Shown in pieces: positions 1-64,000 of a stretch of DNA of 64,000 nt. Numbering within the stretch: position 1 is the stretch's first letter; each line of letters opens with the position of its first letter. The stretch is from Gammaproteobacteria bacterium (lineage in GTDB: Bacteria > Pseudomonadota > Gammaproteobacteria > Eutrophobiales > Eutrophobiaceae): positions 1 to 64,000 of the forward strand of contig QKIY01000004.1 in assembly GCA_003250975.1 (NCBI GenBank), read 5' to 3'. A program made the translations under genes and the position numbers. The notes below the pieces were generated by a model, which searched no databases, had not been told where the DNA came from, and saw only the letters and a program-made list of their open reading frames with translations.

Positions 1-47
1 CGCCTGGCGATGACTGGGACGGGGTATTTACGTTTACTACCAAGTAG
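1..47 (+). CDS. Possible C-terminal tail of a truncated gene
   Basis: The frame starting at base 3 reads PGDDWDGVFTFTTK followed by TAG at 45-47. The composition (aromatic residues alternating with polar ones, ending in Lys) looks like a protein C-terminus, but only 14 residues lie inside the window. The same frame does not continue, and no other frame here looks coding. It faces the tRNA and its terminator from the left. This could be chance; the bases to the left of the window would settle it. Confidence 0.28.
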   Translation, partial: PGDDWDGVFTFTTK

Positions 48-90
48 ATCGGGGGTCACCTACGAGTCCCCAACGAGACACCCATACACC

Positions 91-117
91 AAAATAAAAA
101 ACCCCGTAAAGGGGTTT
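91..117 (-). terminator. Intrinsic terminator of the tRNA-Ser gene
   Basis: On the minus strand AAACCCC-TTTA-CGGGGTTT forms a GC-rich hairpin at 99-117 followed by a T-rich run (91-98). It lies about 9 bases past the encoded CCA end of the tRNA gene, as expected for a monocistronic tRNA transcript. Confidence 0.75.
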
Positions 118-125
118 ATTATTTT

Positions 126-216
126 TGGCGGAGAGGGTGGGATTCGAACCCACGAAGGGCTATAAACCCTTGCCGGTTTTCAAGACCGGTGCATTCAACC
201 GCTCTGCCACCTCTCC
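126..216 (-). tRNA. tRNA-Ser (anticodon UGA)
   Basis: Read on the minus strand, the 91 bases have a 7-bp acceptor stem (GGAGAGG pairing with CCTCTCC), a D arm, the anticodon loop CTTGAAAA with anticodon TGA, a long variable arm (class II tRNA, as required for serine), the T loop GGTTCGAATCC, discriminator G and an encoded CCA. The gene reads UCA-type serine codons. Its charging enzyme SerS is also in this window. It sits alone between its own promoter (244-271) and terminator (91-117). Confidence 0.96.
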
Positions 217-243
217 GGAGAATTGATATGAAAGCGAGCGCGT

Positions 244-271
244 ATTTTAACGGATGTTAAATTCAGGACAA
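244..271 (-). promoter_or_regulatory. Sigma70-type promoter of tRNA-Ser
   Basis: Minus-strand hexamers TTGTCC (266-271) and TAAAAT (244-249) are separated by 16 bases, and the start site would fall about 20 bases before the tRNA. The bases after the -10 are GC-rich (ACGCGCTCGC), a discriminator type linked to stringent control of stable-RNA promoters. Assignment is by eye only. Confidence 0.5.
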
Positions 272-299
272 CCTGAAATATTCGGGGCAGCTGGACTTT

Positions 300-1541
300 T
301 TAATGATTTTCAGACCTGGATTCCTCAGCCCGCGGATCCAATTCAAATATTTCCTCGGCCGGCACGACGCCCACAAATTCGTTTTTAAACTCAGGTATAA
401 CGATAGCCCCTTTATGTAAACGTCTCATCCCGTAAATGGCCAGTATCAACATGATAAGGGCAATTGATGTGAACAGGAAACCATCACCCAGATAACCCAT
501 TAATAATGATATTGTTGCAGGACCACAGACAGCACCAATGCCAAAAAACAAAAGCAGGCTGCCAGCCACTTCTACAAATTCACCGGGTTCACTTAAATCA
601 TAAGCATGCGAAATACACAGGGAATATAGTGGCATACTGAAACCGCCAAACAGGAAGGCCAGCAGTAATAACACGGTGATATCAGCACTGGCGAACAAGG
701 AAAGTATTATGGAAACCAGCGACGCGGCAAGACTCGCACCGATGATGACCCTGCGCCTGTCTATCTTGTCTGATAATCTGCCCAGAGGCCATTGCCAGAT
801 AGCTCCTCCCAGAATAGCCGTACTGATAAACCAGCCGACCATATGTGCCTCGAATCCCCTTTTTTGCAATAACACCGGTGAAAGACCCCAGAACGATCCC
901 ATGGCCAGTCCAATGGCAAAAGTGCCGGCCAAGGCCAGCGGCGATACATCCAGTAATTTCCTGATATTCAATTCGGGGCTGTTGACCTCGCCGGGGCTTT
1001 CTGAACGAAACTGGGTTATAGGGAAAACAGACAAGGAAATACAAATCGCTATGAGTATAAACAGGGCCGTTGTTTCGATACTCACGACCCACAGGCTCAA
1101 TTGTGCCAGCGTAATGGAAGACAACTCAATAATCCGGTAGATAGAGAAGACCGAGCCACGCAGCTGAGCAGGTGTCACGGTACTCAACCAGGTCTCGGTA
1201 GCCATCAGCAGGATTGCATAGCAATAACCGCTGAATACACGCAAGAGGATCCAGGTAACAGGTTCGATAATAAGCGAATGTAACAGGACACTGACACTGG
1301 CAAGGCTTGCAAAAGCGGCAAAGGCCCTGATATGACCTGACAAGGCAATCAATCGGCTGCCCGTCATGCACGCAATGATAAACCCGAGATAATACCCTGA
1401 AACAAGCAAGCCAATGAGACCGGGCTCAAAGCCTGCAGACTGTGATTTGAGCGCGAGGACTGTTGTCAGCAAACCGTTGGCACCGGAAAAGAAGAATATT
1501 CCGACGAGCAATGCGGTAATGGCCTGGATGCTTTTTAACAT
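300..1541 (-). CDS. MFS transporter, YcaD-like
   Basis: This 413-residue inner-membrane protein has about twelve hydrophobic segments in two halves. The central cytoplasmic loop lies near residues 175-200, and the MFS motif A copy GRLSDKIDRRR (about 255-265) opens the second half. The sequence is closest in feel to the YcaD family, whose substrate is not established; the N-terminal half carries WLLxRVxSG-like helix text typical of drug/metabolite porters. The polar C-terminus (about 390-413) is cytoplasmic. Start is the ATG at 1539-1541. It stands alone, divergent from the yccA-like gene, so context gives no substrate clue. I am confident in the family and not in the transported compound. Confidence 0.85.
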   Translation of the reverse strand: MLKSIQAITALLVGIFFFSGANGLLTTVLALKSQSAGFEPGLIGLLVSGYYLGFIIACMTGSRLIALSGHIRAFAAFASLASVSVLLHSLIIEPVTWILLRVFSGYCYAILLMATETWLSTVTPAQLRGSVFSIYRIIELSSITLAQLSLWVVSIETTALFILIAICISLSVFPITQFRSESPGEVNSPELNIRKLLDVSPLALAGTFAIGLAMGSFWGLSPVLLQKRGFEAHMVGWFISTAILGGAIWQWPLGRLSDKIDRRRVIIGASLAASLVSIILSLFASADITVLLLLAFLFGGFSMPLYSLCISHAYDLSEPGEFVEVAGSLLLFFGIGAVCGPATISLLMGYLGDGFLFTSIALIMLILAIYGMRRLHKGAIVIPEFKNEFVGVVPAEEIFELDPRAEESRSENH

Positions 1542-1727
1542 AGAATTTTCTTTAATTAAACAAAATATCTATCTGTTTTACAAAAAATATTCTATCATGA
1601 TTAATATAAAGTCTAACATCTTAATGCAAGGTAAATGTATAGCAACAGGGTTCTGCTGTGGCTGTTTCCTCTGGATCAGGGATCCGGATTATTTGCCGGG
1701 TCTGAGCCGCCTGCCCGGCTTATCTGT

Positions 1728-1733
1728 TATAAT
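1728..1733 (+). promoter_or_regulatory. Candidate -10 element of the yccA-like gene
   Basis: A perfect TATAAT lies 90 bases before the ATG at 1823. No good -35 is present 16-18 bases upstream (the hexamer at 17-bp spacing is AGCCGC), so the promoter may rely on an activator or the assignment may be wrong. A strong Shine-Dalgarno, GGAGGA at 1809-1814, precedes the gene. The rest of the 281-base gap (1542-1822) is AT-rich, with no gene or clear structure seen. Confidence 0.4.
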
Positions 1734-1822
1734 GGCTGCATTCATTTGACCATCGAACCGGACTTGAAAAATTCGGTCATATCCCTAAGTTAGATATAAA
1801 TAGAAAACGGAGGAAAATTTAT

Positions 1823-2494
1823 ATGAGTCAGCAACAATATGCTGTTACCCGGCCTGTTGAGTCGGTACTGGCAACCAACAAGGTCATTCGTAACACTTAT
1901 TTATTGCTTTCCATGACCCTGCTGTTTAGCGCAGCTACAGCAGGCATCGCCATTGTCACAAATATGCCGTACCTGGGGCCGTTGATCACCCTCGGTGGCT
2001 ATATCGGCCTGCTGATCCTGACCTCGGCCCTGAGAAACAGCGCCTGGGGCCTGCTCTCAGTGTTTGCCCTGACCGGTTTTATGGGCTTGACACTGGGGCC
2101 ATTGATTAATGCCTACCTCACCTATTATTCAAACGGTGCTGAACTGGTCATGCTTGCCATGGGTGGCACAGGTGCCATCTTTCTGGGCCTGTCTTCCTAC
2201 ACCCTGACAACACGTAAGGATTTCAGTTTTCTGGGAGGCTATGTATTTGTTGGTATGCTAGTGGCCATCCTGGCTGGTATCGGTGCCCTGGTCTTTGGCA
2301 TCCCTGCCCTATCTCTTGCAGTATCCGCGGTAGTCATCATGTTGATGTCAGGCCTGATCCTGTATGAGACGAGTGAGATTATCCATGGCGGTGAGACTAA
2401 TTACATCATGGCAACTGTCAGCCTGTATGTTTCAATATATAATCTGTTCACCAGCCTGCTGCATCTGCTTGGGGCCTTTGCCGGTGAAGACTGA
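1823..2494 (+). CDS. yccA: YccA-like Bax inhibitor-1 family membrane protein
   Basis: The 223-residue protein has a short polar N-terminus followed by seven closely packed hydrophobic helices, the layout of the BI-1/YccA (UPF0005) family. In E. coli YccA is a substrate and modulator of the membrane protease FtsH and protects jammed SecY from degradation. Family marks seen are the conserved late helix LILYETSEIIHGGETNYIMA (about residues 178-197), with the acidic and His residues thought to form the pH-sensing/Ca2+-leak site in BI-1 proteins, and the C-terminal YxSIYNLFxSLLHLLG helix. The start is set by GGAGGA 8 bases upstream. It is monocistronic, with a terminator at 2518. YccA near tRNA-Ser(UGA) is an arrangement I also remember from E. 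coli. Confidence 0.9.
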   Translation: MSQQQYAVTRPVESVLATNKVIRNTYLLLSMTLLFSAATAGIAIVTNMPYLGPLITLGGYIGLLILTSALRNSAWGLLSVFALTGFMGLTLGPLINAYLTYYSNGAELVMLAMGGTGAIFLGLSSYTLTTRKDFSFLGGYVFVGMLVAILAGIGALVFGIPALSLAVSAVVIMLMSGLILYETSEIIHGGETNYIMATVSLYVSIYNLFTSLLHLLGAFAGED

Positions 2495-2517
2495 GACTCA
2501 CAAACAGATTGTACTGG

Positions 2518-2550
2518 AACCCCGGCGTAAGCCGGGGTTTCTATTTCTAT
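2518..2550 (+). terminator. Intrinsic terminator after the yccA-like gene
   Basis: AACCCCGGC-GTAA-GCCGGGGTT forms a 9-bp perfect stem with a 4-base loop (2518-2539), followed by TCTATTTCTAT. It ends the yccA-like transcript 24 bases after the stop codon. Confidence 0.85.
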
Positions 2551-2558
2551 GACTACTA

Positions 2559-2587
2559 TTTATGATGCCGTATGAGTGTGATATAAA
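2559..2587 (+). promoter_or_regulatory. Candidate promoter of pntAB
   Basis: TTTATG (2559-2564) and TATAAA (2582-2587) are 17 bases apart, giving a leader of about 70 bases before pntA. The -35 is weak. A TTGACA also occurs nearby, but no -10 is correctly spaced from it. Low-confidence assignment. Confidence 0.33.
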
Positions 2588-2663
2588 ATCCACCTCTGGA
2601 TATAAAAAATTGACAAACCACAGCTAATCCAGAGCATTTCTGTTCTAATCTGGGGACTTAACC

Positions 2664-4217
2664 ATGAAAATTAGTGTGCCGAGTGAAATTTATGCGGGAG
2701 AGAAACGTGTTGCCACTACGCCGGATGTAACAGCGCAACTCATTAAGCTCGGATTTACCGTCGCTGTTGAATCAGGTGCAGGACTCTCTGCCAATTTCTC
2801 TGATGCAGCTTATGAATCCGCAGGAGCTGAAATCATCCATGACACCAAATCAATCTGGTCAACCGGCGATATTATCCTCAAGGTACGGGCGCCTGAATAC
2901 AATAATGAACTGGGCGTCGATGAAGTCGACCTGATGCACGAGGGCCAGACCCTTATAAGTTTTATCTGGCCGGCCCAAAACGAGTCATTAATGAAACGGT
3001 TGGCCGCTAAAAAGATTACCGTTCTGGCCATGGACAGTGTTCCACGTATCTCACGAGCACAAAAACTCGATGCCCTGAGTTCCATGGCCAATATTGCCGG
3101 TTATCGCGCAGTCGTAGAGTCGGCCAGCCAGTTTGGCCGCTTTTTTACCGGGCAGATCACCGCGGCGGGCAAGATCCCGCCGGCAAAGGTTATGGTCATC
3201 GGCGCGGGTGTCGCCGGACTCGCGGCCATCGGTGCAGCCAAGAGTCTCGGCGCGATCGTACGTGCCTTTGATACTCGTCCCGAGGTTAAGGAGCAGGTTG
3301 AAAGCATGGATGCAGAATTCCTGGAACTGGATTTTAAGGAAGAAGGGTCCGGCGAAGGCGGTTACGCCAAGGTTATGAGCGAGGAATTCATCAAGGCAGA
3401 AATGGCATTATTTGCGGAACAGGCAAAAGACGTTGATATTATTATTACAACCGCGCTGATTCCGGGCAAACCCGCACCTGAGCTGATCACGGAAGACATG
3501 GTAAAGTCCATGAAAGACGGCAGCGTGATTGTTGACCTGGCCGCTGAACAGGGCGGCAACTGTAAGCTCACTGAACCCAATCAGGTCGTTAGAAAATATG
3601 GCGTGACCATCATTGGCTATACGGACCTGCCAAGCCGGCTGCCGACACAGTCCAGCCAGCTATATGCCACCAATATTCGTCACCTGCTCTCCGATATGTG
3701 TCCTGAGAAGAATGGCGAGATCAATGTCGATATGGAAGACGAGGTAATACGTGGTACTACGGTGATCAAGAATGGTGAGATCACCTGGCCTCCTCCGGCT
3801 CCCAAACTGTCCGCTGCCCCGAAACAGGCCCCGGCCAAGGCACCCGTGCTGGTAAAGGAAGAACCCAAAAAGCCGAGCGTGCTGTCATTGCTGATCCCAT
3901 TTATTGTAGGTGGTCTTGTACTGTTCGGGCTGGGCCTTGTCGCCCCGCCCTCTTTCATGCAGCACTTTACTGTCTTCGTGCTGGCCTGTTTTGTCGGCTA
4001 CATGGTGATCTGGAATGTAACTCCGGCCCTGCATACACCATTAATGAGTGTTACTAATGCTATCAGTAGCATCATTATTATCGGTGCACTGATACAGATC
4101 TCATCGGAGGTAAAGGTGATCATGATTCTCGCGGGGATCTCTATTCTGATTACTAGTATCAATATATTTGGCGGATTCGCTGTAACCCAGCGCATGCTGC
4201 AGATGTTCAGGAAATAG
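2664..4217 (+). CDS. pntA: NAD(P) transhydrogenase subunit alpha PntA
   Basis: PntA with PntB forms the proton-translocating transhydrogenase that transfers hydride from NADH to NADP+ at the inner membrane. At 517 residues it matches the E. coli-type one-piece alpha subunit (about 510), not the split PntAA/PntAB form. The NAD(H)-binding domain I covers about residues 1-380, with the [13 protein letters not shown] loop (128-140) and the Rossmann turn [12 protein letters not shown] (176-187). A Pro/Ala/Lys linker (about 376-405) follows, then four transmembrane helices (about 408-510) including the conserved SVTNAISS segment. The stop is 13 bases before pntB, and the two form one operon closed by the hairpin at 5641-5675. 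Confidence 0.96.
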
Positions 4218-4230
4218 GAGAATAGAGATC

Positions 4231-5628
4231 ATGCCTACAGGTATTATTACTGTTTCATATATTGCTGCTACCATCCTGTTCATTCTGGCGCTTGGCGGCC
4301 TCAGCAACCAGGAAACCTCTCGCAGGGGAAATTTATACGGCATCACCGGCATGACCATTGCTCTGCTGGCCACCATTCTGGGTCTGGTCACAGCTAATTA
4401 CAACATACTCATTGGCGGTGTGATTATTGGTGGCATTATCGGTCTGGTCCTGGCACGCAAGGTGGAGATGACCCAGATGCCGGAACTGGTCGCCATTCTC
4501 CACAGCCTGGTCGGGATTGCTGCCGTACTGGTGGGTTACGCCAATTTTATGGACCCCGCTTCGCATTTTAGCGGCGTGGAGAAGACCATACACGATGTCG
4601 AGACTTATCTGGGTATCTTGATCGGTGCTGTTACTTTCACTGGATCCGTGATCGCCTTTGGTAAATTGAGCGCCAGGATCACAAGTAAACCGTTATTGCT
4701 ACCAGCAAGACACTGGCTCAATCTTATTCTGCTGATTTCCGTTATCTGGTTATGCTTTGATTTCCTCGATCAATCTGCAGCAGGAAGCGGTATCGTGCCT
4801 CTATCCATCATGACAGCTATTGCCCTGGTATTCGGGATCCATATGGTTATGGCCATCGGCGGTGCGGATATGCCGGTTGTGATTTCCATGTTAAACAGCT
4901 ATTCCGGATGGGCCGCGGCAGCCACCGGCTTCATGTTGAACAATGACCTGTTAATCGTCACTGGCGCCCTGGTGGGCAGCAGTGGTGCCATCCTGAGTTA
5001 TATCATGTGCCGCGCCATGAACCGGAAGTTCCTGGCCGTCATTGCGGGGGGGTTCGGAACTAGCGGTGGTGTCCCTGCCGGAAGTACTGAAGAAGCGGGC
5101 GAAGTAATTTCCATCAATGCCGAAGAGGCCGCAAACCTACTGGCAGATGCCAGTGAGGTGATGATTATTCCAGGTTATGGAATGGCCGTGGCTCAGGCCC
5201 AGCATATTGTCTATGAAATTACCAGAATCCTGCGTGAAAAAGGGGTCAATGTCCGTTTCGGAATTCATCCTGTTGCCGGCCGCATGCCGGGACATATGAA
5301 TGTGCTGCTGGCGGAGGCCAAAGTGCCTTATGATATCGTCTTTGAAATGGACGAGATCAATGAAGACTTCCCTGATATAGACGTTTCTGTGGTAATCGGC
5401 GCCAATGACATCGTTAATCCCTCTGCTCAGGAAGTCCCCGATAGCCCGATTGCCGGCATGCCCGTCCTGGAATGTTGGAAGGGTAAGACTACGATTGTCT
5501 TGAAACGCAGCATGGCTACCGGATATGCGGGTGTAGACAACCCGCTCTTCTACAAGGAAAACACTCGTATGCTATTTGGCGATGCCAAGGATAGTCTGGA
5601 AAATGTACTGGCCATACTGCACAGCTAG
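4231..5628 (+). CDS. pntB: NAD(P) transhydrogenase subunit beta PntB
   Basis: The 465-residue beta subunit (E. coli 462) has eight to nine N-terminal transmembrane helices (residues 1 to about 265) and a C-terminal NADP(H)-binding domain III. In domain [16 protein letters not shown] is the nucleotide-binding turn, [20 protein letters not shown] is the conserved lid region, and [14 protein letters not shown] precedes the end. Together with PntA it completes the proton channel and supplies NADPH for biosynthesis and the thioredoxin pathway (trxB lies downstream in this window). Its ATG follows an AGGAG-type ribosome site overlapping the pntA stop region. Confidence 0.97.
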
Positions 5629-5640
5629 AACTAAATATCA

Positions 5641-5675
5641 TCAAAAAAAAAGCGGGCCGGATCCCGCTTTTTTGA
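5641..5675. terminator. Bidirectional intrinsic terminator between pntB and the CPXCG gene
   Basis: TCAAAAAAGCGGG and CCCGCTTTTTTGA pair around the loop CCGGAT. The T-rich arms on both strands let it serve pntB (plus) and the convergent CPXCG gene (minus, stop at 5688). Confidence 0.85.
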
Positions 5676-5687
5676 TCTGATATAAAA

Positions 5688-5879
5688 CTATTCGTTTTCC
5701 TGGTGAGGAATGATTGACATGTAGCCGTCAGCTCCTCTCAGGATATTCAGTAGTATGGGCTGGCAACAAGCCTCGCAGTCTTCGACATAGGATTGGGACT
5801 CTTGGGACCGGTCTACCAGCAGTGTCTGGATCTCGCCACAATAGGGGCACTGAATCGAGCAGGTATCCAGGACGTTCAT
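5688..5879 (-). CDS. CPXCG-motif cysteine-rich protein
   Basis: The 63-residue protein carries CPYCG (about residues 11-15) and a second pair in DCEACCQPI (about 34-42), four cysteines that should bind one zinc. This is the family usually annotated as CPXCG motif-containing cysteine-rich protein, with no known function. It lies downstream of serS on the same strand with a 42-base gap and may be cotranscribed. The acidic C-terminus (HQENE) is typical of the family. The ribosome site is poor (AGGGG abuts the ATG), so the start is only probable. Confidence 0.82.
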   Translation of the reverse strand: MNVLDTCSIQCPYCGEIQTLLVDRSQESQSYVEDCEACCQPILLNILRGADGYMSIIPHQENE

Positions 5880-5921
5880 CCCCTAAAGTATAGGAGAAAT
5901 ATAGTATCTTTCCGCCCAAGC

Positions 5922-7217
<1,296 letters not shown>

Positions 7218-7523
7218 TTACAGATTGATCTTCGCGGGCCAGTACACAATATGACCGGGATTTATTCTCTTGTTTAATTCATCAATTATTTTTTTTATCT
7301 TTTCTACTTCGTCATAAAACTCGATGACCACGGGCAAATCCAGTGACATATCCATCAGGGTTGATGAATGGTATTTACCCGAGGTGCCGAATCCGGTGAT
7401 GCCACGAAAAACAGTAACACCCCTGACCTTGCAGTCATCATGCAGAAACTCCAGCAACTCCTTTTGATGGGCCTTGGCCTCATGCAGATAGATTCTGACA
7501 ATAGTCACATCGGTTTCATTCAT
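7218..7523 (-). CDS. DUF190 domain protein, translationally coupled to crcB
   Basis: The 101-residue cytoplasmic protein has the DUF190 pattern: an N-terminal VTIVRIYLHE strand, the glycine-rich segment GVTVFRGITGFGTSGKYHSS (a PII-like ligand loop), and a final LPVVIEFYDEVEKIKKII strand-helix. I set the start at 7523 rather than at the longer frame beginning at 7568, because its ATG overlaps the crcB stop as ATGA and a GAGG lies just upstream. DUF190 next to crcB is a recurrent pairing, so a regulatory role on the fluoride channel is plausible but unproven. Confidence 0.85.
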   Translation of the reverse strand: MNETDVTIVRIYLHEAKAHQKELLEFLHDDCKVRGVTVFRGITGFGTSGKYHSSTLMDMSLDLPVVIEFYDEVEKIKKIIDELNKRINPGHIVYWPAKINL

Positions 7524-7891
7524 ACTTGCCTCGCAAGGACTACTCCCAGCCAGCAGCCCGAGATACACAAACTGACACTCAATACAATATTCATAATTGC
7601 CTTGAATTGTTCACCGCTTTCCAGCAGGTTCAGTGTTTCAATGGAAAAAGTCGAAAATGTCGTAAATGCACCAAGCAGGCCAATCAACAATCCGGCCCGC
7701 CATTCAGCGCTGATATTCATCCGTTCATATAAAAAGACATACAAGACCCCCATTAACAGGGACCCTACTACGTTAACGGACAGGGTGCCATATGGGAAGC
7801 CCCGGCCGAATATTGCATAGACACCATTGGCCAACCAGAAACGGAACAAGGCGCCGAGGGCACCACCACCGGCAATAAATAATATCTGCAT
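7520..7891 (-). CDS. crcB: Fluoride channel CrcB/Fluc
   Basis: The 123-residue, four-helix membrane protein exports fluoride as an antiparallel dimer. It shows GGALGALFRF near the N-terminus, GTLSVNVVGSLLMG with the conserved Asn that lines the pore, and GAFTTFSTFSIE (about residues 74-85), the Phe-box/Na+ region. Length is normal for the family (about 124). The stop overlaps the DUF190 start. No fluoride riboswitch is visible in the 50 bases upstream. Confidence 0.95.
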   Translation of the reverse strand: MQILFIAGGGALGALFRFWLANGVYAIFGRGFPYGTLSVNVVGSLLMGVLYVFLYERMNISAEWRAGLLIGLLGAFTTFSTFSIETLNLLESGEQFKAIMNIVLSVSLCISGCWLGVVLARQV

Positions 7892-7941
7892 CTTCAGGCG
7901 TAGGTTGTAAATTTATGGGGCATTTTATCCCAAAGCGACTG

Positions 7942-9252
7942 TTATTTTCTTTTTTTTGCCTGCTTGTCGAGTTCACGCAAGTTGGCCAGCTTCTCAGCAA
8001 TCTTGATCTCCAGTCCTCGATCAACTGGAAAATAATATTGCTCTTCCTGCATGCCTTCTGGGAAATAGTTCTCCCCTGCCGCATATGCCTCGGGCTCGTT
8101 GTGTGCATAGCGGTAGTCCTTGCCATAATCTAGGTCCTTCATGAGGCGGGTAGGCGCGTTCCTTAGGTGCAGAGGCACCTCCATTGAACCATGCTTACTG
8201 GCGGACTGCATGGCAGATTGATAAGCCTTGTAAACGGCGTTGCTCTTTGCGGCGCAAGCCAGGTAGACAACGGCCTGTGCTATGGCCAGTTCCCCCTCCG
8301 GCGAGCCTAGCCGTTCCTGCGTCTCCCAGGCATCCAGGGCCAGTCGCAGACCTCTTGGGTCGGCATTACCGATATCCTCTGAAGCCATGCGGACAACCCG
8401 TCGCGCAATATACAGGGGGTCACAGCCCCCATCGAGCATACGGGCAAACCAGTACAGGGCAGCATCCGGTGCCGAACCCCTTACTGATTTGTGTAATGCC
8501 GAAATCTGGTCGTAGAAGGCCTCCCCACCCTTGTCGAAGCGCCTGAAAGCAGCACCACTCAGAATCTCATCCAGCAAGGCATCATCGATCTGGTGGTCTT
8601 CCACAAGATCAGAGGCAATTTCCAGTAGATTAAGGGCGCGACGGGCATCCCCATCGGCAATCTCCGACAGTTTTTTTGCAGCCGTCTCAGACAGTATCAA
8701 TTGTTTTCTACCCAGGCCCCGTTCTGTATCACGTAATGCCCTTCGTATAATTTCCTGCATGGCCTCAGGCTGGATGTTTCTAAGTAAATAGACGCGCACC
8801 CTAGACAACAAGGCATTATTGAGTTCAAACGAAGGGTTTTCAGTCGTGGCCCCGATAAATGTAACAGTACCGTCCTCGACATAGGGGAGAAAGGCATCCT
8901 GCTGAGATTTATTGAAGCGGTGTGCCTCATCTATGAAAAGGACAGTGTCCTTACCATAAACCTCACGGTATTGCTGCGCCTTTAAAATCGCCTCACGGAT
9001 GTCCTTAACTCCGCTGAGCACTGCTGAGATGGTCAGGAACTGGGCATCACAGGAATTGGCGATAATCCGGGCCAGAGTGGTCTTGCCGGTGCCCGGCGGG
9101 CCCCAGAAAACCATGGAATGCAACCGGCCCTGCTCGATGGCTAGCCGCAATGGCTTGTCCTTGCCCAGGATATGGTCCTGTCCTACAAAATCATCCAACG
9201 TGGCAGGCCGCATCCTGTCGGCAAGCGGGTGATAATCAGGAATATCAGACAT
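7942..9252 (-). CDS. rarA: Replication-associated recombination protein A (RarA/MgsA)
   Basis: A 436-residue AAA+ ATPase related to clamp-loader and RuvB proteins that acts at stalled forks and ssDNA-binding protein-coated DNA. The N-terminus RMRPATLDDFVGQDHILG is characteristic. Walker A is GPPGTGKTTLARI (about 52-64), Walker B is LFIDEAHRF (about 106-114), sensor 1 is FIGATTENPSF. The C-terminal part has the tetramerisation/DUF815-like helical text ARMLDGGCDPLYIARRVVRMASEDIG. Order lolA-rarA-(crcB)-serS is conserved in many gammaproteobacteria. The tail is rich in Lys/Arg. Confidence 0.97.
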   Translation of the reverse strand: MSDIPDYHPLADRMRPATLDDFVGQDHILGKDKPLRLAIEQGRLHSMVFWGPPGTGKTTLARIIANSCDAQFLTISAVLSGVKDIREAILKAQQYREVYGKDTVLFIDEAHRFNKSQQDAFLPYVEDGTVTFIGATTENPSFELNNALLSRVRVYLLRNIQPEAMQEIIRRALRDTERGLGRKQLILSETAAKKLSEIADGDARRALNLLEIASDLVEDHQIDDALLDEILSGAAFRRFDKGGEAFYDQISALHKSVRGSAPDAALYWFARMLDGGCDPLYIARRVVRMASEDIGNADPRGLRLALDAWETQERLGSPEGELAIAQAVVYLACAAKSNAVYKAYQSAMQSASKHGSMEVPLHLRNAPTRLMKDLDYGKDYRYAHNEPEAYAAGENYFPEGMQEEQYYFPVDRGLEIKIAEKLANLRELDKQAKKRK

Positions 9253-9275
9253 TATGAATGGTTTAAATTGTGTGA

Positions 9276-9941
9276 TTACCGGCTAGTTTGCCGTTCATCT
9301 ATCACATCGACACCTTTCGGCGCCTTGAAGGTAAACAGGCCGGGATCAAGAGCCGTATTGCGCTGTGGATTGATAAAATCTATCCGTGTTATCTGCCCCA
9401 GGTTATCAAACAGGATCATCATCCCCAGATTGTCGCCTTCAAAGCCGAGTCGTACCTTGTTGTACTGGTTTTCTTCGTCTTTGGGTTGTAGTTCTACCCA
9501 CTCAAAGCCTTCAATAGTGCCGAGCTCCACCTTGCGGAAGTATTCATCGATGGGACTTTGACCACTGATAATGGCTGCAGGCGTGTTATCCAGGGAAGTG
9601 GCAACATCACGTACCGTGACCTGTTCCAGGTCAACATCGTATAGCCAAAAGGACTCGCCGTCTGCTATCAGAAACTGGGTATAGGGAGCGTTGTAAATCC
9701 ATCGAAACTTACCCGGGTTTTGCATGTAGACCACACCACTGGCGATCTCCATGACCTCACCCCTTTCATTTGACAGGGTTTGTTTGAAATCGGCATGAAA
9801 GCTCTGGAATCCATCAAGGAAATGATCCAAGGCAGTTTTCCTGTTCCCATCCGCAGTGATAAAACCAGGCAAGAGAAAAAAAATTAAAGTAAAAAGTTTA
9901 AAAAATAATTGCATGAATTTATGTTGTCGTTGGTTAGTCAT
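9276..9941 (-). CDS. lolA: Outer-membrane lipoprotein carrier LolA
   Basis: The periplasmic chaperone carries lipoproteins from the LolCD exporter to the outer membrane. A signal peptide (hydrophobic LFFKLFTLIFFLLPGFITA) precedes the mature half-barrel. Family text includes FHADFKQTLSNERGE, GVVYMQNPGKFRWIYNAPY and DVDLEQVTVRD. Total 221 residues from the first ATG; an internal ATG nine residues later (9914) would give a more standard signal peptide, and neither has a clear ribosome site. It is 82 bases downstream of ftsK. Its partners lolC/lolD are at 27.8-29.7 kb. Confidence 0.93.
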   Translation of the reverse strand: MTNQRQHKFMQLFFKLFTLIFFLLPGFITADGNRKTALDHFLDGFQSFHADFKQTLSNERGEVMEIASGVVYMQNPGKFRWIYNAPYTQFLIADGESFWLYDVDLEQVTVRDVATSLDNTPAAIISGQSPIDEYFRKVELGTIEGFEWVELQPKDEENQYNKVRLGFEGDNLGMMILFDNLGQITRIDFINPQRNTALDPGLFTFKAPKGVDVIDERQTSR

Positions 9942-10023
9942 CTGTGGTTGCTTGCCCGTTGCAAATCGCCAGTTACTTTTACATTTGACTTAAAACTTGT
10001 AACTTATGACTTGTTACTATTAT

Positions 10024-12327
10024 TTATGGTTCCGGTGGTGGTGGGGCAATGACTTCGCGACTGCCGTTGGTTTCCAGCGGGCCAACGATACCGCTCTGTT
10101 CCATTTCTTCAACCATGCGCGCGGCCCTGTTATACCCTATCTTTAAACGCCGCTGGATATAGGATATCGAGGCCTTGCGGGTTTCCGTGACAATCCTTAC
10201 CGCCTCATCATAAAGGGGATCCAGGTCATCATTGATAGCCTCAAGCCCGGGAATAACGCCCAGTCCACCTTCCAGGGGCCCCCGCACGATCTCGTCATGA
10301 TAATCCGGTTCCGTCCCTTTCTTCAGTTCATTGGCTACCTTGTGGACCTCCTGATCGGCAACAAAGGCACCATGCACCCTCATTGGCAAGGCGGTGCCTG
10401 GTGGCAGGTAGAGCATGTCCCCGTTACCCAGCAGGGTCTCGGCACCCATTTGATCGAGTATGGTCCGCGAATCGACCTTGGAAGAGACCTGGAAGGCAAT
10501 CCTGCAGGGAATATTGGCCTTGATCAGGCCCGTAATGACATCCACTGACGGGCGCTGAGTGGCCAGGATCAAGTGAATACCGGAGGCGCGGGCCTTTTGC
10601 GCCAGCCTGGCGATCAATTCTTCCACCTTTTTTCCGGCGGTTATCATCATATCGGCCAGTTCATCGACAATAAGAACGATGAATGGCAATTCATCCAGCG
10701 TGGGGATTTCGTCCCCTTCATCTACGGCCTGGTACAGGGGGTCCGGAATCGGACGCTTCCTGTCTATAGCCTCGGCAATCTTGCGGTTAAAGCCGGTGAT
10801 ATTCCGTACCCCGAGGGCCGCCATTAGCCGGTAACGGCGCTCCATTTCCGCTACACACCAGCGCAAGGCATTAGCGGCCTCTTTCATGTCGGTTACCACA
10901 GGTGCCAGCAGGTGCGGGATCCCTTCATACACCGACAATTCGAGCATCTTCGGGTCGATCATAATGAGGCGTACATCCCTGGCCGTGGACTTGTAGAGCA
11001 AGCTCAGGATCATCGCATTCAAAGCAACGGATTTGCCCGCCCCGGTAGTACCGGCCACCAGTAGATGTGGCATTCTGCCGAGGTCGGTCACTACCGGTTT
11101 ACCACTGATGTCCTTGCCCAGTCCAAGGGTCAGATGGGATTTCATTTCCTCGTACTCGCGCGAGTTCAGAATCTCGCTGAGCCCCACCAGTTCACGGTTT
11201 TCATTCGGGACCTCAAGGCCTATCACGGACTTGCCGGGGATGACATCCACAACCCGGACGCTCGTAACGGAGAGCGATCGGGCCAGGTCCTTGGCAAGGT
11301 TGATAATCTGGCTACCCTTTACTCCAGGTGCGGGATCCAATTCAAAACGAGTAATTACCGGCCCAGGGTGAACCTCAACAACATGCGCCTCGATCCCAAA
11401 GTCTGCGAGCTTCAGTTCCACCTGGCGTGACATTGCTTGTAATGCTTCGTGTGAAAGCTGGCCTATTTTTGCCGGCGGTTCATTTAACAGGTTGAGGGAA
11501 GGCAAGGTGGAGTCTGAGGGATAATCGAACAGGTTAACCTGCCGCTCCTTTTCCGCCCGTTCACTGGTTTCAAATAAGGAAATCTTGGGCTCTATCCTGA
11601 CAGGCTCGCGTAGGCTGCTCTTGTCCTTGTCGATCTGGATCAGGATCTCCCGTTCTCGCTTGGCTATCCGCCCCTTCAGCTTGTCTTTCAACATCAGGCG
11701 CATCTCATTCAGCCATTCAAATAGACGCAAGGTCCAGTGCCCGGAAAAATCCATCAACCATAACCAGGACAGGCCGGTGAACAGCGTGATGCCAATGAGA
11801 AACAAGGCCAGCAGGATCAGGGTCGTACCGGTCAGTCCGAGTACAGGCACCATGCCCGAGGCAACAACATCCCCCAAGATACCCCCTGCCCCCCGGACTT
11901 CATACGGCAAACCGCTGGTTGGCAGGAAATACAGGCGGGCGATGCCGCAACCACCGATATAGGCAAGGACCAGGCCGCTACCGCGAATGGCATAACGGGC
12001 ATAGTCCTGCGGCGCATTATCATGCAGGGCCTGGTATACCCGCCAGCCGCTGAAACCCAGCAGGACGGGGAACAGATAACCCATGTAACCAAACAGGTAC
12101 AGGACGACATCGGCTATCCAGGCGCCGACCTTACCCGCGCTGTTTCTGATCATGTCGACCGAGATCGCGTGGGACCAGCCGGGGTCATCGGGATGATAGC
12201 TCAGCAACGCAATAAACAGATAAATTGACAGGGCTGCCAGCGCTATGAGGCTGACTTCCCGGATATTGCGCGAGAGCTGATTCCCCAACTCATCAGAAGG
12301 TTGCCGTTTACGTGATGCCTGTGTCAT
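10024..12327 (-). CDS. ftsK: DNA translocase FtsK
   Basis: The 767-residue protein anchors at the division septum and pumps chromosome DNA toward dif. Four transmembrane helices fill about residues 25-185. The linker is short (about 190-270), much shorter than the approximately 600-residue E. coli linker and nearer to the compact SpoIIIE/Pseudomonas forms. The motor follows, with Walker [15 protein letters not shown] (about 428-441), IVDELADMM as Walker B, and the conserved [20 protein letters not shown]. The C-terminal winged-helix gamma domain ([20 protein letters not shown]) reads KOPS sites. A Pro-rich tail APPPPEP ends the protein. A candidate promoter lies at 12359-12392. Confidence 0.97.
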
Positions 12328-12358
12328 TTATGAAGTTCAACCTGATTAGCTGAAAAAG

Positions 12359-12392
12359 ATTATAGCCATATGTTTATAAAGGGATAATTATA
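12359..12392 (-). promoter_or_regulatory. Candidate ftsK -10 elements
   Basis: Two perfect minus-strand TATAAT hexamers lie at 12387-12392 and 12359-12364, 60 and 32 bases before the ftsK start. The upstream copy has CTGAAT 17 bases away as a weak -35. Either could serve ftsK; the intergenic region is shared with the divergent trxB promoter. Confidence 0.4.
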
Positions 12393-12436
12393 ACAGTAAA
12401 TCTACCGAGATTCAGTCCTGATTGCATATTGCGATT

Positions 12437-13464
<1,028 letters not shown>

Positions 13465-13513
13465 CAAATCATGAGTGAAAACCAACAAGGTTCATTAATC
13501 GTCAACCATCACA

Positions 13514-14509
13514 ATGAAAGCCGTCATAATCAATAAAACCGGTGGGCCAGAAGTCCTTCAACTGCAGGAAGTCGATAATCCCGGGATAAGCAATCCCACG
13601 GATGTGCTGGTAAACCTGAAGGCGGCAGGCATCAATCCGATCGATACCAAATTGCGTCGGGGCCTTTATCCCATGAACCATCTGCCCGCCATTCTGGGTT
13701 GTGATGGAGCCGGGATTGTGGAATCTGTCGGCCCCGGAGTTTCCAGATTCAAGGCGGGTGATGAGGTGTTTTTCTTTTATGGCGGGCTGGATAATATCGC
13801 CGGCAACTACGCTGAGAAGATCGTGGTGGATGAACGGTTTATTATCAAAAAGCCGGAAGCGATGGATTTTATCCATGCCGCTGCAGCACCTCTGGTGTCA
13901 TTGACCGCTTGGGAAGCACTCTATGACCGGGCTGGTATCGAGTCAGGACAGACTGTGCTAATTCATGCCGGTGCCGGTGGTGTCGGCCATGTTGCAATCC
14001 AACTGGCGAGACTGGCAGGTGCTCGGGTTTGTACCACCATCAGTTCTGAAGAAAAAGAAAAATTCGTTAGACAGCTTGGTGCCGAGCATACAATCAATTA
14101 CCGGAAAGCCGATGTAGTTCAGGAGGTAATGGACTGGACGGAAGGCAAGGGCGTTGACATCGTCATGGATAATGTAGGCGGTGCAGTAACCCAGCAGAGT
14201 TTCAGTGCAGTGAAAACGTATGGCGACATCGTAACCCTCTTGCTTCCTGACGCCAAAACCGACTGGACTATCGCCCGTCAACGTAACCTGCGTTTCAGTT
14301 TCGAGGTCATGCTGACACCATTGATTGCCGGGTTGGTAGATGCGCAACGTCACCAGACCTGGATACTGGAGCAATGTGCAGCACTCATGCAGGAAGGCAA
14401 GCTGACTGTACATGTCGGGGCAATGCTGCCTCTCTCCGAGGCTGCACAGGCCCATGCACTGATAGAACAGGGTTCAACCACGGGCAAGATAGTCCTTGAA
14501 ATAAATTAA
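13514..14509 (+). CDS. Zinc-type alcohol dehydrogenase / NADPH:quinone reductase-like protein
   Basis: The 331-residue medium-chain dehydrogenase/reductase has the N-terminal GroES-like barrel (LKAAGINPIDTKLRRG) and a Rossmann domain with HAGAGGVGHVAIQLARL (about 151-167). The catalytic-zinc Cys/His/Glu set of alcohol dehydrogenases is not evident, so the quinone-oxidoreductase branch (zinc-free, NADPH-dependent reduction of quinones or enals) fits better. It is 49 bases after trxB and 14 before a hydrolase gene, possibly one transcript. Substrate unknown. Confidence 0.85.
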   Translation: MKAVIINKTGGPEVLQLQEVDNPGISNPTDVLVNLKAAGINPIDTKLRRGLYPMNHLPAILGCDGAGIVESVGPGVSRFKAGDEVFFFYGGLDNIAGNYAEKIVVDERFIIKKPEAMDFIHAAAAPLVSLTAWEALYDRAGIESGQTVLIHAGAGGVGHVAIQLARLAGARVCTTISSEEKEKFVRQLGAEHTINYRKADVVQEVMDWTEGKGVDIVMDNVGGAVTQQSFSAVKTYGDIVTLLLPDAKTDWTIARQRNLRFSFEVMLTPLIAGLVDAQRHQTWILEQCAALMQEGKLTVHVGAMLPLSEAAQAHALIEQGSTTGKIVLEIN

Positions 14510-14523
14510 AGTCCAGGACCAAG

Positions 14524-15387
14524 ATGCCGGTAACCGTAATACAGGTTTTCAAACGATTAATACGCTCAACGCTGTTCATCCTGTTCACGGTCTGGATCCT
14601 GCTCACTATCCTGTTTTACTTCTTTCAGCCGGGCTATATCTACCTCCCATCAAGGAACGTTGAGGTAACGCCGGCGGCTCTCTCCCTGCCCTTTGAAGAA
14701 GTGCATTTTACAGCATCAGACGGCACACGGCTGCACGGCTGGTTTATTCCTCAGGAAAATGCCCAGGCTACTCTGCTATTCCTGCATGGGAATGCGGGAA
14801 ATATCTCGCACCGTTTAAGGAGTATTGCTCTGTTCAGGAATCTGGGTCTTTCAATATTTATCTTTGATTATCGCGGCTATGGCATGAGTGAAGGCAGTCC
14901 GACGGAAAACGGCACCTACTTGGATGCCGAGGCGGCCTGGCAATATCTGAACCGGGAAAGGAGTATACCAGCTAATCACCTGATTATATTTGGCCGTTCT
15001 CTGGGGGGCGCCATAGCCGCCTGGCTCGCTACACAACAACCGGCGGCCGCAGTCATTCTAGAATCGACCTTTACGTCCGTCGAGGATATGGCTAGGCATT
15101 ATTATCCCTATCTTCCCGTCCGGTGGTTGTTGCGTATCAAATACCCTACTATCGAGCGCATGAGCGGGATCAAGTCGCCCTTGCTTTTGATTCACAGTGC
15201 GGACGATGACATTGTCCCCTTCACCCAGGGACAGGCACTATTCAATAATGCCAGGCAGCCAAAGACCTTTTTAAAGATTCATGGTGATCATAATTATGGC
15301 TTTATTGAGAACGAATCACTTTATCTCAACGGGATCAAAACCTTCCTTTCCCGGTATGCCGAACTAAACACCGTGCAATTGAAATGA
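14524..15387 (+). CDS. Membrane-anchored alpha/beta hydrolase, BEM46/ABHD13-like
   Basis: A 287-residue protein with one N-terminal transmembrane helix (about residues 11-33) and a periplasm-facing or cytosolic hydrolase domain. Seen are the oxyanion strand FLHGNAGNISHR (about 86-97), the nucleophile elbow GRSLGG with Ser159, the acid in HSADDDIVPF, and the catalytic His in HGDHNYGF, so the triad is complete. The family has unknown natural substrates. Its stop overlaps the AbgT start as ATGA, so the two are translated together. A peptidase/amidase role feeding the transporter is conceivable but not shown. Confidence 0.82.
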   Translation: MPVTVIQVFKRLIRSTLFILFTVWILLTILFYFFQPGYIYLPSRNVEVTPAALSLPFEEVHFTASDGTRLHGWFIPQENAQATLLFLHGNAGNISHRLRSIALFRNLGLSIFIFDYRGYGMSEGSPTENGTYLDAEAAWQYLNRERSIPANHLIIFGRSLGGAIAAWLATQQPAAAVILESTFTSVEDMARHYYPYLPVRWLLRIKYPTIERMSGIKSPLLLIHSADDDIVPFTQGQALFNNARQPKTFLKIHGDHNYGFIENESLYLNGIKTFLSRYAELNTVQLK

Positions 15388-16874
15388 CTCTGCTTGATAA
15401 AATAGAACGGGCCGGCAACCGACTGCCCCATCCAGCTACACTGTTTGCTATCGGCGTGTTGATAGTCATCCTGCTCTCACAGGTGGCCGTATCGCTGCAC
15501 TGGTCTGTCGATAGCCCCTACACTGACAACCTTGAAGCAAAAAGTCTGATGTCCAGCAGCGGTCTCTGGTGGTTAATGAGCCATTTGGTTGAAAACTTCA
15601 TTCGTTTTCCACCTCTGGCCATCGTGCTGGTCGGCATGCTGGGGATCGGCATGGCGGAACGCACGGGATTACTGCCCGCACTGCTACGCTATGTGATGGC
15701 TATAACACCTCAAATGTTATTAACACCAGTGACCCTCTTTCTTGGCATAATGTCTTCCCTAGGTCTGGATGCCGGTTATATTATCCTGCCGCCGGTTGCT
15801 GCAGCATTGTACCAGGCCGCCGGACGTTCCCCCCTGACAGGGATTGCCACCGCGTTTGCCGGCGTCTCTGCAGGTTTCAGCGCCAATCTCCTGATTACCG
15901 CCCTGGACCCTCTGCTCGCCGGTTTTACCCAGGCCGCGGCCAGTATCCTTGCACCGGACTATCAGGTTGCCGTTACTGCCAACTGGTGGTTTATGATTAC
16001 TTCAACTGTCTTGCTGACAATTACGGGCTGGGGAATTACTGCAAAATGGATTGAGCCGGCGGCCGTCAAATACACGGTCATTGAACAATCAGCTACCGAC
16101 TCTGCTTTGTCTGGGACTGCCGATGAAAAGCGCGGCCTGATGCGAGCTTTTATTGCTTTAATGATCGTAAGCGGCCTCCTGCTTGCCGCTATGGTGATCC
16201 CCGGAGCTCCGCTATTTGGTGAGGGCAAGCGGTTCGATCGATGGGTGGAAGCAACAGTGCCTATGCTCTTCCTGGTATTTTTTGTACCTGGTCTGGTCTA
16301 TGGCATCAGCACGGGGATTATTAAGAACGACCGTGATGCTGCCAGGATCATGGGACAGACATTTGCCAGCCTTGGTCCATATATTGTCCTGGCGTTTTTT
16401 GCTGCCCAGTTTATTGAGGCATTCAAATACAGTGGACTGGGTGAAATGCTGGCCATCAGCGGTGGTCAGTATCTTGCGTCTTTACAACTGCCTGCTGCTT
16501 TTCTCTTATGCGGTTTTGTCGCTCTGGCGATGGGTGCCAACCTGTTTATCGGCTCTGCCTCTGCGAAATATGCCATACTGGCGCCGGTTTTCGTACCCAT
16601 GTTAATGCAGGTAGGTTTCAGCCCGGAACTGGTGCAGGCCGGATACCGTGTTGGCGATTCCGTCACGAATGTTATAACTCCGCTCAATCCCTATATGGTC
16701 ATCATCCTTGCACTGGTCCAGCGCTATGTTCAGGGATCTGGAATGGGAACGCTTATTGCGATGATGCTGCCATACGCGGTTGGTTTTGCTTTGGTGTGGA
16801 CAGGATTGTTGACTTGCTGGATGTTACTCGGGATCTCACTGGGTCCCGGTGCCCCGCTGAATTTCAATTTTTAG
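15384..16874 (+). CDS. AbgT family transporter
   Basis: A 496-residue inner-membrane protein with the AbgT/MtrF opening ERAGNRLPHPATLFAIG and the late signature VTNVITPLNPYMVIILALVQ. Characterised members import p-aminobenzoyl-glutamate (E. coli AbgT) or export sulfonamides (MtrF, YdaH). About nine to eleven transmembrane helices plus two hairpins are expected, and the hydrophobicity agrees. It is translationally coupled to the upstream hydrolase (ATGA). In E. coli abgT sits with the abgAB peptidase genes, absent here; the hydrolase is a different fold. Confidence 0.92.
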   Translation: MTLLDKIERAGNRLPHPATLFAIGVLIVILLSQVAVSLHWSVDSPYTDNLEAKSLMSSSGLWWLMSHLVENFIRFPPLAIVLVGMLGIGMAERTGLLPALLRYVMAITPQMLLTPVTLFLGIMSSLGLDAGYIILPPVAAALYQAAGRSPLTGIATAFAGVSAGFSANLLITALDPLLAGFTQAAASILAPDYQVAVTANWWFMITSTVLLTITGWGITAKWIEPAAVKYTVIEQSATDSALSGTADEKRGLMRAFIALMIVSGLLLAAMVIPGAPLFGEGKRFDRWVEATVPMLFLVFFVPGLVYGISTGIIKNDRDAARIMGQTFASLGPYIVLAFFAAQFIEAFKYSGLGEMLAISGGQYLASLQLPAAFLLCGFVALAMGANLFIGSASAKYAILAPVFVPMLMQVGFSPELVQAGYRVGDSVTNVITPLNPYMVIILALVQRYVQGSGMGTLIAMMLPYAVGFALVWTGLLTCWMLLGISLGPGAPLNFNF

Positions 16875-16889
16875 TAATTATGCTAGAAT
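16862..16889 (+). promoter_or_regulatory. Candidate promoter of the DUF1820 gene
   Basis: TTTCAA (16862-16867) and an extended -10, TGCTAGAAT (hexamer TAGAAT at 16884-16889), are 16 bases apart. The element overlaps the last codons of the AbgT gene and gives a leader of about 44 bases. Confidence 0.4.
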
Positions 16890-16939
16890 TCAAATAAACA
16901 GCATTCGACCGCATATACAGATAATCCTTCGTTATTACC

Positions 16940-17275
16940 ATGCCTAAAAAATCGGTTTACAAGATTATTTTTCATAATCAGGACAAGATTTTTGAAATCT
17001 ATGCCAGAGGTGTTCACCATGGCGCCATGTTCGGTTTTATTGAAATTGAACATTTAATCTTCGGTGAAAGATCATCTGTTGTCGTTGATCCCTCGGAAGA
17101 AAGTCTGAAGGCGGAATTCAATCACGTCACTCGCACGTATATCCCCATGCATTCAATAATCCGAATAGATGAGGTTGATAAACAAGGCGCCTGCAAGGTA
17201 ACCCAGGATACGGGGCAAGGCAATGTAACCCCATTTCCTGTCTATACTAGCGGAGATACAACCAAGAAGACCTGA
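16940..17275 (+). CDS. DUF1820 family protein
   Basis: A 111-residue soluble protein starting KSVYKIIFHNQDKIFEIYAR, the recognisable DUF1820 opening, followed by a middle with GFIEIEHLIFGERSSVVVDP and YIPMHSIIRIDEV. The family is widespread in gammaproteobacteria and has no assigned function. The C-terminal 25 residues are polar and probably disordered. Its stop lies 2 bases from the stop of the convergent deacetylase gene. Confidence 0.82.
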   Translation: MPKKSVYKIIFHNQDKIFEIYARGVHHGAMFGFIEIEHLIFGERSSVVVDPSEESLKAEFNHVTRTYIPMHSIIRIDEVDKQGACKVTQDTGQGNVTPFPVYTSGDTTKKT

Positions 17276-17277
17276 CT

Positions 17278-18279
17278 TCAAGCCAGCTGTCCCATCAGTG
17301 TCCTTACATGATGGACGGCTGCACTGGCATTTCCCTTGATGTTGTAGCCACCTTCCAGCACAGAAACGATCTTGCCATCACAATATTGACCTGCGAGTTC
17401 CATTACTATCCTTGTCAGCTTTACAAACCCGGTATCTGTAACCCTGAAGCACCCAAGCAAATCATCTTTCCTGCTGTCAAAACCGGCCGAGATAAGTATC
17501 AATTCTGGTTTGAACGTATGAGCCTTTGGTAACAATTTTTCCTCAAAGGCAGTAATGATTGCCTCATCTCCTGATCCGCAATCCAGATGAACATTGATAT
17601 TGAACCCTTTCCCTCGGCCTGTACCGGTTTTTCGCGGGTCCCCCGTTCCAGGGTAGGCGTAATAATCATGGGTTGAGAAAAACAGCACATCAGGATCATC
17701 ATAAAATGCAGCCTCGGTGCCGTTACCGTGATGATAATCCCAGTCGATAATCAATACCCTGTTTATATTATGATACTTCTGCGCATAGCGAGCAGCCACG
17801 GCAATGCCATTAAAAAAACAGAACCCCTCTTCCCTGCCCGTATTTCTGGCATGGTGTCCTGGTGGGCGCGTAGCACAAAAGGCATTTCTCACACCTCCAG
17901 TAAATACAGCATCTGTTGCAGAAAGGACGCCACCAACCACCGCAACTGCCACTGGATAGGATGCCGGATAGTTCTTTTTTATCTGTAGCACGTGATCGGA
18001 TGAATGTATCAATTCAATATGCGGAACGACTTCCGCCAGAGGTTTTAAAAGACGGAGTTCATCTGCCAGGCCCGTATCGCGTATGAGCTGCATGAGGTAG
18101 TTTAGACGCTCTGGTGACTCGGGATGTTTTCCGGGGAATCTGTGCTCCAGATATATCTCGTCAAAAACGAAACCGGTTTGCGAGTTAACAGCGGCTGACA
18201 GGCGTGGCACAATCATGTGGTTTGCAAAACCGGATATCCCCAGTCCTGTAAGGATTTCAAGAAATTTTCTGCGCTGCAT
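17278..18279 (-). CDS. Histone-deacetylase-fold amidohydrolase with Tat-like signal
   Basis: A 333-residue class II HDAC/acetylpolyamine amidohydrolase-type enzyme that would remove acyl groups from amines using zinc. The active site is complete: RPPGHHA with the His142/His143 pair, zinc ligands Asp181 and His183 in DWDYHHGNG, and Asp268 in SAGFDSRKDD. Unusually the N-terminus QRRKFLEILTGLGISG looks like a twin-arginine signal (RR-x-FL, then a mildly hydrophobic stretch and a possible cut after LSAA near residue 30), so the enzyme may act in the periplasm. The substrate could be acetylated polyamines or another acylamide. It is monocistronic and convergent with the DUF1820 gene. Confidence 0.88.
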   Translation of the reverse strand: MQRRKFLEILTGLGISGFANHMIVPRLSAAVNSQTGFVFDEIYLEHRFPGKHPESPERLNYLMQLIRDTGLADELRLLKPLAEVVPHIELIHSSDHVLQIKKNYPASYPVAVAVVGGVLSATDAVFTGGVRNAFCATRPPGHHARNTGREEGFCFFNGIAVAARYAQKYHNINRVLIIDWDYHHGNGTEAAFYDDPDVLFFSTHDYYAYPGTGDPRKTGTGRGKGFNINVHLDCGSGDEAIITAFEEKLLPKAHTFKPELILISAGFDSRKDDLLGCFRVTDTGFVKLTRIVMELAGQYCDGKIVSVLEGGYNIKGNASAAVHHVRTLMGQLA

Positions 18280-18377
18280 CTTTTCAGAATCTTTTGGTTA
18301 ACGAATGCCATATTTTGAACTAGAATTCTGGTACAGTACCTGAAACATATTATTAAATACTAAACAATATAGTCCAA

Positions 18378-18905
18378 ATGCGTACCGGCCTCACAACACT
18401 TTTCTGCCTTATTATACTGGTATCGCCATTCAAGGTTCTGGCTGAATGGAAAGTCGAAAAATACAAGAGTAACAATCCTGACTACTCCATAAATGTTGCA
18501 GTAACTGAGAATGATGAAGGCTTCAAGCTCGAGATTTACCGGGATGAAAATGGAGTCATACGGTCGCGCTTCAGTACCGAAAACACGCCTTACCGTATGA
18601 ATAGCCAGTACTGCCCCACTTTCGATATTGTGCGGAGAGGCATGCAGAATGTATCTATCAATGGTGAAAGCTGTCTGGGAGAAAACAACTGGGCGGAGTT
18701 TATCCTCGGTTACATTGTTGGCGATGAGGTCAACTCTACCATACTTTATAATTTCATGAACGGCAGTGAAATCACATACCGTTTTATGCTGCAACCCTAT
18801 GGTTATGGCGAGACCTCATTTTCTCTAAGTAATTCCAAACGCATATTGCTGGAAGCCCTGGGCTATGATCTTGTTGTTAGTACCGAGAAGGGTTTTACCA
18901 ACTGA
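18378..18905 (+). CDS. Secreted protein of unknown function
   Basis: I do not recognise this 175-residue protein. It has a clear signal peptide (MRTGLTTLFCLIILVSPFKV, cut probably after LA at 22). The mature part is polar, beta-rich in look (alternating YSINVAV, KLEIYRD, ITYRFML) and has two cysteines (79 and 99) that could form one disulfide in the periplasm. It ends 11 bases before the DUF482 gene and may be cotranscribed with DUF482-aat-bpt. No repeats, lipobox or enzymatic motif are seen. The ATG at 18378 lacks an obvious ribosome site. Confidence 0.75.
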   Translation: MRTGLTTLFCLIILVSPFKVLAEWKVEKYKSNNPDYSINVAVTENDEGFKLEIYRDENGVIRSRFSTENTPYRMNSQYCPTFDIVRRGMQNVSINGESCLGENNWAEFILGYIVGDEVNSTILYNFMNGSEITYRFMLQPYGYGETSFSLSNSKRILLEALGYDLVVSTEKGFTN

Positions 18906-18916
18906 TTTTATCTGAC

Positions 18917-20065
18917 TTGAATTATTCAGTCCGTAGAATAGAAACACTGGCCGATGTTTCCGTGAATGAATGGAACAGGTTGGCCGGTGAGAACAATCCC
19001 TTTACAAGGCATGAATTTCTCACCGGACTCGAACGACATGATTGTCTGGCAAACCATGGCTGGTATCCCTGCCATTTACTGATAACTGACAATGACCGGC
19101 CGGTCGCAGCACTGCCGTTATATTTGAAATCAAATTCCATCGGTGAATTTGTTTTCGACTGGGAATGGGCAGAGGCCTATGAAAGCGGTGGCGGTCACTA
19201 TTATCCAAAACTTGTTTCTGCGATCCCTTTTACGCCTGTAACCGGCCCAAGATATCTAATAGCCGAAGGAGAAGACACAGTACAACTTGCACAATTGCTT
19301 CATGACGCCGCACTAGAAGTTGCGAGTGATTATGGCTTATCAGGACTGCACATTCTTTTCCCCGATTCAAAAAATAGAGAACTCATGAAAGCGCAGGGAA
19401 TGTTAACAAGGAAGGCCTGCCAATACCATTGGTTCAACCATGGCTATGCAAGTTTTGAAGACTACCTTGGAGCACTCACATCAAAAAGGCGTAGACAAAT
19501 CAGGAAAGAGCGTCGTTCCGTTGTCGAGTCTGATATCAGGTTTGAGATACTAAGAGGCTCGCAAATAACAGATAGACATTGGGAAATATTTCACAGATTT
19601 TATTCCTCGACGTTCCACAAGAAATGGGGAAGTCCAAGACTGACACTCCCGTTTTTCAAATCACTTAGCAATACCATGCCTGAATCAACCCTGTTATTCA
19701 TGGCTAATCATGCAGGCAGGTACATCGCAGGGGCCTTCGCGATGCAGGGCAGCAAGACGCTCTATGGCAGGCACTGGGGTTGTTCAGAAAACTTCAAATT
19801 TCTGCATTTTGAGCTATGTTACTATCAGACAATTGATTTTTGTATTGTAAACGGGCTGGACAGACTGGATGCCGGTGCGCAAGGTGAGCATAAGATCAAT
19901 CGTGGGTTTGTCCCCGTAGATACCTGGTCCGCCCACTGGTTTGCAGATCATGGTTTTTCAATGGCAATCGAACGATTTCTTGGACAGGAAAGATTATATA
20001 TAAACAATTTTATCAGAACGCTGGAGAATCACTCTGCCTATAAGCAGGCAGAAGAAAGAATATGA
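18917..20065 (+). CDS. DUF482 / FemAB-like acyltransferase family protein (TTG start)
   Basis: A 382-residue protein of the DUF482 family (peptidogalycan biosynthesis/recognition annotation, GNAT-like fold). Family text: NNPFTRHEFLTGLE near residue 25, YLKSNSIGEFVFDWEWAEAY, TSKRRRQIRKERR (about 190-202), and GRHWGCSENFKFLHFELCYY with DAGAQGEHKINRGF (about 317-330). The start is a TTG; no ATG or GTG allows the conserved N-terminus. Activity is unproven, with an aminoacyl- or acyl-transfer role suspected from the FemAB relation. Its stop overlaps aat as ATGA, which is suggestive because Aat and Bpt are themselves GNAT-like tRNA-dependent aminoacyltransferases. Confidence 0.85.
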   Translation: MNYSVRRIETLADVSVNEWNRLAGENNPFTRHEFLTGLERHDCLANHGWYPCHLLITDNDRPVAALPLYLKSNSIGEFVFDWEWAEAYESGGGHYYPKLVSAIPFTPVTGPRYLIAEGEDTVQLAQLLHDAALEVASDYGLSGLHILFPDSKNRELMKAQGMLTRKACQYHWFNHGYASFEDYLGALTSKRRRQIRKERRSVVESDIRFEILRGSQITDRHWEIFHRFYSSTFHKKWGSPRLTLPFFKSLSNTMPESTLLFMANHAGRYIAGAFAMQGSKTLYGRHWGCSENFKFLHFELCYYQTIDFCIVNGLDRLDAGAQGEHKINRGFVPVDTWSAHWFADHGFSMAIERFLGQERLYINNFIRTLENHSAYKQAEERI

Positions 20066-20787
20066 CTACTGTCTATAAAAACAGTGAACAACTCTACTGG
20101 GTCAGGGATAACATCATCTCGGCTGAGTTTCCACCAGTTCACAATGCATTGAATGACCCAGACGGTTTATTGGCAATTGGCGGATCATTAAATGTTGAAA
20201 GATTAATAAACGCCTACAAGCAAGGTATATTCCCCTGGTATAACGAAGGTCAACCGGTATTATGGTGGTCACCGGATCCTAGATGGGTTCTCGATCCCCG
20301 CAATATAAAAATATCCCGCAGTTTGAACAAGACACTACGAAAGAATATTTTTAAAGTCACGATTAATCAGGCTTTCGAGGAAGTAATTTCAATGTGCGCA
20401 TCACCTAGAAAAGATGACAATGGCACATGGATAACACCGGATTTGAAAGCTGCCTTTCTTGAACTACATGAGTATGGTTATGCCCATTCTATTGAATGTT
20501 GGCATGAAGATATACTTGCTGGGGGGCTGTATGGCATAGCCATGGACAGAATATTTTTCGGAGAATCCATGTTCAGCAGGGTGAATGATGCATCCAAGAT
20601 CGCACTGATATATCTGGCAGATATGCTCAACAAGCGGCAATTCAGGTATATAGACTGCCAGGTATATACCAGGCATCTGGAAAGTCTTGGAGCATTCCCG
20701 ATAAAGAGGGAAAAATTTGTCGACATCCTCAATAACTGCTGTAATTCGTCCGTACTCCATGAATGGAATGGCGTTCTGGAATTATGA
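20062..20787 (+). CDS. aat: Leucyl/phenylalanyl-tRNA--protein transferase
   Basis: Aat attaches Leu or Phe from aminoacyl-tRNA to N-terminal Arg/Lys, creating an N-degron for ClpS/ClpAP. The 241-residue protein shows the family core FPPVHNALNDPDGLLAIGG, then INAYKQGIFPWYNEGQPVLWWSPDPR, then GLYGIAMDRIFFGESMFS. It is translationally coupled to both neighbours: its ATG overlaps the DUF482 stop, and its stop overlaps the bpt ATG. Length is typical (about 234). Confidence 0.97.
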   Translation: MTTVYKNSEQLYWVRDNIISAEFPPVHNALNDPDGLLAIGGSLNVERLINAYKQGIFPWYNEGQPVLWWSPDPRWVLDPRNIKISRSLNKTLRKNIFKVTINQAFEEVISMCASPRKDDNGTWITPDLKAAFLELHEYGYAHSIECWHEDILAGGLYGIAMDRIFFGESMFSRVNDASKIALIYLADMLNKRQFRYIDCQVYTRHLESLGAFPIKREKFVDILNNCCNSSVLHEWNGVLEL

Positions 20788-21497
20788 CACTAGAATTCAG
20801 ACTACCGGATTTTTATATTACCCCAGGGCATCAATGCAGTTACCTGCCTGCAAAACTGGCTACAACACTTTATGTAGATCCCCAGGCTCCTAAAAGTAAC
20901 CGTTTATACACTCATCTAAGCAAATTTGGTTTCCGGCGCAGTGGTGAACACCTATATGCTCCATATTGTAATCATTGCCAGGCGTGTGTACCGGTACGAA
21001 TACCGGTGCATGAATTTTCTATCAACCGCAACCAGGCAAGGACCTGGAAGCAGAATGAGGATCTGGAAGTTATACCCGTGGAAGCCGGATTCAGGCGCGA
21101 AGAATATGCCCTCTATTGCCATTATCTGGCCAGCCGGCATCCGGGCAGCAGCATGTGCGACCCCTCCCCTGACGATTACCTGTCCTTTCTGACCTCTTCA
21201 TGGAGTGAAACGGTGTTTTACAGAATCTCAGTAGACAATAAGCTGATCGCTATGGCCGTAATAGATCGCCTTGAAGATAGTCTATCTTCAGTCTATACAT
21301 TTTTTGATCCGGAATCCGAACGGCGCAGCCCCGGGAAATATGCCATATTGTTGGCGATAGAAGAGGCCAGGATCCTTGGATTGAAATGGGTTTATCTCGG
21401 TTACTGGATAGAAAAATGCAGTAAAATGGCCTACAAAAACCAGTATAAGCCCATGGAATATTACTATAACCGGCAATGGTCTACAGTTGCCCCCTGA
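20784..21497 (+). CDS. bpt: Aspartate/glutamate leucyltransferase (Bpt, ATE-like)
   Basis: Bpt adds Leu to N-terminal Asp/Glu using Leu-tRNA, the second bacterial N-end-rule transferase. I place the start at the ATG at 20784, which overlaps the aat stop (ATGA), giving 237 residues. The seven-residue longer frame from 20763 lies inside aat and is unlikely. Seen are the N-terminal cysteine cluster region (QCSYLPAKLATTLYVDP, YAPYCNHCQACVPVRIPV), which in ATE proteins binds a metal/Fe-S centre, and the C-terminal GNAT-like core ending GYWIEKCSKMAYKNQYKPME. Confidence 0.95.
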   Translation: MTLEFRLPDFYITPGHQCSYLPAKLATTLYVDPQAPKSNRLYTHLSKFGFRRSGEHLYAPYCNHCQACVPVRIPVHEFSINRNQARTWKQNEDLEVIPVEAGFRREEYALYCHYLASRHPGSSMCDPSPDDYLSFLTSSWSETVFYRISVDNKLIAMAVIDRLEDSLSSVYTFFDPESERRSPGKYAILLAIEEARILGLKWVYLGYWIEKCSKMAYKNQYKPMEYYYNRQWSTVAP

Positions 21498-21519
21498 GCT
21501 GTGACCGTACATCAAGATT

Positions 21520-21548
21520 TTGCCTGTTGCCTGATTTTAAGGCACAAT
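21520..21548 (+). promoter_or_regulatory. Candidate infA promoter
   Basis: TTGCCT (21520-21525) and CACAAT (21543-21548) are exactly 17 bases apart, with a leader of about 28 bases before infA. It has the same -35 hexamer and spacing as the trxB candidate. Confidence 0.45.
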
Positions 21549-21582
21549 TCGCTTTTTTTTGAACTGAGGATTATTTAGCTAC

Positions 21583-21801
21583 ATGGCAAAAGAAGAACAT
21601 ATTGAAATGGAGGGTACTGTCATAGAGACCCTGCCCAATACCATGTTCCGGGTAGAACTTGAAAACGGGCATATTATTACTGCACACATCTCGGGCAAAA
21701 TGCGCAAACACTATATACGCATCCTGACGGGTGATAAGGTCACTGTAGAAATGACCCCCTATGACCTGACCAAGGGCCGGATAACCTATCGGGCCCGCTA
21801 A
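21583..21801 (+). CDS. infA: Translation initiation factor IF-1
   Basis: The 72-residue OB-fold protein binds the 30S A site and helps IF-2/IF-3 in start selection. Text [20 protein letters not shown], then [20 protein letters not shown], then [19 protein letters not shown] is nearly canonical. It follows bpt as in many gammaproteobacteria, but the clpA/clpS genes often found next are missing and the convergent kdsB cluster starts instead. Confidence 0.98.
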
Positions 21802-21815
21802 TAGAAAATCACTCC

Positions 21816-22565
21816 CTACACAGACTGAAAATCGGAATAAATTTTTCTTGCCCGCTCAAGATCTTCCTTAGTATCTATTCCTATCCCCGCATCAGCACAG
21901 GCTTCTTCAATAAGTATACTCGCACCATGAAACAAGGCCCGTAACTGCTCAAGCGATTCCTGTACCTCTAGCTCACATTTTGGTAGGGCGGCAAATTCCT
22001 GAAGAAACCCTGCCCTATAGGCATACATGCCAATATGCCGGTAGAAAGGCATATTAGCCTCCGGTTTTTTCCATGGAATGGGGGAACGGCTGAAATACAA
22101 TGCCTTTTTATTTTTGTTAAATACCACTTTTACGACATTCGGGTCATCGATAGCGCGCGCATCCACAATACGCTCACACAGGGTGGCCATCTGCGCATCA
22201 GGATAATCAGTCAGCAAATTGGCGAGTTGATTGATTAATTGTGGTGGAAGACCCATTTCATCACCCTGGATATTCACAACAACCTGGTTAGCAGGCAGAT
22301 CCAGCAATCTGGCTGCCTCAGCAAGGCGGTCGGTTCCTGAAGCATGTTGTGATGATGTCATGATGCATTCCGCATCAAATGATTTCGCTATGGAAAATAC
22401 CTGGTCATCATCCGTTGCAATAGCCACGTGTTCAGCCTCGCTGTTACAGGCAGATTCATACACATGTTGCAACAGGGGTTTGCCGGCGATGTCCTCCAAT
22501 ACCTTCCCGGGCAGACGTGTAGAGCCTAACCTGGCCGGAATGATTACATAGAAGCCTTCAGTCAC
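21816..22565 (-). CDS. kdsB: CMP-KDO synthetase (3-deoxy-manno-octulosonate cytidylyltransferase)
   Basis: KdsB activates KDO with CTP for transfer to lipid A. It is 249 residues (E. coli 248). The nucleotidyl-transferase opening [17 protein letters not shown], the metal/substrate segment [18 protein letters not shown], and [12 protein letters not shown] near the end are all present. Its ATG overlaps the stop of the YcaR-like gene, and it is the last gene of the lpxK-ycaR-kdsB group. Confidence 0.98.
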
Positions 22566-22753
22566 TTTGGAAGCATGTCCAGCTCTTCGTTTGATAGTGT
22601 TCTGGCTTCTTCCTCAAGCAAAACAGGAATACCATCACGAACCGGATAAGCAAGCCGTGCTGATCTGGAAATCAACTCCTGCTTTTCCTGCACGTAAATC
22701 AACGGCCCTTTGGTAACGGGACAAACCAATATATCAAGCAATTTTTTATCCAT
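22562..22753 (-). CDS. ycaR: Trm112/YcaR family protein
   Basis: A 63-residue small protein starting [20 protein letters not shown] with [23 protein letters not shown], the UPF0434/Trm112 signature. It probably binds partner enzymes; in this family only one Cys of the usual zinc site remains (CPVTKGPL), so zinc binding is doubtful. It overlaps lpxK by 8 bases at its start and kdsB by 4 at its end, so all three are translationally coupled, as in E. coli's lpxK-ycaQ-ycaR-kdsB order but without ycaQ. Confidence 0.93.
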
Positions 22754-23741
22754 GGGTTATATCCTTCATCAAGCCAGCCAGTCGGTGTTCGAATATTTTA
22801 TCCAAGATCACATCTATCGCCAGATACCAGCAGTTATTACTTGCAATATACCTACATTTAACGGCGTCCTTTTCCGTCATTATTACGGGCAGGTCATCAC
22901 TAAAGCGAATATCGTCTTCCTTATAAAGATAGTGATCCGGGAAAGCATGTTCAATTATATTGATTCCGTATTTCCGTAACAATCTGAAAAACCTGGGAGG
23001 GTAACCAATTCCGGCAACGGCATGCACTTTCCTGTTCCTGAAATCTTCGAGTGTAAATTCAGCCTTTCCGCTGCTGACGTTAAAAAGCATGCCCGGGACA
23101 TATTCCATCATGAACTCACCATGCCCGGCTTTCCCGTTACTCACAACGATATCGACAGTCCCGAGTCTGGCAGGTGATTCCCTCAATGGGCCGGCGGGCA
23201 GGCATTTTTCATTACCATACCGCAACAGGGAGTCTACCACTGCAATTTCAATGTCACGATATAATGCAAGATGTTGCAGGCCATCATCACTGATGATCAA
23301 ATTACAATGATGGCTCTTGATAAGGCCCTCAGCGGCATCGAACCTGTCAGGTGATACCGCAACAGGGCATCCGGTACGCACCGATATGATAACGGGTTCG
23401 TCTCCAACCATAACCGGATCACTGTCCGGCCTGACCTGTTGCGGCCAAAATTTCGCCTTTCCGCCATATCCCCTGCTAACTATCCCTGGCAGGTATCCTT
23501 TCTCTTTTAGATAATTGGCCAGCCAGATAACCAAAGGTGTTTTACCAGTGCCTCCGACAGTAATATTACCTACTACGATCACAGGGACAGGTAGTCGTCT
23601 GATCGGAATGATGCCTGACGTATAGGCCAGACGCCGCACCGCCATGGCAATCTGGTATAGCCATGCCAAAGGTAGGAGCAGATAGGATAAGGGATGGTTA
23701 TCGTACCAGAGTGTCTGAAGGAAGGTCTTTGTCCGCATCAA
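22746..23741 (-). CDS. lpxK: Tetraacyldisaccharide 4'-kinase LpxK
   Basis: LpxK phosphorylates the lipid A precursor to lipid IVA at the inner membrane. The 331-residue protein has an N-terminal membrane-contact helix ([21 protein letters not shown]), P-loop [19 protein letters not shown] (about 57-75), and the catalytic [14 protein letters not shown] segment. In E. coli msbA precedes lpxK; here exbBD occupies that place, so the flippase gene must lie elsewhere. Confidence 0.97.
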
Positions 23742-23784
23742 TCAGCCTGCAGGATCTTTCAATGGGTCGAACCTTCAAGTCACA

Positions 23785-24219
23785 CTACTGGTCTTCTTCA
23801 TCAAAGATGCGTGTGGCAAAGGTAATCCTTACCAGATTCAGCTGTCTTGCAGCATCCATGACCTTGATGACCACTTGATGAGGTGTCTGCGCATCTGCGC
23901 TGATAATAACAGGTGCATCTTCCAGATTTCCAAGGGCATCATAAATTCCCTGTTTGATCGTTGATAGCTGGGTGTTTAACAACTCCCTGTCATTAATGTA
24001 GATATGAGACTGGGCATCAATGGCAATATTAATTGCATCCGGTTTGGGCTGGGTAATTTCCTTGCTGGCCTCAGGCAGGGTGATATTGACTTCCGATTCC
24101 CTTTCAAAGGTTGTTGAGACCATAAAAAATATTAACAGCAGAAAGACAACATCGATCAGGGGGGTGATATCAAGACCGATTTCCTCCGTTTTGTCTGGTT
24201 GAAAATTCATGCGGTTCAA
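23785..24219 (-). CDS. exbD: Biopolymer transport protein ExbD
   Basis: The 144-residue protein has an N-terminal transmembrane helix bearing the proton-conducting Asp in LDITPLIDVVFLLLIFFMVS (about residues 18-37) and a periplasmic domain with PVIISADAQTPHQVVIKVMD. Together with ExbB it converts the proton gradient into mechanical work for a TonB-type or related partner. Its ATG overlaps the exbB stop (4 bases). No tonB gene is in the window, so the energised partner is unknown. Confidence 0.96.
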   Translation of the reverse strand: MNRMNFQPDKTEEIGLDITPLIDVVFLLLIFFMVSTTFERESEVNITLPEASKEITQPKPDAINIAIDAQSHIYINDRELLNTQLSTIKQGIYDALGNLEDAPVIISADAQTPHQVVIKVMDAARQLNLVRITFATRIFDEEDQ

Positions 24220-24848
24220 TTTTCTTCTGAAGAGTTGTCTTTCTCACGTACCCCGTGCATCACTTCGATCATTTTCATGGCTTCCCGCTCCATGGTAATG
24301 ACCAGATCATTTACCTTGCCGCGAAAATACCTGTGAAACATCAGCGCAGGTATGGCCACCGAAAGGCCTGCGGCCGTGGTGATCAGGGCAGTAGAAATAC
24401 CATCGGCAAGTATGCTGGGATCCCCTACGCCATGGGAAGTAATAACAGCAAACACCTTGATCATACCGATGACCGTCCCCAGCAGGCCCAGTAAGGGGCT
24501 TATAGAAGCGATGGTCCCCAGGGTGTTGAGAAACCTGTCCAGTTCGTGGGCAACATGCCGCCCAACCTCTTCAATGCTTTCCTTCATGACTTCCCGGGGA
24601 TGTCTACGGTTAACCAGACCAGCCGCCAATATCTTTCCGAGCGGTGAGCCGGTCCGTAACGAATTAATTCTGGCGGAATCAAGGGTGCCCGCTTTTTCCC
24701 ATTGCCAAACCTTTTTAACCAGATCAGAGGGGCAAATCCGAGTCTTGCGCAGAGACCAGAACCTCTCCGTAATAATGGCGAGTGCAATTATTGAACATAG
24801 GAGAATTGGCCACATAAGCCAACCGCCTGCCTTCATTAACTCCAGCAT
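24216..24848 (-). CDS. exbB: MotA/TolQ/ExbB proton channel family protein ExbB
   Basis: The 210-residue protein has three transmembrane segments (about 10-30, 110-135, 155-180), with ISPLLGLLGTVIGMIKVFAV and GISTALITTAAGLSVAIPAL as the two conserved channel helices. It forms the pentameric stator around ExbD. It is 32 bases downstream of comEC and coupled to exbD, matching the comEC-exbB-exbD-lpxK order recalled from Pseudomonas and Xanthomonas. Confidence 0.95.
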   Translation of the reverse strand: MLELMKAGGWLMWPILLCSIIALAIITERFWSLRKTRICPSDLVKKVWQWEKAGTLDSARINSLRTGSPLGKILAAGLVNRRHPREVMKESIEEVGRHVAHELDRFLNTLGTIASISPLLGLLGTVIGMIKVFAVITSHGVGDPSILADGISTALITTAAGLSVAIPALMFHRYFRGKVNDLVITMEREAMKMIEVMHGVREKDNSSEEN

Positions 24849-24880
24849 TTACTCCTCCAGGGATTTAAAACTCAATATCG

Positions 24881-27175
24881 TCACATCTCAGTATGCCAGA
24901 AACGCCTGGATTGCTGCCGGTGCGATGTGACCTTGATGTCGTTCCGGGACAATTTTACCAGAATAGCGCCATGTCTGGCGGTATCAAAGCTACGGATACC
25001 CCGTCTCCTGTATCGGCCTATTATATCCTTATTCGGGAAATTGAATCGATTTCGATAACCAACGGGAAACAATACCAGTTCCGGACTGACAGCATCCAGA
25101 AAATCCGGTGAGGAGGATGTCTTGCTGCCATGGTGGGGTGCGGTCATTACTTCGGCGGCAAGTTGATTGCGATAAATTTTCAACAGGTTTCGTTCGACAT
25201 TTTGCTCAATATCCCCCGTCACCAGGACCTTTCCCCCCCTTGCAGCCACCATCAGGACACAGGAGCTGTTGTTGCTCTTGTAATGTTTATCTCTATCTGG
25301 ATGCAGAATCTCAAATCTAACGCCATCCCATTCCCAGTGCTGTCCCCTGTGGCATTTCTGAATGCGCGGAAATGCAATCTTTTCCGGGACACTGGTCATT
25401 ACCGTCCCGTACTCCATTGCCTCCAGCAACGAATTGGCTCCTCCGATATGATCATTATCCCCATGGCTCAGGATTACCTTATCTATATATGGGATACCTT
25501 TTTTTCTCAAATAAGGTATCAGGACTGCGGACCCTGCCTCAAAGGTCTCACTGAACTGGGCACCGGTATCATAGACTAGGACATGTCCACTTGTCTGAAT
25601 TACAGCCGACAGGCCCTGCCCTACATCCAGCAGGGTAAACCAAACCTCTCCTCCAGCCGGTTTGTCATGATAAGGCAGAATCACGGGCAATAACCAAACC
25701 CAGCCCAGCCACCTTGCGGGCATTCCCTTCGGCAACAGAATCAGAAAAACACCGGCTAGCCCCAGTACAAGTACGCCTATTGACGGTGACGATCCATGCA
25801 AGAGGGCAAAGTCCAGGTGTTGCAGGTATTCCAGTATGGGCCAGAGAACTGAAAGATTATAAGCTGCCAGTTTCAGTATGAAGGTGGAGGGCAGACCGGC
25901 GAAAGGCATGAGTAAAATACCAGCGAGCACCAGCGGTACGACGACCAGGCTGACCCAGGGTATGGCAACCAGGTTGGCAAAGAACCCCGCCAAGGCATAT
26001 TGCTGAAACATGAATAACAGCAGGGGCAAGAGGCCTATCGCAATCAGGAATTGGGCCCGGCCCCAGCGCCACCATATACCCTTCTCACCCAACCTGCCTC
26101 TCATGCCATACAAAATGATCGCTACGGCAGTAAACGACAGCCAGAAGGCCGGCGCCAGGATGGCAAATGGATCAACGAACAATACTGTAACCATCGCAAT
26201 AAAAAAGATATTTGCCATTGAATAGCGGGTCTTGCCAAGTGTACCCAGGCAAAATACCACCGTCATGATCAGCGCCCGCTGGGTTGAAATAGACATACCA
26301 GCCAGTAAGGCATACAGTGCGGCCGATGTAATGGCTGCCACAGCGGCCATGGATTGGGCCGGAACTGAATTTAATACTTGCCCGGAATATCTGAACAATC
26401 TTAATGAAGCCAGGTAGACCAGAATCGCCACCAGACCAATGTGCAGGCCTGAGATCGCCAGCAAGTGATTTGTACCCGTGTCAAGGAGTGTCCTGTAATC
26501 ATCCTTGTCTATCAGGCTACGGTCACCGATGGCCAGCGCCACGACCAGGGCCATGCGATGATTGTCTTTCAGGGCCTCACTGATTCTTTGTCGCAATTGC
26601 TGTCTGATCCGGTGTACTGAATACCATGGCGCCTTGCCGAGTAAATCGTTTCGGCTGTCCTTAACCACATACCCTGTTGCCAGGATTCGGTGCTGAAACA
26701 ACCAGCCTTCGTAATCTAATCCACCGGGATTCCTGAACCCATAAGGTCTTTTCAAACGGACTATCAGGCGCCAGTCCTCGCCAGGACTCGGTTCATGTGG
26801 CGCCGAATACCAGTTGAGCATTATCTTGCCCGGTGATGACAGGATATGTCCTTTTTTATCAACCAGGCTTTTAATATGAAATTCAAACCTGATACTATGA
26901 CGCCGTTTTTCGGGTAAGGAGCTGATCTTTCCCGTAGCAACAAGTGTTTCACCTTCCAGGGAGCTGTCTAGTGCTGTGGAAAATATGAGTTCCGCACGGG
27001 CTACTGCAAATACAAACCCGAGCAGAACGACACCGGCCAGTCTTGCCCGTCTTGCAGTTAACAACAGAAAAAGGCTTGCGCAAAACAGCAGAACGGAAAT
27101 ATAAAATGGAGGGAGTTCCGGCAGGATTGCCAGCGTCAGGGTGCCTGACAGGAAAGCGAGCGTCCATGTTCGCAT
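24881..27175 (-). CDS. comEC: DNA internalization-related competence protein ComEC/Rec2
   Basis: The 764-residue membrane protein forms the channel that brings single-stranded DNA into the cytoplasm during transformation. The N-terminal DUF4131/OB part lies at about 20-190. The multi-helix Competence domain (NHLLAISGLHIGLVAILVYL at about 233-252, then about eight helices) follows. The C-terminal metallo-beta-lactamase-like domain is intact, with SHGDNDHIGGANSLLEAM, the metal ligands HGDNDH, and APHHGSKTSS. Competence would also need comEA, comF and a type IV pilus, which are not visible here. Confidence 0.95.
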   Translation of the reverse strand: MRTWTLAFLSGTLTLAILPELPPFYISVLLFCASLFLLLTARRARLAGVVLLGFVFAVARAELIFSTALDSSLEGETLVATGKISSLPEKRRHSIRFEFHIKSLVDKKGHILSSPGKIMLNWYSAPHEPSPGEDWRLIVRLKRPYGFRNPGGLDYEGWLFQHRILATGYVVKDSRNDLLGKAPWYSVHRIRQQLRQRISEALKDNHRMALVVALAIGDRSLIDKDDYRTLLDTGTNHLLAISGLHIGLVAILVYLASLRLFRYSGQVLNSVPAQSMAAVAAITSAALYALLAGMSISTQRALIMTVVFCLGTLGKTRYSMANIFFIAMVTVLFVDPFAILAPAFWLSFTAVAIILYGMRGRLGEKGIWWRWGRAQFLIAIGLLPLLLFMFQQYALAGFFANLVAIPWVSLVVVPLVLAGILLMPFAGLPSTFILKLAAYNLSVLWPILEYLQHLDFALLHGSSPSIGVLVLGLAGVFLILLPKGMPARWLGWVWLLPVILPYHDKPAGGEVWFTLLDVGQGLSAVIQTSGHVLVYDTGAQFSETFEAGSAVLIPYLRKKGIPYIDKVILSHGDNDHIGGANSLLEAMEYGTVMTSVPEKIAFPRIQKCHRGQHWEWDGVRFEILHPDRDKHYKSNNSSCVLMVAARGGKVLVTGDIEQNVERNLLKIYRNQLAAEVMTAPHHGSKTSSSPDFLDAVSPELVLFPVGYRNRFNFPNKDIIGRYRRRGIRSFDTARHGAILVKLSRNDIKVTSHRQQSRRFWHTEM

Positions 27176-27257
27176 AAGTAGTTATCTATTTATGTAATGG
27201 GGAATTAATATAAATATTATAATTATAATCTTACTGGACTGAAGAATCCTGTTTGCC

Positions 27258-27797
27258 ATGAGATCGCTGATTAAACGTTACCTGCCGGCAAGGCATACCT
27301 TCCAGGAACACCGTTATCTACGTTATTTTGGAGCGTTATTGCATGATCCCAATCTCTGGCACCTGACGCGCCGTTCATCAGCTGGAGGTGTAGCCACGGG
27401 TCTCTTCTGCGCCTTTATTCCATTGCCGATTCATATGATAGTTGCGGCCGCCCTTTCAATATTCTTACGGGTCAACCTCCCGCTGGCCGTTATTCTTACC
27501 TGGGTAACCAACCCGCTAACAATGGCACCGATTTTTATTTTTGCCTATGAACTGGGGGCATTTTTATTGAGCAAACCGGCACACTCCCTGGCTTTTGAAT
27601 ATTCCCTTCATTGGCTACAGGAGAAACTCGTTTATATCTGGGAGCCTTTATTGCTGGGCTGTTTTATTCTTGCGACCCTGAGTGCAGTAAGCGGTTATAT
27701 CGTCGTCCGTCTGTTATGGCGTCTTTCATCTGTCAGGCGATGGGAAGAGAGGAAAAACAGACGTCTTGCCAGAAAGCAAAAAGACATCATTCAGTAA
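27258..27797 (+). CDS. DUF2062 membrane protein
   Basis: A 179-residue protein with the DUF2062 layout: basic N-terminus, [40 protein letters not shown], and two or three more hydrophobic segments, ending in a basic tail. The function is unknown, although DUF2062 is frequently found beside comEC and lol genes. It is the only plus-strand gene between two minus-strand envelope groups, and its last 11 bases overlap the lolD 3' end. An AT-rich stretch at 27200-27232 may hold divergent promoters for it and comEC. Confidence 0.87.
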
Positions 27798-28497
27798 CCG
27801 CTTTGGAACCCGCCTGGAGCACGTGCAGTTCACCCTCGTGTAACTCAAAAATATTGTCCATTTTGCGGGCTAGTCCAAGATTATGGGTCACCATCACAAG
27901 GCTTGCCCCATGGCTCTGGTTCAGTTCGAGCATGATATTGAAGACTTGATCTGCCGTGTGTTCATCCAGATTGCCCGTCGGTTCATCAGCCAGTATGCAC
28001 TGCGGCCTGGTGACCAAGGCCCTGGCAATGGCAGCACGCTGCCTTTCGCCTCCCGACATCTCTCCCGGCTTATGGTGGAGCCGGCTTCCCAGACCAACAC
28101 GAGAAAGCAGATCTGCCGCTGCCTCCAGGGCTTCCCCGGCCTTGTTGTTCCTGACAAACAGGGGTAATGCGACATTTTCTAACGCGGTGAATTCCGGTAA
28201 CAGGTGATGAAACTGGTATATAAACCCCATGCTGTAATTACGCACGTAACCCCGTTCCGTTTCAGAGAGGCTGGAAAATTCCCGGCCAAGGATCCTGACT
28301 TCACCACCACTGGGAACATCCAGCCCGCCCAGCAAATGCAGCAATGTACTCTTCCCCGACCCTGAAGAGCCTACAATGGCAATCCTGTCTCCGCTGAATA
28401 CATCCAGCTGCAGCCCCTGCAGGACCTGGATCTCTACTCCAGCATCTGAAAATGATTTTTCCAACCCGCGACAACTGAGGACGAGTTCCCTATTCAT
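27787..28497 (-). CDS. lolD: Lipoprotein-releasing ABC transporter ATPase LolD
   Basis: The ATPase drives release of outer-membrane lipoproteins from the inner membrane to LolA. I start it at the ATG at 28497 (236 residues), which overlaps the lolC stop by 8 bases; the longer frame from 28557 reads through lolC and is unlikely. Walker [19 protein letters not shown], the Q-loop region [20 protein letters not shown], signature [17 protein letters not shown], and Walker [12 protein letters not shown] are intact. Confidence 0.96.
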
Positions 28498-29734
28498 AAC
28501 GGAGTGCCTCCGCGGGTTGTGTACGTGCGGCACGCCAGGCAGGATAGATGGTTGCAAGCAGACAAAATAGGAATGCGACCAGACTGATAGTTGTTACATC
28601 CTGCCAATGCATGTCCGATGGCAGCTCACTGATGTAATAAACATCCGGGGATAGAAACTTGACCTGGAAAAAGTCTTCAATAGCCGGAACAATGGTTTCC
28701 ACATTCAGGGCCAGCCAGACGCCACCGATGACCCCCAGCGTTATTCCGACCAGACCGATAACAACGCCCTGGATGATGAAGATCTTCATTATGCTTGCGG
28801 GACTCACACCGATGGTCCTCATGACAGCAATATCAGACTGCTTGTCTGTTACCACCATTACCAGGGTGGAAATTATGTTGAAAGCGGCCACGGCGACAAT
28901 CAGTGCCAGGATGACAAACATCACGGTCTTTTCTGTTTTCAATGCACGAAAAAAATTAGCGTGACGCTGTGTCCAGTCCACCACCCAGTAATTACCCGGC
29001 AAATCCTTTACCGCCTGGCGGCTGACTAAAGGGGCCTTGAAAATATCAGTGGTTTTCAGCCGCAGACCGGAATTACCGTTGTTGCGGAACAACGCACGGG
29101 CGTCATCAAGATGTATCAGCGCAAGCGCGCTGTCAAATTCATGCATTCCGATTTCAAAGATTCCTGAAACAGTAAAACGTTTTAGTCGCGGCATGATCCC
29201 GGATGGAGTAACATTTGCCTGTGGAGCAACGAGTGTAACCTTGTCTCCCACATTCACATGCAGGGCGGCCGCCAATTCCTTGCCAAGGATAATATTAAAC
29301 TGCCCCCCTACCAGATCCACAAAACTGCCGCTAATCATTTTTTCCGAGACAACAGATACTTTCGGTTCTTCTCCTGGCAGTATTCCCCGGATAATGGATC
29401 CATTAACGCTGCCACTATAGACCAGCATACCTTCCGCCTGATAAAAGGGAGCAACACCCACAATATCAGGATTACGCCTTATAACATCAGCAAGGTCCTG
29501 CCAATTATCGAGAGTTCTTCCACGTAATACGACCGTCGCATGTGAGGCCATACCCAGGGTTCGTTCAGTTAACTCCTTTTCAAATCCATTCATAACTGAT
29601 AAAACCGTTATCAGGGCAAGGACTCCCAGAGCAACACCCAGCATGGATGTCAGGGAGATGAATGAGATAAAGTGGTTTCGGCGTTTTGCACGAACGTAGC
29701 GTAAACCGATAAATGCTTCAAAAGGTCTGATCAT
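28490..29734 (-). CDS. lolC: Lipoprotein-releasing system permease, LolC/LolE/LolF type
   Basis: The 414-residue permease has an N-terminal helix (about 22-47), a large periplasmic domain, and three C-terminal helices (about 270-395). [20 protein letters not shown] opens the family. [20 protein letters not shown] aligns with the LolC region containing the LolA-recruiting hook, and [20 protein letters not shown] is the coupling segment. Only one permease gene accompanies lolD, so the exporter may be a LolF-type homodimer, or a lolE lies outside the window. A minus-strand TATAAT at 29743-29748 sits only about 9 bases before the ATG, implying a very short leader if used. Confidence 0.94.
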
Positions 29735-29819
29735 GGATGGGCATTATAACGTAATAGTCTGCCAGTTTCCTGACGCTGTAACGAGATTTAATATTACTTA
29801 ATACTCCAGAGTTAATGCT

Positions 29820-30479
29820 TTGAAACTAATTGCACTTGATACCAGCACCGAAGCCTGTTCCGCAGCTCTGAACTGTGACAACGAAATATCGTTTCGTTAT
29901 GAGTTGGCACCACGCCGGCATGCAGAATTAATACTGCCCATGATAGACAGTCTGCTGGCCGAGGCCCAGTTATCACTGAATGAACTGGACGCAATTGCCT
30001 TTGCCTGCGGGCCAGGTGCTTTTACCGGTCTGAGAATCGCCGCCGGTGTTACCCAGGGGCTGGCCTACTCCTCGGGACTTCCAGTCATACCGGTCTCAAC
30101 GCTCGCTACCCTGGCCCAGGGAAGCCGGGGCAAGGCGGAATTTATTGCTGCAGCAATCGATGCAAGGATGAACGAGGTCTATTTCGGTCTTTACAAAAGT
30201 GCTGACATTGTCGAGCCAATAGAACCCGATATGGTTGACCGACCGGAAAATATCAAGGCCCGAATAAATGGTCAGTGCTATGGCACGGGTACTGGTTGGT
30301 CAAGTTACAGCTCGACCCTGAGCGTACATTTTGGTCGAAAATTGTCAGGATTCGATGGAAATCAATATCCTACAGCTGAAAATACAGCGAAAATTGCTAT
30401 GGCGTACTATAAAGTAGGTAGGATGATTTCAGCAGCTGAGGTCGCCCCCGTCTATCTCAGAAACAAGGTCACCGGGTAA
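29820..30479 (+). CDS. tsaB: tRNA threonylcarbamoyladenosine biosynthesis protein TsaB (TTG start)
   Basis: TsaB scaffolds TsaD and TsaE to make t6A37 on tRNAs that read ANN codons. The 219-residue protein shows the ASKHA opening LIALDTSTEACSAAL, RRHAELILPMIDSLL and FACGPGAFTGLRIAAGVTQG. The start is a TTG at 29820; the nearby ATG at 29815 runs into a stop after two codons. The C-terminus ends PVYLRNKVTG, as in the family. It is followed 52 bases later by a kinase gene. Confidence 0.94.
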   Translation: MKLIALDTSTEACSAALNCDNEISFRYELAPRRHAELILPMIDSLLAEAQLSLNELDAIAFACGPGAFTGLRIAAGVTQGLAYSSGLPVIPVSTLATLAQGSRGKAEFIAAAIDARMNEVYFGLYKSADIVEPIEPDMVDRPENIKARINGQCYGTGTGWSSYSSTLSVHFGRKLSGFDGNQYPTAENTAKIAMAYYKVGRMISAAEVAPVYLRNKVTG

Positions 30480-30531
30480 GCGACCCATTTTAATGTAAAA
30501 TAACAAGCACTTTAGATATATAATTGATCAC

Positions 30532-32421
30532 ATGAGCAAAAATAATCATCAGAATGCCCTTCCTCTTGGTTACGATCTGCTTTGGTACCGGATTGAACGG
30601 GTATTAGGACACGGGGCATTTGGTATTACCTATCTGGCTCATGACATCAACCTTGAGCGTCATGTCGCATTAAAAGAATACCTTCCTGGCCAGTTTTGCA
30701 TCCGTAAGTCTAACCAGGAGGTAACCCCTCTTTCTGATGAGCATGTCGACGACTTCAAGTCTGGCCTGGAAAGATTTCTCTTCGAGGCCCGTACCCTGAC
30801 CCGGTTTGAACACCCCAATCTCATTAAGGTATTTAATGTCTTTGAAGCGAATAATACGGCCTACATGGTAATGAATTACGAGCATGGGGAAAGTCTAAAA
30901 CAGATTCATAAACACAAAAAGTCCTTCACCGAAGAAGAACTCATGGACATTATTCTCCCGTTGATGAGCGGCCTGGCCAAAATCCACAACAAGGGGTTCG
31001 TGCATAGGGACATCAAGCCGGGCAATATTTTTATACGAGAAGACAAAACCCCTGTCTTACTGGATTTCGGTTCGGCCAGACGAACAGAGCTCACCAATCC
31101 ACAGACCCTGACCAATTTTGTATCTCCCGGGTATGCCCCTATAGAACAATATGCAAGTAAGAGTGACAAACAGGGACCCTGGACGGACATCTACGGTCTG
31201 GCTGCAACTATCTATAAATTGGTTGTAGGCGTTGCACCGATAAACGCCATCGACCGAAGCGAGGCAATCACGCATGACGGCAAGGACTGTTATATCCCGT
31301 TGACTGAACTAGTGGCTGATAAATATTCCGAAACCTTTCTCAAGGCACTGGACCACGCCCTTGCATTCAGGGCCCAGGAACGACCACAGGATATCCGGAC
31401 CTGGCTCGGGGAGTTTGATGCCGGAGAATTTGAGCTGGATACGGAACCTACCCTGACCTCCGGCTATACAAACAACTTCGATGTAGACGAATCCGATTCT
31501 GAATTTATCGATATCAGCAGGCATAACTGGCGTGACGACACACTCAGTGAATCAGATTATGCGACCTTTCAGGTCGATGCTGACGAAACCACTATTACTG
31601 CAACATTGCCGCACACCCCTGGCGCCTGGAGAAAACGCCTCTTCATTACTCTGGCGATCTTGTTCGTATTCACGATAACCGTATTCACGATTTTCAAAAC
31701 GTCAGGACCAGCACCCGGTTTCCGGCAAAGCTGGGAAACATTATCAAAGCGTATGGAGGAAAAAAGAGCTCTGGATGATGGCCTGCAAAACGTGACGGGT
31801 GTTACCGAGGTCGTTACTGATACTGAATCAGTGGGTATGCCACAATCACCGGAAATCCCGCCTATCCCTGCTGCTGAAGAAATATCCGGCAATGCTGCTG
31901 AGGCTACGGATTCAACCATGCCCCTAAATCCTGTTGCTGCAACTGAACAACAGCCAACTGAACAAAGTGAAGCACCGGTGGAGGAAGTGGATGAAAAGCA
32001 ACTACTATTGACCCGGGCTGCAGACAACTTCTCCAAGCTTAACCTCACCAAACCCCCCGGCAACAATGCCTACGATCAATACCGCAAGGTGCTTAAACTG
32101 GATCCGGGCAACAAGGAAGCAAAGACCGGTATCAAGAAAATATCGGATGCCTATGTCAATATGGCTTACAATGCCCTGGACAAAGACAAGACTTTTGAGG
32201 CCAGGAGATATATCAACAAGGCAGAACAAATCTGGCCTGAATCGGGCAAGATCGAATCCGCCAGAAAGGCATTGAATAATAAGCTGGCGGATAAATACGT
32301 AAAGGAAAATGAAGATAATATAGTCCGGCAAAGATCATCTCCACCACCAAGTGCCAGCGAAAGCAGAGAAACATCATCCCAGTCCCTGATTGAACAAATC
32401 AAATCCTGGTTCAATCAATAA
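30532..32421 (+). CDS. Transmembrane serine/threonine protein kinase with TPR-like C-terminus
   Basis: A 629-residue Hanks-type kinase. The kinase domain covers about residues 14-295, with glycine loop VLGHGAFGITYLA (24-36), Lys48 in VALKEYLP, HRDIKPGN with Asp160, DFG at 178-180, and activation-segment FVSPGYAPIEQY, all intact. An acidic linker precedes one transmembrane helix (about 370-389), placing the kinase in the cytoplasm and the C-terminus in the periplasm. That region has a low-complexity Glu/Pro/Ala part (about 430-490) and two helical repeats resembling TPRs (about 495-600, YRKVLKLDPGNKEAKTGIKK then AEQIWPESGKIESARKALNN). No phosphatase or FHA gene is adjacent. Targets unknown. 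Confidence 0.92.
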   Translation: MSKNNHQNALPLGYDLLWYRIERVLGHGAFGITYLAHDINLERHVALKEYLPGQFCIRKSNQEVTPLSDEHVDDFKSGLERFLFEARTLTRFEHPNLIKVFNVFEANNTAYMVMNYEHGESLKQIHKHKKSFTEEELMDIILPLMSGLAKIHNKGFVHRDIKPGNIFIREDKTPVLLDFGSARRTELTNPQTLTNFVSPGYAPIEQYASKSDKQGPWTDIYGLAATIYKLVVGVAPINAIDRSEAITHDGKDCYIPLTELVADKYSETFLKALDHALAFRAQERPQDIRTWLGEFDAGEFELDTEPTLTSGYTNNFDVDESDSEFIDISRHNWRDDTLSESDYATFQVDADETTITATLPHTPGAWRKRLFITLAILFVFTITVFTIFKTSGPAPGFRQSWETLSKRMEEKRALDDGLQNVTGVTEVVTDTESVGMPQSPEIPPIPAAEEISGNAAEATDSTMPLNPVAATEQQPTEQSEAPVEEVDEKQLLLTRAADNFSKLNLTKPPGNNAYDQYRKVLKLDPGNKEAKTGIKKISDAYVNMAYNALDKDKTFEARRYINKAEQIWPESGKIESARKALNNKLADKYVKENEDNIVRQRSSPPPSASESRETSSQSLIEQIKSWFNQ

Positions 32422-32501
32422 CTGACCAGGGCCTGGGAAGCATTTTCTGGTGTCAGATTATTATCTGCGACGCGGAAAATTTCATTTATACCTTGCAAGG
32501 T

Positions 32502-33278
32502 TTATAGATTAACCCGGACAACCAGGGTATTGATTTTTCCGTTACCTGTCAGTGTAATTTGCCTGTATCCCGGCAATGAGGTTTCATCTTTAACGTAATG
32601 GTCAGTGCAGGGCAAAAACTGCACACAGGTTGAGGGGCTGGACATCAACTGGATACCTTTATGTTCCGAATAAAATTCCTGATGTATATGTCCCCACAGG
32701 ATACCCTTGACCTGTTTATTTCCTTTTATAACTGAAAATAATGCATCGGGGTTTTTCAATCCCATTCTGTCCATCCAAGCACTACCTACCGATATCGGCG
32801 GGTGATGCAAACATACAAGTGCATAGTGATTGTTATATTGCCGGAGTGTCCTGCCAAGAAGCTCAAGCAACGTTTTACTGATTTTGCCTGAGTGGCTACC
32901 AGGTAAAAACGTATCAAGCATGAATATAATCCACTTATTAAGGATAATCAGCTTGCAGTTCGCGATGCCTGCCTTCGCAAGTTCATGCCTCATGATATCT
33001 GGATCATCATGGTTACCTGCCAGACAAAATACCGGCCAACCCAGTTTTTTCAATTTGGAAACAAGGTTGTTATAGGCTGGTACCGAAGGCTCATGCACCA
33101 AGTCACCTGTCATCAAGATCAGATCGGGCTGGTATGCCGATGCATTGATATGCTGAATGACTGTTTCAAGCGAGGATGCCGTGTTGATGCCGTCAAATTC
33201 CTCACTGGTATCAGGAAAAATATGACTGTCGGTTAACTGGATAATATTAACTGAGTTTTTTTCGCTTAGTTCCGGCAT
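32502..33278 (-). CDS. cpdA: 3',5'-cyclic-AMP phosphodiesterase CpdA-like metallophosphoesterase
   Basis: A 258-residue calcineurin-fold hydrolase with the full metal site: QLTDSHIF (about 15-22), MTGDLVHE, AGNHDDP, LHHPPI and WGHIHQEF. Length and motif spacing match CpdA, which degrades cAMP and lowers CRP activity. Related class III phosphodiesterases act on other phosphoesters, so the substrate is inferred. It is divergent from the O-methyltransferase gene; a 12-base perfect palindrome, ACCTTGCAAGGT (32490-32501), abuts its stop. Confidence 0.88.
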   Translation of the reverse strand: MPELSEKNSVNIIQLTDSHIFPDTSEEFDGINTASSLETVIQHINASAYQPDLILMTGDLVHEPSVPAYNNLVSKLKKLGWPVFCLAGNHDDPDIMRHELAKAGIANCKLIILNKWIIFMLDTFLPGSHSGKISKTLLELLGRTLRQYNNHYALVCLHHPPISVGSAWMDRMGLKNPDALFSVIKGNKQVKGILWGHIHQEFYSEHKGIQLMSSPSTCVQFLPCTDHYVKDETSLPGYRQITLTGNGKINTLVVRVNL

Positions 33279-33342
33279 AGCCCGTATTTTAGTATAGTAT
33301 GGACATTATTCATTATTTCTAAAACACGCAATTAATACTGAT

Positions 33343-34005
33343 ATGACCATGAAAAGCATCAACCTGACTGAAGATGTTTACGATTATCTGCTATCAGTTT
33401 CTCTCAAGGAGAGCCCTTTGCAAACAGCCTTGCGTGATGAGACGGCAAGGCACCCCCAGTCATCAATGCAGATTGCACCTGAACAGGGACAGTTTATCGC
33501 GTTACTGCTCAAACTAATTAATGCAAAAAAAGTCATGGAAATTGGTGTATTTACAGGCTATGGCACGTTAACCATGGCCCAGGCCATCCCCGAAGATGGT
33601 AAGGTTGTCGCCTGTGATATCAATGAAAAGGATACTGAAATTGCCCGGAAGTACTGGGATCAGGCCGGTGTCAGGGAGAAAATCCAGCTAGCCCTGGCAC
33701 CTGCGATCGAGACCATGGATACCCTATTAAAAAATGGTGAAGAGGATACCTTTGATTTTATCTTTATTGATGCTGATAAACAGGAATATCCCGCGTACTT
33801 TGAGCGGGCACTGAAACTTCTGCGAAAAGGCGGCCTCATAATGGTCGATAATGTTCTCTGGTCAGGCAAGCCCGCTATGAAGGCAGAAATGGACAAGGAC
33901 ACTGTTGCTATAAGAGAGTTTAACGAAAAGCTTAAAAATGATGCGCGTGTACAAATAAGCATGTTGCCAGTTGCAGACGGTATCACGCTTGCCATAAAAA
34001 ACTAA
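33343..34005 (+). CDS. SAM-dependent O-methyltransferase (COMT/CCoAOMT-like)
   Basis: A 220-residue class I methyltransferase of the Methyltransf_3 family. The SAM motif KVMEIGVFTGYGTLTMAQAI (about 64-83), ACDINEKDTEIARKYW, FIFIDADKQEYPAYFE (metal-binding Asp) and IMVDNVLWSGK are characteristic of Mg2+-dependent catechol-type enzymes. The physiological substrate is not evident. Either ATG at 33343 or 33349 could start it. Its stop overlaps that of the convergent yoaA by three bases. Confidence 0.9.
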   Translation: MTMKSINLTEDVYDYLLSVSLKESPLQTALRDETARHPQSSMQIAPEQGQFIALLLKLINAKKVMEIGVFTGYGTLTMAQAIPEDGKVVACDINEKDTEIARKYWDQAGVREKIQLALAPAIETMDTLLKNGEEDTFDFIFIDADKQEYPAYFERALKLLRKGGLIMVDNVLWSGKPAMKAEMDKDTVAIREFNEKLKNDARVQISMLPVADGITLAIKN

Positions 34006-35912
34006 TGCTCCAAGTAAAACTTTTCCACGAGTGCTAAATCATCTGTTATCTTCATTGCGGGGAGGCTTTGCAGTATTCGTTTTCCATAGGATTTCGTCCT
34101 GATGCGTGGATCACAAATGGTTAGCACGCCGTAATCATTAATATCACGTATCAGGCGCCCTATTCCCTGTTTCAGATTGATAATTGCCTGAGGCAGCTGG
34201 TAGTCTAGAAAAGGGTTTATGCCAGTGGCCTGCATTTTTTCTGCCCTGGCCCTGAAAACCGGGTCATCTGGCGGCATAAACGGCAGTTTGTCAATAATAA
34301 CACTTGAGAGCGATTCTCCTTTCACGTCTACGCCTTCCCAGAAACTGCCTGTACCGAGCAGGACAGCATTTTGGGTCACACGAAACCTGTCAAGCAACTC
34401 GGTGCGCGGCGCCTCTCCCTGTACTAGTAATGGATATTCTATCTTTTCCCTGAGAAGTTCCGCCGCAAGTGCCAGCGCTCGATGACTGGTAAACAACACA
34501 AACGCATGGCCCTGACTGGCCCTTAAAACCGGCAGGGCCGCCTGGACGACTGCGACTGTATAATCTGGCTGGCCAGGCTCTGGCAGGCCGGTTGGCAGAT
34601 AAAGCATTGCCTGTTTTTCATAGTCAAACGGGCTTAGCAATGCAATTGCCTTGCAGCCTGTAAGACCCAATTGGGTTGAAAAATGGCTGAAATCGTCCTT
34701 TACGGCGAGTGTGGCAGAAGTATAAATACAGGCACACTCATGCTGGTTGATCCTTTCCTGGAATATCCCGGAAATATCCAGAGGGGTTTGATGCAACATA
34801 AAACCATTTCCCCTGGTTTCAAACCACTGAATCTGATCGTCTCGTTCCCTTTCACTGTAATCATTTAAAAGCTCGAGCAAACTCGTGGTGCGTTGCCAGC
34901 AGTTTTCTAGCGATTTTGATCGCATCGAAAGGTCAGCAAGTAAATTCTCAATGTCTGATAAGGTATTAATAAGGCACGTGGTCGCCGACAATACCTTCTT
35001 GTTAGCGGAAATGTCAGCCCATGATCTTCTTGAATCCTCCTTCCCCAGGGATAACCGCAGATGCTGTATATCACGATGCAGCGCTTCTAACAGATCCATG
35101 GCTCCCTTGATATCACTGGCATCGGAGGAAATAGCAGCCCGGCAATCATTTACCAATTCATTTAATTGCCGGCTGCTGAGCGTAACCCCGAAAAAAGTGG
35201 CGGCCAGTTCAGGCAACTGGTGCGCCTCGTCAAAGATTATCACCTCCGCCTTTGGCAAGATCTCTCCAAAACCGGTTTCCTTGAGGGTTAGATCGGCCAT
35301 TAGCAAATAATGATTCACGACGAGTAATGTTGCATCCTGCGCCTTGCGTCTTGCTTTCAAAACAAAACAGTCATTATAGAATTCACAGTCCTGGCCAAGA
35401 CAGTTATCGGTAGTCGATGTTATGGCCTGTCTTACCGGCGAATTTTCTGGCAAATCCAGCAATTCACTAATGTCGCCTGTACTCGTGCCAGATGACCATT
35501 CCTTGACCCTGTATACTATTGATCGGTTTTCGGGTGACATTTCTTGAAAAACCTTTTCGTACTCTAGCAGCCTCTGCCTACACAGGTAATTGTTCCTGCC
35601 TTTAAGTAATGCCGTACTTATGGGCACCTTCAAAGTATTCAGTATTACCGGCAGGTCTTTCTGAAACAGCTGGTCCTGCAGGTTCCTGGTTCCGGTAGAG
35701 ATTATGATTTTTCGGTTGGAAAGGATCGCGGGGACAAGATAGGCATAGGTTTTTCCGGTACCGGTACCGGCCTCACAGATCAGGGACTCGTTGTTTTCAA
35801 TCGCTTCTTCTATACAGGTCGCAAAAATCAGTTGCTCGGTACGCTCCGTATAGTCTGCAAGTACACGTTCGAGTGGACCCCCTTTCCTGAATATATCTGC
35901 CGCAGTCAGCAT
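34002..35912 (-). CDS. yoaA: ATP-dependent DNA helicase YoaA/DinG family
   Basis: A 636-residue XPD-like 5'-3' helicase. Motif I is CEAGTGTGKTYAYLVPAI (about 47-64). The Fe-S domain cysteines are visible as Cys in LCRQRL and the CLGQDCEFYNDC cluster (about 170-181). DEAH box is IFDEAHQLPELA, and C-terminal motifs include GTGSFWEGVDVKG and QGIGRLIRD. It lies 8 bases after epmA, at the end of an efp-epmA-yoaA transcript. YoaA aids repair of blocked replication forks in E. coli; no LexA box is seen, consistent with a non-SOS member. Confidence 0.93.
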   Translation of the reverse strand: MLTAADIFRKGGPLERVLADYTERTEQLIFATCIEEAIENNESLICEAGTGTGKTYAYLVPAILSNRKIIISTGTRNLQDQLFQKDLPVILNTLKVPISTALLKGRNNYLCRQRLLEYEKVFQEMSPENRSIVYRVKEWSSGTSTGDISELLDLPENSPVRQAITSTTDNCLGQDCEFYNDCFVLKARRKAQDATLLVVNHYLLMADLTLKETGFGEILPKAEVIIFDEAHQLPELAATFFGVTLSSRQLNELVNDCRAAISSDASDIKGAMDLLEALHRDIQHLRLSLGKEDSRRSWADISANKKVLSATTCLINTLSDIENLLADLSMRSKSLENCWQRTTSLLELLNDYSERERDDQIQWFETRGNGFMLHQTPLDISGIFQERINQHECACIYTSATLAVKDDFSHFSTQLGLTGCKAIALLSPFDYEKQAMLYLPTGLPEPGQPDYTVAVVQAALPVLRASQGHAFVLFTSHRALALAAELLREKIEYPLLVQGEAPRTELLDRFRVTQNAVLLGTGSFWEGVDVKGESLSSVIIDKLPFMPPDDPVFRARAEKMQATGINPFLDYQLPQAIINLKQGIGRLIRDINDYGVLTICDPRIRTKSYGKRILQSLPAMKITDDLALVEKFYLEH

Positions 35913-35920
35913 GTTCCCGG

Positions 35921-36883
35921 CTATGCCCTGTCCACTGGAAATGCAATCACATCATCGATATGGCGGGCGTCATTCAGGACCATGAGCAATCTGTCTATTC
36001 CCACTGCAACACCGGCGCAGGGAGGCAGACCAGACTTCAATGCCGCAATAAGGTTCATATCAACAGGGCATGGTTTCTTACCTGCTTCAGATCGGCGCTG
36101 AAGATCGCCTTCGAATCGCATTAGTTGCTCTTCTGCATCACAGAGTTCATGGAAACCATTCGCAACCTCTATTCCATAAACAAATAACTCGAACCGTTCT
36201 GCGCGAGCTGGACAGGAATCAGTTAATTTTGCAAGCGCCGCTTGCGGTTCCGGAAAATCATAGATAAACACTATGCCTTTCGTTTCCAGTTCCGGCACTA
36301 CACAGTGACTGAAAATAAAGTCCAATAATTCGCAACGGTCTTTATTATCGGATGCCAGCCCCCTTTCTCTGGCCAGTTTGCCCAGTGCTTTTACTGTTAC
36401 AGAATGAGGATCCAGTCCCGTAGCATCCATGAACACGTCCGCATAAGGTATCCTTCCGTTCACAACTAGTCCCAGCCCGGCCAGTAATTCACCCAGTTCG
36501 TCCATCAGGTCATAATGATCGTAACCGGGGCGGTACCACTCCAGCAATGTAAATTCGGGATTATGAAAGCGTCCAGATTCTCCGTTCCTGAACACCCGGC
36601 TTATTTGATAAATCGGTCCTGACCCCGCACACAATAACCGTTTCATATGAAACTCAGGAGAAGTCTGCAAGTAAAGCACATTACTGGATGAACAATCGGA
36701 AAGATGTAGCCGAGTCTCCAGGCTTTGAATATGGGGATCTGTTACTGATGCCTGGCTTAATACCGGAGTCTCAACTTCCATAATACCGTGTCGGTCCATG
36801 AAATCGCGGATTCTGGCGAGCAATCCGGCTCGCGATCGCAATATTGCCAATGGTATGGCCGGTTTCCAGGCGTCGCTTGACAC
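35921..36883 (-). CDS. epmA: EF-P--(R)-beta-lysine ligase EpmA (PoxA/GenX)
   Basis: EpmA resembles the catalytic core of LysRS without the anticodon domain and ligates (R)-beta-lysine to Lys34 of EF-P. The 320-residue protein shows class II motif 2 text YQISRVFRNGESGRFHNPEFTL (split in the usual way by FR.GE) and motif 3 GVAVGIDRLLMVL near the C-terminus. The target gene efp is 23 bases upstream on the same strand and epmB is divergent just beyond, so the beta-lysylation set is clustered. Confidence 0.96.
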   Translation of the reverse strand: MSSDAWKPAIPLAILRSRAGLLARIRDFMDRHGIMEVETPVLSQASVTDPHIQSLETRLHLSDCSSSNVLYLQTSPEFHMKRLLCAGSGPIYQISRVFRNGESGRFHNPEFTLLEWYRPGYDHYDLMDELGELLAGLGLVVNGRIPYADVFMDATGLDPHSVTVKALGKLARERGLASDNKDRCELLDFIFSHCVVPELETKGIVFIYDFPEPQAALAKLTDSCPARAERFELFVYGIEVANGFHELCDAEEQLMRFEGDLQRRSEAGKKPCPVDMNLIAALKSGLPPCAGVAVGIDRLLMVLNDARHIDDVIAFPVDRA

Positions 36884-36906
36884 AATAGAATTATATTCAG
36901 AAGTGA

Positions 36907-37473
36907 TCAGGCCGCCCGGCTGACATATTCGCCGGTACGGGTATCAATCTTGATGATTTCACCGTTTTCAATAAAAAGTGGAACCTTGACTACAGCGCCC
37001 GTTTCCAGTGTTGCTGGTTTGTTGCCTCCCGTCGCCGTATCTCCTCTGACCCCGGGATCAGTGTCCGTTATCTGCAACGTGACAAAGTTAGGAGGGGAAA
37101 TCGATATTGGTACTCCGTTCCAGAGTGTTGCCGTGCAGATCTCTTCGCCCTTCAGCCATTGAGCGGCATCCCCGGTGGCCTTTTCATCAGCAGCATACTG
37201 TTCATAGCTTGTCTGGTCCATGAAATGCCACAATTCGCCATCTGAATAGAGATACTGAACCTCGATATCCAGCACATCCGCACCTTCCAGAGTGTCACCC
37301 GATTTGAAAGTCCTTTCTATTACCCTCCCTGTCTTCAGGTTACGTAGCTTGACCCGGTTAAATGCCTGCCCCTTTCCCGGCTTGACGTATTCGTTTTCAA
37401 CGATTGCACAGGGATCGTTTTCCAGCATAACCTTGAGACCGGTTTTAAATTCATTGGTACTAAACGTTGCCAT
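36907..37473 (-). CDS. efp: Elongation factor P
   Basis: EF-P relieves ribosome stalling on polyproline. The 188-residue, three-domain protein has the modified-lysine loop [15 protein letters not shown], with Lys34 at the expected position. C-terminal domain text includes [20 protein letters not shown]. The ribosome site GAGGGG is just ahead of the ATG. It is the first gene of efp-epmA-yoaA. The heptad PPEP repeats encoded at 39.6 kb are a likely EF-P client. Confidence 0.98.
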
Positions 37474-37537
37474 ATTCCCCTCGGTTTATAATTCACATAT
37501 GATAAAAAGCCATATCATACCTTGAAGATCCCCTATT

Positions 37538-38533
37538 ATGCAGCTGACAAATTGGCAAAAAATATTGCAGCAAGCCCATAATAACCACTACCACTTGATG
37601 GATAGGCTGCATTTGACAGGCAACGGTGTCCTTGTTTCAGACCGGGCTGCGGAGGCATTTCCCGTCCGCGTCCCCGAGGAATTTTTCCGGCGTATCAGAC
37701 CAGGAGAAATAAGCGATCCCCTGTTGCAACAGGTTCTACCCATCCGGGCAGAGGATATAAAGGAAGAAGGATTTACGCCAGACCCCCTTTCGGAATCGAT
37801 CTACCAGCCTGTTCCAGGATTGCTGCATAAATACCGCCACCGCGCTCTGCTGATAGTTACAGGCGCCTGTGCAATTCATTGCCGGTACTGTTTCAGACGC
37901 CATTTTCCATATAACGAGGCCAACCCCTCCAGCGGCGAATGGCACAGGGCACTCGCTTATCTCAGGGATGATAAGAACATTACGGAAGTGATCCTGAGTG
38001 GAGGTGACCCGTTGACATTAACAGACAGGCGCCTTGCCCGTCTGGCTGAATTATTGGCAGAGATCCCTCATCTCAAGCGCTTGCGGATTCATAGCCGCAT
38101 GCCTGTAGTTCTGCCGGAACGTGTGACGGACGACCTGCTGGAATGGATTGCCTCCACCCGTCTGCAGACTGTTATCGTGATTCACAGCAATCATGCAAAT
38201 GAACTGGGCGATATGGCACTCGAGGCAATCGCCAGACTCCATGCTGCACACATCCCCCTTTTCAACCAGTCTGTACTCCTGAGAGGAATCAATAATTCAG
38301 CAAACACCCTCACAGAATTGAGTGAATTGCTGTTTGAGGCCGGCGTGATCCCTTATTACCTGCATATGCTTGATAAAGTAGAAGGGGCAGCCCACTTTTA
38401 TGTCCCCCTGTCGGAGGCCCGTATGATCATGCAGGAATTGAGGGTGATTTTGCCCGGCTATCTCGTTCCTAGGCTGGTTAGGGAAATACCGGGGGAGTTA
38501 GCCAAGGTCCCAGCAGAATTATTGATGATTTGA
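37538..38533 (+). CDS. epmB: EF-P beta-lysylation protein EpmB (lysine 2,3-aminomutase-like)
   Basis: The radical-SAM, PLP-dependent enzyme converts (S)-alpha-lysine to (R)-beta-lysine for EpmA. The 331-residue protein has the 4Fe-4S motif CAIHCRYCFRRHFPY (about 110-124), the EVILSGGDPLTL SAM segment, and the C-terminal VIPYYLHMLDKVEGAAHFYV with the PLP-binding Lys. The intergenic 64 bases to efp hold divergent promoters; ATGATA and TATCAT flank AAAAGCCA there (about 37499-37518). Confidence 0.96.
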   Translation: MQLTNWQKILQQAHNNHYHLMDRLHLTGNGVLVSDRAAEAFPVRVPEEFFRRIRPGEISDPLLQQVLPIRAEDIKEEGFTPDPLSESIYQPVPGLLHKYRHRALLIVTGACAIHCRYCFRRHFPYNEANPSSGEWHRALAYLRDDKNITEVILSGGDPLTLTDRRLARLAELLAEIPHLKRLRIHSRMPVVLPERVTDDLLEWIASTRLQTVIVIHSNHANELGDMALEAIARLHAAHIPLFNQSVLLRGINNSANTLTELSELLFEAGVIPYYLHMLDKVEGAAHFYVPLSEARMIMQELRVILPGYLVPRLVREIPGELAKVPAELLMI

Positions 38534-38589
38534 CCAAAATTCGGCCAGCTGAATGCTGTCAAATGGATTAATCATGGTTATACTTCTTT

Positions 38590-38618
38590 TTCTAATTAGA
38601 TATCAGTTCTAATTAGAT
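38590..38618 (+). repeat. Two direct repeats containing CTAATTAG ahead of the FimX-like gene
   Basis: TTCTAATTAGAT occurs at 38590-38601 and again at 38607-38618, start to start 17 bases. Each contains the perfect 8-base palindrome CTAATTAG. They lie 41-69 bases before the ATG at 38659, a good place for an operator or activator site, and no matching sigma70 promoter is obvious. Confidence 0.55.
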
Positions 38619-38658
38619 CAAAATAAATACAACACATAGTTTTATCATCAGACCACCT

Positions 38659-40530
38659 ATGCCTGAAGCACCTGTCAAAAATATACTAATTATTGATGAT
38701 TCAGCAGACTATCGCAGTCTGCTGACTAGTTTTTTCAGTGCGAGTTGCAAGGACGCATCTATTTCGGAATATGATCCCATCAAATCGGGCAAGCCATCAG
38801 ATGATTTCAACTGGTCTGATTTTGACCTGTTGATCCTCGATTATGACCTTGGAAACGGTGAAAATGGCCTGGAATGGCTGAGGGAATTTAAAACTTCAGG
38901 CAGTTTTCCGGCAACCATTGTCCTCACTGCAAAAGATGATGAGGAACTCGTGGTAAAGGCACAGAAATTCGGTGCACAAGGATTCCTGCGCAAGGTAGGC
39001 CTTAAAAAAAGCAAACTCCTTGAGGCCATTGATTCCGCACTCAAGGTCTATTCTGCACAGACGAGGGAAGCCAATTCCAAGCGCCTCCAGGTACACCACT
39101 ATAACAAGGAAAAATTTTTCGAGAAACTGAATGATGTTAATGTTGATGATGCAGTTGCAATTATCACGATAGACAAATTTCAGGAGATATCCCAGTTACT
39201 TGACACTGTCGCTGCAGATAAATTCATCAAGTTTGTAACGAACATGATTCAGGTCATGTTTCTTGAAAAGAGACTTGAGGGCAAAATCTCACGGATCAGG
39301 GATTCGGCTATCGGCATCCTTATACAGGGCTGCGGCAGTACTGCCATTGCGGAGGACTTTGCCCATACCTTGTGTGAGCGATTCGATAAAACCGAATACA
39401 AACATGAAAATGAAAAAATCGATTTTTCAATCAGTATCGGGATACACACAATTGAGGGGAACAAAAAAGATGGCGCCGAGGTTCTGAAATCCGTAGAGGC
39501 CGCAGCCGCAGAAGCCAGGAAAGACCAAGGAAATTCCTTCAGTACAGGCAAGGAAGTTTCACAAATCAAGGATCAGCAAGAAGAGCTGGCGATAGAACCC
39601 GAGCCGGCGGCAGAACCACCCGAGCCGGCAGTAGAACCACCCGAGCCGGCAGTAGAACCACCCGAGCCGGCAGTAGAACCACCCGAGCCGGCGGTAGAAC
39701 CACCCGAGCCGGCAGTAGAACCACCCGAGCCGGCGGTAGAACCCGAACCGGCAACTGAGCCTGAGCCGGAAGATGATGTAAATGACGCATTTGATGAGGA
39801 ACGCATCACCCCCCTCTTTCAACCGCTGGTCCTTGTTTCAGAGACAGGGCACAAAACCTTCAAGGAACTTTATCTGACTACAGTTACCATGATGGATGCT
39901 GACAGTAATGTGCTTGAACCGAGAGAGTTCCTGCCTGAACTGGAAAAAAAGGAGGCATTACATAAACTGGACCGCTGCGTCAGTCGCCGTTGCCTTGTAG
40001 AACTGTCAGGGCTGAACAAGGATCCCACCAATAATTATGCGATATTCGTATCCCTGTCAATCCAAGCATTGAAAGACAAGCAGTTCACAGACTGGATAGG
40101 CAAGGTCATTGAAAGTCTGAAAATTCCTGATCTAGGCAAATATCTGGTATTCACTATTAATGCCAGAGATTTTCTGGAAAATACCAGAGACGCTAAATTG
40201 CAATCCAATAAGTTGCGTATCAAGCTTAAATCCGGCGTTGCTCTCTCCCATATTGAGGATGTGGAAACACTAGACAAATGCCTGCAAACAGAAAAATTTG
40301 ATTTTGTATTCTTCTCTCCCGAACACACGGCGGAGGGAAGAATGGATGCGGGTTTGATTGAACAGATTACCAGTAAAATCAAGACGAAAAATGCATTCTC
40401 TGTCGCGTCAAAAATCGACAGTGGAGAATACCTGGCCCTGTCGGCCAGTTACGGTGTGGACTATGTTCTGGGGCACTTTGTCCAGCCCCCAATGGAATGC
40501 ATCATAACGACCGAAGAAGTCGTTGTTTAA
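38659..40530 (+). CDS. FimX-like response regulator: REC, degenerate GGDEF, heptad repeat, degenerate EAL
   Basis: The 623-residue protein begins with a receiver domain whose phosphorylation site is intact (Asp13/Asp14, phospho-Asp61 in ILDYDLG, Thr90, Lys112). A GGDEF-like fold follows (about 127-300) where the signature is replaced by RIRDSAIGIL, so no cyclase activity is expected. A linker of seven PPEPAVE-type heptads covers about 314-362. The C-terminal part (about 385-623) resembles an EAL domain lacking the EAL motif (FKELYL at that place) and its metal ligands. The arrangement recalls FimX, a c-di-GMP-binding regulator of type IV pili, but assignment is by architecture only. Its stop directly abuts that of the convergent parC. 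Confidence 0.78.
   Translation: MPEAPVKNILIIDDSADYRSLLTSFFSASCKDASISEYDPIKSGKPSDDFNWSDFDLLILDYDLGNGENGLEWLREFKTSGSFPATIVLTAKDDEELVVKAQKFGAQGFLRKVGLKKSKLLEAIDSALKVYSAQTREANSKRLQVHHYNKEKFFEKLNDVNVDDAVAIITIDKFQEISQLLDTVAADKFIKFVTNMIQVMFLEKRLEGKISRIRDSAIGILIQGCGSTAIAEDFAHTLCERFDKTEYKHENEKIDFSISIGIHTIEGNKKDGAEVLKSVEAAAAEARKDQGNSFSTGKEVSQIKDQQEELAIEPEPAAEPPEPAVEPPEPAVEPPEPAVEPPEPAVEPPEPAVEPPEPAVEPEPATEPEPEDDVNDAFDEERITPLFQPLVLVSETGHKTFKELYLTTVTMMDADSNVLEPREFLPELEKKEALHKLDRCVSRRCLVELSGLNKDPTNNYAIFVSLSIQALKDKQFTDWIGKVIESLKIPDLGKYLVFTINARDFLENTRDAKLQSNKLRIKLKSGVALSHIEDVETLDKCLQTEKFDFVFFSPEHTAEGRMDAGLIEQITSKIKTKNAFSVASKIDSGEYLALSASYGVDYVLGHFVQPPMECIITTEEVVV
39598..39744 (+). repeat. Seven tandem 21-bp units encoding PPEPAVE-type heptads
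   Basis: The consensus CCCGAGCCGGCAGTAGAACCA repeats seven times in frame with only A/G changes at the tenth-twelfth positions and one C at the end of the last copy. Degenerate flanks continue the Pro-Glu pattern (about 39583-39777). Near-identity at synonymous sites points to recent expansion by slippage, so copy number probably varies between strains. The encoded linker separates the GGDEF-like and EAL-like domains. Confidence 0.95.
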
Positions 40531-42798
40531 TCAATTGTCGATATCTACGTTTTTCAGTAACAGGCGTGTCACATTACGATAGCCCCGCGGTAGCAGGTTA
40601 CCGCGCTTACCCCTTTCCCCTAGGTTTTCCTGCAGATCCCTGTATTTCAACACCAGTTTGCGTTGTCCTGCAATGATATCGATTCCTGCACCTTCCGGTA
40701 CAACTGCAATCGCCGTCATTACTTCTTCCCCTGACTTGAATTTAGCACCCGGGATATTGATAATCTTCAAGCCCTTGCCCTTGGCAAGGACAGGTAATTC
40801 ACTGGCATGAATGACCAGTATGCGACCGATAGATGAAATCGCCACGATCAGATCAGTTTCCAAATTTCCGGCCGCTGAAGGCGTCAGGACCCGTCCTCCT
40901 CTGGGAACTGAGACTACGGCCTTGCCATTACGGTTCTTTGTGTGTAGATCCTCGAGACGGGCAAAAAAACCATAACCGGCATTTGTCGCTAGCAGATATT
41001 GATCATCTGCCGTACCTAGCATCACACCCTCGAAGGTTGCGCCATCGGGCGGATTCAATCTACCGGCAACCGGCTCGCCCAGACCGCGTGCCGAAGGCAG
41101 AGAATGTGCCGGCAGGCTGTAACAGCGCCCAGTGGAATCAAGGAACAGCGCATTTTGATTACTGCGCCCGCAGGCAGATGACTTGAAGCTGTCACCACTA
41201 CGGTAACTGAGGACCTCCGGGTCAATATCATGACCCTTGGCCGATCTGACAAGCCCTTTGTTTGAGAGTATTACTGTAACAGGTTCGGTCGCGATCAGGT
41301 CCGTTTCGTCCATGGCCCTGGCTTCTGTTCTTTCAACCAAGGGTGACATCCGTTCATCGCCGAAGGTCTCCGCGTCCTCCTTTATCTCATTTCTTATCAG
41401 GGTCTTTAGGCGTTGCCTGGATTTCAGGATCTGAACTAGTGACTTTCGTTCCTTCTCCAGCTCATTTAGTTCACCCTTGATACGGATTTCTTCCAGCTTT
41501 GCCAGTTTACGCAGTTTCAGTTCTAGAATTGCTTCGGCCTGAATATCTGACAACTTGAACCGTTTCATCAACGATTCCTTCGGTTTATCATTTTCACGGA
41601 TGATTCGGATAACTTCATCGATATTAAGGTAGGCAATCATTAACCCCTGCAGGATATGGATTTGTTGTTCAACCTTATCAAGCCGGAATTGCAGACGCCG
41701 ACGCACGGTCTCGGTGCGGTACTGTAACCACTCAACAAGAATAGCCCGTATATCCTTTACCTGGGGGCGGCCATTAACGCCGATCATATTGAGATTTACC
41801 CGGTAACTGCGTTCCAGGTCCGTTGTAGAAAACAGGTGTGACATCAGGTCATCCAGGTTGACTCGATTTGACCGTGGCACCAAGACCAGGCGGGTGGGAT
41901 TCTCATGGTCTGATTCATCTCTCAGGTCTTCCAACATGGGAAGTTTTTTGGCCTGCATCTGCGCTGCGATCTGTTCCAGGACCCTGTTACCGGAGCTTTG
42001 ATGCGGCAAGGCCGTGATAATGATATTGCCGTCCTCCTTTTCCCAGACTGCCCGCATCCTGACTGAACCGTTACCTGTTTTGTAAATGTCTACTATATCC
42101 TTTTTGGGCGTAATGATTTCCGCCCTGGTGGGGAAATCCGGCCCTTTGATGTGCTTACAAATTTCATTGACCGATGCCTTCGGGGATCCCAGCAGGTGCA
42201 CACAGGCATTGCAGACTTCACGCAAATTATGTGGCGGAATATCGGTTGCCATGCCCACTGCGATACCGGTTGTCCCGTTCAGCAGGATGTTGGGGAGGCG
42301 CGCTGGCAGCAGGCGGGGCTCCTCTAAAGTCCCGTCAAAATTGGGTACCCAGTCAACCGTGCCCTGCCCCAGTTCACCCAGCAATGTATCAGCATAAGCC
42401 GTAAGCCTGGATTCGGTATAACGCATTGCGGCGAAGGATTTTGGGTCATCCATCGACCCCCAGTTGCCTTGCCCGTCTATCAATGGATAACGGTAAGTAA
42501 AGGGCTGGGCCATGATGACCATGGCCTCATAACAGGCCGAATCACCATGTGGATGAAATTTTCCGATTACATCACCGACGGTACGGGCAGACTTTTTAAA
42601 TTTTGCCGTGGCCTTGAGGCCAAGCTCTGACATGGCATAAATGATCCGGCGCTGTACCGGTTTAAGACCATCTGCGATATGCGGCAGCGCACGATCGAGA
42701 ATGACATACATTGAATAATTGAGATAAGCATTCTCGGTAAATTCATGCAGCGGTTGCTGCTCGATATTTTCCAAATCAAGATCCAGTGTCTCGCTCAC
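40531..42798 (-). CDS. parC: DNA topoisomerase IV subunit A (GTG start)
   Basis: ParC breaks and rejoins DNA to decatenate daughter chromosomes. The 755-residue protein (E. coli 752) has the catalytic Tyr127 in [14 protein letters not shown] and the quinolone region [12 protein letters not shown], with the wild-type Ser87/Glu91 pair. The coiled-coil tower and the C-terminal beta-pinwheel (for example [23 protein letters not shown]) follow. Translation begins at GTG, six bases after GGAGGA. It lacks a GyrA box, confirming parC rather than gyrA. Confidence 0.97.
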
Positions 42799-42927
42799 CT
42801 GATTCCTCCACGATAATTTCGCAGTCTTTTGTCACCAGAAGTTCATGATACTGACATTATATTGTCTCATTAAATTCGCATCATCATCCTGCCAGATACC
42901 GGTACATAACCTATCAGGAGAACTGTG

Positions 42928-43083
42928 ATGGAAAAAGAGAACCATGCGATTGAAAGATTTTTATTAATGTCTGATCTTTATTTCAAATTATATGGAAAGA
43001 CATCCCGGGATATAGACGCCCGTGAGCTGGAGGAGTTGTTTGACGCCATAAATGATAACAGTCCTTCAGCTTCACCTGAATAA
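42928..43083 (+). CDS. Small protein (51 residues) between parE and parC
   Basis: ATG at 42928, TAA at 43081, preceded by AGGAG at 42916-42920 with 7-base spacing, a strong ribosome site. The protein begins MEKENHAIERFLLMSDLYFK, continues through a charged, probably helical region (REL-EEL-F-D-AIND), and ends Ser/Pro-rich (SPSASPE). It has no signal peptide, cysteine or membrane helix. I do not recognise the family. It is divergent from parC and convergent with parE (12 bases between stops). A coding region is supported by the ribosome site and codon pattern. A helical adaptor or regulatory role is only a guess. Confidence 0.7.
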   Translation: MEKENHAIERFLLMSDLYFKLYGKTSRDIDARELEELFDAINDNSPSASPE

Positions 43084-43095
43084 TATATGGCCTGA

Positions 43096-44988
<1,893 letters not shown>

Positions 44989-45097
44989 CTAGATACCTCT
45001 CTTGATCAGGGACAATTAGAAGAATTTGGAAGCGCAATGTATCACAAATCAGGCCATTGCAGGATGCCACAAGATTAAAAATAATGTGGCGTAGTTA

Positions 45098-45688
45098 TTA
45101 TCCCTGGTCCAGATCCTGGATGAGTGATTCGCGGATGTTATCCGGCACCGGATCGACTGTATACCGGTAAGCCGGATGATCAATTCCGGCAGAAAGGCCG
45201 GACCCCTCACATAAGTCGCTTACCATGGCATCAGTCAGTTCAAAGCGCAGGAAATGCACCGAAGACGTTTTCTCTTCTGTCTCACGTTCCAGATCTTCAT
45301 CGGCAATCGGATGTATGGGATTATGATCGCCAACCTTGAGCCATACTGCTTTCTCAATGCCTATCATTTTTGCAAGCTGTTGCCGGCGCATATTTTCATC
45401 CCCGAACTCAATCATAAAGGTAGCCTTCCAGTTATTGCCATCCGGGATCAGGGGATTATAGGCATCGAGTTCTTCCTGTATGGCTGCGCTCTCAAAGATC
45501 CTCTCCACCCGCAGCATTTCCTGTATCTGGTACTGCATTGTCAATGTGTCTTCAAAATAGAGAGTGGCATGGGGCCCTATAGGCAATTGCCGGTTCTTCT
45601 TGTGTGCGATAATTTTTTTGCGAAATTCCGGCCTGATCTCGGAATATTTTTCAAGGCTATACAATGACTCTTTGTCCAGTTTTTTCAT
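45098..45688 (-). CDS. DUF3501 family protein
   Basis: A 196-residue cytoplasmic protein matching DUF3501: YSEIRPEFRKKIIAHKKNRQ, then GPHATLYFEDTLTMQYQIQE, then LIPDGNNWKATFMIEFGDE, with a conserved late segment HFLRFELTDAMVSDL. There is no known function. It lies 13 bases after the Fe-S oxidoreductase gene and ends a three-gene unit with rubrerythrin first. Recurrence of this trio in many genomes (from memory) suggests a shared redox or oxygen-defence role. Confidence 0.87.
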   Translation of the reverse strand: MKKLDKESLYSLEKYSEIRPEFRKKIIAHKKNRQLPIGPHATLYFEDTLTMQYQIQEMLRVERIFESAAIQEELDAYNPLIPDGNNWKATFMIEFGDENMRRQQLAKMIGIEKAVWLKVGDHNPIHPIADEDLERETEEKTSSVHFLRFELTDAMVSDLCEGSGLSAGIDHPAYRYTVDPVPDNIRESLIQDLDQG

Positions 45689-45701
45689 CTGTATTTACGT
45701 C

Positions 45702-47045
45702 CTAGATACCATATGCCTGCCGCAAAAGCGTAAAAGGGCTTTCTGCCAGGGTATTATCCTTTAGGCCATCCTCGATCTGCACACCGGCCATCGGGCAATC
45801 ACTGATGTAATAATTGACCTCTCCCTTCTTGATCCGGTTGACAACCGGGCGGCATATTTTTGTGGAATTGTCATGAAACTCGCTCTTCACCGCATAGGTA
45901 CCGTCATGGCCTGAACAGCGTTCTATCACGTCAATCGCCGTATCAGGTATCAAAGAAAGTATATCCCGAGTCTTCAGGCCGATATTCTGGACACGCTGAT
46001 GGCATGGAACATGATAGGCAACCTTGCCCAACGAAGTTTTGAAGGAAGTATTAAACTTTCCCGCCTTGTGCCGCAGAGAAAGGTACTCAAAGGGATCGAA
46101 TATATGTGATTTGACCCGCTGGACAGCCCCATCATCCGGGAACATCAGGGGAATCTCCTGCTTAAACATCAGCACACAGGAGGGAATGGGTGCAACAATA
46201 TCCCAGCCTTCATCAATAAGGCGGACCAATTCGGGGATATTGAAATCCTTTGCCTGTTCCACAGCCTCCAGATCACCGAGTTCGAGCTTTGGCATTCCGC
46301 AACATCTTTCCTTTTCCGTGAGACGAACATGGATCCCGTTATGTTGAAAGACGGCAATCATGTCCTCTACAAACCGGGGCGCGTTACGGTTGCCATAGCA
46401 GGTAGTGAAGACAGCAACTTTGCCCGTTGTGTTTTCGGTAGGATCAACCTCGTTGGCCAGGGAGTCCTGACGGTAGCGCTTGCGCAGGCTATGACTGTGG
46501 AAACGGGGAAGTTTTGCGCCGGGGTGTATGCCCAGAACCTTGTCCATGACCTTACGCACAAGCCCGTTATTATTCATGGCATTGACAGTCTGGGCGACAA
46601 CCGGGACCCCGGCGATACGCCCCACTGCATCCGTTGACGTAAGTACCTTATCTCTGAACCTGTCCCTGCCCTGCTTGTGCTTGATCGCCTTCGCCTGCAG
46701 CATCAGATGGGGGAAGTCCACATTCCATTCATGTGGTGGCACATAGGGACATTTGGTCATATAACAGAGATCACAGAGATAGCAGTGATCGACAACCTTC
46801 CAGTAGTCCTCCTTGGCCACGCCATCCACTTCCATGGTGTCTGACTCATCTACGAGGTCAAAGAGAGTGGGGAAGGCATTACATAGGCTGACACAGCGTC
46901 GGCAACCATGACAGATATCGTAGACGCGTTCCAGCTCTTCAAAAAGCGCCCGCTCATCATAATAAGCGGGATCCTGCCATTTGATCGGATGCCGTGTAGG
47001 GGCCTCCAGGCTGCCTTCGCGATGTCCGTATTTTGTCTCGTTCAT
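45702..47045 (-). CDS. Iron-sulfur oxidoreductase with heterodisulfide-reductase (CCG) domain, GlpC-like
   Basis: The protein has two 4Fe-4S motifs, CHGCRRCVSLC (about 45-55 from this start) and CYLCDLCYMTKCP, then a C-terminal CCG region: TTCYGNRNAP, ERCCGMPKLE, VPCHQRVQ, and ERCSGHDGT, where the second copy reads CSG rather than CCG. Such proteins pass electrons between ferredoxin-type clusters and a thiol/disulfide or quinone partner. I start at the ATG at 47045 (MNETKYGHREG, 447 residues); an ATG at 47090 would add 15 residues. Neither has a good ribosome site. It lies between rubrerythrin and DUF3501. Confidence 0.88.
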   Translation of the reverse strand: MNETKYGHREGSLEAPTRHPIKWQDPAYYDERALFEELERVYDICHGCRRCVSLCNAFPTLFDLVDESDTMEVDGVAKEDYWKVVDHCYLCDLCYMTKCPYVPPHEWNVDFPHLMLQAKAIKHKQGRDRFRDKVLTSTDAVGRIAGVPVVAQTVNAMNNNGLVRKVMDKVLGIHPGAKLPRFHSHSLRKRYRQDSLANEVDPTENTTGKVAVFTTCYGNRNAPRFVEDMIAVFQHNGIHVRLTEKERCCGMPKLELGDLEAVEQAKDFNIPELVRLIDEGWDIVAPIPSCVLMFKQEIPLMFPDDGAVQRVKSHIFDPFEYLSLRHKAGKFNTSFKTSLGKVAYHVPCHQRVQNIGLKTRDILSLIPDTAIDVIERCSGHDGTYAVKSEFHDNSTKICRPVVNRIKKGEVNYYISDCPMAGVQIEDGLKDNTLAESPFTLLRQAYGI

Positions 47046-47132
47046 TACATTGTCAGTGACATTCAGGCTGTAATAACCGGAACCGGGCAATGGCCCGGTT
47101 CCAGAGGACTTCTTGAATAATCCGAAGCAGGA

Positions 47133-47546
47133 TCAGAGGCTATCCAGTGCCTTCTGGAATCGGTTGGCGTGGGAGCGTTCTGCCTTGGCCAGGGTCTCAA
47201 ACCAGTCAGCGATCTCATCAAAGCCCTCTTCACGAGCTACCTTGGCCATGCCCGGGTACATATCGGTATATTCATGAGTTTCGCCGGCTATAGCGGCCTT
47301 CAGGTTTAGTTCGGTGCTGCCAATAGGTTCACCGGTTGCCGGATCCCCGACCTCTTCCAGGTATTCCAGGTGACCGTGAGCGTGACCGGTCTCGCCTTCT
47401 GCTGTTGATCGGAATACCGCAGAAACATCATTGTAACCCTCGACATCTGCCTTTTGAGCGAAGTACAGATAGCGGCGGTTGGCCTGTGATTCACCGGCAA
47501 ATGCCGCCTTCAGGTTTTCTTCGGTCTTGCTGCCTTTTAGATCCAT
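47133..47546 (-). CDS. Rubrerythrin (diiron domain only)
   Basis: The 137-residue protein has a four-helix ferritin-like diiron fold: [53 protein letters not shown], and [11 protein letters not shown] provide the paired Glu/His ligands. The C-terminal rubredoxin domain of classical rubrerythrin is absent, so electrons must come from another protein; the Fe-S oxidoreductase encoded next is the obvious candidate. The expected activity is NAD(P)H-linked peroxide reduction. GGAGGTG lies 6 bases before the ATG and a good promoter at 47593-47621. Confidence 0.93.
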
Positions 47547-47592
47547 TTTACACCTCCAGGAAGTATTTAGACTTTTTCTAAATTATAGAAAT

Positions 47593-47621
47593 AATTTACT
47601 CCAGGGTATATGGGCTGTCAA
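47593..47621 (-). promoter_or_regulatory. Promoter of the rubrerythrin operon
   Basis: Minus-strand TTGACA (47616-47621, perfect) and TAAATT (47593-47598) are 17 bases apart, the leader being about 40 bases. A TATAAT slightly downstream (47583-47588) is an alternative -10. The text ATACCCTGGAGTAAAT in the spacer only faintly resembles an IscR site. Confidence 0.55.
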
Positions 47622-47765
47622 TGGCAGTCATGACACCGGAACCAGGTATTAGATGACGATGGAAAACCAGTGGTGAAACGGTAGTCATTACAACCCAAAA
47701 TACAATAGAATTGCGCCATGTAAGTTCATCAACAAATAGTAAAGATTAAGGAAAAAGAAAAAACC

Positions 47766-48011
47766 GTGCCAAAAAAACAGGCTGAAATAAATTTCGAAAC
47801 CTCTCTCAGGGAACTGGAAACCCTAGTCAAAAAGATGGAGGAAGGCAATCTCAGCCTTGAAGATTCCCTGAAATATTTCGAGCGGGGCGTCACCCTGACC
47901 CGCCAATGCCAGCAGGCGCTGGCCGACGCAGAACAAAAAGTAAAGATCCTCCTGGAAAAAGAAGGAAAATCAGGGCTCCAGGATTTCAATCCAGAAGAAA
48001 CCCCGGAATAA
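47766..48011 (+). CDS. xseB: Exodeoxyribonuclease VII small subunit (GTG start)
   Basis: The 81-residue XseB partners XseA to degrade single-stranded DNA. ISEL-type text NFETSLRELETLVKKMEEGN, LSLEDSLKYFERGVTLTRQC and ALADAEQKVKIL are canonical. The start is GTG. It is followed 5 bases later by ispA, the standard xseB-ispA pair. Confidence 0.95.
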   Translation: MPKKQAEINFETSLRELETLVKKMEEGNLSLEDSLKYFERGVTLTRQCQQALADAEQKVKILLEKEGKSGLQDFNPEETPE

Positions 48012-48016
48012 TTTTT

Positions 48017-48907
48017 ATGCCGTTTAATGAACGCCTGCAGGTTTACCATGCCTGTATCGAGAACGCGCTTGATCATTGGCTACCCGAAGCGGATGTACAA
48101 CCTACGCATCTGCATGAGGCCATGCGATATTCTGTTCTTGGCGAGGGCAAACGGATCCGTCCGGTGCTGGTTTATGCTACAGGAGAGGCATTCGGCGTTG
48201 AACTCGAGCACCTGGATAGCCCTGCCTGCGCCGTTGAGCTGATCCATGCTTATTCCCTGATACACGATGATCTGCCGGCTATGGATAACGACGACCTCCG
48301 GCGCGGCCGACCAACCTGTCACAAGGCATTTGGTGAAGCCACCGCAATCCTTGCAGGTGACGCACTACAGGCCCTTGCGTTTCATATCCTGGCACATTCC
48401 AGCACCATACATGTCAGCGCAAAGCAAAGACTACAAATGATTGACATCCTGGCTCAGGCCAGTGGTTCACGTGGCATGGCCGGTGGCCAGGCCATCGACT
48501 TGGCCGCTGTGGGCAAACGACTCAATATCGCCGAGTTGGAAAACATGCATATTCACAAGACCGGTGCATTGATCAGGGCTAGTGTCGAATTGGGGGCATT
48601 GTCCGCACCCGAGGTAGACCCCTTTTCTTTTGAGGCCGTCTCACACTATGCCAAATGCATCGGTCTGGCCTTCCAGGTCCAGGACGATATTCTCGATGTT
48701 GAAAGTGACACGGAAACCCTCGGCAAGCCCCAGGGTTCCGACGTGGAGAGAAATAAGCCCACCTATCCCGAGCTGTTGGGTCTGGAAGGTGCCAAAAAGG
48801 CCGCTCGCGAGCTACATGCTCAGGCTCTGGAAAGCCTGGACCGATTTGACAAACGAGCCGATCCGTTGCGCTGGATAGCGGACTACATCATCCAACGGCA
48901 GAAATAA
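48017..48907 (+). CDS. ispA: (2E,6E)-farnesyl diphosphate synthase IspA
   Basis: IspA condenses IPP with DMAPP and GPP to farnesyl-PP for quinones and undecaprenyl-PP. The 296-residue protein (start at the ATG at 48017; a longer frame from 47906 lies inside xseB) has the first Asp-rich motif DDLPAMD (Asp84-Asp90), RRGRPTCHKAFGEATAILAGD, and the second motif FQVQDDILDVESD. Gene dxs, which commonly follows ispA, is absent here and folE2 comes next. Confidence 0.97.
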   Translation: MPFNERLQVYHACIENALDHWLPEADVQPTHLHEAMRYSVLGEGKRIRPVLVYATGEAFGVELEHLDSPACAVELIHAYSLIHDDLPAMDNDDLRRGRPTCHKAFGEATAILAGDALQALAFHILAHSSTIHVSAKQRLQMIDILAQASGSRGMAGGQAIDLAAVGKRLNIAELENMHIHKTGALIRASVELGALSAPEVDPFSFEAVSHYAKCIGLAFQVQDDILDVESDTETLGKPQGSDVERNKPTYPELLGLEGAKKAARELHAQALESLDRFDKRADPLRWIADYIIQRQK

Positions 48908-48930
48908 AAAACAGCTATAATTAATAATGT

Positions 48931-48950
48931 CAATGACTTGTATGTCATTG
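48931..48950. repeat. Inverted repeat ahead of folE2
   Basis: CAATGAC-TTGTAT-GTCATTG is a perfect 7-base inverted repeat with a 6-base centre, 50 bases before the folE2 ATG. It lacks a following T run, so it is not an intrinsic terminator, and it does not match the AT-rich Zur consensus known from other folE2 genes. It may be an operator or a leader hairpin. Confidence 0.45.
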
Positions 48951-48999
48951 GCGAATCAACATGATAATAGGTAAACTAGACCGTGTTTAATTATTTCTG

Positions 49000-49824
49000 A
49001 TGCATATCGAGGCTAGCAAAAAAATCATGGATCAGCGTGTAAGAGAAATCCCTGATATACAAAATTCAAAGGATAACCGGCACATCCCTATCGACAAGGT
49101 CGGTATCAAGGACATCAATCACCCTGTTGTGGTCAGTGACCGGAACGGCGGTGAACAGCATACTGTTGCCCGCTTCAATATGTATGTAAACCTGCCACAT
49201 AATTTCAAGGGCACACATATGTCCCGGTTTGTTGAAATCCTGAACAACCATGAGTATGAGATTACGGTCAAGTCGTTCAAGTACATGCTGGAAGAGATGA
49301 CCAAATTGCTCAATGCCCAGTCCGGACATATTGAAATGAGCTTCCCCTATTTCATGAACAAGGCGGCCCCGGTGTCCGGGGTAAAGAGCCTGATGGATTA
49401 TGAAGTGGCATTCCTGGGTGAAATCAAGGACGGTGTAACCACCGTGGAGATAAAGGTCGTCGTTCCGGTGACCAGCCTGTGTCCCTGTTCCAAGAACATT
49501 TCAGATTACGGTGCGCATAACCAGCGCTCCCATATCACCGCCAAGGTGAAAACAAGGACTTTTGTCTGGATCGAGGAATTGATTGAAACCATTGAGAAAG
49601 TGGCATCTTGTGAGTTGTACGGCCTGTTGAAGAGGCCAGATGAAAAATTTGTCACTGAAAGGGCCTACGATAACCCCAAATTTGTCGAAGATATTGTCCG
49701 TGACGTTGCAATTGAATTTAACAAGGACGACCGTATCGCTTCCTATTCCGTAGAATCTGAGAATTTCGAATCCATTCATAATCACTCGGCTTATGCCATG
49801 CTCACACATAATAAGGATTTATAA
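49000..49824 (+). CDS. folE2: GTP cyclohydrolase FolE2 (type IB)
   Basis: FolE2 opens GTP to 7,8-dihydroneopterin triphosphate for folate and queuosine. The 274-residue protein carries [40 protein letters not shown] with Cys161/Cys163, and [18 protein letters not shown]. The type IB enzyme works with several metals and often replaces zinc-dependent FolE under zinc starvation or as sole enzyme. Two in-frame ATGs (49000, 49027) compete and neither has a convincing ribosome site. An inverted repeat lies at 48931-48950. Confidence 0.95.
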
Positions 49825-49918
49825 ATCATACAACCTTGTGATTATCTATAATTAAGTTTAACTAATTGAATTAATATACTGTTTTTTCTATAAATTAAGG
49901 CTACTGTTTGTGGCCATC

Positions 49919-50719
49919 TCATTTTCGGGACAACACTTTTTGCTTGGCCTCCTGCCAGAGCCGCTCCAATTCACCTGAATCGACGCTATCAATTTCATCA
50001 CCGTTTGCTTCGATCTTTGCCTCCATATACTGAAACCGGTTGATGAATTCCCGATTTGTGGCCCGAAGCGCAGTCTCGGCATTGATACCCATATGCCTCG
50101 CCAGATTGACGCAACTGAATATCAGATCTCCCAGTTCCTCAGTCAGGCGGTCCTTGTCGGCGGATGACGCAATTTCTGACTCCAGTTCTCCTAGCTCCTC
50201 TCTGATTTTCTCAAGCACGGGGGGGATATTGTCCCAGTCAAAACCCACCGTTGCTACGCGTGACTGGATTTTCTGCGCGCGTTGCAAGGCCGGCAAGGCA
50301 ACAGGAATGTCTCTAAGTACTGAAGTGGGGGTACCAGAACCCTTTTCCCCTGCTTCGTCACGTTTTGCCCGTTCCCAGAGCCTGGACTGGTGCTCGGGGG
50401 AATCTACCTTGGCATCGCCAAATACGTGTGGATGGCGCCTCAGTATTTTACCGGTAATAGAATCAACAACATCCTGAAATTTAAAAGCCCCTTTCTCACT
50501 GGCGAGCCTGGTGTGATAGACCACCTGGAACAATAAATCGCCCAGTTCATCCCGCAAGTCCTCCATATCATTACGGTCAATGGCATCAGCAACCTCATAA
50601 GCCTCTTCAATGGTAAAGGGCGCGATAGTTGTAAAATCCTGTTCCTTGTCCCAAGGGCAACCTCGCTCCGGGTGTCTCAGCTCTGCCATAATGGCAAGCA
50701 GTGTTTTAAGTGAATCCAT
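49919..50719 (-). CDS. mazG: Nucleoside triphosphate pyrophosphohydrolase MazG
   Basis: MazG removes pyrophosphate from NTPs/dNTPs and cleans the nucleotide pool. The 266-residue protein has two MazG domains. The first opens LLAIMAELRHPERGCPWDKE with EEAYEVADAIDRNDMEDLRD as the metal-binding EExxE helix. The second has VLEKIREELGELESEIA and LTEELGDLIFSCVNLARH. It is monocistronic and convergent with folE2. Confidence 0.97.
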   Translation of the reverse strand: MDSLKTLLAIMAELRHPERGCPWDKEQDFTTIAPFTIEEAYEVADAIDRNDMEDLRDELGDLLFQVVYHTRLASEKGAFKFQDVVDSITGKILRRHPHVFGDAKVDSPEHQSRLWERAKRDEAGEKGSGTPTSVLRDIPVALPALQRAQKIQSRVATVGFDWDNIPPVLEKIREELGELESEIASSADKDRLTEELGDLIFSCVNLARHMGINAETALRATNREFINRFQYMEAKIEANGDEIDSVDSGELERLWQEAKQKVLSRK

Positions 50720-50840
50720 AGGGTTCCCCTTTAGCAGTTTTCTGCAATAACTTGATTTTAAGATTGATTTGGCTTACAACGTGCGAGGTGCTTTGTGCAA
50801 ATCGATGCCCGAAGTCTAACAAGATTAGAAGACTCAGAAT

Positions 50841-51413
50841 ATGGTCCCATTGATACTCAGACTTGATATTGCTGGCTCCCCTGTGACCTGGATTCCCTGG
50901 CAGGATGCCGCATGCCTTTATACCAGGGAGATGATTGCCTGGACTGCCGGTGACAGTGTCTTTAAGGTATACGGCGGTATTAACCGTGCAAGCGGCGTAC
51001 GGTCTTTCATTAATATCAACTCGATCATTGCGGTTAAGCGCTCATTGCCCCACAAGCGCCCGAAACGCAATATTCCGCCACTGACCAATCGTGAACTATT
51101 TTATCGCGATGCCTATTTGTGTATGTATTGCGGCAGGCAGTTCCGTGATTCGCAGTTGACACGTGACCATGTTCTGCCTCTCTCGCGTGGTGGAAGGGAC
51201 CGCTGGTCGAATGTGGTGACGGCCTGCCGGCACTGTAACAGCCATAAGGGCAACAAGACCCCTGAAGAATCCGGACTCTCATTACTGGCCGTTCCCTATG
51301 TACCGAACTGGGCAGAGTACCTTGCCCTGTCCAATCGTAAAATCCTTGCCGATCAAATGGAGTTTCTCAAATCACAGTTTACCAACAGACCCATGCCATT
51401 CACCCAACAGTAA
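50841..51413 (+). CDS. HNH endonuclease family protein
   Basis: The 190-residue protein has an N-terminal strand region (LILRLDIAGSPVTWIPWQDA, residues 5-24) and a HNH nuclease module: CMYCGRQFRDSQLTRDHVLP (about 93-112), LSRGGRDRWSNVVTACRHCN and KGNKTPEE. The two CxxC pairs bind a structural zinc, and the DH/N/H residues are present. Such genes are common in gammaproteobacterial chromosomes outside mobile elements and their role is unknown. It is not flanked by phage or restriction genes. Confidence 0.88.
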   Translation: MVPLILRLDIAGSPVTWIPWQDAACLYTREMIAWTAGDSVFKVYGGINRASGVRSFININSIIAVKRSLPHKRPKRNIPPLTNRELFYRDAYLCMYCGRQFRDSQLTRDHVLPLSRGGRDRWSNVVTACRHCNSHKGNKTPEESGLSLLAVPYVPNWAEYLALSNRKILADQMEFLKSQFTNRPMPFTQQ

Positions 51414-51469
51414 TTCGAAAGCCATACACACTTTAACGGGAATGGCTCCGTAAAGTATGAAGCTATTCC

Positions 51470-52654
51470 ATGAAAGGCCCCCCGAGAATTAATAAAAACT
51501 GCCGAATGGATGATGTGCAGGCACCCGTCATCCCGATTATTGCGGAACTGATTGCAGATTCCCCCGGTACAATTTCACTTGGCCAGGGAGTTGTCTACTA
51601 TGGCCCTCCACCAAGGGCTTATGAAGCACTTAAGAAAATCCATCTTGATGGAAAACTGAATGTCTATGGCCATACCGCGGGGTTACATGCATTAAGACGG
51701 CAAATCGCCGATAAATTATTGCAGGAAAACCGGATCGATACAGGTGATGGTTACACTATTATCGTCACAGCAGGTTCCAATATGGGTTTTCTGAACGCCT
51801 TGTTTGCTATCAGCTATCCCGGTGATGAGATCATCCTGTCCGTCCCATATTACTTTAACCATGAAATGGCTACCAGGATGGTGGGATGCATTCCCGTACT
51901 GGTCGATACTGATGAAGGTTATCGGCTACGCATTAATGCTATTGGGCAAGCAATCACACCAAGGACCCGGGCAGTTGTTACCATATCCCCGAATAACCCG
52001 ACTGGCGTGGTTTACACGAAAGAGTCTCTGGCTGCAGTAAACCGGCTCTGCCGGAAGCACGGGATTTATCATATCAATGATGAGGCATATGAGTATTTCA
52101 CCTATGGTAAGGAACACCATTTTTCTCCCGGAAGCCTTGCAGACAGCAGGGAACATACCATCTCCCTGTTCTCGCTCTCAAAGTCCTACGGATTTGCCAA
52201 TTGGCGAATCGGATACATGGTGGTGCCCGAACATATGAAGACTGCGGTATACAAGGCACAGGACACCAACCTGATCTGTCCCTCCATTACCTCACAACTG
52301 GCCGCGGCCGGTGCCTTGGCCATTGGCAGGCAATACTGTGACAGCAAGCGGACTGTCATCGCGGAAAACCGTGAAATCATGCTAAATAAACTAAGCAATA
52401 TCAATGACATATATACTATTTCTGACAATCAGGGTGCTTTTTATTTTCTCATCAAAGTCCGGACCCAACTGGACGATATGACGCTTATCAGGCGGCTAAT
52501 CAAAGAACACAGGGTGGCCGTGCTTCCGGGGAGTACATTTGGCATGTCAGGGGGATGCTATATTCGCATTGCCTATGGTGCACTCAGCAGAGAAAATGCC
52601 ACAGAAGGAATTCAGCGGTTAGTTTATGGTCTGAAGGATATTGCCTGCAGCTAG
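51470..52654 (+). CDS. Class I/II PLP-dependent aminotransferase
   Basis: A 394-residue fold-type I aminotransferase. Early GTISLGQGVVYYGPPPRAYE, glycine-rich TAGSNMGFLNALFAI, TISPNNPTGVVYTKESL, and the PLP lysine in SLSKSYGFANWRIGYM (about 240-255) are all present. Resemblance is to aspartate/kynurenine-type aminotransferases, but the exact substrate cannot be told from sequence by eye. ATG at 51470 lacks a strong ribosome site; an internal Met at residue 13 is possible. The next gene starts 30 bases downstream with its own GGAG. Confidence 0.88.
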   Translation: MKGPPRINKNCRMDDVQAPVIPIIAELIADSPGTISLGQGVVYYGPPPRAYEALKKIHLDGKLNVYGHTAGLHALRRQIADKLLQENRIDTGDGYTIIVTAGSNMGFLNALFAISYPGDEIILSVPYYFNHEMATRMVGCIPVLVDTDEGYRLRINAIGQAITPRTRAVVTISPNNPTGVVYTKESLAAVNRLCRKHGIYHINDEAYEYFTYGKEHHFSPGSLADSREHTISLFSLSKSYGFANWRIGYMVVPEHMKTAVYKAQDTNLICPSITSQLAAAGALAIGRQYCDSKRTVIAENREIMLNKLSNINDIYTISDNQGAFYFLIKVRTQLDDMTLIRRLIKEHRVAVLPGSTFGMSGGCYIRIAYGALSRENATEGIQRLVYGLKDIACS

Positions 52655-52684
52655 AATAATATTAATATTGTATAGGAGCTTCTT

Positions 52685-53053
52685 ATGAGTAAATATAGTT
52701 TTGTTTTATTAATTTTATTGTTTAACGCACCTGTCCAGGGTATGGACAGTAATGGTAATTATGCTATCTGGGGTATCGGTCAAAAGCCCTGCCATCGTTA
52801 TAACCTGGCCAGGGCTGCCGAAAATGATGCCGAATACAAACAATACACCATGGGCTTCCTCACTGCTTATAACCACCAGGCTGAAAACACCTACAGCATT
52901 TCGTCAAGCATGACGCTGAATGAGATCTTTTCATGGCTTGATGATGAGTGTGAACTCAAACCCATTGTCAGTTTTGAAGAAGCGCTGACGGGTTTTATTA
53001 TCGAACACCATGAATCCCGCATGAAGTCCCCCCCGGGAGGGTTTGGCCGGTAA
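52685..53053 (+). CDS. Small secreted protein, Rap1a/Tai-like in outline
   Basis: A 122-residue protein with a signal peptide (FVLLILLFNAPVQG, cut near 19-20) and two mature cysteines (36 and 89) that could pair. Text such as YTMGFLTAYNHQAENTY and FSWLDDECELKP resembles small periplasmic proteins of the Rap1a/Tai-type helical fold, but I cannot assign it with confidence. GGAG lies 6 bases upstream of the ATG. No toxin or type VI gene is nearby, so an immunity role is not supported. It may be cotranscribed with the aminotransferase. Confidence 0.72.
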   Translation: MSKYSFVLLILLFNAPVQGMDSNGNYAIWGIGQKPCHRYNLARAAENDAEYKQYTMGFLTAYNHQAENTYSISSSMTLNEIFSWLDDECELKPIVSFEEALTGFIIEHHESRMKSPPGGFGR

Positions 53054-53067
53054 ATACCAGAAAAAAC

Positions 53068-53096
53068 TTGTAAAATTACGCTGTATTTCTCAAAAT
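53068..53096 (+). promoter_or_regulatory. Candidate promoter of the OprI-like lipoprotein gene
   Basis: TTGTAA (53068-53073) and CAAAAT (53091-53096) have 17-base spacing, giving a leader of about 110 bases. The leader includes a CTGGGG-AAAA-CCTCAG near-hairpin (about 53169-53184) close to the ribosome site GGGAG at 53202-53206. Confidence 0.4.
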
Positions 53097-53214
53097 AAAA
53101 GCCTGATAAAGTGTGAAAGCCATTGATAAATACGGGCAAATCAGTCATCATTTCAATTTACATGAGATCTGGGGAAAACCTCAGCCTAGGTAAGGTTTAA
53201 TGGGAGAAAAAACT

Positions 53215-53499
53215 ATGCAAAAAATTATTAAAGTTTCTTTACTTGCTTTATCCATCGGATTGGTAGGGGGTTGTGAAGGGGTGCAGACCCAGCAGACCGC
53301 CACTTCTTCTGCCCCGGAAGTAGGCGCAATGGAGAGAGCTAATGATGCCTATAATCTGGCTCAGACGGCTCATCAGATTGCTTCTGAGGCTGCTTATGCC
53401 GCTGACCAGGCCCAGAGAGATGCACATGCTGCATTACAGTGCTGTAATGAGAATGCCAGCAAACTGGATCGCATGTTTGAAAAAGCTATGATGAAGTAA
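53215..53499 (+). CDS. OprI/Lpp-like alanine-zipper outer-membrane lipoprotein
   Basis: From the ATG at 53215 (GGGAG 8 bases upstream; the ATG at 53200 overlaps that site and is rejected) the protein has 94 residues. The signal is QKIIKVSLLALSIGLVGG with lipobox LVGGC, Cys20 being lipidated, and Glu/Gly follow so Lol sorting to the outer membrane is expected. The mature part is an alanine-rich helix (ERANDAYNLAQTAHQIASEA then AADQAQRDAHAAL) ending KLDRMFEKAMMK. The end resembles OprI and ends in lysine, the residue that L,D-transpeptidases join to peptidoglycan in Lpp. A CysCys pair in ALQCCNEN is unusual. The gene faces an L,D-transpeptidase gene. Confidence 0.88.
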   Translation: MQKIIKVSLLALSIGLVGGCEGVQTQQTATSSAPEVGAMERANDAYNLAQTAHQIASEAAYAADQAQRDAHAALQCCNENASKLDRMFEKAMMK

Positions 53500-53521
53500 A
53501 CAGCTATTCTATTGAAACACT

Positions 53522-53551
53522 AAAAGCCCCGATTATCGGGGCTTTTTTTAT
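53522..53551. terminator. Intrinsic terminator between the lipoprotein and L,D-transpeptidase genes
   Basis: AAAAGCCCCGA-TTA-TCGGGGCTTTT forms an 11-bp stem, followed on the plus strand by seven further T-rich bases. It ends the lipoprotein transcript 23 bases past its stop; on the minus strand it touches the stop of the transpeptidase and may act there more weakly. Confidence 0.88.
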
Positions 53552-54642
53552 TTCTGCTTCAGCTTCTTGGGATCAATCCTGGTCTCGAGTCGCAGCCAGA
53601 TAGCATCTTCATCCCTTTCCGGCCGGATGGGTAACAGGGCTGTGGAAGTTGATTCAGCCTCTTTGGCGACCTTGTCTTCCTGGGTAAGGAGAAGCTCCTT
53701 CTGCATTCCGGGAATATACATGCCGATGGGGACAGGAACACCCTTTGATTCAGAAACAACCTTCCTGACCAGTGCCCAGTCAACCTTGTACTGCTCCTCA
53801 GGGGTGACGGATATAATGTACTTAACGACCTCTGTCAGGCTGTTTTGTGAAAAATAATCCTGATCTTCATCCAGGTAGGGATGCACTTCAAGATAGATGA
53901 CACCATCCATCATTCCAACCTTGTATGGTTGATTAATAATGTTAACCGGAGTCCCGACTTCAACCCGATTGAACAGGTCTTCGATATCTTCAGGATAAAG
54001 TCTGATGCAACCATGGCTAACACGCATACCCACACCATAGGGTTTATTGGTACCGTGTATCAGATAACTGGGTATACCAAGTCTCAGGGCATAATCGCCC
54101 AAGGGATTGTCGGGGCCTGCCTCAACAACCTCCGGCAAAGATTCTCCGTTCTCATCGTGTTCCTGCCGTATCGATTCGGGAGGGTACCAGGCTGGATTGA
54201 CCGTTTTCGCGATAATCGTTGTCTGGACATAGGGGGTGGACCAACCTTCGCGGCCAACACCCAGGGGATAGGTGATCACCTTGGCCTGTTCATTCGGCTT
54301 TTTTGCCGGGAAATAATAAAGCCGCATCTCCGGTATATTCAGTACCACACCTTCCCGTGGCGCATCGGGCAGAATGAACTGGGAGGGCAAGGTAATGGTC
54401 TTCCCCTCTCCCGGAATCCAGGTGTCAATATCCGGGTTAAGCAGTTTTAAATCGTAATACCCGAATCCGTTTGTCCGGCCGATATCCAGCAGGGTGTCAT
54501 TAAAGCCTGCATCGGCAGACCTGATCTCACCAATCACGGACTCATTCTCACGTATGTCATAGATCATGGCCGCAGCAGCCGCTCTGCCTCCCAGGACAGA
54601 TGCCGTGACCAGTAAAACAATAAAAATATGTCTTGTAATCAT
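53548..54642 (-). CDS. L,D-transpeptidase (YkuD domain, ErfK/YbiS-like)
   Basis: A 364-residue periplasmic enzyme that makes 3-3 crosslinks or attaches a lipoprotein lysine to meso-DAP. It has a signal peptide (about 1-25), a LysM-like N-terminal segment around DTLLDIGRTNGFGYYDLKLL, and a YkuD domain with YLIHGTNKPYGVGMRVSHGC and Cys212 as nucleophile with His210 nearby (SHGCIRL, 209-215). Length (E. coli ErfK about 310) is slightly long. It is convergent with the OprI-like lipoprotein, which is its probable substrate by analogy with E. coli Lpp and ErfK/YbiS/YcfS. Confidence 0.9.
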   Translation of the reverse strand: MITRHIFIVLLVTASVLGGRAAAAAMIYDIRENESVIGEIRSADAGFNDTLLDIGRTNGFGYYDLKLLNPDIDTWIPGEGKTITLPSQFILPDAPREGVVLNIPEMRLYYFPAKKPNEQAKVITYPLGVGREGWSTPYVQTTIIAKTVNPAWYPPESIRQEHDENGESLPEVVEAGPDNPLGDYALRLGIPSYLIHGTNKPYGVGMRVSHGCIRLYPEDIEDLFNRVEVGTPVNIINQPYKVGMMDGVIYLEVHPYLDEDQDYFSQNSLTEVVKYIISVTPEEQYKVDWALVRKVVSESKGVPVPIGMYIPGMQKELLLTQEDKVAKEAESTSTALLPIRPERDEDAIWLRLETRIDPKKLKQK

Positions 54643-54718
54643 GTTAAATACAAATTTACTTAACTGCGCTAAGTTTATGACTTGCCTAGTATATATCCGA
54701 TAAGTATAGAACTGCCAA

Positions 54719-57700
54719 TCAGATTGTCATGTTGTGATCACTTTCACCCATTCTTAGCAGGCTGGGCAGCAATAAAAGGGTAAAAATCGTGCTTATAAAC
54801 ATGCCACCGATAATGACCGATGCCAAGCCACGGTAAAGCTCTGTACCAGCACCCGGGATGAGCATCAGCGGCAACATGCCAAATATGGTTGTCAATGTAC
54901 TCATCATGATGGGACGCAGTCGGATATGAATCGCGCGGGATACCGCTTCTTGCCGATCCATGCCTTCCCGTTCGCCCTGGCGGGCCTGATAAACCAGTAA
55001 TATGGCATTATTCACCACGATCCCGAGCAGGATAATAAATCCAATCATGGTCAACAGATCCATTCGCTGGATCAAGGTAAACCCGAACAATGCAGGGACG
55101 ACATTAACCAATTTAAGGGCAATCACGCCGCCTACTGTTGCCAGCGGGATCGACATGATGACCAGCAAGCTATCCTTGAACGAACGGAACAGCGCGCTCA
55201 TGAGCAGGTAAAGGATTGCGATAGCCAGCAGAAAACTGCCCTTCATGCTTTTCAGTGCTGAATCAAGCTTGTCTGCAGTCCCCGCATAGCGAATAGATCC
55301 GTCTACAGGCATATATGGCGCGATTTCGGGTGCTATCTCTGTCTTGAGAAAAGTGACTGCATCTTCTAACGACACAGTTTCAGGTGGACTGACCCTCAGG
55401 GTAACGGTCCTGCGGCGATTGATACGCCGGATCTCCTCTGGTCCTGACGTGCGTGTGATATTGACCAGTTCACTCAGCGGGAGGATTCCAGCACCCGGCG
55501 TAGCAAGGGGCAGACTTTGTAATTCCTCTTCTTTTGTCCAGGGAGTAGACCGAACAATTATATCAAGAGTCTGTTCTCCATCGAAATAGTCGCCCACATA
55601 CAAACCATCACCAAAGGCCCTGATAATATTGGCCATTATCGCCCTGTCCCAGCCTGCTTCGGAAATACGTCGGTCATTGGGTTCCAGTCTGAGTTCAGGT
55701 TGTGCCAGTTCCAGACCAGGGAAAGGGCGGATATTCGCGCCTGGCATCTTTTGTTTTATCAGAATAAATGCCTGAAAGGCGGCATCCATCAGGGCGGAGA
55801 TATCACGGCCCTGCAGGTCCATATCCACTGTCCTGCCTTCACCAAAGCTGCCAAACAAGGATGCACGGTTTACCACTCCTATTGTATCGGGCAGATCACC
55901 CAGCACGGAGCTTATCAACGGCAGCAACTTGGCTGTCTCCTCCGGGTCTTCGCTACGCGCCCCAAGAAACACTCCTCGGCTGAACGCCACAAAAAAATAA
56001 TTTTTGATCTCAGGATCAGATGTATCCTCAAGATAGGGTTTCAGTTTTTCTGCAATAACTTGCCCCATTTCATTTTCCAGATAATCGATATTTGCCCCCG
56101 GAGGTGGCAAAACAAAACCAAATACCAGATTACGGTTACCTTCTGGGAGATAATCGGCTTTGGGCAAAAGGGCCCATGCGAGGGTAACAGGGATTATGAT
56201 GAGTCCTACTATCCAGAGGATCCTTTTCCTGTTACTGTCCGTCACCGACATGACGCTGTCAGCAATCCTCTCCCACCATTGATGGTGGGGATCAACCGGC
56301 ATCTGCTTACCCAGGTAATGTTGCGCGAGCGTTGGGACAACCGTGATGGCCACCAGCAGTGAAATACTAACTGCCGCGGTGATGGTGAGGGCAAGATCCG
56401 CGAACAACTGCCCAGCTTCATCCCGTAAAAATACGATTGGTAGAAAGATGGCGACAGTTGTTGCAGTCGAGGCTACCAGGGCACCCATGACCTGGCCCGC
56501 ACCATGCAGTGATGCCCTGATCATGTCCTCGCCCTGTTCACGCAACCTGACAATGTTTTCAAGCACAACAATGGAGGCATCGAGCACCATCCCAACAGCA
56601 AAGGCCAGGCCGGCTAGAGAGATCACATTCAGTGTCCTGCCCGTCAGGTCCATAAAGATAAAACTGCCGATAATACAGACAGGGATAGAGACTGCCACCA
56701 TCAGGGTTGCACGGAACCTGCGCAAGAACCACCACAAGACGCTGATTGCAAGAACAATGCCTGCCCCGAGGTTGTTTCTCAGCATGACAATGGAATTATC
56801 AATATAGGTGGTTTCATCATAGACCTGCTCTAAGCTAAGCCCTGCACGCCTAAGCGAACCCTCATGCAATTCCGCTACCGCCTCTCTCAAACCTTCCATT
56901 ATTTGAAGTACATTCACACCGGATTCGCGCTGGGCGTTCACCGCAATTGCCAGTGAGCCGTTGTGTAATACAAAGCTGCTCTTGTCAACCTGTCGCCGTT
57001 CCACCGTCGCCACATCACGCAGGAAGATCGGATACCCCTCTCTCCAGTCGATAATTAGGGAGCCAAGATCATCCAGACGATATTTACCGGTAAAGCGTAT
57101 GCTATATTCACGTTTGCCGATATCGGCAAACCCGCCGGAGATATCCTCACCGCTCGCCGCCAGCCGGGAAACCACCGGCAGTGTTAACTCGAGGCTGGCC
57201 GCCTTGTAGGGATCAAATTCAACCCGGATTTCGTATTCACTGCCACCATAAATCTCTGACCGGGCGACACCGGGGATGCGCTCGAAACGTGTCTGGACTA
57301 CCTCCTCAACATAATCCTTGTAGGTTGAGATGTCTGACTTGTTTCCAGGTAATGGTTTAATAATGAACCAGGCAATCGCGCGGGCATTACTGCCGACACT
57401 ACTGATAGTCGGTTCATCTGCGTCTTCCGGGTAACTCGGCACCTGGTTAAGGCGGTTCAATACCTCTATCAACGCCCGGCGCAGGTCCATGTCAACTACA
57501 AATCGGATGCTTATTTCACCACGCCCCTCCTGCGCCTTCGCCTCCATTTCAATCATTCCTGGAAGACCGCGCAACACATCTTCCTGTGGTTCGATGATTT
57601 CTGCTTCAACTTCATTGGGGGCGGCCGCACGCCAGTTGGTAGTAATGGTAATTTCTGGTTCCTGTATCTCCGGCGTGAGTTGGATTGGCAGCTGTTGAAG

Positions 57701-57784
57701 ACTCAGTGATCCGAACAGGATTACGAGTAACACAGCTACTGCAACGGCAATATGATTACCAAGACTTAGTTCAGTGAGCTTCAA
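54719..57784 (-). CDS. RND efflux permease (AcrB/HAE1-like)
   Basis: The 1021-residue inner-membrane antiporter has twelve transmembrane helices and two large periplasmic loops. Start text GNHIAVAVAVLLVILFGSLS, the helix 4 region GLAFAVGMVLDASIVVLENI carrying the proton-relay Asp, and the final TIFGMLPLMLIPGAG are family hallmarks. The length is shorter than AcrB (1049), as in many heavy-metal-independent HAE1-type pumps of marine and environmental bacteria. It is preceded by the adaptor gene (8-base gap). No outer-membrane factor gene follows, so the pump must use one from elsewhere. Confidence 0.96.
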   Translation of the reverse strand: MKLTELSLGNHIAVAVAVLLVILFGSLSLQQLPIQLTPEIQEPEITITTNWRAAAPNEVEAEIIEPQEDVLRGLPGMIEMEAKAQEGRGEISIRFVVDMDLRRALIEVLNRLNQVPSYPEDADEPTISSVGSNARAIAWFIIKPLPGNKSDISTYKDYVEEVVQTRFERIPGVARSEIYGGSEYEIRVEFDPYKAASLELTLPVVSRLAASGEDISGGFADIGKREYSIRFTGKYRLDDLGSLIIDWREGYPIFLRDVATVERRQVDKSSFVLHNGSLAIAVNAQRESGVNVLQIMEGLREAVAELHEGSLRRAGLSLEQVYDETTYIDNSIVMLRNNLGAGIVLAISVLWWFLRRFRATLMVAVSIPVCIIGSFIFMDLTGRTLNVISLAGLAFAVGMVLDASIVVLENIVRLREQGEDMIRASLHGAGQVMGALVASTATTVAIFLPIVFLRDEAGQLFADLALTITAAVSISLLVAITVVPTLAQHYLGKQMPVDPHHQWWERIADSVMSVTDSNRKRILWIVGLIIIPVTLAWALLPKADYLPEGNRNLVFGFVLPPPGANIDYLENEMGQVIAEKLKPYLEDTSDPEIKNYFFVAFSRGVFLGARSEDPEETAKLLPLISSVLGDLPDTIGVVNRASLFGSFGEGRTVDMDLQGRDISALMDAAFQAFILIKQKMPGANIRPFPGLELAQPELRLEPNDRRISEAGWDRAIMANIIRAFGDGLYVGDYFDGEQTLDIIVRSTPWTKEEELQSLPLATPGAGILPLSELVNITRTSGPEEIRRINRRRTVTLRVSPPETVSLEDAVTFLKTEIAPEIAPYMPVDGSIRYAGTADKLDSALKSMKGSFLLAIAILYLLMSALFRSFKDSLLVIMSIPLATVGGVIALKLVNVVPALFGFTLIQRMDLLTMIGFIILLGIVVNNAILLVYQARQGEREGMDRQEAVSRAIHIRLRPIMMSTLTTIFGMLPLMLIPGAGTELYRGLASVIIGGMFISTIFTLLLLPSLLRMGESDHNMTI

Positions 57785-57792
57785 GACAGGGA

Positions 57793-58854
57793 TTATCCTT
57801 TTCTGATTATTACTTTTTGTCCGTTTCTCAGGCGCTCATTACCCCTGATTACAATGATATCCCCTGGCTCAATTTCACCCTTAATCTCTATCAGGCCATT
57901 ATTGGACATTCCGGTTTTCACAAAGACCTCCTCTGCAACCCCGTCCCTGATAAGAAAGACACTGATCTTTTCCTGGCGTATAACAAGCGCATCAGATGGA
58001 ACGGCCGTTACTGTGCGCGGCTTGCTGTCCGGGATGGCAATTTTCAAAGCCTGTCCGGCCATCCATTCATCTTCCTCAAGTGACATCCTGATTTCATAGA
58101 GCCTCGAGCGAATATCACCCACAGGAACGATGGTGCTCACTTTGGCCCTGATATCTCTTTCACCCGTAGTGGCCGTTAATTCGTCACCTCGCTTGATGTA
58201 ATCGATGTTTCTGACCGGAATACGTGCCTGGATTTCCAGTAGATCTGTATTAACTAGCTTGAGGATATCGTCACCTTCCGATGCCCATTCACCCTCGGTC
58301 TTGTATCGTTCACTGATTACTCCTGAAAAAGGCGCCCTGATAACCGTTTTATCCAACCGTGTCTGCGCCATGCTAAAACGTGCCTTGTTTATTTCCAGCT
58401 GACCAGCGGCCTCGTCCCGTCGGGATTGCGTTTCATCAAGTAGGCTTTTGGCCGCGTTATTCTGCTTCGCCAGCTTTTCAAGCCGCTGCGTTTCCCTACC
58501 AAGGTAGTCTAGACGTGATTTAATGGGAGGAATTTCTGCCTTTGCCGCCTCCAATTCTAGCCGGATAATGTCATCATCCAGCCGTACAAGGACGTCACCC
58601 TTCTCAACATGTGTACCAATATCGTGGATTAGTTCTATCCGCCCGTCCACTTCAGCGGCTATTTCAGAATCAAAACGGCTGATTACGGTGCCCGGTAACC
58701 AGATGACAGGTGAGAGATTTACTTCGACAACCTCAGCGACATCCACTAGTGCGGCACCATTGCCTCCTGCTTTTGCAAAAGGAACTGTTGTAAGTAACAG
58801 GACAAGACCCAGGAATAAATGAGTATGATAGCGAAATATAGAGGAGTCTTTCAT
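57793..58854 (-). CDS. RND periplasmic adaptor (membrane fusion protein)
   Basis: The adaptor links the RND permease to an outer-membrane channel. I start at the ATG at 58854 (353 residues), giving a clean signal peptide (FRYHTHLFLGLVLLLTTVPF, about residues 7-26); the earlier ATG at 58914 adds 20 unlikely residues. HlyD-type barrel-sandwich text is GRIELIHDIGTHVEKGDVLV, then a long alpha-hairpin (about 95-155) and VIRAPFSGVISERYKTEGEW. It is in one operon with the permease; substrates unknown. Confidence 0.93.
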   Translation of the reverse strand: MKDSSIFRYHTHLFLGLVLLLTTVPFAKAGGNGAALVDVAEVVEVNLSPVIWLPGTVISRFDSEIAAEVDGRIELIHDIGTHVEKGDVLVRLDDDIIRLELEAAKAEIPPIKSRLDYLGRETQRLEKLAKQNNAAKSLLDETQSRRDEAAGQLEINKARFSMAQTRLDKTVIRAPFSGVISERYKTEGEWASEGDDILKLVNTDLLEIQARIPVRNIDYIKRGDELTATTGERDIRAKVSTIVPVGDIRSRLYEIRMSLEEDEWMAGQALKIAIPDSKPRTVTAVPSDALVIRQEKISVFLIRDGVAEEVFVKTGMSNNGLIEIKGEIEPGDIIVIRGNERLRNGQKVIIRKG

Positions 58855-58973
58855 AAATCCGGGGTATGTCCAGACAGTGGTTATTATTAAGTGCACTCTA
58901 GCAAATAACGGCACTGTTTAAGATAATTTTTTTGATTTTCAGTACAGGCCAGACAATACCAGGGAGACAGTGG

Positions 58974-59501
58974 TTATTTTTCCAGCAGTCTGGGCATCAA
59001 TTCAACAAGATTACAGGGCCGTGTACGGTAATCCAGCTGCTTAATGATAAGCTGATCCCAGGCGGTAGCGCAGGCATTCGTAGAACCCGGCAGGCAGAAG
59101 ATGAAAGTACCGTTACAAACTCCTGCGATAGTGCGCGACTGTATGGTGGAGGTCCCTATCTGCTCATAGGAGATGGCACGAAACGTTTCACCGAATCCCG
59201 GGATCTCCTTGTCCAGCAATACTGAAACCGCCTCAGGTGTACCATCGCGTCCAGTGATGCCTGTTCCTCCGGTTGTAATGATTGCCTGGACCGCATCATC
59301 GATACACCACTGTGTAATTACGGCGCGGATATTATAAATATTGTCTGGAACAATTTTTTTATCCTGGAGCCTGTGCCCAGCCTCCTGCAACCGGGAAACC
59401 AGCAAGTTCCCCGATTTATCATTTCCCTCGGTCCGTGTATCGGAAATAGTCAGTATGGCAATGCCCACTGGAATAAAGTCACGCGTTTGTTTTTCAGCCA
59501 T
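58974..59501 (-). CDS. moaB: Molybdenum cofactor biosynthesis protein MoaB
   Basis: The 175-residue MogA/MoaB-type protein binds molybdopterin and adenylates it. IAILTISDTRTEGNDKSGNL, then ITTGGTGITGRDGTPEAVSV, and FCLPGSTNACATAWDQLI are the characteristic lines, including the GGTG phosphate-binding turn. E. coli MoaB is trimeric or hexameric and its activity is questioned, but in many bacteria it replaces Mog. No other moa or moe genes are in the window. Confidence 0.95.
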   Translation of the reverse strand: MAEKQTRDFIPVGIAILTISDTRTEGNDKSGNLLVSRLQEAGHRLQDKKIVPDNIYNIRAVITQWCIDDAVQAIITTGGTGITGRDGTPEAVSVLLDKEIPGFGETFRAISYEQIGTSTIQSRTIAGVCNGTFIFCLPGSTNACATAWDQLIIKQLDYRTRPCNLVELMPRLLEK

Positions 59502-59557
59502 AATCCAGCCTTGTAAAGTAGGATATAATCAAAACCTGATGCAAATAGTACTGCAAG

Positions 59558-59971
59558 ATGACCCCTACACCCAAACGGAATGATCCTGAAAACGGGGCAA
59601 TTCGCCTCGACAAGTGGCTATGGTGTGCACGGTTTTATAAAACACGCAGTCTGGCAGCAGAAGCCATCCGGAACGGCAGGATCACTGTCAATGAGGTTCG
59701 TGCAAAACCGGCTAGGCTGGTTAAGACGGGGGATAATGTTGTCATCAGGCGTGGCCCTTTCAATTTTGATATTACGATAACATCCCTGTCAAAGAGCAGG
59801 AAATCTGCCAGGGAAGCCACCCGGCTATATACAGAAGACCCTCAAAGCCTTACCAAACGGGAAGAATTAACAGAACAGATCAAGCTCGACGCGGGACTTG
59901 GTCTGAAAACGAAGGGTAAACCCACAAAACGTGACCGGCGCGAAATAATCCGTCTCAAGAACAGGATCTAA
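59558..59971 (+). CDS. hslR: Heat-shock protein 15 (HslR), S4 RNA-binding domain
   Basis: The 137-residue protein has an N-terminal S4 domain, IRLDKWLWCARFYKTRSLAA and GRITVNEVRAKPARLVKTGD, and a basic C-terminal tail (KTKGKPTKRDRREIIRLK). Hsp15 binds free 50S subunits still carrying nascent chains and helps recycle stalled ribosomes under heat stress. Length is normal (E. coli 133). It runs convergent to the nitroreductase gene with 5 bases between. Confidence 0.95.
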   Translation: MTPTPKRNDPENGAIRLDKWLWCARFYKTRSLAAEAIRNGRITVNEVRAKPARLVKTGDNVVIRRGPFNFDITITSLSKSRKSAREATRLYTEDPQSLTKREELTEQIKLDAGLGLKTKGKPTKRDRREIIRLKNRI

Positions 59972-59976
59972 AAGAT

Positions 59977-60582
59977 CTAGATTTTATAGGCGTTACCCCA
60001 CCTTCCCTCAAAAAAATTATGTGCCAAGGGGTGACGTTGCCGATCAGAAAGTTCCCTTTCCCTGGTTTCCCCTTTAATCCTGTCCAGAGGCAGTTGGTAG
60101 CCAACTGCCATCATTGCCATAGGAATATATTGATCAGGTATGCCAAATAATTCCCGCGCCCTGTCAGCATTAAAACCTCCCATCTGATGAACCATTAAGC
60201 CCTGATCCGTTGCCTGCAGACACAGGCTGACAGCCGCGGCACCCGTATCATATTGTGCCCAGCGGTTCGACTTTCCATTTCTCGAAAACAGGGTGTCAGC
60301 AATCGAGAGAATCAATACGGGAGCATTGACCGCCCAGACCTGGTTGCCTTCTGACAGGCAGGAAAATGCATTATCCCAGCCGGTTTTATCATTGCGCCTG
60401 TCAAAAACGATAAAACGCCAGGGCTGATCCCCATAGCAAGACGGTGCCCAGCGAGCCGCTTCAAGCAAAGGAATTATTTCCTCCTTACTGACAGGTCTGT
60501 CAGGATCATAAGCTCTGCCACTCCATCTGCTTGCAATCAGATCATTAATATTTACTGATGTAGTCGCTTTTTTCTCTATCAT
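59977..60582 (-). CDS. Nitroreductase family protein
   Basis: A 201-residue FMN-dependent oxidoreductase. SRWSGRAYDPDRPVSKEEII, the ARWAPSCYGDQPWRFIVFDR flavin segment, and GGFNADRARELFGIPDQY are family marks. It would reduce nitro compounds, quinones or a specific cellular substrate using NAD(P)H; which one cannot be told. It is divergent from the moxR cluster with about 70 AT-rich bases between. Confidence 0.88.
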   Translation of the reverse strand: MIEKKATTSVNINDLIASRWSGRAYDPDRPVSKEEIIPLLEAARWAPSCYGDQPWRFIVFDRRNDKTGWDNAFSCLSEGNQVWAVNAPVLILSIADTLFSRNGKSNRWAQYDTGAAAVSLCLQATDQGLMVHQMGGFNADRARELFGIPDQYIPMAMMAVGYQLPLDRIKGETRERELSDRQRHPLAHNFFEGRWGNAYKI

Positions 60583-60656
60583 AATAATAATGTTTATTTA
60601 TCGAGTGTTAATAATTGTCTATAGTGTATGTGAAAAAACAGAAATCTTATTATCCC

Positions 60657-61589
60657 ATGGAACCAAACCAAATTTATCAAAGCCTGCATAATAACATTAC
60701 TTCGATAATCAGGGGTCAATCTCATTCGATTCGCATAATGCTGGCCGTGCTGTTTGCAGGGGGACATGTATTACTGGAAGATGTTCCCGGAACGGGGAAA
60801 ACCACCCTCGCGAAGGCCCTTGCACATTCTATCAATGCAAAATACCAGCGCATACAGTTTACTCCCGACCTCTTGCCGAGCGATATCCTAGGTGTTTCCA
60901 TATTTGATCAAGGTGCAAAAGAATTTAACTTCCATCAGGGGCCTATTTTTACCAATATATTACTTGCGGATGAAATCAACCGGGCATCTCCCCGCACCCA
61001 GTCTGCGCTGTTGGAAGCGATGGCGGAATCACAGGTCAGTATTGAAGGACAAGTATATCAACTTAACGAGCTGTTTTTCGTAATTGCAACACAAAACCCT
61101 GTTGAATTTCACGGTACATACCCCCTGCCCGAGGCACAAATGGACAGGTTTACCGTACGCCTAACGCTGGGTTATGTGTCACTGGAAGACGAATCTGCCA
61201 TGCTGGATGATCAGAAACATCATCACCCACTGGAAGACCTCAGGTCATGTATTACCATGCAGGATATCACCGGTATAAAAAACAAGATACCGGCAATCAG
61301 GATTTCCGAAGAAGTGAAAAATTATCTCCTCAGTATAGTGAGGGCAACAAGGGAGTCTGAAGGCGTGGTGATTGGAGCTAGTCCACGTGCCTCACTGGCT
61401 ATGATGAAAACCGCCCAGACCCTGGCATTATTTGACGGCCTGGAGTTTGTGACACCGGATCACATTCAGGAACTTGCGATACCTGTCATAGCCCACAGGC
61501 TGATAGTGGATCCACAGGCCCGATTTTCAGGCAAAACCGGCAGTAAAATACTTGAAAAAATTCTAGACACCATGCCCGTTCCCGCATAA
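60657..61589 (+). CDS. MoxR-family AAA+ ATPase
   Basis: A MoxR-type ATPase of about 310 residues from the ATG at 60657, chosen because MEPNQIYQSLHNNITSIIRG matches the usual N-terminus; TTG (60615) or GTG (60630) would add up to 14 residues. Walker A is EDVPGTGKTTLAKAL, Walker B LLADEINRASPRTQSALLE, sensor 1 VIATQNPVEFHGTYPLPEAQ. MoxR proteins act as chaperones for VWA or DUF58 partners, and such a gene lies next door. It is 9 bases before the DUF58 gene. Confidence 0.94.
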   Translation: MEPNQIYQSLHNNITSIIRGQSHSIRIMLAVLFAGGHVLLEDVPGTGKTTLAKALAHSINAKYQRIQFTPDLLPSDILGVSIFDQGAKEFNFHQGPIFTNILLADEINRASPRTQSALLEAMAESQVSIEGQVYQLNELFFVIATQNPVEFHGTYPLPEAQMDRFTVRLTLGYVSLEDESAMLDDQKHHHPLEDLRSCITMQDITGIKNKIPAIRISEEVKNYLLSIVRATRESEGVVIGASPRASLAMMKTAQTLALFDGLEFVTPDHIQELAIPVIAHRLIVDPQARFSGKTGSKILEKILDTMPVPA

Positions 61590-61598
61590 TAACCGGAT

Positions 61599-62954
61599 GT
61601 GATACGACGATTTATTTATAATATTTTCATACGCCTCTACAGGATCAGCAGGGGGATAAGGTACCGTTTTACTGATCCGGGACTGCTCATCGCTTCTGCT
61701 ATGATAGCCTCTGCTGTATTTGGCCTCGATACCCGGCAAACACATGCCTACCAAATATTCACGCTCCTTTTTATTCTGCTTGTGCTCGCCTTCATATCTG
61801 CTGGAACAAGAAGATTACAAGTAACTGTTACCAGGAAACTTCCAGACTTTTGTACAAGTGGTAGACCCGTCACTTATGAAATGGTTATTACAAACAGTAG
61901 TAACAAGCCTGTCAAAAACCTGACTATTATAGATGAACTGACAAATACCATTCCTGAATACGAGGAATTTACCGATTACAAGGATGAATCGGAGAAAAAT
62001 ATGAATATCTTTGACCGGTTTGTAGGTTATCCGAGAATGACCTCGCTCATTAGAAAAAAACGTGGTGCTGATATCAGACCAGAGACTATCGAATGTATAA
62101 ACAGCAGGGATAACGTTGAAAAAAACCTGACATTTTTGCCATTAAGGCGTGGCTACCTGTATTTTAACAGGACCATAATTGCAGGTAACGATCCGCTTGG
62201 GCTGGCAAGGAAACCTGTGCAGATCAGAAACAAACAATCGCTACTTGTACTGCCAAAACAGTATCGCATGCCATCCATGTCCCTGCCTGGCAGCAGGAAA
62301 TACCAGCATGGTGGAATCAATCTCGCCAGCACCATTGGTGAATCCGGTGATTTCCATTCACTGAGGGATTATCGTCCCGGAGATCCCCTCAGAAAGATTC
62401 ATTGGCGTACATATGCGAAAAGAGATGAACCTGTTGTAAAGGAATTTCATGATGAATATTTCTCAAGAACGGGGCTGGTCCTGGATACGTTCCTGAACGG
62501 CAAGGACAACCTGATCTTCGAAGAGGCTGTATCCATAGCAACAAGCATCATCCTCTCATATAAACAACAGGAATCCCTGCTTGATCTGATGTTTATAAAG
62601 GACAAGGCTTACCGAACCACTGCAGGCAGAAGCCTTGGGGACGAAAGAAAATTGATAGAAATACTTGCCTGTGTTGAGCCTGAAAGAAATGGCCAATTTA
62701 TTGATCTGTTGCAACTAGTACTTCAATACAGCCACGAGACAAGCAGCTTTGTTTTTGTCTTGCTTGACTGGGATGATACGAGAAAACAAGCAGTCAGGGA
62801 ATTCATATCACGCGGAATCCCTGTATTTATAATATACATCAATTCAGGAAAGGCTTCTGAGTTTAATGATTTTGATTGCATGGAAGTAAGAACTGATAAC
62901 TTCTGGATACTGGAAGCTGGCAACATACAAAATTCGCTGGACACGTTACGTTGA
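61599..62954 (+). CDS. DUF58 domain protein (GTG start)
   Basis: A 451-residue protein with a basic N-terminus and two nearby hydrophobic segments (about 30-70), then a periplasm-facing or cytosolic domain containing the DUF58 signature YRPGDPLRKIHWRTYAKR (about 257-274) and a VWA-like C-terminal part. The start is GTG at 61599. It belongs to the moxR-DUF58-transglutaminase operon known from Pseudomonas (PA2875-PA2873), where the membrane transglutaminase is essential. Function unknown. Confidence 0.9.
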   Translation: MIRRFIYNIFIRLYRISRGIRYRFTDPGLLIASAMIASAVFGLDTRQTHAYQIFTLLFILLVLAFISAGTRRLQVTVTRKLPDFCTSGRPVTYEMVITNSSNKPVKNLTIIDELTNTIPEYEEFTDYKDESEKNMNIFDRFVGYPRMTSLIRKKRGADIRPETIECINSRDNVEKNLTFLPLRRGYLYFNRTIIAGNDPLGLARKPVQIRNKQSLLVLPKQYRMPSMSLPGSRKYQHGGINLASTIGESGDFHSLRDYRPGDPLRKIHWRTYAKRDEPVVKEFHDEYFSRTGLVLDTFLNGKDNLIFEEAVSIATSIILSYKQQESLLDLMFIKDKAYRTTAGRSLGDERKLIEILACVEPERNGQFIDLLQLVLQYSHETSSFVFVLLDWDDTRKQAVREFISRGIPVFIIYINSGKASEFNDFDCMEVRTDNFWILEAGNIQNSLDTLR

Positions 62955-62960
62955 ATTCCG

Positions 62961-64000
62961 ATGCAAAAGAACTACGTATTTTTACCCCCGATACCGCCAC
63001 TGATAACAGGACTCTCACTCATATTATGGGGCTGGCAATGCCATTTCATGGTATATGCAATATTTATGGCCCTGTTACTTGAATCGGCCAGAATAAATAA
63101 TTGGCGACTGCCGGTAACACAAAAGGAATTTAATCTCATTTCCGATGTGAGCAGTATTCTTTTCCTTTGTTTTATAATTTATGTTTTCACAACTCGGTCT
63201 TTTGAAGGCATATTTACCATATTATCAATCCTTCCCTTCCTGTTTTATTTATTAATACTTGCCCAAGCATATAGCACACGTGGAAATATAAGTGTCAGCA
63301 CATTATTTATCAGTCTCCGAAAAACAACAGGTCCTGAAAATGACCTAGGCATTGATATCAGCTACCCCTATTTCTTTGTCTGCATACTTGCCGCAAGTGC
63401 GGGCAACCATCATTCCCTGATTTTTTACCTATGTATCTCACTGTTAATTGCGCTGGCTCTGTGGTTCCTCAGGCCAAAATATTCAAACAAGGCAGCCTGT
63501 ATCATGTTGCTGTTAGTAACAATATCCCTATCCTACCCTGCGCACCAGGGACTGCAGTACCTGCAATCTGTAACCGAGTCGAGGATACTTACATGGTTTG
63601 AACGATTTTTAAATGAAAACCTAGACCCTAACCATGTATCAACGGCAATTGGTTCAGTTGGACGCCTGAAACTTTCTGACAGCATAAAGCTACGTGTCGA
63701 CACGCATGGGGAAAAACTGGAAAACGGTTTGCTGCTGAAGGAAGCTTCGTACAGTAATTACGGTTATGGTGCGTGGACTAATTTCGATCAGACATTCCGG
63801 ATAATTGATCCTGGAATTGACGGTAAACACTGGCAATTGGACAATCAATCTGGCAGCGATAAAAAGCTGACTATAAATTACAAACTGCCAGATAAAAAAG
63901 GTATTCTGCCTGTTCCTCACGGCACATCAGCTATTGATAACTTTTCAGCATTACAGGTTGATGTTGGCGACTTTGGTGCAGTTACAGTTGAATCCAGACC
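62961..64000 (+). CDS. Transglutaminase-type membrane protein (DUF3488/TgpA-like), cut by window end
   Basis: An open frame from the ATG at 62961 to the window edge (346 codons, no stop). The N-terminal part has about six hydrophobic helices, as in the DUF3488 part of TgpA. It then reads STAIGSVGRLKLSDSIKLRV (about 230-249), a recognisable segment before the transglutaminase core, which should lie beyond the window and is not seen. The order moxR-DUF58-this gene is the tgpA operon layout. The ribosome site before 62961 is weak. Confidence 0.82.
   Translation, partial: MQKNYVFLPPIPPLITGLSLILWGWQCHFMVYAIFMALLLESARINNWRLPVTQKEFNLISDVSSILFLCFIIYVFTTRSFEGIFTILSILPFLFYLLILAQAYSTRGNISVSTLFISLRKTTGPENDLGIDISYPYFFVCILAASAGNHHSLIFYLCISLLIALALWFLRPKYSNKAACIMLLLVTISLSYPAHQGLQYLQSVTESRILTWFERFLNENLDPNHVSTAIGSVGRLKLSDSIKLRVDTHGEKLENGLLLKEASYSNYGYGAWTNFDQTFRIIDPGIDGKHWQLDNQSGSDKKLTINYKLPDKKGILPVPHGTSAIDNFSALQVDVGDFGAVTVESR

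Follow-up and report, generated by a model that had tools for sequence, protein, structure and literature searches.

The minus strand of the window (the whole stretch of DNA that was analysed, 64,000 nucleotides) encodes a histone deacetylase (HDAC)-fold protein that is probably an exported HDAC-type deacetylase. Within the HDAC family it is placed in the class-II-like part, on a branch that is well supported at the sequence level and in which an N-terminal export signal is the rule. Bacterial HDAC-type enzymes have mostly been studied as cytosolic deacetylases, as polyamine enzymes or as injected effectors. Our search of the open-access literature, by title and by the start of the abstract, found no description of an exported bacterial HDAC branch. 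In the scheme that we favour, a zinc-dependent deacetylase would fold and load its metal in the cytoplasm, be exported in the folded state by the twin-arginine translocase (Tat), lose residues 1 to about 30 after export, and act in the periplasm. There it would deacylate a lysine-like amine whose acyl group is short and probably acetyl.

An HDAC fold with an intact active site

The open reading frame (Table 1) starts with ATG, and its product begins with MQRRKFLEILTGLGISGFANHMIVPRLSAAVNS. Residues 52-328 match the complete Pfam profile PF00850 (Hist_deacetyl; profile positions 1-298 of 298). A phmmer search of PDB sequences returned 137 distinct sequences at E <=0.001 with HDAC6 on top, and the AlphaFold model, computed from an 84-row alignment (mean pLDDT 90.1, pTM 0.87), found HDAC6 CD1 (5eef_B) as its top Foldseek match (E 2.5e-30, TMq 0.85, 35% identity). 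An earlier sequence-only reading of this DNA had described an intact HDAC active site formed by His142/His143, Asp181, His183 and Asp268. Each of these residues was correctly named and is invariant among the aligned members, as is Tyr312, a position beyond those given in that reading. With all catalytic residues in place, the protein looks like a working enzyme, its activity being predicted from sequence. An Rfam scan of positions 16500-19000 gave no match, and a scan for promoters and terminators around the gene yielded nothing convincing.

Table 1. Coordinates of the HDAC gene and of the features of its product, in window positions.
Feature	Position	Strand	Basis
HDAC-fold protein CDS, 333 aa plus stop	17278..18279	-	ORF; PF00850 E 1.7e-83
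Putative twin-arginine signal peptide, residues 1-30	18190..18279	-	Sequence reading, pattern in relatives, low pLDDT
Twin arginines, residues 3-4 (CGC AGA)	18268..18273	-	Written with 23 codon pairs (75 distinct members)
Predicted mature enzyme, residues 31-333	17281..18189	-	PF00850 match, AlphaFold pLDDT
His142-His143 of RPPGHH, tandem histidines	17851..17856	-	Invariant in 84/84
Asp181, Zn ligand position	17737..17739	-	Invariant in 84/84
His183, Zn ligand position	17731..17733	-	Invariant in 84/84
Cys234, branch-specific	17578..17580	-	Cys in 79/84 of alignment, absent from L001, L103-L112
Asp268, Zn ligand position	17476..17478	-	Invariant in 84/84
Leu275, gatekeeper position (Asp268 + 7)	17455..17457	-	Nearly invariant; compared with PMC11532494
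Cys277, branch-specific	17449..17451	-	Cys in 80/84 of alignment, absent from L001, L103-L112
Tyr312 of EGGY, catalytic tyrosine position	17344..17346	-	Invariant in 84/84

The fold, the tandem histidines, the Asp-His-Asp set and the catalytic tyrosine are common to this protein and the catalytic domains of HDAC6, a cytosolic eukaryotic protein, whereas the Tat-like signal, Cys234/Cys277 and a shorter L2 region set the window protein apart. These HDAC6 domains are classed as IIb, sub-cluster 1g, in a 2024 catalogue of classical deacylases (PMC11532494). With bacterial HdaH/AcuC-like deacetylases, the window protein has in common the HDAC fold, the catalytic residues and the motifs RPPGHH and EGGY.

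The N-terminal signal and the Tat machinery

The RR-x-FL motif and weak hydrophobic stretch described in the sequence-only reading are indeed present: the Arg pair is followed by K-F-L and then by a moderately hydrophobic stretch with a best 13-residue Kyte-Doolittle mean of 1.52. Reading of the sequence suggests cleavage after a putative Ser28-Ala29-Ala30 site, so that the protein carries the features of a Tat substrate (RR-x-hydrophobic, a weakly hydrophobic stretch and an A-x-A-like site). In the AlphaFold model the mean pLDDT of residues 1-30 is 49-56 per ten residues, as for a cleavable extension, against 79-99 for the remainder.

N-termini were surveyed in the best 80 of 227 confirmed relatives in named genome contigs, a ranking by full-length query that may favour signal-bearing members. 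RR-x-[FLM] lies no more than 30 residues past a possible start in 71 of these 80 relatives. Five bear no signal (L051, L057, L072, L073, L082), two are cut at the locus end (L029, L056), L023 has KR followed by a Sec-like stretch, and L081 has a Sec-like stretch and no RR. Loss of Tat was ruled out as the cause of the Sec-like members, since TatC is present in both genomes; as these two have a Sec-like signal instead of a Tat signal, leaving the cytoplasm looks conserved though the route differs. Both come from alphaproteobacterial records, and each adjoins a fasciclin-family gene, a neighbour also seen in L065. A stricter, TATFIND-like rule accepted 50 of the 80 relatives and the window protein versus 8 of 431 flanking genes, the latter with every start among the first 100 residues admitted. 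Across the 75 distinct RR-bearing members, 23 different codon pairs encode the twin arginines, which argues that the protein sequence itself is conserved; at the second position after them, 69 of these members have Phe and 6 have Leu. The Tat-signal models of Pfam and NCBIfam gave no match to the window protein at E 10. PF10518 matches 6 and TIGR01409 8 of the 84 aligned members, more than any other family except the HDAC domain, and because most members with an evident RR miss these short models, we count a match as support and do not require it.

The sequence-only reading had named homologues without the extension as the finding that would speak against it. The survey of N-terminal signals in relatives showed the opposite, the extension being conserved in Gammaproteobacteria, Gemmatimonadota, Acidobacteriota and Fibrobacterota records, and the conserved motif supports its proposal that an HDAC-fold enzyme with an intact active site bears an export signal.

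The genome from which the window comes encodes TatC (PF00902, E 4.2e-66). TatC was likewise found in 16 of 20 genomes behind relatives (9/12 and 7/8), among them 10 of the 13 whose HDAC bears the RR signal; no TatC was found in G061, G064 and G978, which are MAGs with an RR-bearing member and with completeness not given. A second, cytosolic-type HDAC of the window's genome (contig C29, L001) starts at the domain and has no signal, and most sequences outside the branch likewise begin directly at the HDAC domain.

In P. aeruginosa PA3774, which we take to be HDAC-like, the RR on our reading sits right where the HDAC domain begins, with no separate extension, unlike in the window protein. It was a TATFIND and TatP candidate in a 2018 screen, whose reporter test 12 of 37 Tat candidates failed (PMC6085387), a rate that calls for caution with the present prediction as well. 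The 2024 catalogue does not use the terms 'signal peptide', 'periplasm' and 'twin' in its main text; it mentions secretion for type IV effector enzymes of Legionella and for host factors (PMC11532494).

A cysteine pair and the distribution of the branch

By the secondary structure of the AlphaFold model, Cys234 and Cys277 sit in loops that follow strands 227-231 and 260-266. They are found in none of the 11 paralogues, and these two private cysteines may bond as a stabilising disulphide. In a count over 197 non-redundant sequences, with three cut ones left out and L081 re-read by eye as Sec-like, 109 of the 118 sequences with a signal had the pair, as did 2 of the 76 that lack one. Signal-bearing sequences that lack the pair lie both within the branch (L181, L189, L190, L191) and outside it (L146, L223, L233, L154), and L047, with an ambiguous residue at 234, was also counted as lacking it; L177 and L178 have the pair though they are signal-less. 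On a 150-row tree built with both cysteine positions masked, each trait (cysteines, signal) changes six times, with three independent pairs of changes on well-supported branches, and there are too few independent changes for a sign test to reach significance.

The branch is separated from the paralogues by an internal branch with SH-aLRT 98. The 58 genomes searched as relatives include the window's own; 20 of them hold a branch member as judged by score (best E <1e-110), namely 19 of the 37 within the window's family and 1 of the 21 others. In the surrounding class 14 of 369 genomes pass E 1e-75, one of these (L233) lying outside the branch, and among 398 genomes drawn evenly from the phylum only the window's own reached branch level. 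In the phyla of other members we found 16 of 167 genomes at E 1e-80 (phylum of the Fibrobacteres record G068), 30 of 200 at E 1e-70 (phylum of the Gemmatimonadales record G976), 3 of 149 above 370 bits (phylum of G065) and 1 of 199, the seed itself (phylum of G067). A plasmid search gave 170 records, all below 60% identity; the matches listed reach at most 216 bits, and no branch member was recognised among those.

Three HDACs outside the branch (L146, L223, L233) have N-termini flagged as Tat-like and lack the cysteine pair, and given these sequences there may have been repeated gains of an export signal. At G019:C1:648000-648494, beside the gene of the small exported protein described below, an HDAC match covers query residues 2-163 only, at 38% identity; it is perhaps a remnant of the exported HDAC.

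Gene neighbourhoods, substrate and alternative readings

In the window the HDAC gene stands alone, convergent with a DUF1820 gene and divergent from the gene of a small exported protein. One conserved neighbourhood, found in the flanks of 22-24 of the 80 loci, comprises a family that we take to be Aat-like, DUF1820, AbgT and the small exported protein (the names DUF1820 and AbgT in relatives' flanks being taken from the window's own copies), and here the HDAC gene has no same-strand partner. The AbgT transporter was rejected as a partner: it flanks 23 of 80 loci, yet on the opposite strand and within shared synteny. The small exported-looking protein (18378-18905, plus strand) has conserved Cys79 and Cys99, a mean identity of 50% in an 18-row alignment and no confident Pfam match; it too was rejected as a partner, for 32 of the 37 genomes searched in the window's family have it, many of them without the exported HDAC.

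A different arrangement is seen in 2 of the 80 loci, where genes for an SNF symporter, the HDAC, DctP, DctQ and DctM follow each other on the same strand (L026:1580-6783, with a gap of 50 and an overlap of 4 bases; L037, with gaps of 62 and 9). This apparent operon of symporter, HDAC and TRAP transporter favours periplasmic deacetylation for uptake. In L075:3582-6449 an alpha-L-rhamnosidase with its own RR signal overlaps the HDAC gene by four bases, in L064 the gene of an exported Amidohydro_3 protein overlaps or closely adjoins it, and exported hydrolases adjoin the HDAC gene in Acidobacteria and Gemmatimonadota records. These transporter and hydrolase neighbours, present at few loci, suggest extracytoplasmic scavenging. 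Acetylated amino compounds or acetyl-lysine peptides would be cleaved outside the inner membrane and the products then imported, a role that we put forward tentatively, as one possibility among several.

Twelve of the 80 loci are of a Methylophaga type (L007, L010, L015, L016, L017, L019, L028, L031, L032, L035, L061, L070), in which the HDAC gene is followed by an RpfF-like crotonase gene and by a hybrid histidine kinase gene; no AbgT gene was seen beside the HDAC gene in these loci. The crotonase scores below the cut-off of the RpfF model and above that of PRK08788, and some of these loci have GGDEF/EAL genes upstream of the HDAC gene.

The gatekeeper segment of the window protein is Leu274-Leu275-Gly276, neither PIS nor Glu. 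According to the 2024 catalogue, a gatekeeper Glu (PEG) is linked to the polyamine preference of HDAC10, bacterial polyamine deacetylases have a PIS motif at this position, and exchange of the HDAC10 Glu for Leu makes that enzyme a better lysine deacetylase and a poorer polyamine deacetylase; the motifs RPP and XGGY are tied there to acetyl groups and not to long acyl groups (PMC11532494). With Leu275 as gatekeeper, RPPGHH, EGGY and the catalytic tyrosine, our best guess for the chemistry is short-chain, lysine-type deacetylation.

The sequence-only reading had proposed a periplasmic deacetylase of acetylated polyamines or cell-wall acylamides, and its parts fared differently: the location is backed by the predicted export signal on an intact HDAC fold, the polyamine substrate is weakened by the nearly invariant Leu where HDAC10 has Glu and the bacterial enzymes PIS, and nothing in the analysis spoke for or against cell-wall acylamides. 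An exported acetylpolyamine amidohydrolase would still accord with an HDAC fold that includes polyamine deacetylases, the bacterial ones being described as promiscuous (PMC11532494). Against it stand the gatekeeper and the L2 region, which in comparison with HDAC6 looks shorter and not extended, and no polyamine gene was recognised among the scanned neighbours; we consider such an enzyme quite unlikely. Lower still is the probability of a cytosolic AcuC/HdaH-like deacetylase with a mis-called start (the true one at Met22 or later) or with an RR arisen by chance. Met22 is indeed an in-frame ATG, the domain starts near residue 35, and signal-less relatives and the missed library models could be read in the same way, but a motif kept beside the start in so many relatives and written with such varied codons leads us to reject a chance RR or a wrong start, and the paralogues begin directly at the domain.

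Somewhat less improbable, though still unlikely, is a regulatory periplasmic deacetylase that acts on lysines of envelope proteins. The lysine-type gatekeeper, the HDAC6-like fold and the strict conservation would suit it, as would the crotonase, kinase and occasional GGDEF/EAL genes of the Methylophaga-type loci, but gene neighbourhoods vary between lineages. The reading that we prefer remains an exported deacetylase of lysine type. Its widest form, an exported HDAC lineage across several phyla that deacetylates lysines or amines in the envelope, with a disulphide that arose together with export and an envelope acetylation chemistry handled by HDACs, is doubtful, a shade more so than the uptake role.

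If the conserved export-signal branch is real, the periplasm would become a further place for HDAC chemistry, HDAC inhibitors would have a Tat-exported target within reach, and one would have to ask which acetylated compound occurs in the periplasm. Methylophaga lonarensis, Methylophaga muralis and Methylohalomonas lacus, three named species in culture, have members of the exported branch and make it testable.
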